Part shown: in pieces, positions 1 to 64,000 of the stretch
How the letters are laid out: every line of letters begins with the position of its first letter
Numbering within the stretch: position 1 is the first letter of the stretch
Notes under the pieces: model-generated
What the model saw: the letters and a program-made list of their open reading frames with translations, nothing else
Told to the model about the DNA's origin: nothing
The model's database searches: none
Program-made: the position numbers and the translations under genes
NCBI RefSeq assembly: GCF_002162135.1
Contig: NZ_CP021382.1
Span: forward strand, 4,214,001-4,278,000
DNA from: Cellvibrio sp. PSBB006
Lineage (GTDB): Bacteria; Pseudomonadota; Gammaproteobacteria; Pseudomonadales; Cellvibrionaceae
Direction of reading: 5' to 3'
DNA length: 64,000 bases

Positions 1-176
1 CTAACTATCGCTAGCGTTGCACGTTTTTTCAAGCAATTTTTTAGTGTGGCTAGCGAGCGGCTACTGGCATAGCTATTAATACTGCTATTATGCAGATCGT
101 TTCGGGTATGCTGCATACGCGTTAACTCAGTAAGCTTTTTTAATTTTTGTGCATTTATGGAATAAGGACAAGCTTC

Positions 177-1517
177 ATGTTTGATGAAAGTGCTCTCGAC
201 AACCTTAAAAAGGCCTATCAAGCGGCGCCCTCCAAAGAACTGGCTTTTATTCTTCTGCAAACATTGGTCAGGAAAAACGATCTTGCAGGAGCCGGGATTT
301 ACCTACAGGCGCTGGCGCATTCCCTTGACGATGAGCAAATTCGTGAGCTCGCTACCCATGCACCGCAAACCGATGGCGATGAGTGGCTGGCCAGCCTTAT
401 TGACCGAGAATCCCCCGCGCAATTGATAACGCTCGCTCGCTGGCGTCTGAAGCAGGGGCGTACCGCCGAAGGGAAAAGCCTGTATTTGCAGGCGTTAGCG
501 TTACAGCCTGAGTTGGAAACCCGTGAACTCAATCAGGATTTTGCATTGGACGCGGAGCAGGATCTCAATGCGCAGCAACAGGATCGACGGCCCTTGTTGA
601 AGGTTGTTGAAAAAGCCAAGGTTCACGACCTGAGTGAGATCATTGCCTACCGTGAAAAAACCACCAATTTTGCCGATGTGGTGGGTCTGGAAGACGTAAA
701 GAAGCAGGTTAACAAACGTATCATCATGCCGTTTCAAAAGCCGTCGCTATTTCAGAAATTCCGCAAAAAAATCGGTGGGGGCGTTTTGCTGTATGGTCCG
801 CCGGGTTGTGGCAAGACGTTGATCGCGCGCGCAACGGCAGGCGAATGCAATGCCCAGTTTTACAATGTAGCGATCTCTGATGTGCTGGATATGTATATCG
901 GCGAATCAGAAAACAAATTGCACGCGATTTTCGAGAAAGCCCGCGAGCAAACGCCGTCGGTAATATTTTTTGACGAAATTGAAGCATTGGCCGGTAAGCG
1001 CGAACATGCCCGCGACAATTCATCGGCGAAACTGGTAAGCCAATTTTTGTCAGAGCTGGATGGCTTCTCGCAGAATAACCAGGGAGTGTTGATCCTTGCA
1101 TCCACCAACGTGCCTTGGGCGATTGATCCCGCCTTCCTGCGCCCCGGTCGTTTTGATCGCATGTTCTTTATTCCGCCGCCGGATAAAGAAGCGCGACTTG
1201 AAATACTCCAGCACCATTTAAAAGATCGACCGATCGATAATCATCTGAACCTGGAAGCCATCGCCGCGAAGACCTCCGGTTATTCCGGAGCCGACCTTGC
1301 CAATATTATTGATATGGCCGCCGATGAGGCGATTGATGATTCGCTGGCGAGTGGTGAAGAAAAAAATATTAACCAGCAACATTTGGTGCAAGCACTGTCG
1401 GAATCCCGTGCGACGACCCTGGAGTGGTTAACCACCGCGCGTAATTATGCGCGTTACGCCAACGATGGCGGTCGCTATGACGACGTTGTGGCCTTTTTGC
1501 GGAAGCATGGAAAATGA
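177..1517 (+). CDS. AAA-family ATPase with N-terminal helical repeat region
   Basis: A 446-residue ATPase. Residues 1-150 are helical and repeat-like (TPR or HEAT style), without a domain I can name. The AAA module follows, with Walker A GPPGCGKT at 207-214, Walker B VIFFDEIEA at 262-270 and a second region of homology ending in FLRPGRFDR near 320-328, the arginine-finger segment of classic AAA proteins (Vps4/FtsH/p97 type). There is no protease domain, so it probably remodels proteins rather than degrading them. The ATG at 177 is preferred over one at 147 because an aagga-like ribosome site lies about 8 bases before it. The stop overlaps the start of the next gene by four bases (ATGA), so translation is probably coupled to the small membrane protein and then the TPR protein. 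The substrate is unknown. Confidence 0.85.
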   Translation: MFDESALDNLKKAYQAAPSKELAFILLQTLVRKNDLAGAGIYLQALAHSLDDEQIRELATHAPQTDGDEWLASLIDRESPAQLITLARWRLKQGRTAEGKSLYLQALALQPELETRELNQDFALDAEQDLNAQQQDRRPLLKVVEKAKVHDLSEIIAYREKTTNFADVVGLEDVKKQVNKRIIMPFQKPSLFQKFRKKIGGGVLLYGPPGCGKTLIARATAGECNAQFYNVAISDVLDMYIGESENKLHAIFEKAREQTPSVIFFDEIEALAGKREHARDNSSAKLVSQFLSELDGFSQNNQGVLILASTNVPWAIDPAFLRPGRFDRMFFIPPPDKEARLEILQHHLKDRPIDNHLNLEAIAAKTSGYSGADLANIIDMAADEAIDDSLASGEEKNINQQHLVQALSESRATTLEWLTTARNYARYANDGGRYDDVVAFLRKHGK

Positions 1518-1900
1518 AAACTATGTACCAGATTGTTGATGAACCAAAACCGAAAGCGCTTTCTTATTTAATTGTGCCGCCGATCGTTATCCTGTTGGTG
1601 GCATTTTTCCTTAACCCCTATTGGGCGGTGCTGTGGTTAATTGTTAATAGCGTCCTGCTCGGCTCGCGCACCTTATGGAAAGAGGTTGGCATCCTCGCAT
1701 TGGGTTCTGCACTGGCATACGGTTACCTCGTCGGTCTGGGGTCGTTATTGGGTGCCGGATATTTTGCGGGTGTTGAAGAGGCGCCGCGTTATTTTTCCAT
1801 CATCTATCGCGGTATTTGCTACTTCTTTTTGTACTGGGCGATCTTCGTGCAGAGTCAGTCTTACGCGATCTTTAAATATTGGCAAACCGAACAGGATTAA
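1514..1900 (+). CDS. small hypothetical membrane protein
   Basis: A 128-residue protein of unknown function. It has about three to four hydrophobic segments (near residues 17-36, 38-52, 58-80 and 95-115), so it is an integral membrane protein without recognisable catalytic residues. It starts inside the stop codon of the AAA ATPase gene (ATGA overlap), and the TPR gene starts 14 bases after its end, so the three genes look like one transcription unit. An ATG nine bases downstream (1523) is an alternative start. The tight packing suggests it anchors or partners the ATPase; this is inference from position only. Confidence 0.65.
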   Translation: MKTMYQIVDEPKPKALSYLIVPPIVILLVAFFLNPYWAVLWLIVNSVLLGSRTLWKEVGILALGSALAYGYLVGLGSLLGAGYFAGVEEAPRYFSIIYRGICYFFLYWAIFVQSQSYAIFKYWQTEQD

Positions 1901-1914
1901 CAGGGATTCACGTC

Positions 1915-2856
1915 ATGTCCGATATAACAAACGTTTCCAACCAACACCGTTACGAACAGGTTCTGCGCTATCTGCATCATGGCCAGATTAAACTGGCTAT
2001 CGAAGGTCTGCGGGAATTATTGGGCAATGATCCCAATCAATCCCTCTATCACGCGACGCTTGCCTTGTGCCTGATGGATGCAAAAAGAATTTATGCGGCA
2101 GAGATTGAATCTGCTGAAGCCTTGCGTCTCGATCCGGCCAGTGCGTATTCGCATTACGTCTCGGCGGCGGTTTTACTTAATCGCAACCAACCCAAAAAAG
2201 CGCTCGCCGCGTGCTTGACGGCCTTACAGATCAATCCTGAATATCTTTCTGCCATCCTGTTGTGCGCGCGCATTCACAACGCGCTGGGTGATAAAAAAGC
2301 ACATCAGGCCTTGTTGGATAAAGCCTTGCAACTCGATCCGGAATCGGTTGAAACGCTGGTAGCTTATGGAGAATATCATCTGGCAGCTAACAACCTGCCA
2401 GCGGCGCAGGATTATGTGCAGCAAGCATTGGCCATCAGCCCGGAAGATGAGTCTGCGCATCTGCTGGCTGGCGAACTCGCCTTGAAAGCAAAAGACACCA
2501 GAGAAGCGCACTATCATGCAGGCTACGTGATTCGCTATAACCCGGATAACGAAAATGCATTGTTGCTGATGTGCAACATCAAGATGCGTGAGAATTGGTT
2601 AATGGGATTGTGGTGGCGCTTTAATTCCGCACTGTCCGGCATGAGTCATTTGCGTGCGGGGTGGATATTAATTCTTGGTTATTTATTATTTAACCTTGGC
2701 TCTGTGTTTTTAAGCCATATGGGTTACCCGGCGCTCGGCAGCATGGTTACCTTCGGTTGGCTTGGGCTGGTACTGTATTCCTGGTTTGGTATTCCGATCT
2801 ATCAAAAGATGCTGGCGAAAGAGTTAGAGAAATTTCGCTTCAATAATGACTTTTGA
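1915..2856 (+). CDS. TPR-repeat membrane protein
   Basis: A 313-residue protein. Roughly residues 10-220 are tandem tetratricopeptide-like helices, with the usual small/large pattern (for example ALCLMDAKRIYAAEIESAEA). Two membrane segments follow around residues 235-290, and a short charged tail ends the protein. This layout points to a cytoplasmic scaffold with a C-terminal membrane hairpin. The ATG at 1915 follows an agggat ribosome site; a start at 1879 would overlap the upstream gene by 22 bases. It ends the AAA-ATPase/membrane-protein set, and a 13-bp hairpin lies about 50 bases downstream. TPR regions bind proteins, so a role in recruiting clients or partners to the ATPase is plausible but not shown. 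Confidence 0.75.
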   Translation: MSDITNVSNQHRYEQVLRYLHHGQIKLAIEGLRELLGNDPNQSLYHATLALCLMDAKRIYAAEIESAEALRLDPASAYSHYVSAAVLLNRNQPKKALAACLTALQINPEYLSAILLCARIHNALGDKKAHQALLDKALQLDPESVETLVAYGEYHLAANNLPAAQDYVQQALAISPEDESAHLLAGELALKAKDTREAHYHAGYVIRYNPDNENALLLMCNIKMRENWLMGLWWRFNSALSGMSHLRAGWILILGYLLFNLGSVFLSHMGYPALGSMVTFGWLGLVLYSWFGIPIYQKMLAKELEKFRFNNDF

Positions 2857-2906
2857 TCTGCGCGATTTTTATTCGTTTTTTTTGAGTGCAACCTGCTTGG
2901 TAGATA

Positions 2907-2937
2907 CTTCAGGGTTAGTAAAAAACTAACCCTGAAG
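2907..2937. terminator. 13-bp perfect inverted repeat after the TPR gene
   Basis: The arms cttcagggttagt (2907-2919) and actaaccctgaag (2925-2937) pair perfectly around a five-A loop. It lies 50 bases past the stop of the TPR gene. No T-run follows on either strand, so it may stabilise a 3' end rather than act as a textbook intrinsic terminator. Confidence 0.5.
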
Positions 2938-3061
2938 GTTCCGGCGACTAATGACGCTGTCCAGCAATTAAACACCTGAAGCAAACCCGCACCAGCACTC
3001 ACTGTGATGCAGTTACCAAAAGTTCATACACAACTTTATGCACAGCTTCTGTGGATAATCA

Positions 3062-3083
3062 CTGTTGATGACTTGATCAACAG
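3062..3083. promoter_or_regulatory. 8-bp dyad upstream of the CPBP protease gene
   Basis: The arms ctgttgat and atcaacag are separated by six bases, and the dyad ends 57 bases before the start of the CPBP gene. It could be an operator or a leader hairpin. There is no second copy in the window to support either reading. Confidence 0.25.
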
Positions 3084-3139
3084 CGACCTTTACTTGATCA
3101 TTCTGCTGACTTTCTGCACACCGACAAGGACTCTCCGGC

Positions 3140-3985
3140 ATGTCTATCTGGTTTACCTACCTCGCCTGCGTATGCATGGCATTGTCTTTTATCGCGGTCT
3201 GGTCGCCCTGGCGTTTTTATCGCCAGCCACTGTGGTTCTGGCTGCTGATCTTTACCGTGCTTCTGGCTTTGCCCGCGCACTTATTAACACCCCTGGCATT
3301 GGTGTGGATAAGCATAGGCGTGGCGGGTTGTTATTGGGCGCAGCGGCACGCGCCCTGGGTAATGATTCCATTGGCGGTTTATCTGTTTGCTATGGGATTA
3401 GGGGTACTGCCTGGGTTTGCGCGCGTCACCTTGATTGAACCGATGTTGATCGGGAACGGAGCAACGCCATACGGTTTGCGCATCGGCCTGGCCAAACCCA
3501 TCGCCGGTTTGTTGGTGCTCGGTTGGCTCGCATCGCGTTGCCCATCATGGTCTGCGGTAGGGCGCCTGGCTTTGCGTTGGCAACAGTGGTTGCCGCCAGC
3601 CGTTATCGTGATACTGGTTGCCTGGTTATTGGGGCTCGCGGTGGATGTGAAATACCTGTGGTGGACACCGTTGTTTATTCTTTTTAATACCCTGTTTACC
3701 GTACTGCCGGAAGAAGCATTTTTCCGCACATTTTTTCAACAGCCATTGGAGCAGCGGTTTGGTAAAGCCTGGTGGATTTTGTTAGTGGTGGGCCTGCTAT
3801 TTGCCTTGGCTCATGTGGTACCGGTGAGTGTGGAATTGTGGCGGCCGTTCACGGTGATCGCGGCAGCGGGTGTGGCATACGCCTGGGTTTATCGGCAAGG
3901 TGGGCGCGTTGAATCCGCGGTGTTGACGCATATGGCGGTGAATAGTTTGCACTTTGTGTTGTTGGTGTATCCGTTGGGGTTTTAG
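3140..3985 (+). CDS. CPBP (CAAX-type) intramembrane metalloprotease
   Basis: A 281-residue polytopic membrane protein of the CPBP/Rce1-like family. The family signature is present: EEAFFR at residues 191-196 (the EExxxR glutamates and arginine), a FALAHV stretch near 220-225 supplying the second motif's histidine, and HMAVN near 265-269. These residues form the metal and catalytic site within the membrane. Bacterial members are linked to bacteriocin immunity, peptide processing or sorting, and the substrate cannot be read from sequence. The gene is monocistronic-looking, with about 280 bases upstream holding two hairpins. The UPF0060 gene starts 52 bases after it, beyond a short tetranucleotide repeat. 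Confidence 0.85.
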   Translation: MSIWFTYLACVCMALSFIAVWSPWRFYRQPLWFWLLIFTVLLALPAHLLTPLALVWISIGVAGCYWAQRHAPWVMIPLAVYLFAMGLGVLPGFARVTLIEPMLIGNGATPYGLRIGLAKPIAGLLVLGWLASRCPSWSAVGRLALRWQQWLPPAVIVILVAWLLGLAVDVKYLWWTPLFILFNTLFTVLPEEAFFRTFFQQPLEQRFGKAWWILLVVGLLFALAHVVPVSVELWRPFTVIAAAGVAYAWVYRQGGRVESAVLTHMAVNSLHFVLLVYPLGF

Positions 3986-4006
3986 GGAAAACTGAAGAAT
4001 ATTTTT

Positions 4007-4022
4007 TGATTGATTGATTGAT
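4007..4022. repeat. tetranucleotide repeat (tgat x4) before the UPF0060 gene
   Basis: Four perfect copies of tgat end 15 bases before the GTG start of the downstream gene, in the place where the ribosome site would be. The copy number is low. Confidence 0.5.
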
Positions 4023-4037
4023 TGAACGGATGGATGG

Positions 4038-4373
4038 GTGATTGTGGATATATTGAAGACGTTTGGTTTGTTTGTGCTGACGGCCATTGCTGAAATTGTC
4101 GGGTGCTACTTGCCGTATTTGTGGTTGAAGCAGGGCAAAAGCATCTGGCTGTTATTACCGGCGGCGGTTTCCCTGGGATTATTTGCCTGGTTATTGTCCT
4201 TGCATCCCACAGCAGCAGGTCGTGTATATGCTGCTTACGGGGGAGTCTATATCTTTGTCGCCATTCTCTGGCTGTGGGGCGTAGATGGCATTCGCCCCGG
4301 CGTGTGGGATGTGGTGGGGTCAATGGTCGCGTTAACGGGGATGGCAATTATTATGTTTGCTCCCAAAACTTGA
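4038..4373 (+). CDS. ynfA: UPF0060 (YnfA-type) small membrane protein
   Basis: A 111-residue protein with four predicted membrane helices, matching the usual length of about 108 for UPF0060/YnfA. Recognisable family segments are the [13 protein letters not shown] stretch near residues 18-30, [13 protein letters not shown] near 61-73 and a [12 protein letters not shown] segment near 82-93. The family resembles small multidrug resistance exporters in size and topology, and export of small toxic compounds has been proposed for it. The start is a GTG (4038) directly after short tgat and gga repeats; a second in-frame GTG at 4044 is possible. No strong ribosome site is seen, so expression may be low. 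Confidence 0.85.
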
Positions 4374-4551
4374 ATTATTAAATTATTGTCATCAAAGGCA
4401 ATTATTTTTAAGCTGGTGCATAGGGCGTTCTCCGGGACAGCTGTACTGAGCGGCTAATTAAAGATAGCTGATTTTACGAACAGTAGATGGCGGATATTCT
4501 GACAGTCATTATTTAATACTGTTATTTGAGATTAACATTATTGCGGGATAG

Positions 4552-6558
4552 ATGATTATGCTGGGACGATTTTGCTTGGCCGTTGTACTCCTTTTTGCAA
4601 ATGCGACAAACGCTGAAACACCAACAAAAATAGCGAAAGAAAAAAGAGATCCGGCAGCTATTCTGGCAGAGGATTTTTTTACCCCTATTAATGAAAGAAA
4701 TTTTCGTTTATCACCTGATGGAAAATATCTAGCATTTTTCAATGAAACAACTAATGCGTACACGCTGACAATAACGGATCTTGAAAAGCTGGAGGTCATC
4801 CACAACTTCGCTATTAGCTATAAATCGCCAAGCAATCTCACATGGATTAGTAACCGTCGGCTGATCTTTGGCGTTAATGGCGCCATCAATTCAGTCAATC
4901 TTGATGGAACCGATCTTCGAGTTCTTATCAGTCATCTCTACGAGCCCGAGAATATAAATAGTTATAGATCTTTGGTTAACAATTTTCGTTATTGGTCGCT
5001 AATGGATTCACTGGCCGACAATCCTGACGAAATACTGGTTTCTTCATATGATAAAAATGGTTACGCCAACATTCATCGTATTAATGTCTTTACGGGAGAC
5101 AAAGAAGATCTATATGTGGCCAGGGAACTCAAGGCTGGTCGCCTTTATACCGATAGAAATGGCAATGTTTTATTGGCTGAGAAAGTTAAAAAAGAGGTTC
5201 GTGAATTTTACAAACTCACTACTAGCAAGAATGACAAGCCTATGCTTGCCAGTATCGATATTGCCAATCAGGTATATGATCTCAGTTATGACGCCAAATC
5301 TTATCTGGCCAGGCAGGTGATTGTTAACGGCTTTGGTTATGAGAAGGATGTTATCTACCTGTCGGAGAATGTTACCGGGGATCGGTTCAGATTAGTAAAA
5401 TATAACTATGTTACCAATCAACATGACGTCATTGCCAATGATGAAATTTATGATGTAGGAACTGTTAATGAACATGTAGACCTCATGTTTTTCCACAAGG
5501 AAAAGAAGCTTGTCGGCATTTCCTACCAAGCGGACAAACCTAAAACAATCTGGTTTGATGAGCGATTTAAGGAGTACCAGCGGCGTCTGGATGCGCAATA
5601 TGTGGGGCGCATTAACGAGATCTTTGATTGGAGTGAAAATGCTGACCGACTTCTTGTGTATAGTTGGAGTGCAAGATCCAGAGGCAAGATCATCATATTT
5701 GAACCTGAGTCCAATCGCTTTATCCTGCAAAGTCACTTTTCCACTGATCTTGATCAGTATGCATTAGCTGATAAAGAAATTTATACCTATCCAGCACAAG
5801 ACGGTACTGTTATTCGGTCTTATCTAACCCTTCCGGAAAAAGATAAAAAAGGCAAGCTTCCGCTCATTGTGCTGCCTCACGGCGGGCCTTTTGTACGGAG
5901 CGAATATACATATGATGGTTTCGTGCAGTATTTCTCAAGTCGTGGCTTCGCGGTAATTGAACCCAATTATCGGGGGTCGGTGGGGTTGGGGAAAACGCAT
6001 CTGGTTTCTGGAAAGCATGAAATCGCGAACCTGATGTTAAGTGATATGGCAGATGGTGCGCGTGCTTTAATAGCGCAAGGAACAATAGACCCAGGTCAAG
6101 TTTATATCCTTGGTTTTAGTTATGGCGGTTATGCAGCCATTATGAGTGCGCTCAAATATCCTGATCTGTACAGTGCTGCAGTATCCTATTCTGCCCCTCT
6201 TGATCTGGTCGCCCAGCTTAAGTATCACAAGAAAGAAGATCATTGGTTTGCCTATGAGTTCTGGAGTGACGTCATCGGCTTAAAAACGAAAGGTAAAGAC
6301 CACATTAAATCTCTATCTCCGCTTCATCGAATGGAAGAAATTAAGGTGCCTTTATTAGTTTTTCACGGAGAGTTGGATACCATCATCCCCAAGGATCAGC
6401 CTGAAGCGTTTAAAAAAATGGTAGAGAAGAAAAAATTAACTATTCCTGTCACTATTTTGAAATCTGAAGGACACGGCTTGGGTCTGGTGAGTAGCAAGGT
6501 ATATTTTTCTGAAAAAGCCATTGAGCATTTTAAGCGTCATAAAAAGAACGATCTGTAA
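4552..6558 (+). CDS. S9-family prolyl oligopeptidase-like peptidase, exported
   Basis: A 668-residue protein with a cleavable signal peptide (residues 1-22, ending NATNAE). A long beta-propeller-like region (about 40-400) and a C-terminal alpha/beta hydrolase domain follow. The catalytic triad can be placed: Ser523 in GFSYGGYA, Asp609 in GELDTIIP and His641 in SEGHGLG. S9 peptidases cleave short peptides after proline or other small residues, and the secreted form suggests periplasmic peptide scavenging. The gene is visibly richer in A and T than its neighbours and stands alone, with a REP-like hairpin after its stop, so acquisition by transfer is possible. An ATG at 4558 is an alternative start. 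Confidence 0.9.
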   Translation: MIMLGRFCLAVVLLFANATNAETPTKIAKEKRDPAAILAEDFFTPINERNFRLSPDGKYLAFFNETTNAYTLTITDLEKLEVIHNFAISYKSPSNLTWISNRRLIFGVNGAINSVNLDGTDLRVLISHLYEPENINSYRSLVNNFRYWSLMDSLADNPDEILVSSYDKNGYANIHRINVFTGDKEDLYVARELKAGRLYTDRNGNVLLAEKVKKEVREFYKLTTSKNDKPMLASIDIANQVYDLSYDAKSYLARQVIVNGFGYEKDVIYLSENVTGDRFRLVKYNYVTNQHDVIANDEIYDVGTVNEHVDLMFFHKEKKLVGISYQADKPKTIWFDERFKEYQRRLDAQYVGRINEIFDWSENADRLLVYSWSARSRGKIIIFEPESNRFILQSHFSTDLDQYALADKEIYTYPAQDGTVIRSYLTLPEKDKKGKLPLIVLPHGGPFVRSEYTYDGFVQYFSSRGFAVIEPNYRGSVGLGKTHLVSGKHEIANLMLSDMADGARALIAQGTIDPGQVYILGFSYGGYAAIMSALKYPDLYSAAVSYSAPLDLVAQLKYHKKEDHWFAYEFWSDVIGLKTKGKDHIKSLSPLHRMEEIKVPLLVFHGELDTIIPKDQPEAFKKMVEKKKLTIPVTILKSEGHGLGLVSSKVYFSEKAIEHFKRHKKNDL

Positions 6559-6589
6559 TCTATAAGCGGTAGTATCAGTAGGATATGGC

Positions 6590-6621
6590 GTAGGTCGGAT
6601 TAGCCACAGGCGTAATCCGAC
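6590..6621. repeat. REP-like palindrome, copy 1
   Basis: The arms gtcggatta (6594-6602) and taatccgac (6613-6621) are preceded by gtag. The same sequence recurs at about 30300-30383 (an inverted pair) and 40397-40432. Here it sits between the convergent S9 peptidase and phosphatase genes and probably marks both 3' ends. Confidence 0.75.
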
Positions 6622-6639
6622 ACCACTTTTCAACACGGA

Positions 6640-7809
6640 TTAATTCGTTACATACAACTCACGCAAGCGCTGCAATTCTGTTTCACTCACTGCCAGTTCT
6701 TCGCGAATAAAATTCATCGCGGAGCCGTGATTTTTTTCCAGTTCGGCAAACATGGCCTCAATAAACATCGGGTCCGAGCCCATAAATACCTGGCGGGCTT
6801 CAACCGGCATGGCAGCTATACCAGCGTGGGGGGCTTGTTTGTCATCACTGATGTTGGGTTTGTTGCGCGCGTTGCGCATTTGCTCCCGCGCACCGAAGTC
6901 TGCCACTTTTTCAGTGAGGGCATAGTCCTCTACCACGACGTTGCGCGGCACATCCAGGGCGGTAAGAATCAATGCAGCGGCCATGCCGGTGCGGTCTTTT
7001 CCTGCGGAACAATTAAAGGCCAAGGGCGCTTTGCCGGCGGCGAGGTCGTCGAACATTTCACTTAACTGTCCTTTAAAGCGGTATGGGCCCTGGCGATAAA
7101 ATTCCTTGAACATGGCTTGCGCGTCCGCCGTTGTTTTTACCTGATCAAAACGCAGGGCGCCCTCGGCGGAAATCAAATCGCGCATGGAATAATCCACTAC
7201 CAGATATTTAGCTTGTGGTGCGAAGGATTGCCAGGCAGTCGGTTCGTGTTGCAGTTCTTCGCGAGAACGAAAATCACACATCACGCTCAGGTTAAGTTTA
7301 CCAAGGTAGGCGTAATCGTCAGTGGTCAAATCCACCATGGTGCCGCTGCGATAAATCTTGCCCCACTTCACGTGCTTGCCGTCAGTGGTGGCGTAACCAC
7401 CGAGGTCGCGAAAGTTAAATCCGCCTTGCAAGGGCAATACTCGCTCGCCGACCCAATGGCCTTCGCCCTGTTGCGGTTGCACAAATACATATTGGCGTTG
7501 GTCTGTATCGCGTGCTAACAAATAACTGTTGCCGGTTATACCGCGTGCGATTAATTTTTTAGCACTGGCATCCGGCGCATCTGCGATAAAAATATCTACC
7601 GGGGTGTTGCCTTCAGCAAATGACCAGGAGACTAATAACGAATCCTGAAGAAAAGGTTGTTCCTGCGCAACCAGTGTCAACTCACTCAGTGACGCCGGCT
7701 GTTGTTGTGTCTGTTGCTGCGTCTGCTCCAGGGGTGAGTTGCAGGCGCTGATAAAAAGCAGCGATGACAGCGCGATAGTTTTGTAACTCTGAATAATATT
7801 TTTCATCAT
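6640..7809 (-). CDS. lipoprotein tyrosine/lipid phosphatase (Y_phosphatase3 type)
   Basis: A 389-residue protein with a lipoprotein signal (lipobox LFISAC, lipidated Cys near residue 23). The phosphatase domain contains NFRDLGGY near residue 135 and the P-loop NCSAGKDRTG with nucleophile Cys267 and Arg273. This is the C-x5-R architecture of the Y_phosphatase3 family, whose members hydrolyse phosphotyrosine or phosphoinositides. The gene lies nine bases downstream of a TonB-dependent receptor on the same strand, so the two are almost certainly co-transcribed. An outer-membrane or periplasmic lipoprotein beside an importer suggests it dephosphorylates a ligand around uptake; this is inference. 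The first residues are MMK, so the start could be one codon later. Confidence 0.87.
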   Translation of the reverse strand: MMKNIIQSYKTIALSSLLFISACNSPLEQTQQQTQQQPASLSELTLVAQEQPFLQDSLLVSWSFAEGNTPVDIFIADAPDASAKKLIARGITGNSYLLARDTDQRQYVFVQPQQGEGHWVGERVLPLQGGFNFRDLGGYATTDGKHVKWGKIYRSGTMVDLTTDDYAYLGKLNLSVMCDFRSREELQHEPTAWQSFAPQAKYLVVDYSMRDLISAEGALRFDQVKTTADAQAMFKEFYRQGPYRFKGQLSEMFDDLAAGKAPLAFNCSAGKDRTGMAAALILTALDVPRNVVVEDYALTEKVADFGAREQMRNARNKPNISDDKQAPHAGIAAMPVEARQVFMGSDPMFIEAMFAELEKNHGSAMNFIREELAVSETELQRLRELYVTN

Positions 7810-7818
7810 TTTTTTTCC

Positions 7819-10437
7819 TTAGAAACTGGCGCGTACGCCGACAAGATAACGGCTGCCAAAACCTTCCACTTCAACGGGGCGTTCGGTGGTGCCCTGGTAG
7901 CGCACACCCATTTCGTCAGTCAGGTTATTAGCATCGAAGTAAAAGCCAATGGTTTCGGTAAGCTGGTAACGCACCGATAAATCCAGGCGTTCAGTTTCCT
8001 GCCAATAATAATCGCCGCTGGAATCCGGTGAGATATCGTCCAGCCAGGCGTCGCGCCACTGCCAATTCAGGCGCACCGACCAACCGAAATTTTCATAAAA
8101 CAATGAGGCGTTGATGACTTGATCCGAGGTGCCGGGGAATGCAGTGGTGCGGCCATCGGGGGTAGTGAATTCGCCATCCAGAAATGCCACGTTGGTTTGC
8201 ATACCGAAACCTTGCAGGGCCGTGGGCAAAAAATCCCATTGGTGCAGATAGGCCAGCTCCACGCCGGATAATTTTCCGTCGCTGCCGTTCAGTGTGGTGG
8301 CATAGTCATAACCGGTGCGATCAAAATCCGGGCTGTCAAAACGATCATCCTCAACCGTGGTCACTGAATCGAACAACACATCATCGACATCGCGATAGAA
8401 GGTGCTGATGGAAGCCAATGCGGCTTCGGTGAAATACCACTCCAGCGATGCATCAAAACCTTGGGCCATTTCCGCTTTTACTTCCGGGTTACCACCGGAC
8501 ACCGTTTGGCCCGCATCACTGACATTGGCGCCGGCGCGCATTTGCGTAAAGTTGGGTCGACTGGTGCCGGTGACGGCGGCGAGGCGTAATTTCACATCAT
8601 TACGCAGGTCCATGTTCCAGTGGATGCTGGGGAAAAATTCGGTTTCACTGCTATCGACACTGGCTGGCACAATCATGGCATCACCGCTGGTTTCATCGAC
8701 ACCCTGGTTAATAAATCCATTGCTCACCAATGCCACGTGTTCGAGGCGCACGCCGAGCAATAATTGTTGCTTATCCCAGGTCCAGGTATTCATAGCGTAA
8801 GCACTGGTGACTTCTTCGGTGATGGTGTAGCGGGTTTCGGGCGGAAAAAAATCAGCGGGATCAACCAGATCGGCAGCAATCAAATCATCCATGGCGTTGT
8901 CGAGCTGTCGGCGCAGACCGCCGTTGTCGACATAGGTGGCGGTAAAGCCGCGCGAAAAATTTGTGTCCCAGGCATTGTCGGTAACAAATTCGGCAGGTGT
9001 CCATTCTGCACCTATGGCTTGCGCCATGGGGCCGACGGCAACGAAGGCCGAGCTGCTGCCGGGTGAATTCGCTTCGCGGTCATCGTATTGCACACCGAAT
9101 TTAATGTTCATATCGGTGTTGCCCACTTGCCAGTCGCGGCTTACATCCACTTTAGCGGTGTAGGATTCAGTTTCCGATTTCATCAGGTAATTCACCAGGC
9201 CATCAAAACCGAAACCGGTTTGGTTAAGCATATCCGTGGCGGCGCCACGGGTGTAACCTGCCGTTGCGTCTTCGATGGTGGAGTACAATTGCACGCGCGG
9301 TAAATTGCGATCGCTCGTGTCGTAGCTGAGCGAATGAAATTGCAATGGATCTGTCTGGCTGCTGAGAATAATCGGCAGCTCGGTGGATGATTCAGTCTTG
9401 GTGTAATTTAATCGCCAATCAATTTTCCAATGGGTCAACTGATGATCGCCACCGAGGGTGTTGGTGAAGGTGGAGTTTTCATAATCACCATCCTGCAACC
9501 AACCCTGTACCGGTACGCCGACCAGCTCACCACTGTCAGTGCCGCGAGTGCCGGAGATTGCATCTTCCAGATGCAGTTGATACATGTTGCGCAATTCGTG
9601 ATCGAGGAATTCGGTGTACAGCGATGAGAAAGTATAAAGATGATCTTCGCTCGGTTTGAATTCAAACTTCGCCATAGCGGAATTGGTTTCGCGTGTTAAT
9701 TGATAGCTGCGAAAATCAAACAGCGTCGGCGCATTATTTTCGTTGTAGTCCATTTCATTGTTGTCAGTGACCTGCTCCATGGAAAAGCTCGACACCGCCA
9801 CTACCGCACCAAAGGTCTCACCACCCCAGGCCAGGCGTGCGGCGTAACGTTCCTGATCGCCATCGCCCAATTCCATCGTGCCTAAACCCAAGTCAAGATC
9901 CGCGCTGAAGCCGGCTTTGGATAAAGGTGAATAGGTTTGGATATCCACGCGTCCGGCGAGTGCTTCGGCGGGCATGTCCGGCGTGAGGGTTTTGCTGATT
10001 TCAACGGAGTTCATCACCGCCGCCGGCACTGAATCAAAGCGGAAGATGCGCTCTTCTGCACCTAATACATTGATGCCATCAAAGGCCACGCTGGTCCAGC
10101 GCGCGGGTGCGCCGCGCACCTGGATATAACGTTCTTGCCCCTGGTCGCGTTGCACGGCCACAGCCGGTAAACGGGCCAGCGCCGCCGCAGCGGTTTGATC
10201 GGGGAAGCGACCTATGTCATCGGCGGCGATAACGTTCACCACATTCGTGGCATTGCGCTGACGCAGGATGGATTCGGCCTGGCTGTCCTTGATGGGCGTA
10301 CCAGTCACCAACATCTCTTCCAGCGTCGGTGCCTGAATAGTTTGTGCTGCAGCGAGCGTGGGTAAGCTGGCACAACACAGCGCTAATAAATTGCGGTTGA
10401 AAATTTTTTTCTGATAGAAAACTGAACACATTACCAA
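7819..10437 (-). CDS. TonB-dependent outer-membrane receptor
   Basis: An 872-residue receptor. A signal peptide covers about residues 1-31 (ending LAAAQ). A TonB-box-like segment LEEMLVTGT and a plug domain (VIAADDIGRFPDQTAAAAL, about 65-200) come next, and then a 22-strand-type barrel ending in VGVRASF with the terminal Phe required for barrel assembly. The plug resembles the large Xanthomonas/Caulobacter-type receptors used for carbohydrates and other organic nutrients. It leads a two-gene operon with the phosphatase lipoprotein. The 211-base gap upstream is shared with the divergent BlaI-like repressor and holds candidate operators, so this receptor is probably the regulated target. The ligand is unknown, possibly a phosphorylated compound given the partner. 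The start could be the ATG two codons later (MCSVF). Confidence 0.9.
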   Translation of the reverse strand: MVMCSVFYQKKIFNRNLLALCCASLPTLAAAQTIQAPTLEEMLVTGTPIKDSQAESILRQRNATNVVNVIAADDIGRFPDQTAAAALARLPAVAVQRDQGQERYIQVRGAPARWTSVAFDGINVLGAEERIFRFDSVPAAVMNSVEISKTLTPDMPAEALAGRVDIQTYSPLSKAGFSADLDLGLGTMELGDGDQERYAARLAWGGETFGAVVAVSSFSMEQVTDNNEMDYNENNAPTLFDFRSYQLTRETNSAMAKFEFKPSEDHLYTFSSLYTEFLDHELRNMYQLHLEDAISGTRGTDSGELVGVPVQGWLQDGDYENSTFTNTLGGDHQLTHWKIDWRLNYTKTESSTELPIILSSQTDPLQFHSLSYDTSDRNLPRVQLYSTIEDATAGYTRGAATDMLNQTGFGFDGLVNYLMKSETESYTAKVDVSRDWQVGNTDMNIKFGVQYDDREANSPGSSSAFVAVGPMAQAIGAEWTPAEFVTDNAWDTNFSRGFTATYVDNGGLRRQLDNAMDDLIAADLVDPADFFPPETRYTITEEVTSAYAMNTWTWDKQQLLLGVRLEHVALVSNGFINQGVDETSGDAMIVPASVDSSETEFFPSIHWNMDLRNDVKLRLAAVTGTSRPNFTQMRAGANVSDAGQTVSGGNPEVKAEMAQGFDASLEWYFTEAALASISTFYRDVDDVLFDSVTTVEDDRFDSPDFDRTGYDYATTLNGSDGKLSGVELAYLHQWDFLPTALQGFGMQTNVAFLDGEFTTPDGRTTAFPGTSDQVINASLFYENFGWSVRLNWQWRDAWLDDISPDSSGDYYWQETERLDLSVRYQLTETIGFYFDANNLTDEMGVRYQGTTERPVEVEGFGSRYLVGVRASF

Positions 10438-10491
10438 TAATCCTCAAGGAATAACCTGACTCAATGTTGGGCTACAACCTAGAAGAAAAAT

Positions 10492-10507
10492 GTGACAAGT
10501 GAGTTAC
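10492..10507. promoter_or_regulatory. candidate operator, TonB-receptor side
   Basis: The 16-mer gtgacaagtgagttac lies 55 bases before the receptor start. It matches 13 of 16 bases of the reverse complement of 10571-10586. Each copy is an imperfect dyad (GTRAC, six bases, GTYAC). Confidence 0.45.
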
Positions 10508-10520
10508 TATTTTGTAGTAA
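10504..10520. promoter_or_regulatory. 6-bp dyad ttacta/tagtaa in the divergent region
   Basis: The arms ttacta and tagtaa are separated by five bases (tattttgta centre). BlaI/MecI operators have a similar TACA...TGTA-like dyad form, so this may be part of the repressor site. It overlaps the end of the 10492 element. Confidence 0.35.
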
Positions 10521-10570
10521 TTTTATTAACAAGTAACACGTAAATGCTTTTGTAGAAGATTCATTGAGTT

Positions 10571-10586
10571 GTCACTAACTTGTTAC
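10571..10586. promoter_or_regulatory. candidate operator, repressor-gene side
   Basis: The 16-mer gtcactaacttgttac lies 62 bases before the BlaI-like GTG start, mirror-placed relative to 10492-10507. A third partial copy (taacaagtaac) occurs at 10527-10537. The placement fits autoregulation plus repression of the receptor. Confidence 0.45.
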
Positions 10587-10648
10587 AAAAATGTCATACA
10601 CGGCTCGTAATCTGTCGCTTTTGAGTGCGGTAAGACGTCGGAGGATGT

Positions 10649-11035
10649 GTGGCAAATACCAAGTTACCTGAATTATCCAAAGCGGAGTTTTCCTTGCTGC
10701 ATGTGTTATGGAAGAAGCAACCGCTTTCCGTGCGTGAGATTCATGAGCGCCTGGATAACGATTGGGCTTACACCACAACCAAGACAGTACTGGATCGTCT
10801 GGTGAGCAAAAACATGTTGCACCGCGAAGCAATGCACGGTGTGAATGTGTATCGTCCGGCTATCGGACGTGCAGCGGGGCTGGCCCATTGGGTGCGCTTT
10901 ATTGCCGACAAGGTATTTGAACTGGAGCCCGCTGAAGTGGTTAATCTGTTTGCAAAACGCAAGACCTACAATGATGAAGAAATTGCCGAGCTGCGAGCGC
11001 TCTTGGCTGAGGATGAAAAATCCCGCAAGGAATAA
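10649..11035 (+). CDS. BlaI/MecI/CopY-family transcriptional repressor
   Basis: A 128-residue winged-helix repressor. The N-terminal half holds the family pattern LSKAEFSLLHVLWKK followed by VREIHERL and the recognition-helix region YTTTKTVLDRLVSKNML. The C-terminal half is a short dimerisation helix region. BlaI/MecI proteins repress beta-lactamase or other stress genes and are inactivated by cleavage through a BlaR1/MecR1 membrane protease, and such a protease gene follows 27 bases later. The start is GTG at 10649 with ggagg just four bases upstream. Upstream and divergent is the TonB receptor-phosphatase operon, which is the likely regulon; no beta-lactamase gene is nearby. Confidence 0.9.
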   Translation: MANTKLPELSKAEFSLLHVLWKKQPLSVREIHERLDNDWAYTTTKTVLDRLVSKNMLHREAMHGVNVYRPAIGRAAGLAHWVRFIADKVFELEPAEVVNLFAKRKTYNDEEIAELRALLAEDEKSRKE

Positions 11036-11062
11036 TGCTTCCTTTTTATCGGGGAATAAATC

Positions 11063-12520
11063 GTGCCTGAATACCTGGGTTATCTGCTGGTTGATTACAG
11101 TTTTCTGGTGTTGTCAGTTGCGCAACGATTTATTTTATTTTCCGCAGCCGGTTTGTTGTTGGTGTTGTTGATTGCCAGAACCTTTCGTCTGCATCCGCAC
11201 CGGATGGCATTTATCTGGCTGTTGTATCTGGTGTGGCTGATTCCCGCTTCAGCACCGTTAATGCCGTCTCTGCCCCAGGGGTGGCTCGCCCATATGGGCT
11301 TGCAGGATTTCAGCTTAAGTGATCCCTGTGCGGCCTTGCCGATTGAGCGACTGGGAAACACCATCCTGCCTTTTGCGCCTTTCTTTAATACCAAGGTCAC
11401 ATTGTTTCTATTGTGGTTTGCCATAGCCAGTTTTCTATTGCTGCGCCTTGCGCTTAAGCGCTGGGAATTTGTTCGTTTGATACACCGTGCCTGCACGCTG
11501 ACGACGACTGACCTGCAATCTTTATTGCTGGCCCAGCGAGCAGCCTACGGCTTGACGAGAAATGTTCGGCTGGTCTCTTCGGATGAATACCCCGCGCCTT
11601 TCACCATAGGTTTTTGGCGTCCGGTAATATTTTTACCGCAAACCATGCTCAACCAGCTGGATCGCAGCACCTTGATGGTAGTACTTGCCCATGAGTTGGC
11701 ACACATCAAGCGACGCGATGATCTGTATATTCTTTTGCAACATATTTTCGGCGCGATATTTTTTTTCAATCCGTTGATTCGCTATGCCGATCGCCAGTTG
11801 TCGGAGTCTCGCGAGATGTGTTGCGATCATATGGCCGTTAACCAATGCCGCATCCCACCCCGTGATTACGGCCATGCCCTGCTCAGGGTTGTGGAATATT
11901 TTCGGCAGCCGGCGCTGGTTGCTGCACCGGTTGCCGGGTTCCTGTCACGCGATATCCATGTGCGTATCCGGTCATTGGTGCAGTTGCCGGGCAAACGCAA
12001 AAGCTGGTTGCCAATCGCATTGACGCTGTTGGGGCTGACTGGCGTGAGCACAGTCTTTGGCGGTATAAACCAGACGCCCGCGCACATCACTGAGATGCAG
12101 CAGGCGCGCGCGGCGCTGGTGCATCTTCAACCGGTGTCGCCTCTGCCTGATGGTGTGTTGATCAGTGGTGTCGACATACTCAGGCCGATGGGATGCTTCA
12201 TGCCTCATCGCGATCAATATCATAGCGGTATTGACCTGCAACCCCTCGGTGGCAGTGCGCCCGTGGTGGCGTTTGTCGATGGTCGGGTTATCAGTGTGAC
12301 AACGCTGCCAGCTTATGTTGGCAAGCTGGTGCGCATTAAACACGCCGGCGGTTTTGTGTCTGCCTACGCCCGCCTAGATGAAGTCTGGGTGCGCAAAGGC
12401 GACCAGATCCGTGCTGGCCAACCCTTTGCCAGTGTGGGCGCAACACCGCGCACGGATCACCTCCATTTTGAAGTCACTCGCGACCAGGCGGTGGTGGACC
12501 CCACCTTCCTGCTGCGATGA
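11063..12520 (+). CDS. BlaR1-like M56 metalloprotease with C-terminal M23 domain
   Basis: A 485-residue membrane protein. Hydrophobic segments fall around residues 15-40, 45-65, 105-130 and 310-330. The M56 zinc site HELAH is at 210-214 in VLAHELAHIKRRDD, with a SREMCCDHMAV segment near 250. Instead of the penicillin-binding sensor of BlaR1, the C-terminus (about 365-485) is an M23/LytM-type domain with HSGIDL near 387 and HLHFEV near 466, carrying the H-x(n)-D and H-x-H zinc ligands. It probably senses or trims peptidoglycan and transmits this by cleaving the BlaI-like repressor. Translation starts at GTG 11063 after a ggggaat ribosome site. M56-M23 fusions are known in databases, but the sensed signal is not. 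Confidence 0.87.
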   Translation: MPEYLGYLLVDYSFLVLSVAQRFILFSAAGLLLVLLIARTFRLHPHRMAFIWLLYLVWLIPASAPLMPSLPQGWLAHMGLQDFSLSDPCAALPIERLGNTILPFAPFFNTKVTLFLLWFAIASFLLLRLALKRWEFVRLIHRACTLTTTDLQSLLLAQRAAYGLTRNVRLVSSDEYPAPFTIGFWRPVIFLPQTMLNQLDRSTLMVVLAHELAHIKRRDDLYILLQHIFGAIFFFNPLIRYADRQLSESREMCCDHMAVNQCRIPPRDYGHALLRVVEYFRQPALVAAPVAGFLSRDIHVRIRSLVQLPGKRKSWLPIALTLLGLTGVSTVFGGINQTPAHITEMQQARAALVHLQPVSPLPDGVLISGVDILRPMGCFMPHRDQYHSGIDLQPLGGSAPVVAFVDGRVISVTTLPAYVGKLVRIKHAGGFVSAYARLDEVWVRKGDQIRAGQPFASVGATPRTDHLHFEVTRDQAVVDPTFLLR

Positions 12521-12554
12521 TCAATACCGGTTGCGGTTCAGTTCAAAACCTCCC

Positions 12555-12579
12555 CCGCCTGAACCGCTGGCGGTTTTTA
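12555..12579 (+). terminator. intrinsic terminator after the M56-M23 gene
   Basis: The stem ccgcc/ggcgg (12555-12559 with 12569-12573) is followed directly by ttttta. It lies 35 bases past the stop of the M56-M23 gene and before ppc. Confidence 0.65.
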
Positions 12580-12690
12580 TTCGAGCCTGCCGGGTCACAT
12601 TTCTACCTTCATGACGTAGAATAGCCGCCTCATTGCGTCGCTAAAAAGCGGTCGGCTGTTGTTTCACATAGATTCACTTGGGGGGACCCG

Positions 12691-15306
12691 ATGTCAAAGC
12701 TGCCAGAAACCCTGCGCGAGAATGTGCGCCTGTTGGGCGAATTACTGGGCGAAACCATTCATGACCACGAAGGGCCGGAAGTCTTTGCCAAGGTAGAGAG
12801 CATCCGCCAATTGGGCAAGGCGATTAACAGTGCGCAAAACGGTGATTCTGCTCCGTTGGTGACCATGCTGGGCGAATTGGACGATAAAGATATCCTGCCG
12901 ATTGTGCGCGGTTTTAACCAGTTCCTGAACCTCGCCAATATCGCTGACCTGGAGTATTTCTCCAGCGCGGAATCCGAACGCGAGGACGGCCTCAAGGCCA
13001 TGCTCCTGGAGTTTTCCGCCAGCCACGGCAAAGATCGCCTGGCCGATGTTATCCGTGACCTGCGCATTGAATTGGTACTCACCGCTCACCCTACCGAAGT
13101 TACCCGCCGTACCCTTATCCGTAAATACGACCAGATCGTTAACACTCTGGCTGACCGTCAGCGCGGCAACCTGCTGACTTTTGAGCAGGATAAGTTGCGC
13201 GGCCGTCTGCACCGGCTGGTGGAAGAGATCTGGAGCACTGACGAAATCCGTACCGAGCGCCCCACGGCGATCGATGAAGCCAAGTGGGGCTTCGCGGTGA
13301 TTGAAAACAGTTTATGGCAGGCGCTGCCGGATTTTATTCGTCACCTGGATCGCCTCTGCTGTCGTCACCTGGATCAATGTCTGCCCATCGACTTGCAGCC
13401 GTTCCGCTTTTACTCCTGGATGGGCGGCGACCGCGACGGCAACCCCAACGTCACGCACAAGGTTACCCGCGAAGTCCTGCTGCTGGGCCGTTCCATGGCC
13501 GCAGAACTGTACGCGCGCGACACCCAGAGTCTGGGCGGCGACCTGAGCATGTACGAAGCCAATGACGAGCTGCGCAGCCGTTACCCCGACAGCGTAACCC
13601 CCTACCGCGACCTGATGGCTGACCTGCGCAAGCGCATCCTCGCCACTGGTGAATGGGCGCAGGCCCGCTTTCAAGGCCGTTCGGTGGAGGCGCCAGCGGA
13701 TCTGATCGTCAGCCGCAACGACTTGCTCGAACCTTTATTGCTTTGCTACCGCTCACTGAAAGATGTGGGCTTGCCGCACATCGCCAATGGGCCGGTGATG
13801 GACACCATCCGCCGCATCCATGCCTTTGGTATTAACCTGGTGCCGCTGGATATTCGTCAGGATGGCGAGCGCCACGTAAAAGCCATCGATGAACTCACAC
13901 AGTACCTGGACCTGGGCAGCTATCGCGAATGGTCTGAAGAGCAGCGTCAGACTTTCCTGTTGGAGCAACTGACCAGCAAGCGCCCGCTATTGCCAGCCAA
14001 ATGGCCGATGAGCGACGAAACGGCCGAAGTGCTTGCCACCTGCCGTGTGGTGGCCAATGAGCCGGAAGAGATCCTGTCTCACTACGTGATCTCCATGGCA
14101 CAGCAGCCATCGGATGTGTTGGTGGTGGCCTTGTTACTAAAAGAATGTGGCATGCAGTGGGCCATGCCCATCGTGCCCTTGTTTGAAACCCTCGACGACC
14201 TGGATCGTGCGCCGGTCGTAATGGAGCAACTCTGGCAATTGCCCTGGTACCGTGAATATTGCGGCAACAAGCAAACCGTCATGATCGGTTACTCCGACTC
14301 TGCCAAGGATGCCGGTAAATTGTCGGCGACCTGGGCGCAATACAAAGCCCAGGAAAAACTGGTCGCCCTGGCTGAAAAATACGAAACCAAACTGGTGTTG
14401 TTCCATGGCCGTGGCGGCACCATCGGCCGTGGCGGCGGCCCGGTAGAAAAAGCCATGGCATCCCAACCACCGGGTTCGGTCAAAGGCAAAATCCGCGTGA
14501 CTGAACAGGGCGAGATGATCCGTTACAAGTTCGGATTGCCACGTCAGGCATTCAATAATCTGTCCATTTATGTGGCGGCAACCTTGCGCTCGACCTTGTC
14601 GCCCCATGCGGCACCAGCGCAAGAGTGGCGTGACATGATCGAGCGCATGGCCTTCCAGAGCCTCGAAGCCTACCGCAGTGTGGTGCGCGGCCATCCGCAC
14701 TTTGTGCCTTACTTCCGCAGCCTGACGCCGGAACAGGAATTGGGCTTGCTCGCATTGGGCAGCCGTCCTGCCAAACGTAAGGCGACCGGGGGTGTGGAAA
14801 GTCTGCGCGCTATTCCCTGGGTTTTCGCCTGGACGCAAGTGCGCTTGAATCTTCCCGCGTGGTTAGGTACTCGTCAGGCGCTCGAATATGCGCTGAACGA
14901 CCACCCGACCATACTGGCTGACATGGTCAGCAACTGGCCGTTCTTCTCCAGTTTCCTCGACTTGCTGGAGATGGTCATCGGTAAAGCGGACGGCCCGATT
15001 TGCGCCTACTACGAACAGCAGTTGGTGCCGGCGGAATATCACGGTTTGGGTCAACAGTTGCGCGCTGACCTGGCTGCGCTGGAAGTGTTGATGAATCGCA
15101 TCAAGCAACAAAAGGATTTACTCAGCGACGAACCCCTGTTGCGGCAATCGCTCAGCGTGCGCAAACCTTATGTTGATCCCTTGAACTACTTGCAGGCCGA
15201 GTTGCTGAAGCGTTACCGCAGCAGTGATGCCATCAGCCCCGACCTGGAACGGGCGTTGAAAGTGACCATGGCGGGTATTGCGGCGGGCATGCGCAATACC
15301 GGTTGA
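12691..15306 (+). CDS. ppc: phosphoenolpyruvate carboxylase
   Basis: Cytoplasmic PEP carboxylase of 871 residues (E. coli 883), which converts phosphoenolpyruvate and bicarbonate to oxaloacetate and refills the TCA cycle. All hallmark motifs are present: VLTAHPTEVTRRT with catalytic His near 132, GGDRDGNPNVT, MIGYSDSAKDAGKLSATW, FHGRGGTIGRGGGP and the C-terminal glycine (ending RNTG). The ATG at 12691 is preceded by a strong gggggacc ribosome site. The gene is single, bounded by a terminator on each side (12555 and 15315). Codon use looks strongly biased towards C-ending codons, as in a highly expressed housekeeping gene. Confidence 0.99.
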   Translation: MSKLPETLRENVRLLGELLGETIHDHEGPEVFAKVESIRQLGKAINSAQNGDSAPLVTMLGELDDKDILPIVRGFNQFLNLANIADLEYFSSAESEREDGLKAMLLEFSASHGKDRLADVIRDLRIELVLTAHPTEVTRRTLIRKYDQIVNTLADRQRGNLLTFEQDKLRGRLHRLVEEIWSTDEIRTERPTAIDEAKWGFAVIENSLWQALPDFIRHLDRLCCRHLDQCLPIDLQPFRFYSWMGGDRDGNPNVTHKVTREVLLLGRSMAAELYARDTQSLGGDLSMYEANDELRSRYPDSVTPYRDLMADLRKRILATGEWAQARFQGRSVEAPADLIVSRNDLLEPLLLCYRSLKDVGLPHIANGPVMDTIRRIHAFGINLVPLDIRQDGERHVKAIDELTQYLDLGSYREWSEEQRQTFLLEQLTSKRPLLPAKWPMSDETAEVLATCRVVANEPEEILSHYVISMAQQPSDVLVVALLLKECGMQWAMPIVPLFETLDDLDRAPVVMEQLWQLPWYREYCGNKQTVMIGYSDSAKDAGKLSATWAQYKAQEKLVALAEKYETKLVLFHGRGGTIGRGGGPVEKAMASQPPGSVKGKIRVTEQGEMIRYKFGLPRQAFNNLSIYVAATLRSTLSPHAAPAQEWRDMIERMAFQSLEAYRSVVRGHPHFVPYFRSLTPEQELGLLALGSRPAKRKATGGVESLRAIPWVFAWTQVRLNLPAWLGTRQALEYALNDHPTILADMVSNWPFFSSFLDLLEMVIGKADGPICAYYEQQLVPAEYHGLGQQLRADLAALEVLMNRIKQQKDLLSDEPLLRQSLSVRKPYVDPLNYLQAELLKRYRSSDAISPDLERALKVTMAGIAAGMRNTG

Positions 15307-15314
15307 TGTTTTGC

Positions 15315-15349
15315 ATCCCGGTTGCCTTGTGCAACCGGGATTTGTTTTA
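15315..15349 (+). terminator. ppc intrinsic terminator
   Basis: An 11-bp perfect stem, atcccggttgc (15315-15325) with gcaaccgggat (15331-15341), loop cttgt, followed by ttgtttta. It begins nine bases after the ppc stop codon. Confidence 0.9.
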
Positions 15350-15517
15350 CCTGATTCGTTTATTCGCACCAGATTCCTGCACAACCAGTATTTCACCGCC
15401 ACATCTTTGACACTTATTTAAACCACGTCTATAAGTTAAGAACCCCTGAAATACGCTGGGGCCAAGGTGCTGCACGCAGCACAGCATATTACGTGTGTTG
15501 GACTGAGTAGCCTGGGT

Positions 15518-16765
15518 ATGGATTCGGATTTTTCCCGCAACAAAACCTCCTTTGGGTCCGCTGATGCTGACTCCAAAAACTTCTTGTTGATTGCTGTCGG
15601 TGTGCAGCTTCTGTTGGCTTTCCTGGCTATTGTTGTTGCTTTTGCTGCACTTGAATCTCAATTGTGGCGCTGGTTGGCGAGTCTGGTTGCTGTTGCATTG
15701 CTGGTGGTTGGCATTATCCAGGTACGCAAGCATGTGCAGGTTCGGCAGCATCTGGAACAGCAACTGGTGGTACAACAATCCGAGCGTGAACACATCAGCC
15801 GGTTGACCCTGGTTAACAATAATTACCAGCAATTACTACAGGAATTGTTGCCGCTCTGGCGTCGCCAGACTGAGCTGGCGACACATCAACTGGAAGAGAG
15901 TGTTAATGAACTGGTAAATCGTTTTTCCAGCATTCACGAGCGCCTGCAAAATGCTGTAGGTGCATCGCGCGCGACGGCTGGAGATATGCAGGGGAGTGGT
16001 GGCTTGGGTGGTGTGATTCAGTTTGCGGATAGTGAACTGGGGCAAATGCTGCAAACCTTGAGCAAGGCTATTCAACATCGCGACGAACTGCTGCGCGAAA
16101 TCACCGAACTTTCAAAAATTACCGATGAGTTGCGCAGCATGGGTTCCGAGGTGGCAGGTATTGCATCGCAGACAAATCTACTCGCCCTGAATGCCGCCAT
16201 CGAAGCCGCTCGTGCCGGTGAATACGGTCGCGGTTTTGCCGTCGTTGCCGACGAAGTGCGCACCTTATCAAGTCGCTCCGGCGAAACCGGTTCGCGTATT
16301 GGCAAACGCATCGAACAAGCGAACGCTACGCTGCAAAAAACCCTTGATCGAACCGCTGAATTTGCCAAGCAGGATGATGCACGTTTGGCGCAGTCCGAAA
16401 GTGCCGTTCAGGAAGTATTAAATCAATTCCGCCATTCCGGTGAACGCATTATGGATTCGGCCCGCGCGCTGGAAGAAGAGAGCGCCGTCGTTCAGCATAA
16501 TGTGGAAGAAGTCATGGTTAACCTGCAATTCCAGGATCGGGTCAATCAGATTCTGAGTCACGTTACGGCAGATATGGAAAAGTTTGTCAGCATGCTCCGC
16601 GAACAGCAGGCCAGCCTGGCGCGCGGTGACAATATCCAGGCCATTGATGTCAACGCCTGGCTTAACGATGTGCGCAAGTCATATACCACCCTCGAACAGG
16701 TTGCTGTCCACCAGGGACAAGCCAACGTCAAGAAACCCGAAGAATCACAAATTACTTTTTTCTAG
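15518..16765 (+). CDS. methyl-accepting chemotaxis protein lacking a sensor domain
   Basis: A 415-residue receptor. Two hydrophobic segments lie close together (about 20-45 and 50-67) with almost no periplasmic loop, followed by coiled coil and a cytoplasmic signalling hairpin. The hairpin tip is [35 protein letters not shown], split here for reference around residues 220-255, the CheA/CheW contact region. There is no Cache, 4HB or other ligand domain and no HAMP pattern, so input may come from the membrane or a partner protein. It is the first gene of the chemosensory operon, nine bases before cheY. The ATG at 15518 fits best; an upstream start at 15467 would add 17 residues that look non-coding. 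Confidence 0.9.
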
Positions 16766-16774
16766 GAGTTATAC

Positions 16775-17137
16775 ATGTCTAAAACGATCCTGGTTGTCGA
16801 TGATTCTGCCAGTATCCGTCAGGTGGTCAGCATCACCTTGAAAAGTGCCGGTTACAGCGTTATCGAAGCCGTAGACGGAAAAGATGCTTTAACGAAACTG
16901 GATGGACAAAAAGTTAACCTGGTCATCTCCGACGTCAATATGCCAAATATGGATGGGATCAGTTTTGTAAAAGAAATGAAGCAAAAAGCTAATTACAAAT
17001 TTACGCCGGTGATTATGTTGACAACAGAAGGTTCTGACGAAAAGAAAAAGGAAGGTCAGGCGGCAGGTGCCAAAGCCTGGGTGGTTAAACCCTTCAAGCC
17101 GGAACAAATGCTGCAAGCCGTTTCTATGTTGATCTGA
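16775..17137 (+). CDS. cheY: CheY-like single-domain response regulator
   Basis: A 120-residue receiver domain with acidic pocket Asp9/Asp10, phospho-acceptor Asp53 in ISDVNMPNMDG, Thr83/Thr84 and Lys105 in VVKPF, all required residues intact. It has no output domain. It sits between the first mcp and the STAS gene with gaps of nine and two bases and is probably phosphorylated by the CheA encoded two genes later. In a cluster of this composition it may contact a non-flagellar target or act as a phosphate sink; no flagellar genes are in the window. Confidence 0.95.
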   Translation: MSKTILVVDDSASIRQVVSITLKSAGYSVIEAVDGKDALTKLDGQKVNLVISDVNMPNMDGISFVKEMKQKANYKFTPVIMLTTEGSDEKKKEGQAAGAKAWVVKPFKPEQMLQAVSMLI

Positions 17138-17139
17138 TC

Positions 17140-17445
17140 ATGAATATCAGCCGCAAAAAAAATAAAGATCATACGCTGATCAAGCTGATCGGTGAAATGA
17201 CAATTTATAACGCCGCACAACTTAAACACGATCTCTTCACCGACCACGAAAATTTTCCCGCAAAAGTGGTTCTGGATTTATACGCCGTTACTGAAATAGA
17301 TACCGCCGGGTTACAGATTTTATTGTTGCTGCAGAAGACACTGGCGGAACGTTCCGTGGTTGTTTATATCGCGCGAATGAATGACGACGTCGAGCAGATT
17401 TTCCAGGCGCTCGACCTGAATGGCTACTTTGCCTTTGATGTATAA
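17140..17445 (+). CDS. STAS-domain protein (anti-sigma antagonist-like)
   Basis: A 101-residue single STAS domain of the SpoIIAA/anti-sigma-antagonist fold. The segment VVLDLYAVTEIDTAGLQILLLLQK around residues 48-70 is the typical phosphorylation-loop region, with a Thr (DTAG) in place of the more usual serine. STAS proteins in chemosensory clusters are thought to act as alternative outputs or adaptors. It is two bases downstream of cheY and 37 bases upstream of cheA. No anti-sigma kinase or PP2C phosphatase is nearby, so the partner is unknown. Confidence 0.85.
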   Translation: MNISRKKNKDHTLIKLIGEMTIYNAAQLKHDLFTDHENFPAKVVLDLYAVTEIDTAGLQILLLLQKTLAERSVVVYIARMNDDVEQIFQALDLNGYFAFDV

Positions 17446-17482
17446 CCTGTCGGCCTAGCCGACTGACCAATGGACCCCGGCC

Positions 17483-19669
17483 ATGAATCTCGATGGAGCT
17501 CTACAAACATTTTTTGCCGAAGCAGAGGAACTGCTACAGGCTATGGAGTCCGGCCTGTTGAGCATGGAAGAAGGTAATACGGACGCCGAAACATTAAACG
17601 CCGTATTTCGTGCCGCCCATACTATTAAAGGTTCTGCTGGTTTATTCGGCCTGGATAACATCGTCAGTTTTACGCATATTCTTGAGAATGTGCTGGATCG
17701 TGTCCGCGACGGCAAGGTTGAAATCAATAGCGCGTTATTGAGCGCGCTGCTGCCCTGTCGCGATCACATTGCCACATTGGTGGATGATGTGATGAATCAG
17801 CGCGACACTGACGCAACGTGCCTGGCCAAAGGTAAGGAATTATTGGCGGCGCTTGAGCCCTGGTTGGATGACAGCATAAAACAAAAACCAGCCGCAACCG
17901 CATTACCGGGAAATGCCGCCGAAGCAACACCGACATTTGATAAAAGTGCCTGGCATATTTCTGTGCGCCTGGGTCCGGATTTGTTGCGCAACGGAATGGA
18001 CCCGCTATCAATCCTGCGTTATCTGCGCACCTTGGGCGACATCACGCATATCACCACCCTGACGGATAACCTGCCGCCATTGGAGGCCTTTGATCCGGAA
18101 ACCCTGTATCTGGGTTTTGAAATCACCTTGTACAGCGATGCAGACCAAGGTGCGATTGAAGATGCATTTATGTTTGTGCGCGAAGACTCCAGGATTCAGA
18201 TAATTCCGCCGCGCAGTCATACTGATGCCTACATTAATCTGATCAAAAGTCTGCCGGAGAATACCCATCGTCTCGGTGAAATTCTGGTGAAGAGTCACGC
18301 GGTGACGTATCAGGAATTGGAACAGGCTTTATCGACCCAAAAACAACAAGCCAAGGAATTGGAGCCGGTCGCGTTATTGGGTGATATTTTAGTGCGCGAC
18401 CAGGCGGTAGCGCCCGCACTGGTCAACGCCGCGTTGGATAAACAGAAAAAAAATGCCGAAAAAGCCGGCAGCCAGGAAAATAAATTTATTCGCGTGGATG
18501 CCGAGCGCCTGGATCATTTGATCAACTTGATCGGTGAGTTGGTTATCAATCGCCAGCGCGTCGATTTGCTGGCCGGGAAACTGGGCAACAGCAGTTTGAT
18601 CGAAGCTGTTAATTCCATGGGCAATTTTACCGAGCAGATTCGCGATGCGGCTTTGACACTGCGCATGGTGCCGATCGGCGACACCTTTCAACGCTTCAAG
18701 CGTGTCGTGCGCGATACCGCCAAGGAGTTGGGAAAAGACATTCAGCTTGATATCAGCGGTGCTGAGACTGAGTTGGATCGCTCCATGGTCGAGAAACTTA
18801 CCGATCCCTTGACGCATATTGTCCGTAATGCCATGGACCATGGCATAGAACCTATTGCCGTGCGACGCGAGCGTAACAAACCCGAAGCCGGTGTTATTTC
18901 CCTGTCGGCCTATCATGACGCCGGCAATATTGTCATTCGCATTGCTGATGATGGTGGCGGATTGGATCTGGAAAAAATTCGAAAAAAAGCGATTGCCAAT
19001 GGCGTCATTGAAGAAGCGGACACCTTCACCACCCAGGAACTTTATCAGCTGATCTTTCACCCCGGTTTATCGACGGCGGAGCAGGTGACTAACTTGTCCG
19101 GTCGCGGCGTGGGTATGGATGTTGTCAAACGCAATATCGAAGCCTTGCAAGGCGGAATTGAAATAGACAGCGAATTGGGAATCGGTACCCGGTTCACCAT
19201 ACGTCTGCCGTTGACGCTGGCTATCATCGATGGCTTTCATGTTGATGCCGGTGGAATCGATTTTATCGTGCCGCAAAATACTATCCTTGAGTGTGTTGAT
19301 TTGCCGTCACTCCCCCAGGTTGAAGGCCAGCATTGCGTCAACTTGCGCGGTGAGCAGGTACCTTATATTCGCTTGCAGGAATTATTTCACTTAGCAAGAA
19401 AAAATGACGTGCGCGAAAAATTGGTGGTGGTCCAGTTCGGTGAAAACCGTGCGGGCATTGTGGTGGACGATCTGCATGGTGAAATTCAAACCGTGGTAAA
19501 ACCTATGGGACCGATCTTTCATGCCTTGAAAGGTATTGGTGGTTCCAGTTTGTTGGGCACCGGGGCGGTAGCACTGATTCTGGACGTGCCGCAGCTGATC
19601 GGTTTTGCCGTGAATGTGGAGCATCGACGTAACAATGTCCTCTCGCTCGGCCCTGCGGGCAACCTGTAA
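17483..19669 (+). CDS. cheA: chemotaxis histidine kinase CheA
   Basis: A 728-residue kinase. The N-terminal Hpt domain carries phospho-accepting His46 (AAHTIKGSAG). A middle region (about 145-330) is unusual and includes two similar LGEILVK/LGDILVR segments. The dimerisation helices begin near 335. The HATPase domain has an N-box HIVRNAMDHGIEP, G1 IADDGGGLD and G2 GRGVGMDVVKRN. A C-terminal CheW-like domain begins near 590. It autophosphorylates on ATP and passes phosphate to CheY, CheB and perhaps the REC-EAL protein. The enlarged middle region, where E. coli CheA has P2, may set specificity for the multiple receivers in this cluster. The gene lies inside the same-strand run from 15.5 to 25.6 kb. 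Confidence 0.97.
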   Translation: MNLDGALQTFFAEAEELLQAMESGLLSMEEGNTDAETLNAVFRAAHTIKGSAGLFGLDNIVSFTHILENVLDRVRDGKVEINSALLSALLPCRDHIATLVDDVMNQRDTDATCLAKGKELLAALEPWLDDSIKQKPAATALPGNAAEATPTFDKSAWHISVRLGPDLLRNGMDPLSILRYLRTLGDITHITTLTDNLPPLEAFDPETLYLGFEITLYSDADQGAIEDAFMFVREDSRIQIIPPRSHTDAYINLIKSLPENTHRLGEILVKSHAVTYQELEQALSTQKQQAKELEPVALLGDILVRDQAVAPALVNAALDKQKKNAEKAGSQENKFIRVDAERLDHLINLIGELVINRQRVDLLAGKLGNSSLIEAVNSMGNFTEQIRDAALTLRMVPIGDTFQRFKRVVRDTAKELGKDIQLDISGAETELDRSMVEKLTDPLTHIVRNAMDHGIEPIAVRRERNKPEAGVISLSAYHDAGNIVIRIADDGGGLDLEKIRKKAIANGVIEEADTFTTQELYQLIFHPGLSTAEQVTNLSGRGVGMDVVKRNIEALQGGIEIDSELGIGTRFTIRLPLTLAIIDGFHVDAGGIDFIVPQNTILECVDLPSLPQVEGQHCVNLRGEQVPYIRLQELFHLARKNDVREKLVVVQFGENRAGIVVDDLHGEIQTVVKPMGPIFHALKGIGGSSLLGTGAVALILDVPQLIGFAVNVEHRRNNVLSLGPAGNL

Positions 19670-19702
19670 ATCGAGCCGCAGCAAAGGATATTCAGGAGTT
19701 TA

Positions 19703-20215
19703 ATGATGAATGATTTACTCAGGCAAAAAAAAAGCAGTCCGGGCATTGTAGCCAAACAATTCCTCACCTTTCGGATTGGTCATGAAAACTATGGTCTGGA
19801 GCTGTCGCAGACGCGTGAAATTATTGAGTACGGTGGTATTACTGAAATTCCATTAATGCCCAACTTCCTGCGCGGGGTCATTAATTTGCGCGGCGACGTT
19901 GTGCCGGTGATTGATCTTGCGGTACGCCTTGGCAGAAAACCCATCAGCGTACAGCGGCGGACTTGCATCATTGTGGTTGAGTTGACCAGTCAGGAACAGA
20001 ACCACGTACTGGGTCTGCTCGCCGATGCGGTCAGTGAAGTGATTGAGCTGGATGAAACCAGTATTGAAGAAGCGCCGTCATTCGGTGCAAATATTCGCGC
20101 GGAATTTATTCTGGGCATCGCCAAGCAAGGTGAACAATTTATTGTGCTGTTGAATGCCGATAACACGCTCTCTATCCGGGAGTTGGCTCATCTGGTTGAA
20201 GCACAATTACAGTAG
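19703..20215 (+). CDS. cheW: CheW coupling protein
   Basis: A 170-residue CheW that couples the receptors to CheA. It is a beta-barrel fold with the family segments FRIGHENYGLELSQTREI near residue 23, LMPNFLRGVINLRGDVVPVIDL near 50-72 and a C-terminal LLNADNTLSI. It is slightly longer than E. coli CheW (167) because of a 14-residue lysine-rich N-terminus. It follows cheA by 33 bases with a caggag ribosome site and precedes the second mcp. The start could be either of two consecutive ATGs (19703 or 19706). Confidence 0.96.
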   Translation: MMNDLLRQKKSSPGIVAKQFLTFRIGHENYGLELSQTREIIEYGGITEIPLMPNFLRGVINLRGDVVPVIDLAVRLGRKPISVQRRTCIIVVELTSQEQNHVLGLLADAVSEVIELDETSIEEAPSFGANIRAEFILGIAKQGEQFIVLLNADNTLSIRELAHLVEAQLQ

Positions 20216-20239
20216 CGGTTAAACGGTAGGGAGAAAAAT

Positions 20240-21910
20240 ATGTTACGCAACCTTTCATTGAAACTGAAGATCATCGTACTGAGTGCGCTGATCGTCGCAG
20301 GTCTACTTGGGCTGGGTTTAGCCGCTATCACGCAGATGCAAGCTTACAACGCGATTGTGGATGACAGCCTGATAAAAATTCAACGGCGCTCAGACGCGTT
20401 GGCAGATGTTGAAAAAGCCAGCGTCAGCTTTCGCATGCAAGTACAGGAATGGAAAAACATTCTCCTGCGCGGCAACGATGAGGCTTTGTATGACCGCTAT
20501 TACCAGAGTTTCGCTGAACAGGAAAAAGCGGTACAGGAATATCTGCAAAGCGGTATTCGTCGACAGAAAGAAGACAATCACGAGTACGCTGACTTTGAGG
20601 TATTGCTTAATGATCATCGCGAAATGGGGGCTAACTATCGTGAAGCCTTAAAGTCGTTTGATCATGCCGACCCGGAAGCGGGTAAAAAAGTGGACAACCT
20701 GGTGGCCGGGATGGACCGTGCAGCCAGTCAGCATATGCTGGAGTTGGCAGAAACAATGGCTGAAAATTTTGCCACCTTTATCAAGGAAACAGACAGCCAT
20801 GTTGAATCACTTTACAGCGAAGCTCTGAGAGAGATGATCATCATTATTGTTGTGGCTCTGTTGATTATCCTCACTATCATGGTCCTGATTTTTTACGATC
20901 TGTTCCGCATGCTGGGTGGCGAGCCGGCCTATACCGCTGACGTTGTCAGCGAAGTGGCGCAGGGTAACCTGGCGGTCGACATTCAGTTAAAACATAACGA
21001 TAAGGCATCATTGCTCGCTACCATCGCACAAATGCGGCAACAGCTATCACAAATTATTGCCGAGGTACGTAGCTCGGCAGATGCACTGTCTTCTGCGTCG
21101 GAAGAAGTCAATGCAACGGCACAATCGCTGGCAAAAGGCGCGTCGGTGCAAGCTGCCAGTGTGGAAGAAACCTCTGCATCCATGGAGGAAATGTCAGCCT
21201 CCATCGCACAGAATAACGAGAACGCCAGCGTCACGGATGGGATTGCCCAAAAAGCTGCAAAAGATGCGGTCAGTGGTGGTGAAGCGGTGTCGGCAACCGT
21301 TGATGCGATGCAAAAAATTGCCGAGCGCATCAGCGTGATTGATGACATCGCCTACCAAACCAATTTGCTCGCATTGAACGCCGCTATCGAAGCCGGACGT
21401 GCCGGCGAACACGGGCGCGGTTTTGCCGTCGTCGCATCGGAAGTGCGTAAATTGGCTGAGCGCAGTCAGGTCGCGGCTCAGGAAATTGGTGCCCTGGCGA
21501 CGGAAAGTGTCAAGCGCGCTGACCTGGCCGGTAATCTGTTACAGGAAATGGTGCCGTCCATTCGTAAGACAGCAGATCTGGTGCAGGAAATTGCAGCCGC
21601 ATCTTCCGAGCAAACATCGGGCGTAAATCAAATCAATGGCGCAATCGGCCAGGTCAGCCAAACCATGCAGCAAAACGCAGCCGCATCGGAAGAGTTGAGC
21701 TCGACGGCTGAAGAAATGAGTGCGCAGGCGTTGCGGTTGCAGGAGTCCATGACTTATTTCCGCCTCTCCGGGGATAACAAGGGTGGCAGTTACCAGAATT
21801 TTTCTCCTCGTAGGGAATACACCCAGGAGTCAAGCCGATCTGGCAATACCCCCAACAAAGCATCCTTGAGCAATGACGAACTCGACAAGAATTTTGTTCG
21901 CTTTGATTGA
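20240..21910 (+). CDS. methyl-accepting chemotaxis protein with 4-helix sensor
   Basis: A 556-residue transmembrane receptor. TM1 is at about residues 10-30, the periplasmic helical region at 31-195 (four-helix-bundle-like, no Cache motif), TM2 at about 196-217 and HAMP at about 218-270. The signalling hairpin has tip [18 protein letters not shown] near 370-388 and [12 protein letters not shown] after it. No CheR-tethering pentapeptide is seen; the tail ends NFVRFD. It is probably the main sensor for the chemosensory operon, methylated by CheR and demethylated or deamidated by CheB and CheD downstream. The ligand is not predictable. Confidence 0.95.
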
Positions 21911-21931
21911 TGTGGTGAATGTGCGTTATCT

Positions 21932-22735
21932 ATGAATCAGATACCCAATGATAAGGAATTTTATTTGTTTCAGCAGTTGATCTTCCAGCGTTTGGGGATT
22001 CATCTGCCCGTACAAAAAAAAGCCTTGCTCAGCAACCGCTTGTGGAAGCGGTTGCTCGCGTGCCAGCTTGAACGGTTTGAAGATTACTATCGTTTCATCA
22101 TCAGTCCCCAGGGGCGCGAAGAATTAAATAAAGCACTGGAATTGATCACCACCAATGAAACTTATTTTTTTCGCGAGCCCAAGCACTTTGATTATTTGCG
22201 TGATGACATATTGCCGCGCTGCCGAAAGGGCGAGGTTTTCCGGGTGTGGAGTGCGGCGGCATCGACGGGCGAAGAACCCTACAGTATTGCGATGGTTCTG
22301 CGCGACCGCTGCCCGACGGAGTGGGAACTGTTGTGCTCCGATGTAAACGCAACTGTTATCGAACAGGCCAAAACCGGTATCTACCCGGAGATGCGCGCGC
22401 GCAGTATTCCTGAAGGCTATTTACGGCGGTTTTGCCGCAAGGGGGTTGGTCCGGAGCAAGGCAACATTCGCGTGGTGGCAGAGCTGCGTGATCGAGTTGA
22501 TTTTTTTACGCTCAACCTGCATGAAACATTTGCTGACATTGGCCAATTTGATTTGATTTTTTTACGCAACGTGCTGATCTATTTTGAGAATGAAACCAAA
22601 CAGAAGGTGCTGGAACGTATAGCCGGTAAACTCAAACCGGACGGTGTGTTATTCGTGGGGCATTCAGAAAGTTTGCACGGAATTACGGAGCGTTTCTTGC
22701 CGGTAAAGCCGGCCATTTACCGTCGGGCAAAGTAG
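21932..22735 (+). CDS. cheR: chemotaxis protein methyltransferase CheR
   Basis: A 267-residue S-adenosylmethionine-dependent methyltransferase that methylates receptor glutamates. The N-terminal all-alpha domain (about 1-75) precedes the SAM domain, with TTNETYFFREPKHF near 72-85, FRVWSAAASTGEEPYSIAM near 105-123 and FDLIFLRNVLIYFE near 207-220. It shows the usual CheR length and motif order. The gene starts 21 bases after the second mcp and is followed by cheD after 95 bases, the largest gap inside the operon. Confidence 0.96.
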   Translation: MNQIPNDKEFYLFQQLIFQRLGIHLPVQKKALLSNRLWKRLLACQLERFEDYYRFIISPQGREELNKALELITTNETYFFREPKHFDYLRDDILPRCRKGEVFRVWSAAASTGEEPYSIAMVLRDRCPTEWELLCSDVNATVIEQAKTGIYPEMRARSIPEGYLRRFCRKGVGPEQGNIRVVAELRDRVDFFTLNLHETFADIGQFDLIFLRNVLIYFENETKQKVLERIAGKLKPDGVLFVGHSESLHGITERFLPVKPAIYRRAK

Positions 22736-22830
22736 GCCAGACAGAATTTACACAGGAACAGAAAAGATATGGTGCGATTGTCGGACACCGTAACCTCGAA
22801 CCTCAACGGAGTAATCCGAAGGTATGACCT

Positions 22831-23313
22831 ATGCCTGCGGGCAAATTGTTAAGTATTCACCCGGGAGACTGGTATTTCGGTAACGAATACAGCCGCCTGC
22901 GTACCGTGCTGGGTTCTTGTGTTGCACTCACGGTTTGGCATCCGACACTTAAGTTGGGGGGGATGTGCCATTTTTTATTGCCGACACCACCGACGCGACC
23001 TCAAACCGCTGTGCTGGATTGCCGCTATGCTGAATCTGCATTGTTAACCATGAAGCAATCCATGCTGCGCTACGGTGAGTTGCGTCATTTTTTAATTGGC
23101 CTGTTCGGTGGTGGTGACATGTTTACGCCTTCCGGGCCTTCTGCGATTGGCGAAAAAAATATTGATTATGCTCAGCAATGGCTGGCGCGGGAGCGGTTGG
23201 CCGTACAGCGGACAGATGTGGGCGGAACGGTGTCGCGCTCGCTGACGTTTTACCTGCAAACCGGCGAAATTCATATAAAACAATACAACACCCGCCCGGC
23301 CAACAGAGCCTGA
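22831..23313 (+). CDS. cheD: chemoreceptor glutamine deamidase CheD
   Basis: A 160-residue CheD that converts specific receptor glutamines to methylatable glutamates. The catalytic Cys is in VLGSCVAL (about residue 30), the His in GGMCHFLLP (about 48) and the Thr in the later GGDMFTPSG region. The start is ATG 22831; an ATG at 22823 is out of frame. It lies between cheR and cheB, the classic order in alternative chemosensory clusters. The short cheD-cheB gap (38 bases) supports co-transcription. Confidence 0.92.
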
Positions 23314-23351
23314 GGCATGTTGTTGAAAATCGCTTTTTTGATGAGGTTGTT

Positions 23352-24386
23352 ATGGCAATAGCGGTGCTGGTTGTCGATGATTCTGCCGTCGTGCGACAAG
23401 TGTTGACGGCAGTCCTGAATGAGGCGCCGGACATCAACGTCTATGCCACGGCCTCTGATCCTATCTTTGCGCAAATGCAAATGCAAAAACGTTGGCCGGA
23501 TGTCATTGTGCTGGATATTGAAATGCCGCGAATGGATGGGCTGACATTCCTGCGCAAATTAATGGCCGAGAAGCCGACGCCGGTAATTATTTGTTCTTCG
23601 TTAGCGGAGAAGGGCGCGGAACTTTCCTTGCAGGCTTTGTCCGCCGGCGCTATCGATATTGTGACCAAACCGCAATTAGGCGTAAAAGATTTTTTGCTGG
23701 AAACCAAACAGCGTTTGTGGCAATTGATTCGCGGCGCAGCCGGCGCACGCATTTCACGGCGACGCCATGAAAACCTGCCATCTTCGCCAGCACCGGCCGT
23801 CGTTGATTTGGTCAAGATGACGGCAACCACAGACAGAATTACGGTGGTGGGTACGTCGACCGGTGGCACCCAGGCGCTTGAACAAATATTGTCGGCGATT
23901 CCGCGCACCTGTCCCGGTATTGCTGTGGTGCAACATATGCCCGAGAAATTTACGGCGGCATTTGCCCGACGGCTTGATGGGTTATGTGAGGTTGAGGTAA
24001 AAGAAGCTGAAACTGGTGACCGTTTAATTGCCGGTCGGGTGCTGATTGCGCCGGGTGGTTTTCATATGGAAGTGCAACGTTCCGGTGCGCAATACATTAC
24101 CAAAGTGTTTCGTGGCCCGGCCGTGAATCGCCACTGTCCTTCGGTTGATGTGCTGTTTCGTTCCGCAGCCCGTGCAGCGGGACGCAATGCTACGGGCGTG
24201 TTATTGACCGGCATGGGCGATGACGGTGCCCGTGGCTTGTTGGAATTGCGCAACGCAGGCGCGCGCACCGTTGCACAGGATGAAGCGACCTGTGTGGTGT
24301 TTGGTATGCCGAAAGAGGCGATTCAGATGGGCGCTGCCAAAGATATATTACCGCTGTGGAAAATCCCCACCGTGCTGGAGAGCTGA
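23352..24386 (+). CDS. cheB: chemotaxis methylesterase/response regulator CheB
   Basis: A 344-residue protein with an N-terminal receiver ([14 protein letters not shown]; phospho-Asp in [11 protein letters not shown] near residue 56) and a C-terminal methylesterase domain. The esterase triad is visible: Ser in GTSTGGTQA (about 165), His in VVQHMPEKF and Asp in [11 protein letters not shown]. It removes receptor methyl groups when phosphorylated by CheA. The ATG at 23352 ([10 protein letters not shown]) is chosen because the 58 residues in frame upstream overlap cheD and look non-coding, and a gatgagg ribosome site precedes it. Confidence 0.96.
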
Positions 24387-24388
24387 AA

Positions 24389-25609
24389 ATGATAGAACAC
24401 ATTGAAGATATTCGCTTGCTGGTGGTCGATGACAGCAATGTGCAGCGGCAACATGCACAAGGTCTCGCGCAACAATTGGGCGTGACGGCGATACTCGGTG
24501 CGTCTGATGGTGCGGATGCGTTAAGGGTGCTGCAGCAAGAGCAAGTTGATGTGGCGGTTATTGATCTGGAAATGCCGGTCATGGATGGAGTGGAATTAAT
24601 TCGCTCTATCGCACAACAACAGTTAGCCAAAAGCGTCATCATTCTCAGTTCAAAAGATCCCGTACTGATCTCCAGTGTCGGTACCATGGCAGAAGCCGAT
24701 GGCTTATACGTGCTGGGTACTTTTCATAAACCGATGCAGTCTGAATTATTGAAGTGCAGTTTGTTGCGCTTTTTGCAGGATAGTCGCACGCAACAAAAAG
24801 CGGTACAGGACACGGCGTTACCAGAGGTGACGGCAGTAGAATTAAGTCAGGCGTTGGAGCGCAATGAGTTGAGTTTGGCTTATCAACCGAAATTAACGGT
24901 ACAAGGGTTGTTGTTGCGCGGCGTTGAAGCCCTGGCGCGTTGGCATCATCCGGAAAAAGGCGCTATCTCTCCCGGTCATTTCATTCCCCTGGCGGAGCGT
25001 CATGGCATTATTGATGTATTGACTCGCCACTTGTTGTTAAAAGCATTAAAACAGAAACAGATGTGGCAGCAGCATGGTTTGCGTTTTCACCTTGCGTTTA
25101 ACTTATCACCGCTGTCATTGGCGGACCCGCACATGGCAGACTGGATGACGCAACTGGCTGTGGATCATGATATTCATCCTGCGGATCTCACGCTGGAAGT
25201 GACAGAAAATGCATTGCTCGGTGAGTTGGCTTGCGCCATTCAAACCCTGGCGCGCTTGCGCTTGAAAGGTTTCAATATTGCCATTGATGACTATGGCACC
25301 GGGTTCGCCAACGCCCAGCAGTTATCGCGTGTGCCGGCAACTGAATTAAAACTGGATCGATCCCTCGTCGACCGTGTAGCATCTCGTCCGCAACAGCGGA
25401 CCATCCTGGCCAGTACGGTGGATCTTGCCCGCAACCTGAAACTCTCTACGGTGGCGGAAGGTGTAGAGACCCTGGAGGATTTTCTGGTGCTGAGCGAGTT
25501 GGGTGTCGATCAGGTACAAGGCTTTTACTTTTCGCGTCCCTTACCGGCCGATGAATTGGTTGTCTGGTTGCAGCAGGGTTTAAATCAATGCCGGAAGGCA
25601 TTGCCATAG
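24389..25609 (+). CDS. response regulator with EAL cyclic-di-GMP phosphodiesterase domain
   Basis: A 406-residue protein. The receiver domain (about 8-125) has DDSN, phospho-Asp in VIDLEMPVMDG near residue 60 and HKPM. The EAL domain (about 150-400) retains the catalytic set: EALARW, LEVTEN, IDDYGTGF, ELKLDRS and AEGVET, then QGFYFSRPL. It is therefore predicted to be an active phosphodiesterase cleaving c-di-GMP, with activity controlled by phosphorylation (RocR/VieA-like architecture). Only two bases separate it from cheB, so CheA may switch c-di-GMP levels as an output of this pathway. It is the last gene of the operon. Confidence 0.92.
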   Translation: MIEHIEDIRLLVVDDSNVQRQHAQGLAQQLGVTAILGASDGADALRVLQQEQVDVAVIDLEMPVMDGVELIRSIAQQQLAKSVIILSSKDPVLISSVGTMAEADGLYVLGTFHKPMQSELLKCSLLRFLQDSRTQQKAVQDTALPEVTAVELSQALERNELSLAYQPKLTVQGLLLRGVEALARWHHPEKGAISPGHFIPLAERHGIIDVLTRHLLLKALKQKQMWQQHGLRFHLAFNLSPLSLADPHMADWMTQLAVDHDIHPADLTLEVTENALLGELACAIQTLARLRLKGFNIAIDDYGTGFANAQQLSRVPATELKLDRSLVDRVASRPQQRTILASTVDLARNLKLSTVAEGVETLEDFLVLSELGVDQVQGFYFSRPLPADELVVWLQQGLNQCRKALP

Positions 25610-25698
25610 CGATTGAACTGCCCGACTATTTGCAGATCCTATTTTCATATCGGTTGACTCGGAAGCTGTGTGAAAAAACCTGAGAAGAAAGATCTGTG

Positions 25699-28017
25699 AT
25701 GAAATCCCTGTTACAAAAAATCCTTGCCGTGTTGACCTACGCTGCTTTACTGCTGGCGCTTATCGGTCTGGTTTGCATGTGGCAAATCCATCGATTGGCA
25801 ACCGGGTTAGGCGTGCAGTCACTGGATTATCGCATTGCAACGCTTACCTTTTATTCAGTGCAATTCTCCCGGCTCTCTTTTCGATACGACGCGGCAAATA
25901 TTCATCATCAGGTAAGCGCAGAAGACCTCGCACTTCAGTGGGAATGGCCAGCCGCGTTTACACCGCAGGTATTATCTCTTGATATTGAGCGCCTGCATTG
26001 GCACATGCAGCGGGATGACGACATACCGGTTGCCACGGCGAGCTCACCCTTCACCTTACCCGCAGATTGGTCAATTCCGGATGTTCTTCCTGCAAGTACG
26101 CATATTCGAAGCGCGCATCTGGTTTTGCCTTGCCCGGTTGGTGAATGTTATCTGACGGGCAATCTTGATGTTCAGCGCGAAGACAATAAGGTAAATGCAC
26201 ACGGGAAATTTTCACCGGGAAAAAGTTTTCATCAGCACTATATTGATATAACCGCTGATTACCAACTGAACCAACAATTGCCCACATTGAATTTGCACAT
26301 GGCTGCCGGAGACGGTATTCACGCACTGCTACAGACACAATTAATGAATGCTGGAGCGCTGAGCTGGTCGAGCCGGTTAACTGCGACAGCCCGTTATCCG
26401 GATGCCTGGTTGTTGACGGCGTTGGCAGATTGGCATATCAGCTTCGATAATCAATGGCAGACAATCAACCAGCCCATGGCTCTTCGCGCGCAGTGGCAGT
26501 TGGATGTTGAGCCTTTATTGCGTATTGATACATCACCCTGGCATAAGCTAATAAACGGTTACGCCGAACTGGATGTTGAGGTTAAATCACCCATTGCTGT
26601 GGAGGGAGTCGGCAAATTTTCTGGCGATGCCGCATTACGCATCAATGCTGTTAACGGCACGCTGGAAGCTTACGATATGTCCGCAGATGTAACGGTGATA
26701 GAACCTGTCTTGCCGGCCGCTTTGCAGCCCTTGGGGCTGGACATAGAACGCCTGGATATTCACACGCAATCCCAATCTACCCATGTCAGCTTTGCTGATT
26801 TGCCGGTAGAGCTTGCCATTAAAACGGTCGGCGAGTCACACATAAACATCACTATGGCTGGATCGGTAAATACTCTTGCTAAAACCGTGCGTTTACCTGA
26901 AATAAAAATGAACGCGCACGTGCAGCACCCGCAATTACATACCAAGCCCTGGCAATGGCAGGGGAGTATGCAAGGTGGCTGGGAAAAATTTTCCGCAGAC
27001 GGTGAATTAACCATTAATAATGCACTGATCATTTCTCATCAGTTGAAACGTAACCCTGATGAGGTTCAGATTGACTGGCAGTTGCAGGATAGTTTTCTGC
27101 TGGCTGGCAATTCATTTGCCGATCTCATCAAAGCATGGCCACCCTTGTTATCCCTTACGCAGGGTAAAGTTAAGGGCGAGGGCCGAATCGGTTTTGACCT
27201 TGAGAAAAATATCCTGAAAAAAGCGAGCGCATCATTGGTGATGAATGACATTTCCGGCATCTACGATACGACGACCTTTCAGGGACTAACGACAAACCTG
27301 TCGCTATCTGCCGGGCCGCAAGTGTTCACCTTGAATACTGATGAACTGCGCGTTAAACAGATTAATAAAGGTTTTGTGTTGGGTCCACTCACGGCTTCCG
27401 GTGGTTATACATCCGAATGGCAAAAGCCAGTCGGCGGGAAACTTTCACTGCAAGGTTTTCATATGGATGTTATTGGCGGTAGCGTCACCACACCAGCACA
27501 GGTGTTTGATCTTTCCCAAAGCAAACAATACCTGATGTTAACGCTGGATAATATTGACCTGGGCTTGCTGTTGCAGCAGCATCCTTCCACTGAACTCTCT
27601 GGCAGTGGCAGAATCTCAGGCACTGTACCGATCGAGATTACCGCCACCGGCGTAAGCATACCCAAAGGCATGGTGGCGGCCCGCCCGCCGGGTGGGCAAT
27701 TGCAACTTCATTCCGACCGCGCAGAGGCACTGGCCAAATCGCAACCGAGCATGAAATTGATCACCGATGCCCTGGAGGATTTCCATTACACTGTCCTGGC
27801 CAGTGAGGTCAGTTACGATGAAGAGGGAAAACTGTTGTTGGGTTTACGCCTTGAGGGCCGAAACCCGGCGCTGGAGAATGGCCGGCCGGTTCATTTCAAT
27901 ATTACTCTGGAAGAAGATTTACCCGCGATGATCACCAGTATTCAGTTAAGCAGTCAGATCAGCGATGTGGTAAAAAAGCGTTTGCAGGAACATCTACAGA
28001 AACGATCCACCCGTTAA
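25699..28017 (+). CDS. ydbH: YdbH-type AsmA-like intermembrane lipid transport protein
   Basis: A 772-residue protein with one N-terminal membrane anchor (about 8-30) and a long beta-rich periplasmic body typical of the AsmA-like TamB/YhdP/YdbH bridge proteins that carry phospholipids between the inner and outer membranes. The C-terminal segment (about 600-770) holds the YdbH family end, with VSIPKGMVAARPPGG near residue 655. The identification is strengthened by the following ynbE and ydbL genes, the same order as in E. coli. The first in-frame start is a GTG at 25696, but ATG 25699 is more likely. Confidence 0.9.
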   Translation: MKSLLQKILAVLTYAALLLALIGLVCMWQIHRLATGLGVQSLDYRIATLTFYSVQFSRLSFRYDAANIHHQVSAEDLALQWEWPAAFTPQVLSLDIERLHWHMQRDDDIPVATASSPFTLPADWSIPDVLPASTHIRSAHLVLPCPVGECYLTGNLDVQREDNKVNAHGKFSPGKSFHQHYIDITADYQLNQQLPTLNLHMAAGDGIHALLQTQLMNAGALSWSSRLTATARYPDAWLLTALADWHISFDNQWQTINQPMALRAQWQLDVEPLLRIDTSPWHKLINGYAELDVEVKSPIAVEGVGKFSGDAALRINAVNGTLEAYDMSADVTVIEPVLPAALQPLGLDIERLDIHTQSQSTHVSFADLPVELAIKTVGESHINITMAGSVNTLAKTVRLPEIKMNAHVQHPQLHTKPWQWQGSMQGGWEKFSADGELTINNALIISHQLKRNPDEVQIDWQLQDSFLLAGNSFADLIKAWPPLLSLTQGKVKGEGRIGFDLEKNILKKASASLVMNDISGIYDTTTFQGLTTNLSLSAGPQVFTLNTDELRVKQINKGFVLGPLTASGGYTSEWQKPVGGKLSLQGFHMDVIGGSVTTPAQVFDLSQSKQYLMLTLDNIDLGLLLQQHPSTELSGSGRISGTVPIEITATGVSIPKGMVAARPPGGQLQLHSDRAEALAKSQPSMKLITDALEDFHYTVLASEVSYDEEGKLLLGLRLEGRNPALENGRPVHFNITLEEDLPAMITSIQLSSQISDVVKKRLQEHLQKRSTR

Positions 28018-28044
28018 CGATTACGCTCAACAAAGGACGACATT

Positions 28045-28233
28045 ATGTTCATCATCCGCAGTGGTTTTTTCACATTGCTTCTCGCACTGGTGGCTTGTAC
28101 GCCCACCGTGCAGGTAGCGGTGCCGAATGAGCCGATCAATATCAATCTTAACGTCAAGATTCAGCACGAAATTTATATCAAGGTGGACAAACAGCTGGAT
28201 GAACTGTTCAGTGATTCCAGCGGTTTGTTTTAA
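28045..28233 (+). CDS. ynbE: YnbE-type lipoprotein
   Basis: A 62-residue lipoprotein. The signal sequence ends LLALVAC, giving a lipidated Cys at about residue 18. The mature part contains the family pattern PININLNVKIQHEIYIKVD. YnbE partners YdbH in the outer membrane, completing the lipid bridge. It starts 27 bases after ydbH, with an aaaggac ribosome site. Confidence 0.9.
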   Translation: MFIIRSGFFTLLLALVACTPTVQVAVPNEPININLNVKIQHEIYIKVDKQLDELFSDSSGLF

Positions 28234-28260
28234 CCCATCGAAGAGCGCAAGGAGTTTACG

Positions 28261-28611
28261 ATGAAAATAGTATCTTTAATAAAACTGAGCTTATGTGGTT
28301 TGTTACTCGTGTCTCTGCCGCTGATGGCCATGAACCTGCAACAGGCGATGAGCAACCTGGGTACCGCCAAAGAACAGGGGCTGGTTGGTGAGCAGCCGGA
28401 TGGTTATCTGGGCGTGGTGAGTGCGTCCGGTGATGCTGCCGAGATTGTGAAATTGATTAACAGCGCACGGCGCGAGCAGTATCAGCGTTTGGCCAAAGAC
28501 AATAATCTTGCACTGCCGGATGTTGAAGCTATGGCTGGTTTAAAGGCCATCGAAAAAACCCAGACGGGCCACTATATTCAGGTCAATGGAAAGTGGGCGA
28601 AAAAACCATAA
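28261..28611 (+). CDS. ydbL: YdbL-type periplasmic protein (DUF1318)
   Basis: A 116-residue exported protein with a signal peptide of about 22 residues (ending LPLMA). The mature region contains LGTAKEQGLVGEQPDGYLGVV near 32-52 and a C-terminal GHYIQVNGKWAKK. YdbL modulates the YdbH-YnbE complex in E. coli. It is the last gene of the three-gene unit, 27 bases after ynbE. Confidence 0.9.
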   Translation: MKIVSLIKLSLCGLLLVSLPLMAMNLQQAMSNLGTAKEQGLVGEQPDGYLGVVSASGDAAEIVKLINSARREQYQRLAKDNNLALPDVEAMAGLKAIEKTQTGHYIQVNGKWAKKP

Positions 28612-28705
28612 AGCGGCGACGTTAATTTCACACGGCATGGTGTGGTAATTGCAGTTCATTTCAATAGAATCGATCGACACACCATGCAGATAAAAGGTTT
28701 GCTTT

Positions 28706-29203
28706 ATGGAATCCAATGAACATCGCCTCAGCATGAGTGTGCTGATGACTCCGGACATGGCCAATTTTTCCGGCAAGGTACACGGCGGCGAATTATTATC
28801 CTGGCTCGATAAAGTCGCCTACGCCTGCGCGAGCCGGTATGCCGGGCGCTATGTGGTGACCTTGTCAGTGGATCGGGTCATCTTTCGCCAGGCGATTAAT
28901 GTGGGTGAACTGGTGACTTTTCTGGCATCAGTAAATTACACCGGCAACACGTCGATGGAAGTGGGCATTAAAGTCATTACTGAAGATATTCGCTCGAAAG
29001 TGGTGCGTCATACCAACAGCTGTTATTTCACCATGGTTGCGTTGGACGATGATGGCAAGCCCATCTCCATAGAACCGCTGATACCGGAAACCGAAGAAGA
29101 AAAACGACGCTTTGAAGAGGCAAAACGGCGACGGGAACTGGTGCGTAAACAGGAAGCTGAGCACGATGCGATTAAAAATGAAGTGAGTAAGATGAGCCTG
29201 TGA
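28706..29203 (+). CDS. acyl-CoA thioesterase, hotdog fold
   Basis: A 165-residue hotdog-fold thioesterase of the YciA/BFIT group, hydrolysing acyl-CoA to free acid and CoA in the cytoplasm. Visible markers are MANFSGKVHGGELLSWLDK near residues 17-35 (the catalytic region with conserved Asn/Asp positions), VTLSVDRVIFRQ near 51-62 and a charged coiled C-terminal tail from residue 133 rich in E, K and R. It has its own upstream gap of 94 bases. The esterase gene follows on the same strand, with no evident functional link. Confidence 0.88.
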   Translation: MESNEHRLSMSVLMTPDMANFSGKVHGGELLSWLDKVAYACASRYAGRYVVTLSVDRVIFRQAINVGELVTFLASVNYTGNTSMEVGIKVITEDIRSKVVRHTNSCYFTMVALDDDGKPISIEPLIPETEEEKRRFEEAKRRRELVRKQEAEHDAIKNEVSKMSL

Positions 29204-29238
29204 TTGTTCGCTAAAAATAAATGAGTATTGAGGTTTCT

Positions 29239-30294
29239 ATGTTTAAAAGCGCATTGTTAATTCTGGCTCTCTATGCCGTGGCGGGTTGTGCACATCACTC
29301 GTCAAATTCCGCTCCTGCTGATGTTTTTTCCGGCGAGCAGGTTCGAATGATCGGGCGTTTCGCGCAACATAACGATGGCGAAGCTGCTTTCACCTGGCCG
29401 GGTTCGGCTCTGGAATTTCGCTTTGAGGGAACGGAAGCCGGTATTACTATCGCCAGCAATGGCCGCACCCGTTTTGAAGTGGATGTTGATGGTGTTGTTT
29501 CAGATTTATGGGTTAAGGACGGTGAAGCGTACTACACGCTCGCATCCGGTTTGGAACCCGGCGTTCATCAGTTGCGCCTTACGCGCTTGACGGAATCTTT
29601 TTCGGTGGTGACTCGCTTTACCACTGATCCACACACCGATGGAAAATTGTTGCTGCCACCGGCGGCACCCTCGCGCCGTATACTCGCGGTGGGTGATTCC
29701 ATTACCGCCGGTTACGGTGTAGAAGGTGATAGCCAAGCCTGTCCTTACGCGCCGGAGACCAGCAATCAACAATTAACCTACGCGGCGTTGGCGGCGGAAG
29801 AGTTGAATGCAGATCTGCACACCATTGCCTGGTCGGGGATCGGCGCCTGGCGCTCATACGGCGAGGAGAAGCCGGCTAACCCCACGATACTTGAACGTTA
29901 TTCCCGCACGCTCGCTGACGATCCTGAATCGCAATGGGACATCACCCGTTATCAACCTGACGCAATCACCATTGCCATCGGCACCAACGATTATTGGCAG
30001 GGGTCGGTCACGGATGAATATCAACTGAGTATGATCAGTTTGATTGATCGGATTCAGCGCGATTATCCCGACACGCCAATCTATCTAATCGTCAGCCCCA
30101 TGTTGACCGGTGCCGCGCGCGATGATCAAAAAGCCCGGTTAACAGCCATGGAAGAACAGCATGTGCATATGCTGGATCTGGGAAAAATTGAACAGGCTGA
30201 TGGTTACGGTTGCGATTACCACCCCAACACCATTACGCAACAACGTTCCGCACAAGCCTTGATTAATCGTTTGCGCGCTGATTTGGACTGGTAA
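29239..30294 (+). CDS. CE2-like SGNH acetyl esterase lipoprotein
   Basis: A 351-residue lipoprotein (lipobox AVAGC). An N-terminal beta domain (about 35-140) is followed by an SGNH/GDSL hydrolase domain with Ser154 in VGDSITAGYG, SGIGAWRSYG, IAIGTNDYW and His328 in CDYHPN. This order matches carbohydrate esterase family 2, the enzymes that deacetylate xylan and mannan sugars and are well known from Cellvibrio. The ATG at 29239 follows a gagg ribosome site at the right spacing; an in-frame ATG at 29221 is less likely. No glycosidase is adjacent. A perfect inverted repeat follows its stop. Confidence 0.8.
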   Translation: MFKSALLILALYAVAGCAHHSSNSAPADVFSGEQVRMIGRFAQHNDGEAAFTWPGSALEFRFEGTEAGITIASNGRTRFEVDVDGVVSDLWVKDGEAYYTLASGLEPGVHQLRLTRLTESFSVVTRFTTDPHTDGKLLLPPAAPSRRILAVGDSITAGYGVEGDSQACPYAPETSNQQLTYAALAAEELNADLHTIAWSGIGAWRSYGEEKPANPTILERYSRTLADDPESQWDITRYQPDAITIAIGTNDYWQGSVTDEYQLSMISLIDRIQRDYPDTPIYLIVSPMLTGAARDDQKARLTAMEEQHVHMLDLGKIEQADGYGCDYHPNTITQQRSAQALINRLRADLDW

Positions 30295-30299
30295 TTTTT

Positions 30300-30383
30300 G
30301 TAGGTCGGATTAGCGCAGCGTAATCCGACGCGATCTCATTCGGAAAGAGTTTTGTCGGATTACGCTGCGCTAATCCGACCTAC
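30300..30383. repeat. REP-like repeat, perfect 30-bp inverted twin
   Basis: Positions 30300-30329 (gtaggtcggattagcgcagc and ten further bases) are repeated as an exact reverse complement at 30354-30383, with a 24-base spacer. Each half is itself a hairpin of the family seen at 6590 and 40397. It lies between convergent genes and can fold on either strand, so it probably terminates both. Confidence 0.85.
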
Positions 30384-30390
30384 GAAATCT

Positions 30391-31869
30391 TCAGGATTCT
30401 GTGGCGGGATTGCCGGCGGGTTGTTTGTTGGTTTTATCGCGCTGTTCAGCGAGCAGGGCTAATGCTTCGCTCGGTGAAGTCGTGTTGCGCGGCGTGATCA
30501 AGCTGGCGATGATGCCAGCTAACAAGGCAACACTGACCGACGGCAGGATAGGATTGCCTAATGCGCTCATCGCCGCCGGCGTCAGCATGATGGCAAATGA
30601 TGTTCCCGACGCACCCACCAGTGACGCTATTGCACCCTGCCAGGTATAACGCGGCCAGAATTTTCCCAATACACCGCAGGCAAACATACCGGACATCACT
30701 GTAGAAATCATATTGGTGATGTAGGTAATAATATCGTCCGACGCCAGGGCAAAACTTAATGCAAGCCCGGTGACAAACACGACACCGATACGCGAATAAC
30801 CAATCATCTTTTCTTTGGCTGGCGAACGCCCGGTCACGATAATAAAAATATCACGTAATAAAATCGCTACACCTGCGATTGCATCCGAGCTGGCGCTGGA
30901 CATGGTGGCGGACAAGCCGGCAATCAATACAATAATGCCGATATACAACGGCAGCACTTCCAGTGCGAGAAATGGAAACGCAAAGTTGCGATTATCCAAT
31001 TCCGGATTGAGTGCAAAGGCGGCCATGCCGATCAACGCGGGGATAAACGAAAAAAACAAATACAAACCGCCGGACATAATAAAAGATTTCCGCACCGAAC
31101 TGACGCTGGCGCCGGAATAAATCCGTTGGCGAAATGACGGTGTAGCGAGTACACCGACCGCGACCACCATCATCAGTGACAGCGCGTGTAATGCACCGAC
31201 TTTATCAATCGCGAGAAAGCTGATATTGGCGGCGGGTTGCGCGGTCATCATGGCATCCCAACTGCCGACTTTGTCGATGGCGAACAAAGCCATCAGGATA
31301 AAACCGAAAAATAAAATAATGGCCTGAATCGTATCGGTCCAGACCACGGCGCTGTAACCGCCGATCACCACATAAATACTGAAACCCACGGCAATAATAA
31401 TCTTGGCGGTGGTTGCATCAATATCGGCAATCCACGCCAGGTACATGCCACCGCCGAGAATATGGGCGCCCAGCCAGCCAATGCACGCGAGAAAAATCAG
31501 CACACCGACAATATTTTTTACCGCGCGATTTGCTCCCACATAATACGAAAGTTCTTCACTCATGGTCATAAATTGCAGATCGCGCGTGGGCGCAAACCAC
31601 CAGGCGGTTAACAAAATGCCGATGGCCCCACCGATACCATAGAGCGCGCCGGCCCAACCATTGGCATAACCAAAACCCACCGCACCCATGGAAGAACCGG
31701 TGCCGACCATGGTGGCCACCGTGGTCCCCATGGTCAGCAGCAGCGGCAAACTGCGGCCTGCCAATAAAAAATCATCACCGTCTTTTTGCTTGCGCGAAAC
31801 AGCCCAGCCCAGCCAAATTAAAAACAATACATATACTGTGAATGCAATTAAGAAAGCCTGGCTGTTCAT
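30391..31869 (-). CDS. sodium:solute symporter (SSS family)
   Basis: A 492-residue protein with about thirteen membrane helices. The family signature region includes GTGSSMGAVGFGYANGWAG near residues 57-75 and AGLSATMSSASSDAIAGVA near 315-333, matching SSS transporters. It imports an organic solute with Na+. It is on the same strand as the RidA and D-aminoacylase genes upstream, 71 bases after RidA, so it probably brings in the N-acyl-D-amino acid or related substrate for that pathway. Confidence 0.9.
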   Translation of the reverse strand: MNSQAFLIAFTVYVLFLIWLGWAVSRKQKDGDDFLLAGRSLPLLLTMGTTVATMVGTGSSMGAVGFGYANGWAGALYGIGGAIGILLTAWWFAPTRDLQFMTMSEELSYYVGANRAVKNIVGVLIFLACIGWLGAHILGGGMYLAWIADIDATTAKIIIAVGFSIYVVIGGYSAVVWTDTIQAIILFFGFILMALFAIDKVGSWDAMMTAQPAANISFLAIDKVGALHALSLMMVVAVGVLATPSFRQRIYSGASVSSVRKSFIMSGGLYLFFSFIPALIGMAAFALNPELDNRNFAFPFLALEVLPLYIGIIVLIAGLSATMSSASSDAIAGVAILLRDIFIIVTGRSPAKEKMIGYSRIGVVFVTGLALSFALASDDIITYITNMISTVMSGMFACGVLGKFWPRYTWQGAIASLVGASGTSFAIMLTPAAMSALGNPILPSVSVALLAGIIASLITPRNTTSPSEALALLAEQRDKTNKQPAGNPATES

Positions 31870-31940
31870 AGGAATCTCATAATTATTTTTACGGGAATGT
31901 TATTGCGCGGCGACAGGGGATTGCCGCCGGGAGATGTGCA

Positions 31941-32333
31941 TTATTTTGCAGGATCTTTGTAGCAAACCACGCCGACCTCTACTTTACAGTCTACTACCAG
32001 ATCACAAACGGAGCAGATGCGAGCGGGCGGGTGCTCGCCGAAGACTTCACGAAAAACTTTGTTAAAGGATTGAAAATAACGTGCATCGGTGAGGATCACG
32101 GTAACGTGAACCACATCGGCCAAACCGTAACCGGCACTTTCCATAATTTTCAGGCAATTGTTGATGGCGAGACGCGATTGCTCAACGATACCGCCTTCCA
32201 CGACTTCACCATCGGTCATGGGAGTCTGACCGGATACATACAACCAACCACCGGCGGCTACCGCGCTGGAAAAAGGCAAATGCTGACCACCGGTGCCAAC
32301 GCCGCCTGCGGCACCGAAACGAGTAATGCTCAT
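31941..32333 (-). CDS. RidA-family protein
   Basis: A 130-residue RidA/YjgF-type protein. RidA proteins hydrolyse reactive enamine/imine intermediates made by PLP enzymes. Family features are GGWLYVSGQTPM near residue 29 and the substrate-binding Arg in PPARIC near 103. Its start overlaps the D-aminoacylase stop by four bases (ATGA). A PLP deaminase-like enzyme is encoded divergently at 34.9 kb, which fits a detoxifying role in this pathway. Confidence 0.92.
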   Translation of the reverse strand: MSITRFGAAGGVGTGGQHLPFSSAVAAGGWLYVSGQTPMTDGEVVEGGIVEQSRLAINNCLKIMESAGYGLADVVHVTVILTDARYFQSFNKVFREVFGEHPPARICSVCDLVVDCKVEVGVVCYKDPAK

Positions 32334-33814
32334 AAGGTTTCCTCACATAAAACTAACGATGATGTTGACGGAGATTGCACGGCGCGCGCGAGAAATTTGC
32401 CGGCACGTTGCGCACTGAGTTGGCCACTGCTGTAAGACAAGTGACCATTAACCCATACTTTTTCAATACCGGCAGCGCTTTGTTGTGGCCGTTCAAAGGT
32501 CGCCGTGTCTTTGATGCGGTCGATGTTGAACAGCACCAGATCCGCAAAATAATTCTGTGCGATCAGGCCGCGTTGATGCAATTTGAATTCTTCGGCCGAC
32601 AAGCCGGTCATCTTGCGCACGGCCACGGGCAAGTCAAATAAACCCAGGTCGCGGGCATAATGGCCGATCACACGGGGGAAGGTGCCCCACAAACGCGGAT
32701 GCGGATGCGGATCATTAGGTAAACCATCGGAGCCAATCATGGTGCGCGGAAAACGCAGGATATTACGCACGTCTTTTTCGTCCATGCCGTGATACACCGC
32801 GCCGGCGGGAATCAATTTTTTGGCCGCGTCGAGCAGTGGCAATTTCCAATCGGCGGCAATCTCGGCCAGCAGGCGCCCACCCATCTCCGGGTGCGGTTCG
32901 GACCAGGTGATAAACACATCGTAATCGTCGGTTACCTGGCCCAGGTCCAGAGTGCTGGAGCTGGCAGAGTAGGGGTAGCAATCGCAGGCAATCTTTTGTG
33001 ATTGGGCATGGTGTTCGAGGTGTTTGATGATCTCACTGCTGCGCCCCCAGTTACCGGCGCCGGCACATTTCAGGTGCGACACAATCAGGGGAATCTTGCC
33101 GTGCTTGGCGGTGGCAAAGGCTTCGTTCATCGCCTCGATAATGCCATCGAATTCGGTGCGCAGATGGGTGGTGTAGATACCGTCAAAGCGGGCCAGCTCT
33201 TCCACCAGCGCCATGACTTCTTCTGTCGTTGCATTGATAGCGCTGTTATAGGCCAAGCCAGAGCTTAAACCCAGGGCACCCTGCGCCATGGCCTCGCGCA
33301 GCTGTTTTTTCATGGCGTCGATTTCCAGCCGCGTGGCCGGGCGCATCAGGTCGTCCATATGATTGCTGCGCAGCGCTGTATGGCCCACCAGCGCGCCGAC
33401 ATTGACGGCGGGCTGGGCCGCTTCAACGGCGCTGACATAATCCTGAAAAGTCGGGTAGCTAAAATCGCTCTGTTTGCCCAGCAGGTTCATGGGATTGGGC
33501 GGTTCGCCGGTCAGGGTGACCGGACTGGCGCTGATGCCGCAGTTACCGACGATAACAGTGGTGACGCCTTGGGTAATCTTGGCGCGCATCTCCGGGGCTT
33601 TAATGACATGGGTATCGTCGTGGGTATGGACATCGATAAAACCGGGGGCGAGGAATAAGCCTTCAGCATCGATTTCGGTGTGGGCGTGGATATTGCTGCC
33701 AGCCAGGTGGAGCGAGATCCTTTCGTTAACAATGGCGACATCGGCAGCAAAGGCCGGAGCCCCGCTGCCATCAATAATGGTGGCGCCACGAATCAGGGTT
33801 TCGTACATCGTCAT
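32330..33814 (-). CDS. N-acyl-D-amino-acid deacylase (D-aminoacylase)
   Basis: A 494-residue amidohydrolase-superfamily enzyme that splits N-acyl-D-amino acids into the acid and the D-amino acid. Metal-site motifs are FIDVHTHDDTHV near residues 58-69, VIVGNCGIS near 92, HLRTEFDG near 215, LIVSHLKCAG and the GSDGLPNDPHPHPR segment near 360. Start choices are GTG 33817, ATG 33814 (with a gatgag ribosome site) and ATG 33808; 33814 is preferred. It leads the minus-strand unit D-aminoacylase, RidA, symporter. Confidence 0.92.
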   Translation of the reverse strand: MTMYETLIRGATIIDGSGAPAFAADVAIVNERISLHLAGSNIHAHTEIDAEGLFLAPGFIDVHTHDDTHVIKAPEMRAKITQGVTTVIVGNCGISASPVTLTGEPPNPMNLLGKQSDFSYPTFQDYVSAVEAAQPAVNVGALVGHTALRSNHMDDLMRPATRLEIDAMKKQLREAMAQGALGLSSGLAYNSAINATTEEVMALVEELARFDGIYTTHLRTEFDGIIEAMNEAFATAKHGKIPLIVSHLKCAGAGNWGRSSEIIKHLEHHAQSQKIACDCYPYSASSSTLDLGQVTDDYDVFITWSEPHPEMGGRLLAEIAADWKLPLLDAAKKLIPAGAVYHGMDEKDVRNILRFPRTMIGSDGLPNDPHPHPRLWGTFPRVIGHYARDLGLFDLPVAVRKMTGLSAEEFKLHQRGLIAQNYFADLVLFNIDRIKDTATFERPQQSAAGIEKVWVNGHLSYSSGQLSAQRAGKFLARAVQSPSTSSLVLCEETL

Positions 33815-33880
33815 CACTCATCGGGGTAAGAGTCGATAAGCCTGCCGGGAAACCGCTGAAATGGCTGATTTCAGAAGTCC

Positions 33881-34747
33881 CTAGTCCCCCAGGGGCAAAC
33901 GATCCTTACCGTGTTTGTGTATATCCAGGTTGTGCTTCAAACGCCGCAGTTTTTCGCGGCTCTTACGTTTGTTTTTAATGGCCAGCTCCGTCGCCAGTAC
34001 ATCGATCGCCGCCATCATGACGTAGCGCGATGCGCTGGGTTTGAAGATGTAATCTGTCTCTATCGGCTCTATGGGTATCACCAGATCCACCGATTTACCC
34101 AGCGGAGAATCGGCCGGGGTAATCGCTATGGTCTGTGCGCTATACGCGCGGGCAATCTCTGCTGCCTCATTAACATCCGGGCTGTAACCGCCCAGTGACA
34201 AACAAATCACGACATCATTGTTATCAATCGCCGCCGCTGCCATGCGCATCAGCATGGGGTCGGAATACGCCGTCGCGGCGAATCCCAGGCGAAACAGGCG
34301 ATGCTGGCACTCCTGGGCCATGATCGTGGACCCACCACCCACGCCGAAGATCAGGATCTGGCGCGCCTTGCTCAGCATTTCTACTGCTGTGTACACCGTC
34401 TCGACGGTGATAAGCTGCGCGTTAAAGTCCAGCGCGCTCTTGATGGTTTCATAGATGCCGTGGATACCGGTTGGCTCGACCTTGACCTCGGAGATAAACC
34501 GCTGCCCCACCGCCATCGATTGGGCCAGCCGCAACTTGAGATCGCGGACATTTTTACAGCCCAGTGCGCGGGCAAACCGGGTGATCGTGGCTTCGCTCAC
34601 CTCGGACTTCTGCGCAAGCTCGCTGATACTGGCGTGCGCGGCAAAATTCAGGTCATCCAGAATTAGTGTAGCTATCTTCCGTTCAGCGTCACTCAATTGA
34701 TCGTAGAGTTTGGCTATCTGCGACACCATGTCTATCTCGTAACTCAC
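33881..34747 (-). CDS. RpiR-family regulator (HTH plus SIS domain)
   Basis: A 288-residue regulator. The N-terminal HTH (about 10-75) contains ASISELAQKSEVSEATITRF, and the C-terminal SIS domain (about 110-245) contains ILIFGVGGGSTIMAQECQHR. RpiR proteins sense phosphosugars or related metabolites. The GTG at 34747 has a gaggag ribosome site eight bases before it; a longer frame to 34816 lacks support. It sits between the D-aminoacylase unit and the divergent PLP-enzyme gene, with a perfect palindrome in the gap, so it probably controls both sides. Confidence 0.9.
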   Translation of the reverse strand: MSYEIDMVSQIAKLYDQLSDAERKIATLILDDLNFAAHASISELAQKSEVSEATITRFARALGCKNVRDLKLRLAQSMAVGQRFISEVKVEPTGIHGIYETIKSALDFNAQLITVETVYTAVEMLSKARQILIFGVGGGSTIMAQECQHRLFRLGFAATAYSDPMLMRMAAAAIDNNDVVICLSLGGYSPDVNEAAEIARAYSAQTIAITPADSPLGKSVDLVIPIEPIETDYIFKPSASRYVMMAAIDVLATELAIKNKRKSREKLRRLKHNLDIHKHGKDRLPLGD

Positions 34748-34838
34748 GGTCGGCTCCTCTGGTATCCGGTATTTTCCAGGTATCAGGTATCGCCGATCGA
34801 TTCGGTCATGATACACGAATGTTTGAAAATACCAATAA

Positions 34839-34868
34839 TTGTCTTTAAATTGTGATAGTTTCTATCAT
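34839..34868 (+). promoter_or_regulatory. predicted promoter and palindromic operator of the PLP-enzyme gene
   Basis: A perfect 15-base palindrome, tgatag-ttt-ctatca (34853-34867), overlaps a candidate -10 tatcat (34863-34868). The candidate -35 is ttgtct (34839-34844), with an 18-base spacer. The overlap suggests repression by the divergent RpiR protein. Confidence 0.5.
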
Positions 34869-34940
34869 TTTGTCCGCAGTGCAGCGAGCGGTTATATAGA
34901 GCCGTATGTTGCCATATTTATGCTTGATCAGGGCTTATTC

Positions 34941-36215
34941 ATGAGTGTTTATAACAATTCTTCACTGGATATCGCCGAGGCGCTTGCCGAAGCACCACTG
35001 GTGGTTAAAGGCGGTGGAAAACCGGAGTTCTACCGCAAGCCGGGTTGGAATTTACTGCGTGAGGACGTGAGCCTTCCCGCCGCCGTCCTCTACCGTTCAA
35101 GACTGGAAAATAACCTGCAGTGGATGCAGCGATTCGCTGATAAACGTAAGGTCAGCCTTGCACCCCACGGTAAGACCACCATGGCGCCCGCGTTGTTTGC
35201 GCACCAGATGGCAGCGGGCTCCTGGGCGATGACCCTGGCCACCGCCACCCAAGTATCGGTGGCGCATCGTTTTGGTGTGCGCCGGGTGATTATGGCTAAC
35301 CAGCTGGTTGGTCAGCGGAATATGGAGATCATCAGCGAATTGCTCGCCAAAGGTCTGTTGGATTTTTATTGCCTGGTGGATTCGGTTGACAATGTGCGGG
35401 AACTGGCCCGCTTCTTCAGCGCGCGCAACCAAAGCCTGCAAGTGCTGATTGAGATAGGCGTAGCCGGTGGCCGCTGTGGTACCCGCACCCCGGCGGACGT
35501 GCAGGCGCTGGTGGAAGAGATTGCCCGGCATCCAGTGATTCAATTGGCGGGTATTGAAACCTACGAAGGCGTGATCAAGGGCGATAACCTGGCGGAGCGC
35601 ATCCGCGCCCATGTGGTGATGGTCAAGGGTTTATGCCTGGATCTGCTGGCTCAGAATGCGTTTGATGTGCAGAAAATTGTGCTGACCGGTGCCGGTTCCG
35701 CTTGGTACGACATCGTGGCCGAGGTATTTGGTGAGGAGCTGAACCAACGCATTATCCCGGTGATCCGACCCGGTTGTTACATCGTTCACGATCAGGGGCT
35801 GTGCATGCACAACCAGGACAATCTGATGGCCCGCTGCGGCCTGGATGCCGAAATTGACGGCGACCTGCAATCTGCCATGGAAATCTGGGCCTATGTGCAA
35901 TCCATCCCCGAGCCGGGCCAGGCGGTGATCACCCTCGGCAAGCGCGATGTGGCCTTTGATGCGGGATTGCCTATACCCAATTTACATTACCGTCCCGGGA
36001 GCGAATCGCCGGTTGCGGCCTCTCCGGAATGGAAAGTCGTGTCCATGATGGATCAACATGCCGCCATGACCTTTCCGGCGGGAGATGATTTGCGCGTGGG
36101 CGATATCATCGCCTTTGGTACGTCCCATCCTTGTTTGACTTTCGATAAATGGCAGCAGATGTGTGTGATCGACGATAACTATAATGTGGTGGATCTGGTG
36201 CGCACCTTCTTTTAA
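34941..36215 (+). CDS. PLP-dependent amino acid deaminase / D-threonine aldolase-like
   Basis: A 424-residue fold-type III PLP enzyme (alanine racemase-like barrel) of the D-serine dehydratase / D-threonine aldolase group. The PLP lysine is in LAPHGKTTMAP near residue 74, and the C-terminal metal-binding pair is in HPCLTFDKW near 395. Such enzymes deaminate or cleave D-amino acids. Start ATG 34941 (MSVYNNSS) is preferred, because a frame open to 34839 would cover the predicted promoter and palindrome. It is divergent from the RpiR gene and followed 90 bases later by the GH20 gene. It probably consumes the D-amino acid released by the D-aminoacylase. Confidence 0.87.
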   Translation: MSVYNNSSLDIAEALAEAPLVVKGGGKPEFYRKPGWNLLREDVSLPAAVLYRSRLENNLQWMQRFADKRKVSLAPHGKTTMAPALFAHQMAAGSWAMTLATATQVSVAHRFGVRRVIMANQLVGQRNMEIISELLAKGLLDFYCLVDSVDNVRELARFFSARNQSLQVLIEIGVAGGRCGTRTPADVQALVEEIARHPVIQLAGIETYEGVIKGDNLAERIRAHVVMVKGLCLDLLAQNAFDVQKIVLTGAGSAWYDIVAEVFGEELNQRIIPVIRPGCYIVHDQGLCMHNQDNLMARCGLDAEIDGDLQSAMEIWAYVQSIPEPGQAVITLGKRDVAFDAGLPIPNLHYRPGSESPVAASPEWKVVSMMDQHAAMTFPAGDDLRVGDIIAFGTSHPCLTFDKWQQMCVIDDNYNVVDLVRTFF

Positions 36216-36252
36216 ACATGCCGTTATAAATAATTCTGTTTGAATTTTCATA

Positions 36253-36276
36253 ATCAGCAGGCGTGATCCTGCTGAT
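36253..36276. terminator. 9-bp hairpin between the PLP-enzyme and GH20 genes
   Basis: atcagcagg and cctgctgat pair perfectly around a six-base loop. No T-run follows, so this is a weak terminator or attenuator at best. Confidence 0.4.
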
Positions 36277-36305
36277 GCCTTACCTGACCAACAGTGAATG
36301 CTTTT

Positions 36306-38729
36306 ATGAAAACGCTTGCTTTTTTTCTGCTGACTTTTTCTTCGCTTTTTACGTTCGCGGCTCCCGCCACTGAACTGGATTTAATGCCTTACCCCAAACA
36401 GCTCACGCTGCAACCCGGCCAGCTGACACTGGATAAATCGTTCCATGTGGTCATTGATGGCGCTGACTCGCCGTTGCTGCGCAAGGAATTGGAACGCTTT
36501 GTCATGCGTTTGCAAAAACAAACCGGACTGACTGTGGCGGCCCCGGCGATCCAGAAAGCGGATGCAGAAAAAATAACGGCGCCGGTGCTGCGTGTATCGG
36601 TGGAAAATATTCCTGAAGTCGAAAACGGTTATGCATTAGAGCGGGATGAAGCTTATCGCCTTGACGTTACTTCAACGCAGATACTGCTCTCGGCCAATAC
36701 CCGCACCGGCGCGGTACGCGGTCTGGAAACCTTGTTGCAAATAATTGGTTTGCAGAAGAAAACTGTGCGCGTACCGCAACTGGTGATTGAGGATGCGCCG
36801 CGTTTTGTCTGGCGCGGTGTGCTGCTGGATTCCTCGCGTCATTTTTTATCGATGGACACACTCAAGCGCCAACTGGATGCGATGGCGGCGGCCAAGTACA
36901 ACATCTTTCACTGGCATTTGACTGACGACCAGGGCTGGCGCATGGAGTCCAACGCCTTTCCCAAACTGCACGAATTGGCTTCTGATGGAGAATATTATTC
37001 GCAGCAGGATATTCGCGAGATTGTTGCTTACGCGCAGCAACGCGGTATTCATGTGTTGCCGGAGATTGATATACCCGGTCACGCCAGCGCCATCGCGCTT
37101 GCCTATCCGGAATTAATGTCGGCGCCTGACCCCTATAAAAAGGAAATTCGTTGGGGCGTACACAAGCCCACGCTCGATCCGACCAATGAAAAGGTTTATG
37201 AATTTGTCGATAAATTAATGGCAGAAGTCAGCGCGTTGTTTCCGTTTGAGTATGTGCATATCGGCGGTGATGAAGTTGATCCCGAGCACTGGAATAACAA
37301 TGCAGACATTCAGGCGTTTATGAAAAAAAATGCACTGGCAGATCACCGTGCGCTGCAAGCCTGGTTTAACCGCCGCGTGGTCAATATTCTGGAAAAACAC
37401 CAACGCAAGATGATTGGCTGGGATGAAATTCAGCATCCCGATTTACCTAAAAATATTGCCATTCAATCCTGGCAGGGGCCGGATGCAGTGAGCGACGCAG
37501 TCAGTCATGGTTTCCAGGCCATTCTGTCCACCGGTTATTACGTCGATCAACCGCAACCGACGGCGTATCACTATCGCAATGACCCGGTACCGGTGATCGA
37601 AATGCTCGATGATCAGGTGCGCGCGGGCGAGGTATGGGAAACCTGGTCGTTTGAGATTCCGCGCAAACGCGGCAGTGCCATTAAAGGCACGTTTACCTTG
37701 ATTAACAGGGATGGCGAGCAACGCGGTTTTATCGACTTCAACGGCAAATCACGCCGCGCTGTGCATGATGTAAAAAATATTCACGGTGTAACCCAATTTC
37801 ACCTCGATACCTGGATGGGGGTATTTACACCGCGTGTCACGCTGCAAGACGGCCAATTACAAGGGGATGTCATCGTCGGCAATGCACTCTACAGGATAAC
37901 CGGCAAACAAGTTGCTGGCTCGGCTATACCGGATAGCATCATGCCGACAGCAATTCGTCAACAACCCCTGACCGACGCCGCGCGTGAATTGGTACTGGGC
38001 GGTGAAGCGGCACTGTGGGCGGAGTTGGTTGACGATACCGTGATTGATTTGCGCTTGTGGCCACGTGCGTTTGCCATAGGCGAACGGCTCTGGTCACCAG
38101 TGGCGTTACAGGATGAAGATTCCATGTATCGCCGGATGCAAAAAGTGGGTGACCTGGCTGCTGTGTCCATTGATCTGCAACACCACCAGCAAGCGCACGC
38201 CGGTATGATGAAACTGATCAGCAAGCCACAGGATATCAAGCCACTGAAAATCTTCGCCGAAGCCATCGAACAGGCGCAGTATTATCATCGCCACCATGAG
38301 AAACATGTATACGGCACCTATTCAAAAGCCGACCCGTTAAATTTATTTGTGGATACCTTGCCGGCGGAAAGCCTGGCGGTACGCGAGCTGGATCAATTGG
38401 TTGAGCAGTTTCTGGAAAATCCACGGGATAAACAGGTTAAAAAGCAGTTGTTAGTGTTGTTGAAATCCTGGAACAAAAATCACAAGCCTTTGATGCAGGT
38501 TATCGAGCGGAACCCAAGCCTTGCCGATATGAAACCCCTGGCGCAACGGGTTGATCAGGTGACACAGCTGGGCTTAAAGCTGGTGGAACAACATGCCAGC
38601 GAGAAGCCGTTACCCGCTGGTCAGCTTGAACCAGCGAGAAAAATTCTGCGCGGCGCACAACAAATGCATCAGGAAATTGTTGTCAGTGCGGCTTATCCTA
38701 TCGAAAAACTGTTGAACGCAGCTTACTAA
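36306..38729 (+). CDS. beta-N-acetylhexosaminidase, GH20, with inserted domain
   Basis: An 807-residue exported enzyme (signal peptide about 1-19, ending FTFAA). A GH20b-like N-terminal domain (about 25-155) precedes the barrel, with LLDSSRHF, FHWHLTDDQGWR and catalytic Asp322-Glu323 in IGGDEVDPEHW. It removes terminal GlcNAc or GalNAc from chitin oligomers or glycans. The barrel is interrupted around residues 430-558, between a YYVDQPQPTAYHY segment and LVLGGEAALWAE, by roughly 130 residues of beta-rich sequence unlike the usual short loop. The last 200 residues are helical. ATG 36306 is preferred to an in-frame GTG at 36294. The gene may share regulation with the preceding PLP-enzyme gene. 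Confidence 0.92.
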   Translation: MKTLAFFLLTFSSLFTFAAPATELDLMPYPKQLTLQPGQLTLDKSFHVVIDGADSPLLRKELERFVMRLQKQTGLTVAAPAIQKADAEKITAPVLRVSVENIPEVENGYALERDEAYRLDVTSTQILLSANTRTGAVRGLETLLQIIGLQKKTVRVPQLVIEDAPRFVWRGVLLDSSRHFLSMDTLKRQLDAMAAAKYNIFHWHLTDDQGWRMESNAFPKLHELASDGEYYSQQDIREIVAYAQQRGIHVLPEIDIPGHASAIALAYPELMSAPDPYKKEIRWGVHKPTLDPTNEKVYEFVDKLMAEVSALFPFEYVHIGGDEVDPEHWNNNADIQAFMKKNALADHRALQAWFNRRVVNILEKHQRKMIGWDEIQHPDLPKNIAIQSWQGPDAVSDAVSHGFQAILSTGYYVDQPQPTAYHYRNDPVPVIEMLDDQVRAGEVWETWSFEIPRKRGSAIKGTFTLINRDGEQRGFIDFNGKSRRAVHDVKNIHGVTQFHLDTWMGVFTPRVTLQDGQLQGDVIVGNALYRITGKQVAGSAIPDSIMPTAIRQQPLTDAARELVLGGEAALWAELVDDTVIDLRLWPRAFAIGERLWSPVALQDEDSMYRRMQKVGDLAAVSIDLQHHQQAHAGMMKLISKPQDIKPLKIFAEAIEQAQYYHRHHEKHVYGTYSKADPLNLFVDTLPAESLAVRELDQLVEQFLENPRDKQVKKQLLVLLKSWNKNHKPLMQVIERNPSLADMKPLAQRVDQVTQLGLKLVEQHASEKPLPAGQLEPARKILRGAQQMHQEIVVSAAYPIEKLLNAAY

Positions 38730-38798
38730 ACGCTTATCAGGGTCTGCCCGGCATTCATGCAGTGAAAGCGTGAATGTCTTCACGCCCCGCTATATGAA

Positions 38799-38845
38799 AG
38801 CAATATTCGGCTGGCAGCCCGGCTGAATATTGCTATCCTTTCTGT
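38799..38845 (+). terminator. terminator after the GH20 gene
   Basis: A 16-bp stem with two G-T pairs (38799-38814 with 38819-38834), loop cagc, followed by atcctttctgt. It is 69 bases past the GH20 stop and just before the VOC gene. Confidence 0.6.
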
Positions 38846-38870
38846 CATCTCTCCTGCAAGTAATAGATTC

Positions 38871-39263
38871 ATGGCACTTAATGGCATACATCACGTAGCG
38901 ATCATCTGCTTCGATTACAACCGTTCCCGGCATTTTTACGTTGAGGTGTTGGGGCTACAGGTTCTGGCAGAAAATTACCGCACCGAACGTGATTCCTGGA
39001 AGCTGGATTTGGCGTTACAGGATGGCTCGCAGTTAGAGTTATTTTCCTTTCCTAACCCACCGCCAAGACCGAGCCGGCCGGAAGCACAAGGGCTTCGGCA
39101 TTTGGCCTTTCGAGTGACAGATATTCATCCTCAGGTAGAGCGCTTGATGGCACAGGGCGTGGAGGTTGAGCCGATTCGGGTGGATGAGTTTACCGGTATG
39201 CGCTACACCTTTTTTCAAGATCCAGATGGTTTGCCATTGGAACTATACGAGATCAGTCTATAG
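38871..39263 (+). CDS. VOC/glyoxalase-like metalloprotein (GloA2/YaeR type)
   Basis: A 130-residue vicinal-oxygen-chelate protein with two beta-alpha-beta-beta-beta halves. Likely metal ligands are His8 (IHHVAI), Glu near 56 (QLELFSF), His near 76 (LRHLAF) and Glu near 126 (PLELYEI), the standard VOC positions. It is closest in appearance to the YaeR/SMU1112c group of glyoxalase I-like proteins, whose substrate is not well defined. It is a single gene, followed by a long hairpin element. Confidence 0.87.
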   Translation: MALNGIHHVAIICFDYNRSRHFYVEVLGLQVLAENYRTERDSWKLDLALQDGSQLELFSFPNPPPRPSRPEAQGLRHLAFRVTDIHPQVERLMAQGVEVEPIRVDEFTGMRYTFFQDPDGLPLELYEISL

Positions 39264-39336
39264 TTCTCCGTCAGTTGCCGAAGTCACTCATCTTTACCAA
39301 TAAATTTTAAAATCACTAATCCTTGAAGTCGGCACA

Positions 39337-39443
39337 AAAGGTAGTACGGTGGAGGGTGCGAGACCATCACCGACAGGATGTCGGTGCTGAGCCTACACGG
39401 ACGTATTCACGGCGTGTCTCGCACCCTCCACCGTACTACCTTT
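39337..39443. repeat. hairpin element family, copy 1
   Basis: A 28-bp perfect outer stem (39337-39364 with 39416-39443) encloses 51 bases. Inside are an 8-bp inner hairpin, caccgaca/tgtcggtg (39368-39375 with 39379-39386), and the core gagcctacacgga then gtattcacggcg. It lies 73 bases after the VOC stop. It shares core and fold, but not stem sequence, with 50547-50652 and 54773-54862. Confidence 0.85.
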
Positions 39444-39473
39444 CCAAACTATTGAGAATTACTTGAGGCAATA

Positions 39474-40400
39474 ATGATTACAGCAAATATCTCATCGCAT
39501 CGCTCTATTACTCAGGTTTGCTTGGTCGTCATGTTTATTTTTCTATTGGCTTCACCAGCGCGTTCGCAAGAAGTGGTGATTGCATTTGAAGATGTGCTCG
39601 GCCCATCCGCCACACTGGATGGCATGGCACGCACGCAGATGATTATCAGCGGTTTACGTCGGGCGGAGGTTGAGCAGGCATTGTTTCTGGTGCGTACCAA
39701 AAAAATCAATCCGCGTACCAAAAACAGAGAGCGATTGGTGCAGTACGACAAAGCCGGGCATGTGCTGGCGAGCCACGGCCATGATCATAACCTGTTTAAA
39801 AAAGTTAACCTGTACGCTTACGAAATCGATCTGTTGAAATCCAATGCTTTGTTGCAAGACTTTGCAAACTATCATGGCTATTTTCACTTTGGTTATTACG
39901 CTGCCGGTGGTGACCTGAACGTGCGGCGCAAGCTCCGCGATTTTACGCGGGAGAATGGGCTGCAACCAATCTACGTTAATGTAAAAGTCGATGATGCCTA
40001 CCTTAACCAACGCTATATCGAGCAAGTGAATGCTAATCGGCGCGTGGATATGGCGGCGTTAGAAAAAGTGTATGTGGATATGGTATGGCAGGGGCTGGTG
40101 AATTATTACCAATATGCTATTCCAACGGTGGAGCACCCCAGGATTATTTTGCTGTTACAAGAAAACGATCTGGCCGCTTATTTTATTGCACCGCTGATGG
40201 AAAAAATTCTTGAACAGGGTTGGCGTATTGCTTCACCAAACGCCGCGTTTAGCTACCCTAAAATTTCACACGCGCCCATCGGTCTGCAAAATGGCGACGG
40301 TTACATGGCTGCCCTTACCGGTATCGACCTGATGGCCAAGGATCTCCCTCTCTACCACCACAATCCCGCCGCCATCAATTATTTCCAACACGCCCCGTAG
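39474..40400 (+). CDS. exported divergent polysaccharide-deacetylase-like protein
   Basis: A 308-residue protein with a signal peptide (about 1-31, ending PARSQ). It resembles the NodB deacetylase fold: VVIAFEDVL occupies the first motif's place, with ED instead of the usual DD, ASHGHDH near residue 100 matches the H-x3-H metal motif, and YFHFGYYAAGGD occupies the third motif region. The family removes acyl groups from sugars, or is inactive when residues are lost. The assignment is tentative, since overall similarity cannot be measured here. Its stop codon lies inside a REP-like hairpin. No neighbour suggests a substrate. Confidence 0.55.
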   Translation: MITANISSHRSITQVCLVVMFIFLLASPARSQEVVIAFEDVLGPSATLDGMARTQMIISGLRRAEVEQALFLVRTKKINPRTKNRERLVQYDKAGHVLASHGHDHNLFKKVNLYAYEIDLLKSNALLQDFANYHGYFHFGYYAAGGDLNVRRKLRDFTRENGLQPIYVNVKVDDAYLNQRYIEQVNANRRVDMAALEKVYVDMVWQGLVNYYQYAIPTVEHPRIILLLQENDLAAYFIAPLMEKILEQGWRIASPNAAFSYPKISHAPIGLQNGDGYMAALTGIDLMAKDLPLYHHNPAAINYFQHAP

Positions 40401-40432
40401 GTCGGATTAGCGGCAAAGCCGCGTAATCCGAC
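40397..40432. repeat. REP-like palindrome, copy 3, overlapping a stop codon
   Basis: gtcggatta (40401-40409) pairs with taatccgac (40424-40432), and gcggc/gccgc extends the stem inside. The leading gtag includes the TAG stop of the deacetylase-like gene. It sits between that gene and the convergent nitrate ATPase gene. Confidence 0.75.
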
Positions 40433-40442
40433 AGGTTATGCG

Positions 40443-41294
40443 CTACGCAACGTGATTGCGTTTTGTTTCAGCGGCTTTTTCAGAACGCTTGGGGGACAGA
40501 GTTTCAATCTTGCGTTGTTTCTCGTAGAGGAAGCGCAATACCGCACTGCGGTAGTGGTTGTATTCTGCGTTGTCGGCCAGTGCCAGGCGATCGCGTGGAC
40601 GCGGGAGTTTCACATCGAGAATTTCGCCTACCGTTGCTGCCGGGCCGTTAGTCATCATTACAATGCGATCGGACAACAGTACGGCTTCGTCCACGTCGTG
40701 GGTAATCATAATAACGGTGTTACCCAACTGGCTTTGAATCTCCATCAATGAATCCTGCAAGTGCGCACGGGTTAATGCATCCAACGCACCGAAAGGTTCG
40801 TCCATCAGGAGAATTTGTGGTTCCATCGCCAGTGCGCGGGCAATGCCTACCCGTTGCTTCATGCCGCCGGAGATTTCGTCCGGACGTTTGTGAATGGCGT
40901 GAGTCATTTGGACCAGTTCAAGGTTGTGTTCGATCCACTCGCGCATTTCGGCTCGGGATTTTTTTCCTTTGAAAACGCGCTTCACGCCCAGCTCAACATT
41001 TTGATAAGCCGTCAGCCATGGCAGCAATGAGTGGTTTTGAAAGACCACGGCGCGCTCAGGTCCGGGCTCGTTGACTTCTTTACCATTTAATACCACGCCG
41101 CCGGTGGTGGCTTTATATAAACCGGCAACAATATTCAAAACGGTGGATTTACCACAACCCGAGTGACCGATCAGCGAAACAAACTCGCCTTTGGCAATCT
41201 TCAGGTTGACGCTTTGCAGTGCACAAAATGGTCCTTTGGGGGTGGGGAACTCAATGCCCACTTTGGATAATTCCAACTGTACTTGACTCATCAC
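40443..41294 (-). CDS. nrtD: nitrate/nitrite ABC transporter ATP-binding protein
   Basis: A 283-residue ABC ATPase with Walker A GHSGCGKST near residue 43, Q-loop FQNHSLLPW, signature ISGGMKQRVGIARAL near 142-156, Walker B ILLMDEPFGALDA and the H-loop in MITHDVDEA. It energises import of nitrate (or nitrite/cyanate-like anions), as shown by the adjacent NrtB-type permease and NrtA-type binding protein. It is the last gene of the three-gene minus-strand operon, nine bases after the permease gene. Confidence 0.9.
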   Translation of the reverse strand: MMSQVQLELSKVGIEFPTPKGPFCALQSVNLKIAKGEFVSLIGHSGCGKSTVLNIVAGLYKATTGGVVLNGKEVNEPGPERAVVFQNHSLLPWLTAYQNVELGVKRVFKGKKSRAEMREWIEHNLELVQMTHAIHKRPDEISGGMKQRVGIARALAMEPQILLMDEPFGALDALTRAHLQDSLMEIQSQLGNTVIMITHDVDEAVLLSDRIVMMTNGPAATVGEILDVKLPRPRDRLALADNAEYNHYRSAVLRFLYEKQRKIETLSPKRSEKAAETKRNHVA

Positions 41295-41303
41295 TCTATC
41301 CTC

Positions 41304-42290
41304 CTAACGGATAACGGCAGACTTGTCCCAGTTAACCCAGCTTTGCAGCGCCAGCAAACTGCGATCCAGAATAAAACCGATAAAACCAATGATTAATACG
41401 GCCACACAAATACGACCCAATGAATCCGATGAACCGTTTTGAAATTCATCCCAGACAAATTTTCCGAGACCGGGGTTTTGTGCCAGCATTTCCGCTGCGA
41501 TCAACACCATCCAGGCGATACCCAATGACAAGCGCAGCCCGGTAAACATCATCGGAATAGCTGACGGCAGTACGATAGTGCGCACATGGGTAAACCAACT
41601 TAAGCGCAGAACCCGGCTCACATTGATTAAATCCTTGCTGACACCGGCAACGCCCACCGCGGTATTGATCATGGTGGGCCAGAGTGAACAGAGGGTGACG
41701 GTGATCATGGATATGACAAAGGATTTTGAAAACATCGGGTCATCAGTGACATAGGTTGCACTGACTACCAGGGTCACCAGCGGCAACCAGGCCAGCGGTG
41801 AAACCGGTTTGAATAATTGGATGAGCGGATTAAACGCGCGATACAGGGATTGGCTCAAACCAATCACAATTCCCACCGGAATCGCGATCACTGTAGCCAG
41901 TAGAAAGCCACATACAACGGTAATCAGGCTGGTCAGTATCTTGTCGAAAAATGTCGGACGGCCGTTGAATTCACGGACACGAATTTCTGCGCTGGGATCT
42001 TCAGCCAGAATCTCGGCATTACGTTTTTCCTGGCGCTCATAAAATTTCCGTTCCCGCTCATTTTCGGCCCGATACTCATCGACAAGGCCGGACCATTGTT
42101 GTACGACTTCCTTTGGGCCGGGAAACGTGCCCAACGAAGTATGAATATGTTGTGAACCGATATGCCAGAACAACAAAAAAAACAGCAGGCCGATAAACGG
42201 AATCAAAACACCGAGCACAGCATCGCGCAACTGCTGCGGAGACAGCTTGACGGGGCTGATTTTTTTTAAGTTAAGGATCGCGGTATTCAT
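41304..42290 (-). CDS. nrtB: nitrate ABC transporter permease
   Basis: A 328-residue inner-membrane permease with six or so helices. The ABC-permease EAA-like segment VGVAGVSKDLINVSRVLRLS (about 220-240) and the RLSLGIAWMVLIAAEML stretch are typical of the NrtB/SsuC group. An unusual charged stretch (residues about 75-105, rich in E and R) lies between the first and second membrane segments. It pairs with the NrtD-type ATPase downstream and the NrtA-type binding protein 105 bases upstream. Confidence 0.9.
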   Translation of the reverse strand: MNTAILNLKKISPVKLSPQQLRDAVLGVLIPFIGLLFFLLFWHIGSQHIHTSLGTFPGPKEVVQQWSGLVDEYRAENERERKFYERQEKRNAEILAEDPSAEIRVREFNGRPTFFDKILTSLITVVCGFLLATVIAIPVGIVIGLSQSLYRAFNPLIQLFKPVSPLAWLPLVTLVVSATYVTDDPMFSKSFVISMITVTLCSLWPTMINTAVGVAGVSKDLINVSRVLRLSWFTHVRTIVLPSAIPMMFTGLRLSLGIAWMVLIAAEMLAQNPGLGKFVWDEFQNGSSDSLGRICVAVLIIGFIGFILDRSLLALQSWVNWDKSAVIR

Positions 42291-42395
42291 GGCGTCTTCT
42301 CCTGTTGCGCTGAATGGTGCACAACATTGGTGTTACAAAAAATAACCTGGTTGATCTGCCGGCGCAGCAAGATGGCGCCGGCAAATCGTTGCACC

Positions 42396-43820
42396 TTACA
42401 GTTTCTCTTTACCTTTCAATCCAATGGCAAACTTGCTCAGATAATCATTGGGCTTGGTACCATCAAACACGATGCCGTCAATAAAGGTATGTGCATCGGT
42501 AGCGCGATAACCGGTTTCGCTGGAAAAGTCGGGAAAATCGGTGGCTTTTAATTTGCCTTCCGCAATCAGTTCTTTTGCGGCTTGTTGGTAGACTTCCGGC
42601 AGGAAAACTTTCTTGGCAGTTTCCATATACCAGGCATCCGGTTTTTCTTCGGGTATCTGGCCCCAGCGACGCATTTGTGTCAGGAACCAAACCGCATCGG
42701 AGTAGTAGGGATAGGTGGCGTGATAACGAAAGAACACATTGAAGTCGGGTTCTTTACGTACATCGCCGCGTTCGTATTCGAAGACGCCGGTCATGCTGTT
42801 GGCAATCACTTTATAATCAGCACCGACATAATGTGATTGCGAAATCATCTTCGCCGCTTCGGCGCGATTGGCATTGTCTTTGTCATCCAGCCATTTGCCG
42901 GCACGGATCAAGGCTTTCACCACACGAATATGGGTATTGGGATTTTCGTCGGCCCACTCTTTGGTTACACCAAACACTTTCTCAACAATGTTGTTGCGCA
43001 GATCGCGGTTGGTTACAACCGGTACACCGATATTGCGAAATACCGCTTGTTGGTTCCAGGGTTCACCAACGCAATAGCCGCTGATAGTGCCGGCCTCCAG
43101 CGTTGCAGGCATTTGTGGTGGCGGGGTTACTGAGATAAGGACATCAGCATTTAACTGACCGGTGATGTCACCTTTGTGCGGTGCATAAAATCCCGGCTTG
43201 ATACCAGCAGCGGCCAACCAATAACGCAATTCATAGTTGTGGGTAGATACAGGAAACACCATACCCATATTGAAGGATTTTCCCTCGTCATGAAAACTTT
43301 TGATGACCGGTTTAAGTGCTTCGGCGGTAATAGGGTGAACCGGTTTTCCGTCTTTTACCGGAACATTTTTTTTCATGGCTTTCCATACATCGTTCGACAC
43401 AGTACAGGCGTTGCCGTGTAAATCCATGGCGAATGCAGTAACAACATGCGCTTCTGTACCGAAGCCGATGGTGGCTCCCAGCGGTTGTCCCGCGAGCATA
43501 TGGGCACCGTCGAGCTCACCGGTAATTACGCGGTCCAGCAAAACTTTCCAATTGGCTTGCGCCTCTAACTGAACACTCAACCCTTCATCATCAAAATAAC
43601 CCAGTTCATAGGCAACGGCGAGCGGCACCATATCGGTTAATTTAATAAAACCGAATTTCAAATCTTCTTTTTCGGCGGGGCCGAGTTTGGCTTGTGCGTG
43701 GGTTGCTGCCAAGGCAATACAGCAGGTTATTGCAAAGGCGCAATGACGCAACACAGTGATAAAAAGTGAGGCGTTCCTTGAGGTTTCATGAGAAACCTTA
43801 TATCCGGGTGTGCTAAACAT
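42396..43820 (-). CDS. nrtA: nitrate-binding periplasmic protein (NrtA type)
   Basis: A 474-residue substrate-binding protein with a signal region up to about residue 42 (ending THAQA). The mature start [23 protein letters not shown] is typical of NrtA/CmpA, as are [15 protein letters not shown] and GYCVGEPWN. It captures nitrate or nitrite in the periplasm for NrtBD. The ATG at 43820 ([10 protein letters not shown]) follows a ggag ribosome site; the frame is open to 43928, but that part covers the leader. The leader is long, with a sigma-54-like promoter about 140 bases upstream, in keeping with nitrogen control. Confidence 0.9.
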
Positions 43821-44290
43821 AAAAGCGCTCCAATCTGATGTGCAAAAAAATAGAAACTCGAAAACCTTATGGAAAAATTCTTCGAACGATCTTATTCGGC
43901 TGACTGAATATCTGGCATTGTTATTCATGCTGCGTGCACAGGATTACTGGAGGTGATTATTCAAACTCTGTGCCAATCACGATGTGCACAAAAAAATGCA
44001 GGCTTTATCTACCCGAAAAAGATGTTTTGCATTTTTTTGCACTTATATGGATCGCATTGATCTGCAATGGGCTATTTTGGAGCTATGATGTAAGAGGTAA
44101 ATGTGCGCTATGGAAAAGCAATTACGCTCGCTACCGCACTTTTTTGGAACAGTTTGTGGCAGCACGGGATTTAATGTGGGTAGCTTGAATCCAAATCAGT
44201 AGAAAAAGATCAATTCGATAAACCCGGTTGTGTTATCAGGTTGTGCTGGCAATTTACATAATGGATAAGAATCATTGCGAGTGACACAGT
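43821..44290. other. 470-base region without a convincing gene, upstream of nrtA
   Basis: The part up to about 43980 is the nrtA leader and promoter. The remainder is AT-rich, with repeated gca/tttttt tracts near 44010-44040. An 84-codon frame at 43934-44188 has no ribosome site, no recognisable features and the wrong composition for a gene. The TPR lipoprotein gene starts at its right end. Confidence 0.5.
43960..43975 (-). promoter_or_regulatory. sigma-54-like promoter of the nitrate transporter operon
   Basis: On the minus strand the sequence is tggcacagagtttgaa. The -24 element tggcac is perfect and spacing is correct, but the -12 element reads ttgaa where ttgca is expected, one mismatch at an important base. 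Confidence 0.4.
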
Positions 44291-45433
44291 ATGCGAAAAG
44301 AATTGCTGAATCAGTGGGTTACCGCTACGGCACTGTGGTTGAGCGTGCTGTTGGCTGGTTGCGCCACTGTTTTGCCGGGCAATGGCGAGGAACCGGATGC
44401 GCAGTTACTCCAGTTGGCCTTGAGTGGCGAGCCCTTATTGGGACAGCCCTATTCTGAGGCGAGCCTGCCGGACCGCCAGTTATTTGAACTTACGCCAGCA
44501 ATGAAAGCCTTTGCCGAACGACATACCGCTGGCATCAAAGGCGGTTTTGCGCGCGCCAGAGCCTTGCATCATGCACTGCTGACACCGAGCACGGCAGGTG
44601 GTCACGGCATTACCTACACCGCGTTTTACACCCTGACTGGTGCGGATGCGTTTGACCAACGGCAAGCCAACTGCCTCAGTTTTACCTTGCTTTATGTCAC
44701 CATGGCGCGGCATATCGGGTTGGATGCTTATGTCAACGAAGTGGATTTACCGCCCACCTGGGACCTGCGTAATCAGGATGCGTTTTTGTTTTTACGGCAC
44801 GTCAACTCCAGGGTGAAATTACGCCGCGACGAAGTTGTTATTGATCTGGAGATGGATCGCTACAGCAGCACCTATGATCAGCGGCTGATCCCCGAAAAAC
44901 TCGTCGCTGCCCAGTTTTATAACAATCGTGGAATGGAGTTGTCCGCAGAGGGTGAATTCAAGGATGCGTTCCTGCATCTGCGCAAAGCGTTATTGTTAGA
45001 TGATCAGCAAAGCTATATCTGGAACAATATGGCTACGGTTTATCGGCGCAACGGTTATTTAAAGGAAGCCGAAGCGCTGTATCTCCAGGGCTTGCAGGTG
45101 GACCGCGGGGATCTGACGATCATCAGCAATCTCAGTGGTTTGTATCGACAACTGGATGAACCGGAAAAGGCCGAAACTTTTTTTCGCCTGGCGGAGCGGC
45201 ACCGCAACAGCAACCCCTACTTTCTTTATTACGAAGCTAACAAATCCTTCGAGTCCGGTGACGCCGAGCAAGCGCGTGATCTGTTAAAGAAAGCTATCAG
45301 CAAAGAAAAAGCGGAAGTACGTTTCTATGATCTGGGGGTAAAAATCTACGAAGCCTTGGGCGACCAGAAGCAAGCCGATGCCATGCGTGAACGCGCCGCG
45401 CAACGGCGTGAGGCCATGGCTTCACCCTCCTGA
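44291..45433 (+). CDS. TPR lipoprotein with transglutaminase-like N-terminal domain
   Basis: A 380-residue lipoprotein (lipobox LLAGC, Cys near residue 24). Residues about 75-190 resemble a bacterial transglutaminase-like or peptide-binding domain, with QANCLSFTLLYVTMARHIGL near 123-142 holding the equivalent of the catalytic Cys. From about 210 to 365 are four TPR repeats (for example YNNRGMELSAEGEFKDAFLH). It is a periplasmic or outer-membrane scaffold of unknown function. It directly precedes the sigma factor gene but has a separate upstream region, so it may not belong to the same regulon. Confidence 0.8.
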   Translation: MRKELLNQWVTATALWLSVLLAGCATVLPGNGEEPDAQLLQLALSGEPLLGQPYSEASLPDRQLFELTPAMKAFAERHTAGIKGGFARARALHHALLTPSTAGGHGITYTAFYTLTGADAFDQRQANCLSFTLLYVTMARHIGLDAYVNEVDLPPTWDLRNQDAFLFLRHVNSRVKLRRDEVVIDLEMDRYSSTYDQRLIPEKLVAAQFYNNRGMELSAEGEFKDAFLHLRKALLLDDQQSYIWNNMATVYRRNGYLKEAEALYLQGLQVDRGDLTIISNLSGLYRQLDEPEKAETFFRLAERHRNSNPYFLYYEANKSFESGDAEQARDLLKKAISKEKAEVRFYDLGVKIYEALGDQKQADAMRERAAQRREAMASPS

Positions 45434-45450
45434 ACATTTTTTTCACTGGC

Positions 45451-45479
45451 TATGGCGGAAAAAGCCCGCTCAATCGTCT
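45451..45479 (+). promoter_or_regulatory. shared 29-bp element upstream of the sigma factor gene
   Basis: It begins tatggcggaaaaa and ends cgctcaatcgtct. The same element is at 47263-47291 upstream of the receptor, with 25 of 29 bases identical. The ggaaa and cgtct blocks resemble ECF-type -35/-10 elements, so this may be the promoter used by the encoded sigma factor. Confidence 0.5.
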
Positions 45480-45523
45480 GTCGCTATGATGGAAATGCTT
45501 TTACGCCTTTACCGGTTGAAACT

Positions 45524-46141
45524 ATGTCTAATAACGAAAACGTCAACAGCTTGTTTATTGCCCTGAGAACGACCCTGGCGCGGGCGGTCTCGCATATTGT
45601 GCCGCCGCGCGAGGTTGAAGATATCGTGCAGGAAACCTATGTGCGGGTGTGCCAGGTGGGTGAACGGGATGATATTCACCATCCGCGCTCATTTATGTTG
45701 CGCACGGCGCGCAATCTGGCGCTGGATCATCGCAAGCGTTCCGAAAGTCGACTGGCCGATAGCATGGAAGACTTGCAGGAGGATTTGCAGGAATTGTCCA
45801 CCGGCGTCGATGACACCTACGACCGGGTGGCGGCCAACCAGGAATTTGGCTACTTCTGCGAAGCGGTTCGCCAACTGCCGCAGCAATGTCGCAAAGCCTT
45901 TGTGCTGCGCAAGGTTTATGGCTACTCCCAAAAGGAGATTGCCGACAGTCTCGGGATCAGCGAGAACACGGTGGAGAAACATATTGCTACCGGTATCAAA
46001 CGCTGTACCGGCTATATGATGGCGCGTAAAGCGGGTGACCTGCATGATGTCAGCAGGCAAAGTGTCAGTAACAGTCAAATGGCCGATGAGCCTTCACACG
46101 AAGAAGCGCCCATGGCAAAAGCAGGTGTTGGTCATGAGTAA
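45524..46141 (+). CDS. ECF RNA polymerase sigma factor (FecI type)
   Basis: A 205-residue extracytoplasmic-function sigma factor. Region 2 includes IVPPREVEDIVQETYVRV near residues 24-41 and SFMLRTARNLALDHRKR; region 4 is KAFVLRKVYGYSQKEIADSLGISENTVEKHI (in two parts) near 127-157. It directs transcription of the FecR-receptor set. Start ATG 45524 (MSNNENVN) is preferred because an earlier in-frame ATG (45452) lies inside the promoter-like repeat. The gene overlaps the fecR-like gene by eight bases. Confidence 0.9.
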   Translation: MSNNENVNSLFIALRTTLARAVSHIVPPREVEDIVQETYVRVCQVGERDDIHHPRSFMLRTARNLALDHRKRSESRLADSMEDLQEDLQELSTGVDDTYDRVAANQEFGYFCEAVRQLPQQCRKAFVLRKVYGYSQKEIADSLGISENTVEKHIATGIKRCTGYMMARKAGDLHDVSRQSVSNSQMADEPSHEEAPMAKAGVGHE

Positions 46142-47144
46142 GGTGGTGGAGTTTCCCAACAAAGAGCAGATCCACGATCAGGCCAGTGTGTGGATTGCGC
46201 GGCTGGATCGCGGCTTGAGTATGGACGAGCAGCAAGCCCTCGGCGATTGGGTGCGGCAGAGTCGTGAACATCGGCGGGTGTTGTTTGAGATGGCCGCGTT
46301 GTGGGATCGCATGGACAGTCTCGCACGGTTGGCGGATCTGTTTGATGCACCGCAGCGTGCAAAACCGCGCACACGGGTTTATATGGCGATGGCCGCGTCC
46401 GTGATGCTGACCGCGCTCGCCTTCGCCTGGAGCTGGACCTATCTGGCGGGGCGTCATCAAGTGTTGGACGGCGTTTATGAAACCGCCATTGGCGAGCATT
46501 CCAGGGTTAATCTTCCGGACGGTTCGCTGCTGGTGCTCAACACCAACACGCGGGTGAGCGTGACATACGATACGGAGTACCGTTTGTTTGTACTGGAGCG
46601 GGGCGAGATCAATATTGATGTCGCGCACGATCAGGCGCGCCCCCTGAGTGTGATGGCGGGTGACAGGGTTGTACAGGCAGTGGGTACAGCCTTTAACGTC
46701 AAGATGTTCAACGAACGGGAAGTGGAGTTGTTAGTGACAGACGGCAAAGTGCTGGTGGCCAAACGCCAGCCTGACACGGCAGCGATTGATACACCGGTAC
46801 GTCTGGCGGAAACGGCCATGGCAGTAGCCAAAGGTGAAAAAGTGGTGCTGGGTTCGGCGCAGGAAGCTATTGCTCAGGTCGCTGAAACCGATATCGCGGC
46901 GCAATTGAGTTGGCGTGAGGGCAATCTGATTTTTCGCGGCGAAAGCCTTGAGCAGGCGCTGGCTGAAATCACCCGTTATACATCGGTTGAATTTGAAGTC
47001 ATGGATGAGCGCATCAAGCAGGAGCGCATCGCTGGATTGTTCAAGGCGGGTGATGTAGACGGTTTGCTGGCCACCTTGACGCGCAATTTTAATATTGAGA
47101 GTGAACGTCTGGATGACAATAAGATTTTGCTGCGCGCCCGCTAA
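46134..47144 (+). CDS. FecR-family anti-sigma / sigma regulator
   Basis: A 336-residue inner-membrane regulator. A cytoplasmic N-terminal domain (DUF4880-like, about 8-62, ASVWIARLDRGLSMDEQQAL) binds the sigma factor. A single membrane helix follows at about 80-103 (YMAMAASVMLTALAFAWSW). The periplasmic FecR domain (about 110-230, GEHSRVNLPDGSLLVLN) and a C-terminal STN-like segment (about 265-330) complete it. It relays receptor occupancy to the sigma factor. It starts eight bases inside the sigma gene. Confidence 0.92.
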   Translation: MSKVVEFPNKEQIHDQASVWIARLDRGLSMDEQQALGDWVRQSREHRRVLFEMAALWDRMDSLARLADLFDAPQRAKPRTRVYMAMAASVMLTALAFAWSWTYLAGRHQVLDGVYETAIGEHSRVNLPDGSLLVLNTNTRVSVTYDTEYRLFVLERGEINIDVAHDQARPLSVMAGDRVVQAVGTAFNVKMFNEREVELLVTDGKVLVAKRQPDTAAIDTPVRLAETAMAVAKGEKVVLGSAQEAIAQVAETDIAAQLSWREGNLIFRGESLEQALAEITRYTSVEFEVMDERIKQERIAGLFKAGDVDGLLATLTRNFNIESERLDDNKILLRAR

Positions 47145-47249
47145 AAAATTCCCCGAGCCTTGCTTGTTGTGCTGTGAGTAAAACCTTACACTCCGCCAAT
47201 GCGCGTCGCATCTTGCGACATCGATTCATGACAATAATTATTCAAAAAA

Positions 47250-50200
47250 ATGTCTTCGACTTTATGGCGGAAAAAAATCGCTCATTCGTCTATTCAGCAG
47301 GCGAGCAATACGCTCGCTTCTGAAGGACACGAAGCGGCGATTTTTGCACCATTGCGCTGTGCTTTGCTCATGATGCTAAGTTCGGCAGCCTGGGCGGAGG
47401 ACGCGCATCTTGGCACAATAATCCCTTTCGATATCCCTCAGCAACGAGCGGATTTATCGCTCATCGAGTTCGCCAAACAGGCCAACATCACGCTGATATT
47501 TCCTTTTGATGCTGCAATGGAAGTGACAGCGAATCCGTTAGTTGGCAGGTATTCCATCGAAGAAGCCGTCAGGTTGTTATTGGCGAATACGCGATTGAAG
47601 GTGGGCGTCGGTGAGGATGGTCAGCTCATGATTACGAGCAATCAGACTCAAGGGGAAATCGATTCCATGCACACTAAAAATAAATTATCGAGTGCTATTC
47701 TCGGCATACTGTCGTCCATGGCAGCCTCGCCATCACTCGCGCAGGATGATGGCGGTTCTGTTGAAGAAGTATTGGTTACGGGTATTCGCGGCAGTATACA
47801 GCGCGCGATGGATATCAAACGCGATGCACCCGGTGTGGTAGATGCCATCTCGGCGGAAGACATCGGTAAATTTCCGGATACCAACCTGGCCGAATCTCTC
47901 CAACGTATCACCGGGGTATCCATCGACCGCTCCGGCGGCGAAGGGCAATTAATTACCGTGCGTGGCTTCGGCCCGCAATTTAATACGGTGCTGGTAAATG
48001 GCCGTCAGATTGCGTCAGAAAATGATTCGCGCGCGTTCAGTTTTGACACGCTTGCTTCGGAATTGGTGAGCGGTTTGAATGTTCATAAAACCTCTACGGC
48101 AACCATGCAGTCCGGGGGTATCGGCGCGACGGTGAATGTCAAAACCGCACGACCTTTTGATATGAATGGTTTTAAAGTCGCAGGCAGTGTGAAAGCCCTG
48201 GTCGACGAAAATAGTGAGTCCACCTCGCCACAATTTTCGGGTTTAATCAGTAATACCTTTAACGAAGATACCTTTGGTGTACTGCTGGCTTTGTCATACC
48301 AGGAACGGGAAACCCGTTTGAATCAGGCGCAGATGGACGGCTGGTTGGAAAATGTCGGTATTCCCTCGGAAGAATTGAATGGTGGCGCCGGTGTGCCTGA
48401 AGGTTCCACTATTTTTTCACCACGTAACTATGACCACAAAGTGACCTTCGAAGAACGTACACGCACCAACGGTTCGTTAGTGTTGCAGTTTGCCCCTTCT
48501 GATACCTTAACCCTCACCACCGATTTACTTTATTCCGATTTCGATGTTGAAACCAATGCACTGTCTTACGGACACTGGTTTACCGCCCCAAACATTACCG
48601 ATGCAGTAACGGATGAAAATGGCACGGTGATTGATTTGCGTCAGGAAGTTGGTTTGGCGACTGACATGCACGCCAAGAAATTTGATCGCCTGACCGAAAC
48701 CTTTTTATTCGGCTTTAATGCAGATTGGGATGTAACCGAAAATCTGAATGTAAATTTTGATGCGAGTTTTTCCAACGCTGAACGCGAAGCCAATAACGGT
48801 GGCGGTGATCAACTATCACTGATCGGCTACGCCAATCGTGTCAGATTTCAGGTAGACGACGCCATCCTGCCATTGGCCAGTGAATTTGAAACCGCCAACC
48901 CGAATATTTATTCAGGTCAACAAGAATTGGATGGCACAGCTTACCTTGAACCCGGTGATCCGGATTATGAAGCGCCAGCAGGCGTGGAAGATTTTCTCAG
49001 CAAGGAAAATAGCCGCGCCCATGTGATGTTGCGGCGCGGTTGGGCGGTAGAAGATGATGTGACACAAATTAAACTGGATGGCACCTGGGACGAGGGCAGT
49101 GGCAGCGGACTGGTAAAAGCACGATTCGGTGCGATGTTCTCAAGCGAAACCAAAAATCTGGTGCGCTGGGACAACGAAGGTGTTGGTATTCACTGTACCT
49201 ATTGTGGTTATCCCGACTTGCCGGAAATTCCTGCTGATATGCAATATGTTTTTGATGCCGGTAATGACTTCCTCGGCGACGTCAGCGGTAGTGGACGGAT
49301 GCCGACGCAATGGCTTGCGCACGATGGCGAAGCAAATTTTGCTTTTCTTGAGCAATATTATGAAAGTGTCAACGGCGAGCCGATCAGCTTTGATGCGGTG
49401 CGCCGCGATAATTCCTTTGAGGTGGAAGAGGAAACGGTTGCGTTCTATCTGGAGGTTGATTTCGCGGGAGAGCTGGGCGGTATGCCAATTTCGGCAACCT
49501 CCGGTGTGCGTGTAGAAAGCACCGATACCACCGTGAACGGAACCCAGGCACCCGTAATCGGTTTAACCATCCTCGATGAAACAGAAATGTTAGCGCAATA
49601 CGGTCCGGCACAAAGTATCGGCGCGGACGCCAGCTACGACGCAATCCTGCCCAGCCTGAATATTAAATTGAATATCACCGATGACATGATTGTGCGCGCA
49701 GCAGCCTCCAAGACGCTGACGCGTCCAACGCTGGAAAGTATGGCGCCGGTCACGGTCATTACCACGACCCGTCAAGGCGGCGACTTGACCTCCACGAGTG
49801 GTAACTCTGCACTGGAGCCCTTCGAGTCCGATAATTTCGATCTATCGTGGGAGTGGTACTACGGCGACGCCAGTTATGTTTCCGTGGGCTATTTCAAAAA
49901 GGACGTAGCAAACTTTATCGTAAATTCACTCGAAGATATTACGTTTACCTTACCCAACGGCGACACCTTGCTGGACCCATCCACGGGTGATGATCCCGGT
50001 GCGGCAGACGCCAACGATACAGCCGCTGTGTTTACCAATACTCTGCCTAATAACGGCGAAACAGCCACTGTGGACGGCGTAGAAATGGGTGTGCAACACA
50101 CCTTTGGCGATACGGGTTTTGGTGTGATGGTAAATGCAACCCTGGTTGACAGTGACGCGGAACTCGATCCGGCGAATGTTGAGCAAGTCTTCGCGCTAAC

Positions 50201-50516
50201 TGGCTTGAGCGATTCTTATAATCTCGTGGGTTTTTACGAACAGGGACCATTCCAGATTCGTTTGGCCTACAATCGCCGCGATGATTTTGTGCAATCACTG
50301 ACGCAACTCAATGGCGATGGCCCGACGATTGTGGAAGATTATGAACAGTGGGATATCAGTGCTAGCTACGATGTTACCGATGATATTTCTATCTTCGCTG
50401 AAGGGTTAAATCTCACCGAAGAATATGTTCATAAACGCGGACGCTACGCCAACCAATTATTATTGGTTGAGGATAGCGGACGGCGCTGGACAGTGGGCGT
50501 ACGCGCAAGCTTTTAA
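47250..50516 (+). CDS. TonB-dependent receptor with N-terminal STN signalling domain
   Basis: A frame of up to 1088 residues. The first part contains a signal-like stretch (PLRCALLMMLSSAAWA near 34-49) and an STN domain (about 60-130), the part that contacts FecR. An internal MHTKNKLSSAILGILS from Met140 looks like a second signal peptide, followed by EEVLVTGIRGS, a plug (ISAEDIGKFPDTNLAESLQR) and a barrel ending VGVRASF. The real start is uncertain. ATG 47250 lies upstream of a promoter-like element; TTG 47352 would give a compact signal peptide but has weak ribosome signals; ATG 47667 has a good aagggga site and would yield a 949-residue receptor without STN. The plug is of the large Xanthomonas/Caulobacter type, whose ligands include glycans. 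It is followed by halogenase, SapC and DUF6445 genes, a recurrent grouping. Confidence 0.85.
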   Translation: MSSTLWRKKIAHSSIQQASNTLASEGHEAAIFAPLRCALLMMLSSAAWAEDAHLGTIIPFDIPQQRADLSLIEFAKQANITLIFPFDAAMEVTANPLVGRYSIEEAVRLLLANTRLKVGVGEDGQLMITSNQTQGEIDSMHTKNKLSSAILGILSSMAASPSLAQDDGGSVEEVLVTGIRGSIQRAMDIKRDAPGVVDAISAEDIGKFPDTNLAESLQRITGVSIDRSGGEGQLITVRGFGPQFNTVLVNGRQIASENDSRAFSFDTLASELVSGLNVHKTSTATMQSGGIGATVNVKTARPFDMNGFKVAGSVKALVDENSESTSPQFSGLISNTFNEDTFGVLLALSYQERETRLNQAQMDGWLENVGIPSEELNGGAGVPEGSTIFSPRNYDHKVTFEERTRTNGSLVLQFAPSDTLTLTTDLLYSDFDVETNALSYGHWFTAPNITDAVTDENGTVIDLRQEVGLATDMHAKKFDRLTETFLFGFNADWDVTENLNVNFDASFSNAEREANNGGGDQLSLIGYANRVRFQVDDAILPLASEFETANPNIYSGQQELDGTAYLEPGDPDYEAPAGVEDFLSKENSRAHVMLRRGWAVEDDVTQIKLDGTWDEGSGSGLVKARFGAMFSSETKNLVRWDNEGVGIHCTYCGYPDLPEIPADMQYVFDAGNDFLGDVSGSGRMPTQWLAHDGEANFAFLEQYYESVNGEPISFDAVRRDNSFEVEEETVAFYLEVDFAGELGGMPISATSGVRVESTDTTVNGTQAPVIGLTILDETEMLAQYGPAQSIGADASYDAILPSLNIKLNITDDMIVRAAASKTLTRPTLESMAPVTVITTTRQGGDLTSTSGNSALEPFESDNFDLSWEWYYGDASYVSVGYFKKDVANFIVNSLEDITFTLPNGDTLLDPSTGDDPGAADANDTAAVFTNTLPNNGETATVDGVEMGVQHTFGDTGFGVMVNATLVDSDAELDPANVEQVFALTGLSDSYNLVGFYEQGPFQIRLAYNRRDDFVQSLTQLNGDGPTIVEDYEQWDISASYDVTDDISIFAEGLNLTEEYVHKRGRYANQLLLVEDSGRRWTVGVRASF
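47263..47291 (+). promoter_or_regulatory. shared 29-bp element upstream of the TonB receptor
   Basis: It begins tatggcggaaaaa and ends cgctcattcgtct. It matches 45451-45479 at 25 of 29 bases, the differences being confined to a three-base block and one further base. If it is a promoter, the receptor must start after 47291. Confidence 0.5.
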
Positions 50517-50546
50517 AATGTTTTTAACAATGCCCGTTGAGGCACA

Positions 50547-50652
50547 GCAGGGATAGCGGTGAGTATGCGAGACCATCGCCGGCATGGATGCCGGTGATGA
50601 GCCTACAGGGATGTATTCACGGCGAGTCTCGCATACTCACCGCTATTCCTGC
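50547..50652. repeat. hairpin element family, copy 2
   Basis: A 27-bp outer stem with one G-T pair (50547-50573 with 50626-50652) encloses 52 bases. These hold an inner hairpin (catcgccggca with tgccggtgatg) and the core gagcctacaggga then gtattcacggcg. It lies 30 bases after the receptor stop. The outer stem differs from copy 1 except next to the core (cgagac/gtctcg). Confidence 0.85.
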
Positions 50653-50696
50653 CCCATGGCGCAAACAATGTATCGTTTGGAAAAAATGAAAGAATA

Positions 50697-52250
50697 ATGA
50701 ACAAAGCAACAAAATCCATTGTGGTTGTTGGTGGCGGGACGGCGGGCTGGATCACCGCTGGCCGTATTGCTGCCATGCACAAAGCCAATCAACCGGATGG
50801 TGTTCAGGTTACTCTGGTGGAATCACCCAATATTCCTATCATAGGCGTGGGTGAAGGCACTTGGCCGACGATGCGGAATACATTAATTAAATTAGGTATT
50901 TCGGAAACTGATTTTATTCGCGAGTGCGATGCGTCTTTCAAGCAAGGCGCAAAGTTTGCGCGCTGGGTTGATGGGTCAGATACGGATTTTTATTACCACC
51001 CTTTAATGCTTCCTCAAGGTTTTGGCAAGGTTAACCTCGCGCCCTATTGGCAACAGCATCGCCACAACGGGCTGGAAGGACAATCATTTTCCGCCGCGGT
51101 CTGTTTTCAGGAGGCAATCTGTGAGCAGGGGTTGGCGCCCAAGATGATCACCACGCCGGAATTTAATTCAGTGGCTAATTACGCCTATCATTTAAATGCG
51201 GGAAAATTTTCATCCTTTTTGCAAAAGCACTGCTGCGAAAAATTGGGTGTTCAACATATTCTTGCGGATGTTACCGCTGTTCATTCCGCAGAAAACGGTG
51301 ATATCGCTGCCGTGGAAACGCAGCAGGCTGGTCGTGTTGAAGGTGATCTTTTTATTGACTGCACCGGCTTTTCCGCGTTGTTGTTGGGCAAGCATTTCGA
51401 GGTGCCTTGGGTAGATTGCAGCGATGTGTTGTTTATTGATCGCGCACTCGCTGTGCAGGTGCCTTATGCTGGTGAGGATGCGCCTATTGCGTCCCACACT
51501 ATTTCCACTGCACAGGAAGCGGGTTGGATCTGGGATATTGGCTTGGTGCATCGGCGTGGTGTCGGTCATGTCTATGCCAGTGGTTACACAACTGAAGAGC
51601 AAGCCTTGCAGCGTCTGGCCGATTATGTGGGGCCGATGTTTGATGAGTCTGCCGTGCGGCGTATTCCGATTCGGTCGGGTCATCGGCAATTATTCTGGAA
51701 AAATAATTGTGTCGCTGTGGGTTTGTCGGCGGGTTTTCTGGAGCCGCTGGAAGCTTCCGCATTGGTGTTGGTTGAATTATCAGCGGCGATGATTGCTGAA
51801 CAATTACCCGCGTGCCGTGCGGTGATGGATATCACCGCCAGGCGTTTTAATGATACCTTTCACTATCGTTGGCAGCGGATTATTGATTTCCTGAAGTTGC
51901 ATTACATCCTCAGTAAGCGCACGGATAACGCCTTCTGGATTGATAATCGCGATCCGCAGACTATCCCGGAAAGTTTGCAGGAATTAATGACGCTATGGCG
52001 TTATCAATCGCCCTGGGATCATGACTTTACCAGCAATAACGAAGTCTTTCCGGCGGCGAGTTACCAATACGTGCTCTATGGAATGGGATTTGAAACTCAT
52101 CCTGAATTTCAGCAACATCAGTTGGATGAAGCGCAAGCGCGCGAGCAACTGAATAAAAACCGTAGGAATATAGAGCAGGCTTTGCGACAATTACCGACCA
52201 ATCGCGATCTGTTAAGCAAGATTCACCAATACGGGTTACAAACCCTATAA
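50697..52250 (+). CDS. flavin-dependent tryptophan halogenase-like protein
   Basis: A 517-residue flavoprotein. The FAD site is VVGGGTAGWITAGRIA near residues 9-24, followed by GVGEGTWPTM near 55-64 and GWIWDIGL near 277-284, the W-x-W-x-I motif that separates halogenases from monooxygenases. A PLEASALVLVELS segment near 348-360 is also conserved. True tryptophan halogenases add Cl or Br to indoles, but members encoded beside TonB receptors and SapC in Xanthomonas/Caulobacter/Cellvibrio-type genomes have no proven substrate. It starts 44 bases after hairpin element copy 2 and is followed by sapC within a few bases. Confidence 0.88.
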   Translation: MNKATKSIVVVGGGTAGWITAGRIAAMHKANQPDGVQVTLVESPNIPIIGVGEGTWPTMRNTLIKLGISETDFIRECDASFKQGAKFARWVDGSDTDFYYHPLMLPQGFGKVNLAPYWQQHRHNGLEGQSFSAAVCFQEAICEQGLAPKMITTPEFNSVANYAYHLNAGKFSSFLQKHCCEKLGVQHILADVTAVHSAENGDIAAVETQQAGRVEGDLFIDCTGFSALLLGKHFEVPWVDCSDVLFIDRALAVQVPYAGEDAPIASHTISTAQEAGWIWDIGLVHRRGVGHVYASGYTTEEQALQRLADYVGPMFDESAVRRIPIRSGHRQLFWKNNCVAVGLSAGFLEPLEASALVLVELSAAMIAEQLPACRAVMDITARRFNDTFHYRWQRIIDFLKLHYILSKRTDNAFWIDNRDPQTIPESLQELMTLWRYQSPWDHDFTSNNEVFPAASYQYVLYGMGFETHPEFQQHQLDEAQAREQLNKNRRNIEQALRQLPTNRDLLSKIHQYGLQTL

Positions 52251-52268
52251 CTGATGATGGGTGATCAG

Positions 52269-52979
52269 ATGACCAAATTTGTTTCTCTGCACAATAACCT
52301 TCACCGCCACATTCGTGTAGATCAAAGCCGAATCGAAGCACAAGGTGCCAAAGAGCGCATGGTGCCGGTGGTGATGAGTGAATTTCTTAAATTAGCGGTG
52401 CAATATCCCATTGCGTTTACCAAGTACAGTGACACCGGTCGTTTTGTCTGTGTAGCGCTTCTGGGGTTTGAGGAACACGAAAATCTTTTCTGGGACGGTG
52501 AGCATTGGCAAGGCATTTACACACCACTCAATATTGTGCGCCAGCCATTTTTTGTTGGGCAGGAGGATGACAAAACCGTTATTTGTATCGATGCGGAAAG
52601 CGATTGCCTGACCCGTGAAGCAGGGCAAGCAATCTTTACCGAGCAGGGCGAGGAAACAGAATTTCTGCGCAAGGTGAAAGCCATGTTGGCGCAGCTGATT
52701 GAAGGCGAACAACACACCCAAACCTTTATCGAAGCCTTGCTGCAACACAAACTGCTGATGCCGATGTCTTTCAACATCACCTTTGTTAATCAGCAGGAGC
52801 AGCGAGTACAAGGGCTATACACCATTGATGAAGAAAAACTGTCTACCCTTGACGATGCGGCGATAGCACAACTCCATCGGCAGGGATATCTGAAACCTAT
52901 TTATACGCTGATCGCATCATTAGGGCATATCTATTCGCTGGTGGAAAAGAAAAATGCGCGCCTTGCCGACGACTCCTGA
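52269..52979 (+). CDS. SapC-like protein
   Basis: A 236-residue protein resembling Campylobacter SapC, the S-layer-associated family found beside TonB receptors in many aquatic bacteria. Visible family-like segments are VVMSEFLKLAVQYPIAFTK near residues 34-52, a GFEEHENLFWD stretch near 66-76 and LMPMSFNITF near 162-171. No membrane helix or signal peptide is seen, so it is probably cytoplasmic. The start may be ATG 52269 or an ATG at 52254, 15 bases upstream; both begin just after the halogenase-like gene. The role is unknown. Confidence 0.8.
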   Translation: MTKFVSLHNNLHRHIRVDQSRIEAQGAKERMVPVVMSEFLKLAVQYPIAFTKYSDTGRFVCVALLGFEEHENLFWDGEHWQGIYTPLNIVRQPFFVGQEDDKTVICIDAESDCLTREAGQAIFTEQGEETEFLRKVKAMLAQLIEGEQHTQTFIEALLQHKLLMPMSFNITFVNQQEQRVQGLYTIDEEKLSTLDDAAIAQLHRQGYLKPIYTLIASLGHIYSLVEKKNARLADDS

Positions 52980-53676
52980 GGTGGCCGGTGTAACCTATGA
53001 CGTTCATGCCCTCGGTCATGAGGCTCAGCCTTTGGTGGTCATCGATAATATCGTTGATGATCCCGAAGCATTAATTGCGCTGGCCGAAGCCGGTCCACCG
53101 TTCGTTGCACAACCGACAGATTATTATCCCGGTATCCGCAAACCCATCAGCAACACTTATTCGGATATTTTATTGCAGAAAGTCGAACCGGTATTGCGTG
53201 ACGTGTTTGGTTTGGAGCATCAGTATCAACCACAGGTGCGTCTGTCAGCATTTTCCCTCACAACCACTCAACCGCAAAAACTGCGCCCCATCCAATGTGT
53301 GCCGCATATTGATAATCATGCCCCTAATCAATTTGCTGTGGTGCATTACTTATGTCAGGAAAAGTTTGGCGGCACGTCCTTTTATCGCCATCGCAGCACC
53401 GGTTACGAAACTATTACTGCTGAAAGGCTGGAACATTACTTCAAGGTTCTGAAACAGGAAGTGATGGCTGATGATTCGGCCGGGGGCGATTACATCAATG
53501 GTAATACCCGCTTGTTTGAGCGCATCGCACGGATCAAGGTACGGTTTAATCGCGCGTTGATTTACCGCAGTTGCTCCCTGCATTCCGGCGATATATCTGC
53601 GGCGGTGGGTTTGTCGTCTGATCCTCGCGTTGGGCGGCTAACGCTTAACAGCTTCATCGAAAGTAACCCTGCTTAA
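52954..53676 (+). CDS. DUF6445-type, 2-oxoglutarate/Fe(II) dioxygenase-like protein
   Basis: A 240-residue protein with a double-stranded-beta-helix look. PHIDNHAPNQFAVVHYL near residues 112-128 contains an H-x-D pair, GGTSFYRHRSTGYE lies near 135-148, and NRALIYRSCSLHSG near 200-213 supplies the distal His and a basic residue. These match the iron and 2-oxoglutarate ligands of prolyl-hydroxylase-like enzymes. It overlaps the end of sapC by 26 bases, so translation is coupled. Together with the halogenase it may modify a peptide or ligand handled by the receptor; this is inference. Confidence 0.78.
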   Translation: MRALPTTPEVAGVTYDVHALGHEAQPLVVIDNIVDDPEALIALAEAGPPFVAQPTDYYPGIRKPISNTYSDILLQKVEPVLRDVFGLEHQYQPQVRLSAFSLTTTQPQKLRPIQCVPHIDNHAPNQFAVVHYLCQEKFGGTSFYRHRSTGYETITAERLEHYFKVLKQEVMADDSAGGDYINGNTRLFERIARIKVRFNRALIYRSCSLHSGDISAAVGLSSDPRVGRLTLNSFIESNPA

Positions 53677-53763
53677 TCCATTATGGATTTGTTATTTTTC
53701 TCGTCATCTGGATAGTCTCCGGTCAAGCTGCTAGCATCCTCCTCCAACGCTGATCCTGTTCAT

Positions 53764-53786
53764 GCCGCCAGAATTACCCTGGCGGC
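53764..53786. terminator. 8-bp hairpin before the DUF808 gene
   Basis: gccgccag (53764-53771) pairs with ctggcggc (53779-53786) around a seven-base loop. No strong T-run follows. It separates the halogenase unit from the DUF808 gene. Confidence 0.45.
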
Positions 53787-53817
53787 TCCCATCATTTGTT
53801 ACACAAGGAAACCCGGT

Positions 53818-54747
53818 ATGGCTGGTGGTAGTTTATTAACGCTGTTGGATGATATTGCAACGGTACTGGATGACATTGCGGTGATGACCAAGGTCGCCAC
53901 CAAGAAAACCGCTGGTGTATTGGGCGATGATCTCGCGCTGAACGCGCAACAGGTAGCCGGCGTCAGGGCTGAACGAGAAATACCTGTAGTGTGGGCGGTC
54001 GCCAAAGGGTCGATGCGCAACAAACTTATCCTGGTACCGGCAGCGCTATTGATCAGTGCCATTATGCCTTGGGCGATCACGCCGCTATTGATGCTGGGCG
54101 GTGCCTTTTTGTGTTTTGAGGGCTGCGAAAAACTCGCGCATAAATTTTTACATCGCGTAGAAGAAGAACAGCATCATGCCGAGCTCACCCAGGCATTGGT
54201 TAATCCCGCTATCGACATGCTTGCGCTGGAAAAAGAAAAAGTGAAAGGCGCTATCCGCACGGATTTTGTGTTGTCCGCTGAAATTATTGTCATTACCTTA
54301 GGCGCTGCTGCCGAGATGGATTTCGTGGGGCGGCTGGGCGTGCTGGTGGTGATCTCCATCATCATGACGGTCGGCGTTTACGGTCTGGTGGCAGCCATTG
54401 TGAAACTTGATGACGCCGGTTTATATCTGCAAAAAAAATCCGGTGAAAGTTTTGCTGCGCGATTTCAACGCGGTTTCGGCGCCGGCATTTTGCGTACCGC
54501 ACCCTGGTTGATGAAAACATTATCAGTCGTCGGCACGGCAGCTATGTTTATGGTGGGCGGCGGTATCCTGGTTCACGGCCTACCGTTTTTACATCACTGG
54601 CTCGAAGCGATTCCGGTTGCGCATGAAGGCTTTATCGGTGCGCTGGTGGCAACATTATTTAATGCTGTGGCGGGTATTTTGGTTGGTGCGATGATATTGC
54701 TGATTGTGAGCTTGATTCAACGTTTGTTTAAGCGGGCTGATCAATAA
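53818..54747 (+). CDS. DUF808 (YedI-type) membrane protein
   Basis: A 309-residue protein of the YedI/DUF808 family. The N-terminal segment MAGGSLLTLLDDIATVLDD and the VATKKTAGVLGDDLALNAQQ stretch are characteristic. Membrane segments fall near residues 68-95, 155-175, 180-203, 233-260 and 275-300. The function is unknown. The gene stands alone, with hairpin element copy 3 after its stop, facing the convergent purK. Confidence 0.9.
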   Translation: MAGGSLLTLLDDIATVLDDIAVMTKVATKKTAGVLGDDLALNAQQVAGVRAEREIPVVWAVAKGSMRNKLILVPAALLISAIMPWAITPLLMLGGAFLCFEGCEKLAHKFLHRVEEEQHHAELTQALVNPAIDMLALEKEKVKGAIRTDFVLSAEIIVITLGAAAEMDFVGRLGVLVVISIIMTVGVYGLVAAIVKLDDAGLYLQKKSGESFAARFQRGFGAGILRTAPWLMKTLSVVGTAAMFMVGGGILVHGLPFLHHWLEAIPVAHEGFIGALVATLFNAVAGILVGAMILLIVSLIQRLFKRADQ

Positions 54748-54772
54748 GTGGTACTTTGTAGCTCGTTTGTCA

Positions 54773-54862
54773 TTAGGGTGTGGGTTTCGAAAACGCATAA
54801 ATACTTCCCTGTAGCTCCCTCAATTCATCCCTGAATTGAGGGTTTCGAAACCCACACCCTAA
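54773..54862. repeat. hairpin element family, copy 3 (reverse orientation)
   Basis: A 20-bp perfect outer stem (54773-54792 with 54843-54862) encloses 50 bases. The inner hairpin is ccctcaattca/tgaattgaggg (54817-54827 with 54832-54842). On the minus strand the core reads agctacaggga then agtatttatgcgt, a clear but diverged match to copies 1 and 2. It lies between convergent DUF808 and purK. Confidence 0.75.
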
Positions 54863-54924
54863 CGCCAAACTACATTGTGCTAAATTCAATTCTGTTAATT
54901 TGTATGTTCAACAGAAGATTTCTT

Positions 54925-55992
54925 TTAGGTGTTTTGTATCAACCAATCAATAACTTCATTGTAATTACTCGGCAGATGTGGGCGAAGCGCCTCCAGCGAA
55001 GCGCGAATAGCAGTGTTATCCGAATGGGTAATATTGATATGCCCCACCTTGCGGCCAGGCAGCACCTCTTTTCCATACCACACCAGCTCAGTACCCGGCA
55101 CCGCCAGCCACTGATTATTGCGTTCAGTACCTACCAGATTCACCATCACACTCTGGCCTTTGATGGTCGGCTGGCCCAGCGGCAAGTCGGTGATCGCGCG
55201 CAGGTGTAATTCAAATTGATTGGTGCTGGCGCCGGCCTGGGTCCAATGGCCGCTATTGTGCACGCGTGGCGCCAGTTCGTTGATCATCAGGCGGTCCCCG
55301 ACACGGAAACATTCCATGGCCATCACGCCCACGTAATTCAGATGCTGCAACAATGTCTCCAGCATCTTTTCGGCTTGAGCTTGCAAGTGGGCCAGGCGTG
55401 GCAGAGGTGATACGGAGCCGAGCAGGATGCCGTTAACGTGCAGGTTTAGGGTGAGCGGGTAAAACACACATTGGCCCGCCGCGTTGCGCGCGCCGACCAG
55501 AGAAACTTCTTCGTCGAAGGCGATGGCCTGTTCTGCAATGGCCTGCTCGTGCCAATTGTCAGGGATTTCATCCTGGCGGGACTGGTGCAGCCAGTACTGG
55601 CCTTTACCGTCATAACCGCCAGTGCGGCGCTTCAGCAGAACCCGTTCGCCAAACTTATGATGCAGATCAGCCGCGAGGGTTGTTTCATCGACATGGGCCC
55701 AAGGCGCGGTTGCCAGACCCAGTTCGTCGATCAGCGTTTTTTGGGTTTTGCGATCCGCCAAGCGGCCGAACACCGTGCTATTGATGAAGCGTGGATGTTG
55801 TGCCAGCGCGTGGGTGGCTACCGACTCGGGCCACTGCTCGCGCTCGGCGGTAACGATGTCCCGGGCATCCAGTGCCGGTGCCTCACTGGCATCAATCGCC
55901 ACCGGGCGGACATCCAGATTGAGCGGGCGACCCGCCGTTTGCAACATGGCGCCTAATTGTCCAGCGCCTAAAACCCATACACGCAGACTCAT
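54925..55992 (-). CDS. purK: N5-carboxyaminoimidazole ribonucleotide synthase
   Basis: A 355-residue ATP-grasp enzyme of purine synthesis that carboxylates AIR to N5-CAIR with ATP and bicarbonate. The N-terminal LGAGQLGAML, KRRTGGYDGKGQYW near residues 136-149 and the ELAPRVHNSGHWTQ segment near 262-275 are diagnostic. It starts immediately after the purE stop codon, with no gap, so the two form an operon in the usual order. Unlike purE, this frame is intact. Confidence 0.97.
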   Translation of the reverse strand: MSLRVWVLGAGQLGAMLQTAGRPLNLDVRPVAIDASEAPALDARDIVTAEREQWPESVATHALAQHPRFINSTVFGRLADRKTQKTLIDELGLATAPWAHVDETTLAADLHHKFGERVLLKRRTGGYDGKGQYWLHQSRQDEIPDNWHEQAIAEQAIAFDEEVSLVGARNAAGQCVFYPLTLNLHVNGILLGSVSPLPRLAHLQAQAEKMLETLLQHLNYVGVMAMECFRVGDRLMINELAPRVHNSGHWTQAGASTNQFELHLRAITDLPLGQPTIKGQSVMVNLVGTERNNQWLAVPGTELVWYGKEVLPGRKVGHINITHSDNTAIRASLEALRPHLPSNYNEVIDWLIQNT

Positions 55993-56483
55993 TTATTCAA
56001 CACTCGGATCAGGGTTATCCAGAACAGCCTGGGTTTGTTCTGTGCGGAATTGTTCGATGCGCTCGGCCAGGGCGGGGTTGTTCAGCGCGAGGATCTGGCA
56101 AGCCAGCAGGCCGGCATTGAATGCCCCGGCGGTACCGATGGCGAGTGTCCCGACGGCAATACCCTTGGGCATTTGAACAATAGAAAGCAGGCTGTCCATG
56201 CCATTCAGCGCTTTACTCTGGACCGGAACACCCAGGACGGGCAAACGGGTATGAGCAGCAACCATGCCGGGCAAATGGGCGGCACCGCCGGCGCCAGCGA
56301 TAATCACGCCATAGCCATTTGCGGCGGCTGCCTCAGCAAAACTGGTGAGTTTCTGGGGGTGCGGTGGGCAGAGACGACTTCGGTGTGATAATCCACACCC
56401 AATTGCTGCAGTATCTCCGCAGCGGCCTGCATGGTGGCCCAGTCACTGCGGGAACCCATAATAACGGCGACTTTGTTGCTCAT
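55993..56483 (-). pseudogene. purE: N5-CAIR mutase with a one-base frameshift
   Basis: The frame begins at ATG 56483 with [19 protein letters not shown] and runs through [10 protein letters not shown], then goes out of frame. The remainder, [20 protein letters not shown] to the end, continues in another frame to 55993. The break is at a run of five G (56355-56359 on the plus strand). Restoring one base would give ...[21 protein letters not shown] (in two parts), the normal PurE sequence. All other residues of a complete protein of about 163 are present. PurE isomerises N5-CAIR to CAIR. An error in a homopolymer is more likely than a real lesion, because purK is intact. Confidence 0.85.
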
Positions 56484-56614
56484 AATGCGCGGTCCAGATC
56501 GGAAAAAAGCGCGCATATTAACACATCACGAACATTATCCACAGGGCACGATGGGGCTGTCCTGCCACTCATCCTTGAGTTCTTACCGGTCCCTGGCAGG
56601 TGTGATCCCGAGGA

Positions 56615-56908
56615 TTAATAATCTTCCGTGCTGCCATCGACATCACTTTTTTCAGCGATTCCTTTCTTGTATTCCGCTTCAGTCAGCATGTCGTCGCCAT
56701 TGGTATCCCAAACCGTAAACTTTTTTTCGCTCAATCCGTGATACAAGGCTTCGCTTTCGCTGATAGAGCCATCCTTATTAACATCCAGCACATTAAAGCT
56801 GGGCGCCTGTGGGCCTTGCGCTGCACCGGGCTGTGCAGGATCGTTTGCTAAAACCAGGACAGATGAGGCCAGCAAGGCACAGGCAAAAAATATAGGGAGT
56901 TTTTTCAT
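56615..56908 (-). CDS. small exported EF-hand protein
   Basis: A protein of about 97 residues with a signal peptide (MKKLPIFFACALLASS, cleavage near 22). Two EF-hand loops follow: DVNKDGSISESE near 42-53 and DTNGDDMLTEAE near 67-78, both with acidic calcium ligands at the expected positions. It is probably a periplasmic calcium-binding protein. An earlier in-frame start at 56926 would add six residues, and two consecutive ATGs (56911, 56908) are available. No neighbour suggests a partner. Confidence 0.8.
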   Translation of the reverse strand: MKKLPIFFACALLASSVLVLANDPAQPGAAQGPQAPSFNVLDVNKDGSISESEALYHGLSEKKFTVWDTNGDDMLTEAEYKKGIAEKSDVDGSTEDY

Positions 56909-57133
56909 CATTACATCCTCAATCAATACATTATTTGACGGGGAGGTTATTGCAGACCCTATGCCAACATTATTTTTTTAAGCGTAAGTTATTGGTAGCG
57001 AACACTTTTTTGAGAATGTTCTTTTTCTTTCCGTGGTGAAGCGTTGGTGGAAATAGGTATTTTTTTACAGGAAATTGTAATTTTTATAGATTTTTAGCGA
57101 AGGCGCTACGCTGGGTGATGCTTTACTCGTATA

Positions 57134-57177
57134 AATAACAACAGGCGTAGGTGCTGCCACCTACGCCTGTTGTTATT
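57134..57177 (-). terminator. 20-bp perfect hairpin overlapping the slipin stop codon
   Basis: Positions 57134-57153 pair exactly with 57158-57177 around the loop ctgc. The stem includes the TAA stop (57173-57175, read as tta). It closes the rtcB-tRNA-slipin transcript. Confidence 0.7.
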
Positions 57178-58336
57178 GCCGTGCAGTTTTATCGGTTAAT
57201 CTCACCATGTCATTCATCACACCATCCAGTCCTCCATAAACGTTCAGTGTGTTGATGCGCGCAGTGATCTTCTCCAGAACCTCCAGTTCTTTTAAGCGCA
57301 ACAGAATCGGATTTCCTTCCATGACCTTGGCGGTGTTATGCAAGGAGCGTGTTGCCTGGGTTTCTTCCTGGCGTTTGATCAGGTTTGCCTCAGCCAGTTT
57401 CTGTGCTTCGACGACCTGGGTCAGTATCGATTTCATTTCGCCAGGTAAGACAATGTCTCTTGCGCCTACCGCCTTCAGGAGCAAACCGTAAGTAGATACC
57501 TTGGTCGACACCAATTCCAGCAGCTGTTGGTTCAGCGAGTTTTTATCGACTAGCAGCTCATCCAATGTTTGCGTGCCGACGATAGCGCGTAACGCCAGTT
57601 GCAGTTCTCGATAAAGATAGTCCTTCGCATCAGCGAGTGCCGTTTTGGCAATTTCCGGCTCAACGATTTGCCACATGACTGACAGATTGATCCGCAAGCT
57701 AACACGATCCTTGGTTAAAATTTCCTGGCCATTCACTTCCATGTTTTGTAAGCGCAAATCCAGCTGCTTCACCTCGATGACACGATTGAATTTCCACCAC
57801 ATATGTAGGCCCGCTTCGACCTTGCCGACGGTTTTGCCGTTAACTTCGAGAAAGCCAATATGGCCTTCAGCAACATTGACCACGGCAATAGATGTCAGAG
57901 CAGAACGGCTTAGTAACGTGTCCCGTGCCGATGACAATACCCGCATCAATTTCTCGCTAATAGCAAAATTATCGCTGATATCGAGTTTCACAAGTTCAAT
58001 ATCGTGCTGGGTTTTCCAATAGGCACCGCGCTGGCCCGGAGCTTTAACTTCCCGTAATACGCCTTGTTGATAGACCAACCCCACTTCATGCTCACCGGTT
58101 TCCCAGCGTTGTACATGGGCAGCAAAGGCATCCGGATGTAGCTCCGCCATCAGCAGTACATCTTTATGGATGCCATCCTGCAGAGTGCTTTGAATGTTGT
58201 GGTTTTGCACCTGATATTGATTGCGCCAATCCCAAAGTTTATACACACCTGGCATCAGCACCTTTTCAAATTGCTGGTCTTTGAAGAGCAAACCTTTTTG
58301 TGCTTCGGTAATAATGATTTTCTTTAGATATTTCAT
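57173..58336 (-). CDS. slipin family (SPFH/band 7) protein of the RNA-repair locus
   Basis: A 387-residue SPFH-domain protein. It has no obvious N-terminal membrane helix, unlike stomatin. An N-terminal segment (GLLFKDQQFEKVLMPGVY near residue 16) looks like a partial repeat of the later band-7 start (GHIGFLEVNGKTVGKVEAG near 158). The SPFH core spans about 155-330, followed by a coiled-coil-forming tail (VEAQKLAEANLIKRQEETQ). Slipins oligomerise on membranes and scaffold other proteins. It lies downstream of rtcB and the tRNA-like genes on the same strand, suggesting a role in anchoring RNA repair; this is inference. An aagga ribosome site precedes the start. Confidence 0.85.
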   Translation of the reverse strand: MKYLKKIIITEAQKGLLFKDQQFEKVLMPGVYKLWDWRNQYQVQNHNIQSTLQDGIHKDVLLMAELHPDAFAAHVQRWETGEHEVGLVYQQGVLREVKAPGQRGAYWKTQHDIELVKLDISDNFAISEKLMRVLSSARDTLLSRSALTSIAVVNVAEGHIGFLEVNGKTVGKVEAGLHMWWKFNRVIEVKQLDLRLQNMEVNGQEILTKDRVSLRINLSVMWQIVEPEIAKTALADAKDYLYRELQLALRAIVGTQTLDELLVDKNSLNQQLLELVSTKVSTYGLLLKAVGARDIVLPGEMKSILTQVVEAQKLAEANLIKRQEETQATRSLHNTAKVMEGNPILLRLKELEVLEKITARINTLNVYGGLDGVMNDMVRLTDKTARQ

Positions 58337-58337
58337 G

Positions 58338-58606
58338 TCGAGTCCTTGTTGTTAAAGAGGCAGAATCTCCGCAACCTTTCGGCTTTAATTGTTATGACAC
58401 CTGGGCATGGCGCGTCGAAAATCGCACGACGCACCTGCGCAGCTGCCAGCCCCCAACTAAAGGCGATGCAGTTGCTTGCACGCGATGAGTCACTCCTTTT
58501 TTGATCCCTCACTGAGTGTTCTTCCCTGAAAAATCCTTCTGCTTTCATCATTTGCATGGAGATCTGCCGATGCCCTTGCGGGCGGTTACGTATTGCTACC
58601 AGGAAA
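58338..58606 (-). other. 270-base spacer between the tRNA-like genes and slipin
   Basis: It has no convincing gene; a 74-codon frame ending at 58333 lacks family features. Just after the encoded CCA of the first tRNA-like gene is a gccc-gcaa-gggc hairpin (58572-58583, minus strand) with a GNRA loop. The slipin ribosome site ends the region. It may hold a structured RNA or processing sites. Confidence 0.4.
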
Positions 58607-58682
58607 TGGTAGTGCTAGCCGGAGTCGAACCGGCGACCGTCCCATCCACAGTGAGATGCTCTACCCTCTGAGCTATAGCAAT
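58607..58682 (-). tRNA. tRNA-like gene with GTG (His-type) anticodon, non-canonical
   Basis: A 76-base cloverleaf including encoded ACCA. The D stem is GCTC/GAGC, the anticodon arm TCTCA/TGGGA with loop CTGTGGA (anticodon GTG), the variable loop five bases and the T arm GCCGG-TTCGACT-CCGGC. Departures from a working tRNA-His: the acceptor stem ATTGCTA/TAGCACT has a mismatch at 2-71, it begins with A, the discriminator is A rather than C, and the base before A1 is C rather than G. HisRS needs the G-1:C73 pair, so charging with His is unlikely. It abuts the next tRNA-like gene and is downstream of rtcB. Confidence 0.7.
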
Positions 58683-58683
58683 G

Positions 58684-58754
58684 TACTGTCGACTGGATTC
58701 GAACCAGCGGCACACTGTAAAAACAGTTGCTCTACCAAGCTGAGCTACGACAGT
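58684..58754 (-). tRNA. tRNA-like gene lacking a normal anticodon loop
   Basis: The acceptor stem ACTGTCG/CGACAGT is perfect. The D arm is GCTC-AGCTTGGTA-GAGC and the T arm GCTGG-TTCGAAT-CCAGT is good. Between the D and T arms there are only 20 bases rather than the canonical 23; they fold as ACTGT-TTTT-ACAGT (or ACTG with a six-base loop), so the seven-base anticodon loop is missing. No CCA is encoded (A, C, then the next gene). It cannot decode a codon in the normal way. It lies one base from the first tRNA-like gene, as in a dimeric precursor. Confidence 0.7.
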
Positions 58755-58946
58755 TATTTGGTTCTGTTTGACCGCGATACACACGTCGACCAATGGCGGG
58801 TGTGTCAGGCAGATGATATGAGTCTGCTCCGCTGCGTCCAAACAGTGGTGTGATGAGGTTAGTCATCACGCCGCACCAAATTCTTTTAAACGGAAATTAG
58901 TGGTGAATAAATTCCGTTATAAATACATTTCATAACAGGCTGCGCG
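58755..58946 (-). other. 192-base region between rtcB and the tRNA-like genes
   Basis: No gene. A hairpin, gtgatga/tcatcac, with a six-base loop lies near 58850-58870; on the plus strand it extends to ten pairs. I see no terminator with a T-run, so rtcB transcripts could read into the tRNA-like genes. A Y-RNA-like element is possible but not demonstrable. Confidence 0.35.
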
Positions 58947-60173
58947 TTAGCCTTTCACGCACAGTACCTGCTTTAATGTGTGCACAATCTCAACCAGATC
59001 GGATTGTGCATCCATGACTTTTTCAATCGGCTTGTAAGCTGACGGTGTTTCATCGATCACATCTTCATCTTTACGACATTCCACTCCCGCTGTCGCTGAT
59101 AAATGTTCGTCCATCGATACGCGACGCTTTGCTTCGGTACGTGACATCACGCGTCCTGCTCCGTGGCTACAGCTGCAAAAACTGTCTTCGTTGCCCAGTC
59201 CTCGCACGATAAAAGAACGTGCGCCCATGCTCCCCGGAATAATGCCTATCTCGCCTTTGCGCGCGCTTACAGCGCCTTTGCGGGTAACCCATACATCTTT
59301 GCCATAATGGTGTTCACGGCTGATGTAGTTGTGGTGGCAGTTCACTGCTTCCACGTGCGATTCAAACGGAATATCAATAACTTCGCGCATGGCTTGTAGC
59401 GTACGTGCCATCATCACTTCGCGATTGATGCGCGCAAAATCCTGAGCCCATGCAACGGCGCTGACATAATGATGAAAGTGATCGCTACCTTCCGGCAAAT
59501 AGGCCAAATCCTTATCTGGCAATTGAATGAACCAACGCTCCATATCTTTTTTTGCCTGTTCAATAAAATGGGTACCAATCCGGTTGCCCACGCCACGTGA
59601 TCCGCTATGCAGCATCACCCACACGGCATCCGCTTCGTCGAGGCAAATTTCAATAAAGTGGTTGCCCGTTCCTAGCGTTCCCAAATGATGAATGTTGTTG
59701 GTGTTCTTCAAAAACGGATGCTTCTCGCATAGCTGGTTGAATCCTTCGTGCAGCGGTTGCCAGGCGTTGGCCACGTCGTCGGGGACATTTGCCCAGCTGC
59801 CAGGGTCACGCGTGCTGCGCAATTGTTTGGCGCGACCGTGGGGTACACGCTTTTCAATCAGGCTGCGCAACGCAGCGAGCGAATCGGGCAATTGGGTGGC
59901 CGTCAGGGTGGTCTTGGCGGCCATCATCCCGCAGCCCAGGTCTACCCCCACGGCGGCAGGAATCACCGCGCCAATAGTCGGAATGACGCTACCGATTGTT
60001 GCCCCTTTGCCCACATGCACATCGGGCATCACGGCAATCCATTTATGGATGAACGGCATCTGGGCCATGTTGCTCAGTTGCGCTTTGGCGTTTTCATCGA
60101 AGGGCACGCTGCGGGTCCAGGATTTAATCGGTGCCTGGCCTGGAGTATGTAAAACGTCGTAAGAGGTATCCAT
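58947..60173 (-). CDS. rtcB: RNA-splicing ligase RtcB
   Basis: A 408-residue Mn/GTP-dependent RNA ligase that joins 2',3'-cyclic phosphate or 3'-phosphate ends to 5'-OH ends, the same length as E. coli RtcB. Key residues are present: Cys in VDLGCGMMA near 73, GSRGVGNRIG near 180, NCHHNY near 275 and the guanylylated His in CSHGAGRVMSR near 337. The ATG at 60173 (MDTSYDVLH) has an aggga ribosome site. A longer frame to 60236 would start inside the sigma-54 promoter and is rejected. The gene faces rtcR, and there is no rtcA next to it. tRNA-like genes and slipin follow. Confidence 0.97.
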   Translation of the reverse strand: MDTSYDVLHTPGQAPIKSWTRSVPFDENAKAQLSNMAQMPFIHKWIAVMPDVHVGKGATIGSVIPTIGAVIPAAVGVDLGCGMMAAKTTLTATQLPDSLAALRSLIEKRVPHGRAKQLRSTRDPGSWANVPDDVANAWQPLHEGFNQLCEKHPFLKNTNNIHHLGTLGTGNHFIEICLDEADAVWVMLHSGSRGVGNRIGTHFIEQAKKDMERWFIQLPDKDLAYLPEGSDHFHHYVSAVAWAQDFARINREVMMARTLQAMREVIDIPFESHVEAVNCHHNYISREHHYGKDVWVTRKGAVSARKGEIGIIPGSMGARSFIVRGLGNEDSFCSCSHGAGRVMSRTEAKRRVSMDEHLSATAGVECRKDEDVIDETPSAYKPIEKVMDAQSDLVEIVHTLKQVLCVKG

Positions 60174-60219
60174 CGTATTTTCCCTGTAGCACTTGATCGT
60201 TGTTTTGTGGGAGGTATAT

Positions 60220-60235
60220 AGCAAGGGAGTTGCCA
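60220..60235 (-). promoter_or_regulatory. sigma-54 promoter of rtcB
   Basis: On the minus strand tggcaactcccttgct matches the -24/-12 consensus, with perfect TGGCA and TTGCT and exact spacing. The start site should be near 60208, about 35 bases before rtcB. RtcR is the expected activator. Confidence 0.85.
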
Positions 60236-60344
60236 ACTTGGCTCACCGGGCCGCTAACAAATTCCAAGCTATTGATTTTAAATAATAAATAAAAATTCTT
60301 GCGGTATTGTGGCGGTCGCCCTAGGATGTGCTGGGTTTAAAAAA

Positions 60345-60360
60345 TTATCGAATTTGATAA
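60345..60360. promoter_or_regulatory. imperfect palindrome near the rtcR start, possible RtcR site
   Basis: ttatcgaatttgataa reads nearly the same on both strands. It ends 12 bases before rtcR and about 110 bases upstream of the rtcB -24 element, a suitable distance for an activator site. Confidence 0.35.
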
Positions 60361-60372
60361 GAGAGTATCGAA

Positions 60373-61971
60373 ATGAATAATGTGGTGGTGGGAATTCTGG
60401 GCTCGCGTCTGGACCATGGCGGGCTGGGAAGAGGTCGCTGGGATCGCTGGCGGCCCAGTATTGCGGTGCTTATGCACTCCGAGTTGCCAATCGATGAATA
60501 CATCCTTATCTACTTGACGGAAGACGAGGTTCTGGCAAATTTAACGATCCGTGATATGGCTGACATCTCGCCCAACACCAAGGTTACGTTGTATCCCTGG
60601 AGCTGCTCCGACCCGTGGGATTTTGAGCAAGTCTACAGCCAGTTACATGACTTCGCGCGTAGTCAGCATTTTGATGTGGAACAAAATAATTATTACGTTC
60701 ATATCACGACGGGTACTCATGTTGCGCAGATCTGTTTGTACTTATTAACCGAAGCGCACTACCTCCCCGGCAAGTTACTACAAGCATCGCCTGGTCGTGA
60801 GGCGGGCACCAAGGGCACCTACCATATTATCGATCTGGACTTGTCGCGCTACGATCAGATTGCCTCCCGTTTTGCCAAGGAAACCGAGGATGCCGTTACT
60901 TATTTAAAAAGCGGTATCCATACGCGCAGTCGTGCGTTTAATGAATTGATCTTGCAATTGGAGCGCATATCAATCAAATCTTCTGCACCTATTTTGTTGA
61001 TCGGTGCAACCGGTGTTGGCAAATCGCAATTGGCAAAACGTATCTACGAGTTGAAGCGTCAGCGTGGGCAATTGACAGGTAACCTGGTTGAAGTGAATTG
61101 TGCGACCTTGCGCGGTGATAACGCGATGTCAGCGTTATTCGGACACGTTAAAGGTGCTTTTACGGGAGCGCAATCCGCACGGACCGGTCTGCTGCGCGAG
61201 GCGCATCAAGGGTTGTTATTTCTGGATGAGATTGGTGAGCTTGGGTTGGATGAGCAGGCGATGTTGTTACGCGCGATCGAAGATAAAACATTTATGCCAT
61301 TCGGTGGGGACCAGCTTGTCAGTAGTAATTTCCAACTAATTGCCGGTACGCATCGCAATTTGTTTGAGTTGGTGCGACAAGGATTATTCCGTGAAGACTT
61401 GCTGGCCCGCATTAATTTATGGACTTACGAGCTGCCCTCCCTGCGGGAGCGGATCGAAGATCTTGAGCCCAACATCGAACATGAGCTGCAAAACTTTACC
61501 CGCAAGGCAGGATACATGGTGAATTTTAATAAGGGCGCAAGAACCATGTACCTGACATTTGCCTATTCGGTGGATGCGCTATGGCGAGCTAATTTTCGTG
61601 ATCTCAACTCTAGCATCACGCGCATGGCTACTCTGGCTGTAGGTGGGAGGATCACCGAGGATGTTGTATCAGCTGAAATCCAGCGCCTGCGTCAGGCATG
61701 GAAGGGCTTTGGTGGGTTTGATGAAGAAAAGAGTGAACACTTGGAATTGCTTTTGTCATCAGCAGCGCTGGAAGAATTGGATATGTTTGATCGCTTACAT
61801 TTATCAGAAGTTATTCGTATCTGTCAGCAAAGCCGTTCTATGGCGGATGCTGGTCGTAAGTTATTTAATGTGAGTCGCAATAAGAAGACCAGTATTAATG
61901 ACTCTCACCGGCTGAAACAATATCTACAGAAGTTTGATCTGACTTTTCAGCAAGTTACTCAATCTGATTGA
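60373..61971 (+). CDS. rtcR: sigma-54-dependent transcriptional activator RtcR
   Basis: A 532-residue activator, the same length as E. coli RtcR. The N-terminal CARF-type sensor domain (about 1-170) begins VVVGILGSRLDHGG and binds an RNA-end or cyclic-phosphate-related signal. The AAA+ domain has Walker A GATGVGKSQ near 212-220, the sigma-54 contact loop GAFTGA near 260 and Walker B LLFLDEIGEL near 279. A C-terminal DNA-binding helix-turn-helix completes it. In E. coli-type systems damaged tRNA activates it. It is divergent from rtcB and would drive the -24/-12 promoter there. It overlaps the next (convergent) gene by 13 bases. Confidence 0.96.
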   Translation: MNNVVVGILGSRLDHGGLGRGRWDRWRPSIAVLMHSELPIDEYILIYLTEDEVLANLTIRDMADISPNTKVTLYPWSCSDPWDFEQVYSQLHDFARSQHFDVEQNNYYVHITTGTHVAQICLYLLTEAHYLPGKLLQASPGREAGTKGTYHIIDLDLSRYDQIASRFAKETEDAVTYLKSGIHTRSRAFNELILQLERISIKSSAPILLIGATGVGKSQLAKRIYELKRQRGQLTGNLVEVNCATLRGDNAMSALFGHVKGAFTGAQSARTGLLREAHQGLLFLDEIGELGLDEQAMLLRAIEDKTFMPFGGDQLVSSNFQLIAGTHRNLFELVRQGLFREDLLARINLWTYELPSLRERIEDLEPNIEHELQNFTRKAGYMVNFNKGARTMYLTFAYSVDALWRANFRDLNSSITRMATLAVGGRITEDVVSAEIQRLRQAWKGFGGFDEEKSEHLELLLSSAALEELDMFDRLHLSEVIRICQQSRSMADAGRKLFNVSRNKKTSINDSHRLKQYLQKFDLTFQQVTQSD

Positions 61972-62276
61972 TCATTTTCATCGGTGCTGCTTTCCAATAA
62001 CGCATACAGTTCTTTACAGGTTTGATGGTCAAGCAAAGCATCGGTTTGTTTGGCTGTTTTTAGAATGAACTTACCAATTTTTTTGTCATTTGCGCTCCCA
62101 TCAAGTAATGCATGCACTAAGGTATTGCTGGTTTTTATGGCTTCCTCCAGCTCTTCAATCAGCATGCGAGCTTGTCGCAGAGTAATATTCGCCCGTCTGC
62201 TCATTTGATTGTGCGATATGGCGTCAGGGGTAGATTGGTTTTCCGAATCTGATATAGACATTACATCATTTTTCAT
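61959..62276 (-). CDS. hypothetical protein next to rtcR
   Basis: A 105-residue protein I do not recognise. It is polar and mostly helical, with a segment NITLRQARMLIEELEEAIKT near residues 30-49 that may form a coiled coil, and an acidic tail (ESSTDENDQSD). No signal peptide or membrane helix is seen. Its 3' end overlaps the end of rtcR by 13 bases on the opposite strand, leaving no room for a terminator between them. A start at 62261 (MSIS) is possible. Confidence 0.5.
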   Translation of the reverse strand: MKNDVMSISDSENQSTPDAISHNQMSRRANITLRQARMLIEELEEAIKTSNTLVHALLDGSANDKKIGKFILKTAKQTDALLDHQTCKELYALLESSTDENDQSD

Positions 62277-62409
62277 ACTGAAAGCTGTGACGCAACAAAT
62301 GTTGCGATTTGGATAAAGCAGGGTGGTCTTGTTCGTGGGCGGGAGTATGGGGCAGGTTTATTGCAGCTTGATGAATCCGTGCGGGTTTTAGAACGGCTTC
62401 CGCGAAACC

Positions 62410-62433
62410 AGGTCGCGCTTTTACGCGCGACCT
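62410..62433 (-). terminator. rdgC terminator hairpin
   Basis: aggtcgcgc and gcgcgacct pair around a six-base loop, starting seven bases past the rdgC stop on the minus strand. The flanking acca/tggt could extend the stem past a bulge. Confidence 0.6.
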
Positions 62434-62439
62434 TGCTGG

Positions 62440-63357
62440 TTATTCATCCTGATATGAATCATCTTCGCCACCGAAGGCTTTTAGGAGAGCTTTGATAAAC
62501 GTCTTTAATTCCAGCGTCATGATGGCAAAGTCAGCGTCAAATTGCTCGGCTTTGCTTTCCGGGTTGCGGTCGTTGGCTTGTTCCTGAATCTTGTCTTCGA
62601 ACTTCAGGCGTTTGATAGCCAGTTGGTCGTCGATAACACAGTGAATGGCTTCTTTCCAGGTGATGGCTACTTTGTTCACAAACATGCCGCTATTCAAATG
62701 GCTGCGTATTTCATCGGCATACAAATCCTGATTTTTACAGCGGATAACACGGCCATCTTTACCGGCTTGTAGTTCACATTCTTCTCGTAGCTCAAACTCC
62801 GGTGGCAGCTGTGCGTCGCGCAGCCAATGGGTCATCACTTGAGTCGGAATGTTTTTTGGCGTAATGGGGATTGCCCGCAAACTACCCAATGCTTCACGCA
62901 ATGCACTCAATAAATCTTCGGCGCGTTTGGCGGAAGAGGCATTTACAACGATAAGCCCTTCCTGTACCGCAATGTAAGCAAAATCCAGCGAGGATTTGGT
63001 AAAGGCTTTGGGCAGCAGTGAAAAGATAATTTCATCTTTTAATGTTTGTCGTTCCTTGCGCCCGACATTGCGTGATTCAGCTTCGCTGATGGCAATTGCT
63101 TTTTCTTCTACCTGTTCATTCACGACAGCGGCAGGCAGAATTTTTTCCTGCTTTTTTGCGCAGATCATGATGTAACCGTTGGCAGCATGAACAAATTCGC
63201 TCCCGTGCCTGCCTAATGGCGGTACCCAGCCATAACGCATCATGTCGAGATTGCCGCAGGGGTTAAAACTGTGTTCACCCAGACGTTCGTTCAGTTCTTC
63301 GGGCGAGAGTGTCCATTGTTCAGTGAGGCGATAGAGACGCAGATTTTTAAACCACAT
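62440..63357 (-). CDS. rdgC: recombination-associated protein RdgC
   Basis: A 305-residue protein of the RdgC family, a ring-shaped DNA-binding protein that limits RecA activity. The opening [12 protein letters not shown] is diagnostic, followed by [15 protein letters not shown] near residues 43-57 and [17 protein letters not shown] near 113-129. ATG 63357 is chosen over 63363 because the family starts at MWFKN. The gene stands alone, followed by a hairpin. Confidence 0.95.
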
Positions 63358-63395
63358 AATCAATCCGGGAAATAACGCTAAACGCAGAAAATACT

Positions 63396-63433
63396 ACTGC
63401 ACGCACCCTCATCTGCGATGAGGCGCGCGCAGT
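63396..63433 (-). terminator. terminator of the FKBP gene
   Basis: A long stem (63396-63412 with 63418-63433) with loop ctgcg and one bulge; on the minus strand agtatttt follows. It starts 17 bases after the FKBP stop. Confidence 0.55.
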
Positions 63434-63449
63434 GTGTCAGGACATGGTA

Positions 63450-64000
63450 TTAACCAAGGATTTCCAATAACTCCACATCAAAGATCAACGCGGAATACGG
63501 TGCGATGCTGGAGCCTGCACCACGCTCGCCGTAAGCCAGTTGGTAAGGGATGTATAAACGCCACTTTGATCCGACGGGCATCAATTGCAGGGCTTCGGTC
63601 CAGCCGGCGATGACACCGTTAACGGCGAAGTCGATCGGTTGACCACGGTTGTAAGAGGAGTCGAATACGGTACCGTCAATCAAGGTGCCATGGTAATGGG
63701 TTTTTACACGGGAGGTGGCGGATGGTTTTTCGCCGTTGCCTTGTGTGACAACTTCATATTGCAAGCCAGAAGCGGTAACCGTCACGCCCGGCTTTTTAGC
63801 GTTTTCAGCGAGGAACGTTTCACCTTCAGAGGCCTTGGCTTTACCTTGTTCAGCCTGCCTGGCTTGCATGCGCTGACTGATTTCCTTGAAGGCGGCCTCA
63901 AGGTCGGCGTGGGCTACCGCGCTGGCTTTGCCTTGCAGGGCATCGATTACGCCCGCTGCAACGGCAGCCGCGTCGACACCTTCAAAGGGATTGGCGGCTA
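63450..64000 (-). CDS. FKBP-type peptidyl-prolyl isomerase (FKBP22/FklB-like), 5' end outside window
   Basis: At least 183 residues are visible; the frame is open to the window edge, so the N-terminus is missing. The visible part begins ANPFEGVDAAAVAAGVIDAL, a helical dimerisation domain with FKEISQRMQARQ, and continues into an FKBP domain with SRVKTHYHGTLIDGTVFDSS, GVIAGWTEALQLM and YGERGAGSSIAPYSALIFDV. These are the active-site segments of FKBP isomerases, which speed prolyl bond rotation during protein folding. The two-domain layout matches FklB/FkpA. An internal ATG at 63869 should not be taken as the start. Confidence 0.9.
   Translation of the reverse strand, partial: AANPFEGVDAAAVAAGVIDALQGKASAVAHADLEAAFKEISQRMQARQAEQGKAKASEGETFLAENAKKPGVTVTASGLQYEVVTQGNGEKPSATSRVKTHYHGTLIDGTVFDSSYNRGQPIDFAVNGVIAGWTEALQLMPVGSKWRLYIPYQLAYGERGAGSSIAPYSALIFDVELLEILG

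Follow-up and report, generated by a model that had tools for sequence, protein, structure and literature searches.

The window, that is, the whole 64,000-nucleotide stretch of Cellvibrio sp. PSBB006 DNA analysed here, carries an RNA-repair locus in which, on the minus strand, the RNA ligase gene rtcB (58947..60173, 408 aa from an ATG at 60173; PF01139, 439 bits) is followed by a gap and then by a gene encoding an SPFH/Band-7 ('slipin') protein of the rtc type (57173..58336, 387 aa; PF01145), and rtcR, coding for a CARF sigma-54 activator, is divergent (60373..61971, plus strand; PF06956 and PF00158). A minus-strand sigma-54 (-24/-12) promoter motif, TGGCAACTCCCTTGCT (60220..60235), lies 5' of rtcB with a score of 13.5 out of 15.1 that none of 200 shuffles equalled; it reads TGGCAA, and the strict pattern TGGCAYN{5,6}TTGC matched no promoter in the window. 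Divergent rtcR and the sigma-54 promoter are the features of RtcR regulon membership present in the window, and they agree with the operon setting proposed in the initial annotation, which had also noticed no Ro60 gene; a search of the same genome for a Ro60 (TROVE) partner indeed gave no match. The gap between rtcB and the SPFH gene is filled by an RNA of ~525 nt (about 58,359-58,883, minus strand) that comprises, from 5' to 3', a three-way-junction domain, two tRNA-like modules, then two hairpins, and finally a 3' domain that the long-range helix P7 closes. No terminator was found between this RNA and the SPFH gene, so that any free RNA would have to arise by processing, and a role in cis is possible.

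ARAGORN reports the two modules as minus-strand tRNA genes at 58607-58682 (anticodon GTG) and 58683-58754 (no anticodon). The Rfam tRNA model (RF00005, gathering score 29) also matches both, at 58684..58754 (tRNA-like 1, 57.1 bits) and 58610..58682 (tRNA-like 2, 58.0 bits), with the single base 58683 between them, just as the initial description of two abutting cloverleaf genes one base apart had it. They rank 32 and 34 among the 42 Rfam tRNA matches of the genome (150 of 190 candidates scored). The GTG gene had been called the first of the pair; in the transcript it is the loop-less module that comes first. This tRNA-like 1 has a 7-bp acceptor, normal D and T arms and, as already described, only 20 nt from D arm to T arm and no encoded CCA; a 5-bp stem (ACTGT/ACAGT) with a 4-nt TTTT loop (58719-58722) stands where a functional tRNA has a 7-nt anticodon loop. 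A functional tRNA-His carries G-1 with C73, an intact acceptor, and a CCA end. The second module, with a 7-nt loop containing GUG, has C-1, the discriminator A73 and a U2-C71 mismatch, all of them correctly read before, and its apparent CCA is part of a hairpin, H5 (CTACCATTTCCTGGTAG, 58596..58612, minus strand), which relatives keep without CCA. The other tRNAs of the genome served as a control: ARAGORN found 40 genes in the 26 stretches with other Rfam tRNA matches and all 40 encode CCA, the tRNAs readable by our parser have both 7-nt loops and CCA (25 of 25), and a normal tRNA-His with G-1 and C73 is present at about 535.4 kb. Set against this control, the module defects bear out the earlier view of the pair as tRNA mimics rather than tRNAs.

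To place the pair among relatives, we scanned a species-genome collection for RtcB and used the best 80 of 314 loci. ARAGORN reported no tRNA-like pair in most of them, and abutting pairs near rtcB, with varying or unreadable anticodons, in records of Cellvibrio, Methylobacter, Gallionella, Methylococcaceae and others; the relatives' sequences share a conserved block 5' of the pair and conserved blocks 3' of it. Among 50 unique upstream regions, reduced to 49 by setting aside L112 as another copy of the L105 locus, a first module was parsed in 44 and none in five (L037, L102, L104, L106, L154). Read with a fixed 5-bp stem, a rule on which some of the 4-9-nt values depend, the loop of the first module measured 4 nt in 5 regions, 5 nt in 5, 6 nt in 7, 7 nt in 23, and 9 nt in 4, and thus differed from 7 nt in 21 of 44 (for L007 and L026 the count took the second module as the first). 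Later modules (n = 19) have loops of 7 nt in 16 cases, 4 nt in two, and 5 nt in one, and loci with a single module mostly have a 7-nt loop. N-CCA is encoded by 6/44 first modules and 1/19 later ones, the latter being the hairpin case of the window. The comparison with relatives suggested in the initial annotation therefore had a divided outcome: the cloverleaves do occur in relatives, but loop loss is not a fixed trait, the first module having a 7-nt loop at four other Cellvibrio-type loci (L003, L005, L006, L125). The conserved trait of the first module is an unconstrained anticodon-loop length and not strict loop loss; the module body is retained, the decoding end is not. Since loop length varies across the family, with loops of 4, 5, 6, and 9 nt at the same place in other members, the missing anticodon loop is not an assembly slip, and an assembly or deletion artefact is ruled out. 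Ordinary tRNAs are ruled out by the own-genome control together with the loop and CCA counts across the family. Very probably the two odd tRNA genes, taken at first as stand-alone genes, do not work as tRNAs and are instead modules of a single large RNA that is folded and conserved. By eye, the lone module of L029 (from 5375) and L102 (from 1607) combines a 5' acceptor strand similar to that of the relatives' module 1 with a 3' strand similar to that of their module 2 and looks as if a pair had fused, and a lone T-arm-like hairpin of the GGGGTTCGAATCCCC type, resembling half a further tRNA module, lies 3' of the module in L030, L032, L038, L040, L044, and L083-L085.

The 5' part of the RNA, domain 1 (58755..58883, minus strand), is a three-way junction formed by P1, P2, P1a, P3, and P4, P2 being an extra hairpin present in Cellvibrio-type copies. 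It is based on two alignments (A1 and A2), their pair counts, and a model of the 5' domain alone, R1, built on A1. A1 holds 18 copies of the 5' block aligned with MAFFT without use of structure and fits the junction, 89.2% of cells being paired; sliding the partner strand brings this down to 31-40%. Of its 45 pairs, 30 changed on both sides. Because the junction was drawn from these same sequences, we made a second MAFFT alignment, A2, of 20 sequences, 19 of which are outside R1; it omits the weaker copies L035, L037, L043, L097, L106, L150, and L159-L161 as well as the genus loci, and two isolated pairs were dropped from the structure before counting. The 19 new sequences were found through the A1-built model (L024 and L038 in rtcB loci, the others in genome scans), so that their choice leans the same way, although the MAFFT alignment does not. 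In A2, 82.6% of cells were paired against 30-44% after sliding, and 26 of 34 pairs were doubly changed; against the fold, one of five measures, 'further pair types', was reached by 12 of 500 shuffles, and two of the inner P4 pairs fail to form in 18/20 and 15/20 sequences.

Beyond the modules, H5 has a same-place counterpart in 11 aligned 3' regions, also recognized by eye, and a further minus-strand hairpin, H6 (GCCCGCAAGGGC, 58572..58583), has one in several of the 11, though not all. The long-range helix P7 (5' arm 58558..58568, 3' arm 58359..58370, the latter 22 nt 5' of the SPFH start codon) appears in the fold of the window sequence alone, in the consensus fold, and in pair counts, and the inner long-range helix P8 (5' arm 58454..58462, its core in the window; 3' arm 58383..58391) is supported by a helix search, the consensus fold, and counts, all arms being on the minus strand. 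In the 11 regions, 11 of 18 pairs of P7 and P8 were doubly changed, with the structure taken from the same alignment. A search for the best long-range helix gave a mean of 8.9 against 7.1 in shuffles; P7 was not always the helix chosen, and the choice in the window was P8. Folded alone, the window sequence has a z of -4.56 and P1 and P7 appear unaided; its minimum-energy fold does not draw both cloverleaves. At cut-off, Rfam 15 recognizes no family other than tRNA in the element, and Rfam searches of the window element and the relatives' loci rule out a class known to that release.

Applied to the window and the 80 rtcB loci, R1 gave 24 matches, namely the 18 model members plus L024, L038, L039, L035, L043, and L037; L038 and L039 have equal scores, and L037 reaches just 20.4 bits (E 0.032). 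L042 and L045, both with tRNA-like modules 5' of an SPFH gene, escaped the model. In whole genomes, R1 matched 17/390 of the order (two false), 6/369 of the class and 5/21 of the genus (own genome included in both), and 5/398 of a draw from the phylum (two false, three already seen). The element is therefore patchy, yet spread over several families. The order and class scans yielded 24 loci, of which 20, own included, lie directly 5' of an SPFH gene (15, L083-L097, and five, L102-L106) and four are false. These false positives (L098-L101, in G251 and G307) are GTGGGAGGGGGCTTGCCCCC palindromic repeats with R1 scores of 29-32 bits. Weak true members score 24-29 bits, so that such a score decides nothing without an SPFH gene and modules.

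The initial annotation had looked to rtcB as the partner of the pair. The constant neighbour is instead the downstream SPFH gene: the RNA precedes it on the same strand wherever both occur, whereas the place of rtcB varies, being upstream in some loci, downstream in L152-L154, and on the opposite strand in L043. In the 80 rtcB loci, taking as RNA an R1 match or, for L042 and L045, modules 5' of the SPFH gene, and as SPFH a match above 150 bits, both occur together in 23, SPFH without RNA in none, RNA without SPFH in two, and neither in 55, the absences being soft because loci end at 4-kb flanks or contig ends. Conversely, 22 of 381 genomes of the order encode a close SPFH ortholog (E 1.7e-79 or better, the next match being at 1.1e-20); R1 reaches at least 35 bits in 14 of them and 24-29 bits in four, with no match in four, and ARAGORN finds one or more tRNA-like genes 5' of the SPFH gene in all 22, at a distance of 838-1026 nt in three (L159-L161). 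Within the genus, the RNA, RtcR, and a full SPFH ortholog coincide in the same five genomes out of 21. In a sixth genome, G769 (79% complete), RtcR is present, the RNA is absent, and rtcB is followed by only the last ~56 SPFH codons. In both L004 (from 1864) and the G769 locus L138 (1501-1711), rtcB almost abuts the 3' part of the SPFH gene, the RNA and most of SPFH having gone together. The two loci that kept the RNA with no SPFH gene nearby, L024 and L029, look partly decayed; in L024 (6705-6930), domain 1 and decayed modules remain and no SPFH gene is found within 1.5 kb downstream. In L112 (4607-6160), three tandem tRNA-like modules are followed by two SPFH copies in tandem, one partial and one full. 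Hydropathy revealed no transmembrane segment in the window SPFH protein, nor in 40 of 43 orthologs. An AlphaFold2 model predicts three beta modules, an SPFH fold, and a long helix, and this predicted fold matches oligomeric stomatin, HflK/C, and vault cages. Comparing the two parts of the protein with each other revealed no significant repeat. The SPFH alignment, A3, takes in 40 of 43 sequences, L031, L146, and L153 being omitted.

The sigma-54 motif was found in 31 of 32 regions (p<=0.02 by shuffling), 26 of the regions lying 5' of rtcB and six 5' of the RNA, a count that describes these 32 regions alone; the sole failure was L020 (p 0.29). Where the RNA heads the transcript, the motif lies just 5' of domain 1 or its counterpart in 6/6 cases (L042, L043, L045, L152, L153, L154; L096 is not counted). 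In Salmonella, RtcR binds 5' tRNA fragments with a cyclic phosphate and its regulon is induced by broken tRNAs (PMC7790460); by analogy, broken tRNA may also induce the RNA described here. Computation shows a covarying fold in which tRNA bodies are kept and anticodons and CCA are not, linked to an SPFH gene and to sigma-54 promoters, and we regard it as highly probable that the tRNA-like modules belong to a single structured RNA, conserved and associated with that gene and with the RtcR regulon. Three related loci add tRNA gene arrays, in which most genes have CCA and some are broken, and an HNH-type gene 5' of the RNA (L109 2477-8593; L108 7347-8404; L107 5665-6833), the latter recognized by Pfam (HNH endonuclease, PF14279) in L108 and L109 and by eye in L107; this endonuclease is weakly similar to the HNH of IscB and Cas9d. 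The order in L109 is rtcB, rtcA, tRNA array, HNH, RNA, SPFH, and a CCA-adding-type enzyme.

Burroughs and Aravind, in 2016, reportedly described SPFH/Band-7 modules paired with 'a novel tRNA-like molecule' in RNA-repair systems, so that the association as such is not new. Those systems are said to bring together the SPFH gene, RtcB, and the tRNA-like RNA, with a scaffold and its cognate RNA proposed, and the window fits that description, its SPFH gene adjoining a tRNA-like RNA in an RtcB operon. The junction domain, the tandem and triple modules, the free loop length, P7 and P8, the sigma-54 promoters, and the operons with HNH genes and tRNA arrays are worked out here. A literature search, for which subscription papers were mostly out of reach, found no description of this RNA, whose size, architecture, and loop behaviour appear new. 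The Y RNA YrlA (rsr-yrlBA-rtcBA, RF02553) is likewise a tRNA-like RNA in an RtcR-regulated rtc operon, but differs in size and arm order, and at 58651-58716 of the window, between the T arm of module 1 and the D arm of module 2 inclusive, its model yields 19.5 bits, far short of the gathering score (69). This weak match is a hint that tandem tRNA-likes could have given rise to permuted Y-RNA modules. Among 32 genomes that have the element or the SPFH gene belonging to it, TROVE was matched in just three, and there partially. The GOLLD and ROOL RNAs are also large and ornate and found near tRNA islands, and GOLLD linkers sometimes contain tRNAs (PMC12286853); their setting is phage, in contrast with the SPFH-linked RNA of rtc operons, and their Rfam models left the window element unmatched up to an E of 10 and reached the gathering score in none of the loci of eight relatives (plus three false-positive loci). 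The Anabaena TrcR regulon comprises the same kinds of genes (trn array, HNH, rtcB, slipin), with a 26-tRNA operon induced together with the others under translation stress, but the regulator is the repressor TrcR instead of RtcR, and the tags place the 26 tRNA genes and the other genes at separate loci (PMC10272220). Finally, the Bacillus cereus pseudo-tRNA tRNAOther is tRNA-like and does not function in translation, yet it is a single gene flanking a genomic island (PMC3399842).

As for the role of the RNA, the reading that we favour, though tentatively and at somewhat less than an even chance, is a tRNA-mimic scaffold working with the SPFH protein. The pair would be the tRNA-like core of a structured ~525-nt RNA that is encoded alongside rtcB and the SPFH gene and belongs with them to the RtcR regulon. 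The SPFH protein, a member of a ring-forming family, may assemble into a ring or cage. Factors that bind tRNA (RtcB, tRNA nucleases, end-processing enzymes) would be held by the modules through elbow and acceptor, and contact with the SPFH protein would fall to domain 1 or the 3' domain, in the way that Ro60 is tethered to an RNase by Y RNA. Covariation in both halves, the fold of the window sequence with P1 and P7, the SPFH linkage counts, the sigma-54 motifs, the L109 operon, the likeness of the SPFH fold to oligomeric cages, and the prevailing lack of a membrane segment argue for such a scaffold, which is weakened by the RNA without SPFH in L024 and L029, the missing terminator, the unpaired inner P4, and the cloverleaves undrawn in the minimum-energy fold. 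We consider it unlikely that the whole makes up a vault-like ribonucleoprotein, i.e. a soluble SPFH cage with MVP-like beta modules on or around the 525-nt RNA, in which the tandem mimics would capture broken tRNAs, tRNA nucleases, and RtcB, and tRNA repair would proceed inside a damage-induced particle. The hallmarks of the vault protein MVP are MVP repeats, a shoulder, and a cap helix, beside which stand the three beta modules, SPFH fold, and long helix of the AlphaFold2 model. MVP matches the SPFH model over the whole chain only at an rmsd of about 10, and other SPFH proteins match it as well as or better than the eukaryotic vault; in 40 SPFH members, Pfam detects MVP_shoulder weakly in three (best E 0.0093) and no MVP-repeat family at E up to 1, and Rfam does not match the element as vault RNA.

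It is conceivable, if rather doubtful, that the RNA is instead a cis-acting leader of the SPFH mRNA, with the modules as an operator for a tRNA-binding protein that broken or scarce tRNA would shift, altering SPFH translation; synthetase operons are controlled by tRNA mimicry in a similar manner. The constant position of the RNA 5' of the SPFH gene on the same strand, the end of P7 only 22 nt from its start codon, and the lack of a terminator between them speak for such a leader, but the size of the RNA and its one to three tRNA modules are unusual for one, a Shine-Dalgarno-like stretch separate from P7 is visible by eye in the aligned regions, the module is 838-1026 nt distant in L159-L161, and the RNA survives without SPFH in 2/25 RNA loci. 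Anticodon nucleases read the anticodon loop, and damage-induced mimics could bind and inhibit them as decoys, the loop-less module being uncuttable; loops of 4 to 9 nt on a retained stem are in line with this idea, which we nevertheless find improbable because loop sequence and length are unconstrained and because domain 1, P7, and the SPFH link are left unexplained. At the level of sequence, the decoy role looks no different from those of RtcR ligand and ligase substrate, which the initial annotation had also suggested. As processing signals, the modules would be sites at which RNase P and RNase Z cut the rtcB message apart from that of SPFH: their acceptor and T arms are well formed and they lie between two genes of one operon, but we deem this very unlikely, as domain 1, P7, and P8 would not be needed and modules also occur in units starting at their own promoter. 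Spare or replacement tRNAs during damage, finally, are already disfavoured to the point of being scarcely credible: the arrays of mostly ordinary CCA-encoding tRNA genes in three related loci and the Anabaena operon of 26 tRNAs induced with rtcB and slipin (PMC10272220) would suit them, against which stand the rarity of N-CCA in the modules, the many modules without a 7-nt loop or end pairs, and the normal tRNA-His that the genome already has.

RtcB-RtcR operons are widespread, and a large conserved RNA with a genetic link to the SPFH gene provides a concrete molecule. It also cautions that what is annotated as a tRNA gene in an rtc locus may be part of another RNA. In Pseudomonas aeruginosa, the 'tRNA gene' PA4581.1 is among the genes that increased most in a late isolate (PMC8743555), and PA4582 is assigned to the rtc operon (PMC8619066). 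The locus tag places PA4581.1 beside PA4582 of this rtc locus, and it may be the same RNA element. Two further arrangements were noticed around rtcB: a second RtcB gene (about 55% identical) on the other strand, beyond rtcR, in L039 (102-1274), and a tRNA-Pro(TGG)-like gene directly 5' of rtcB in L031 (3901-3978), L032 (3892-3969), and L034 (161-237).
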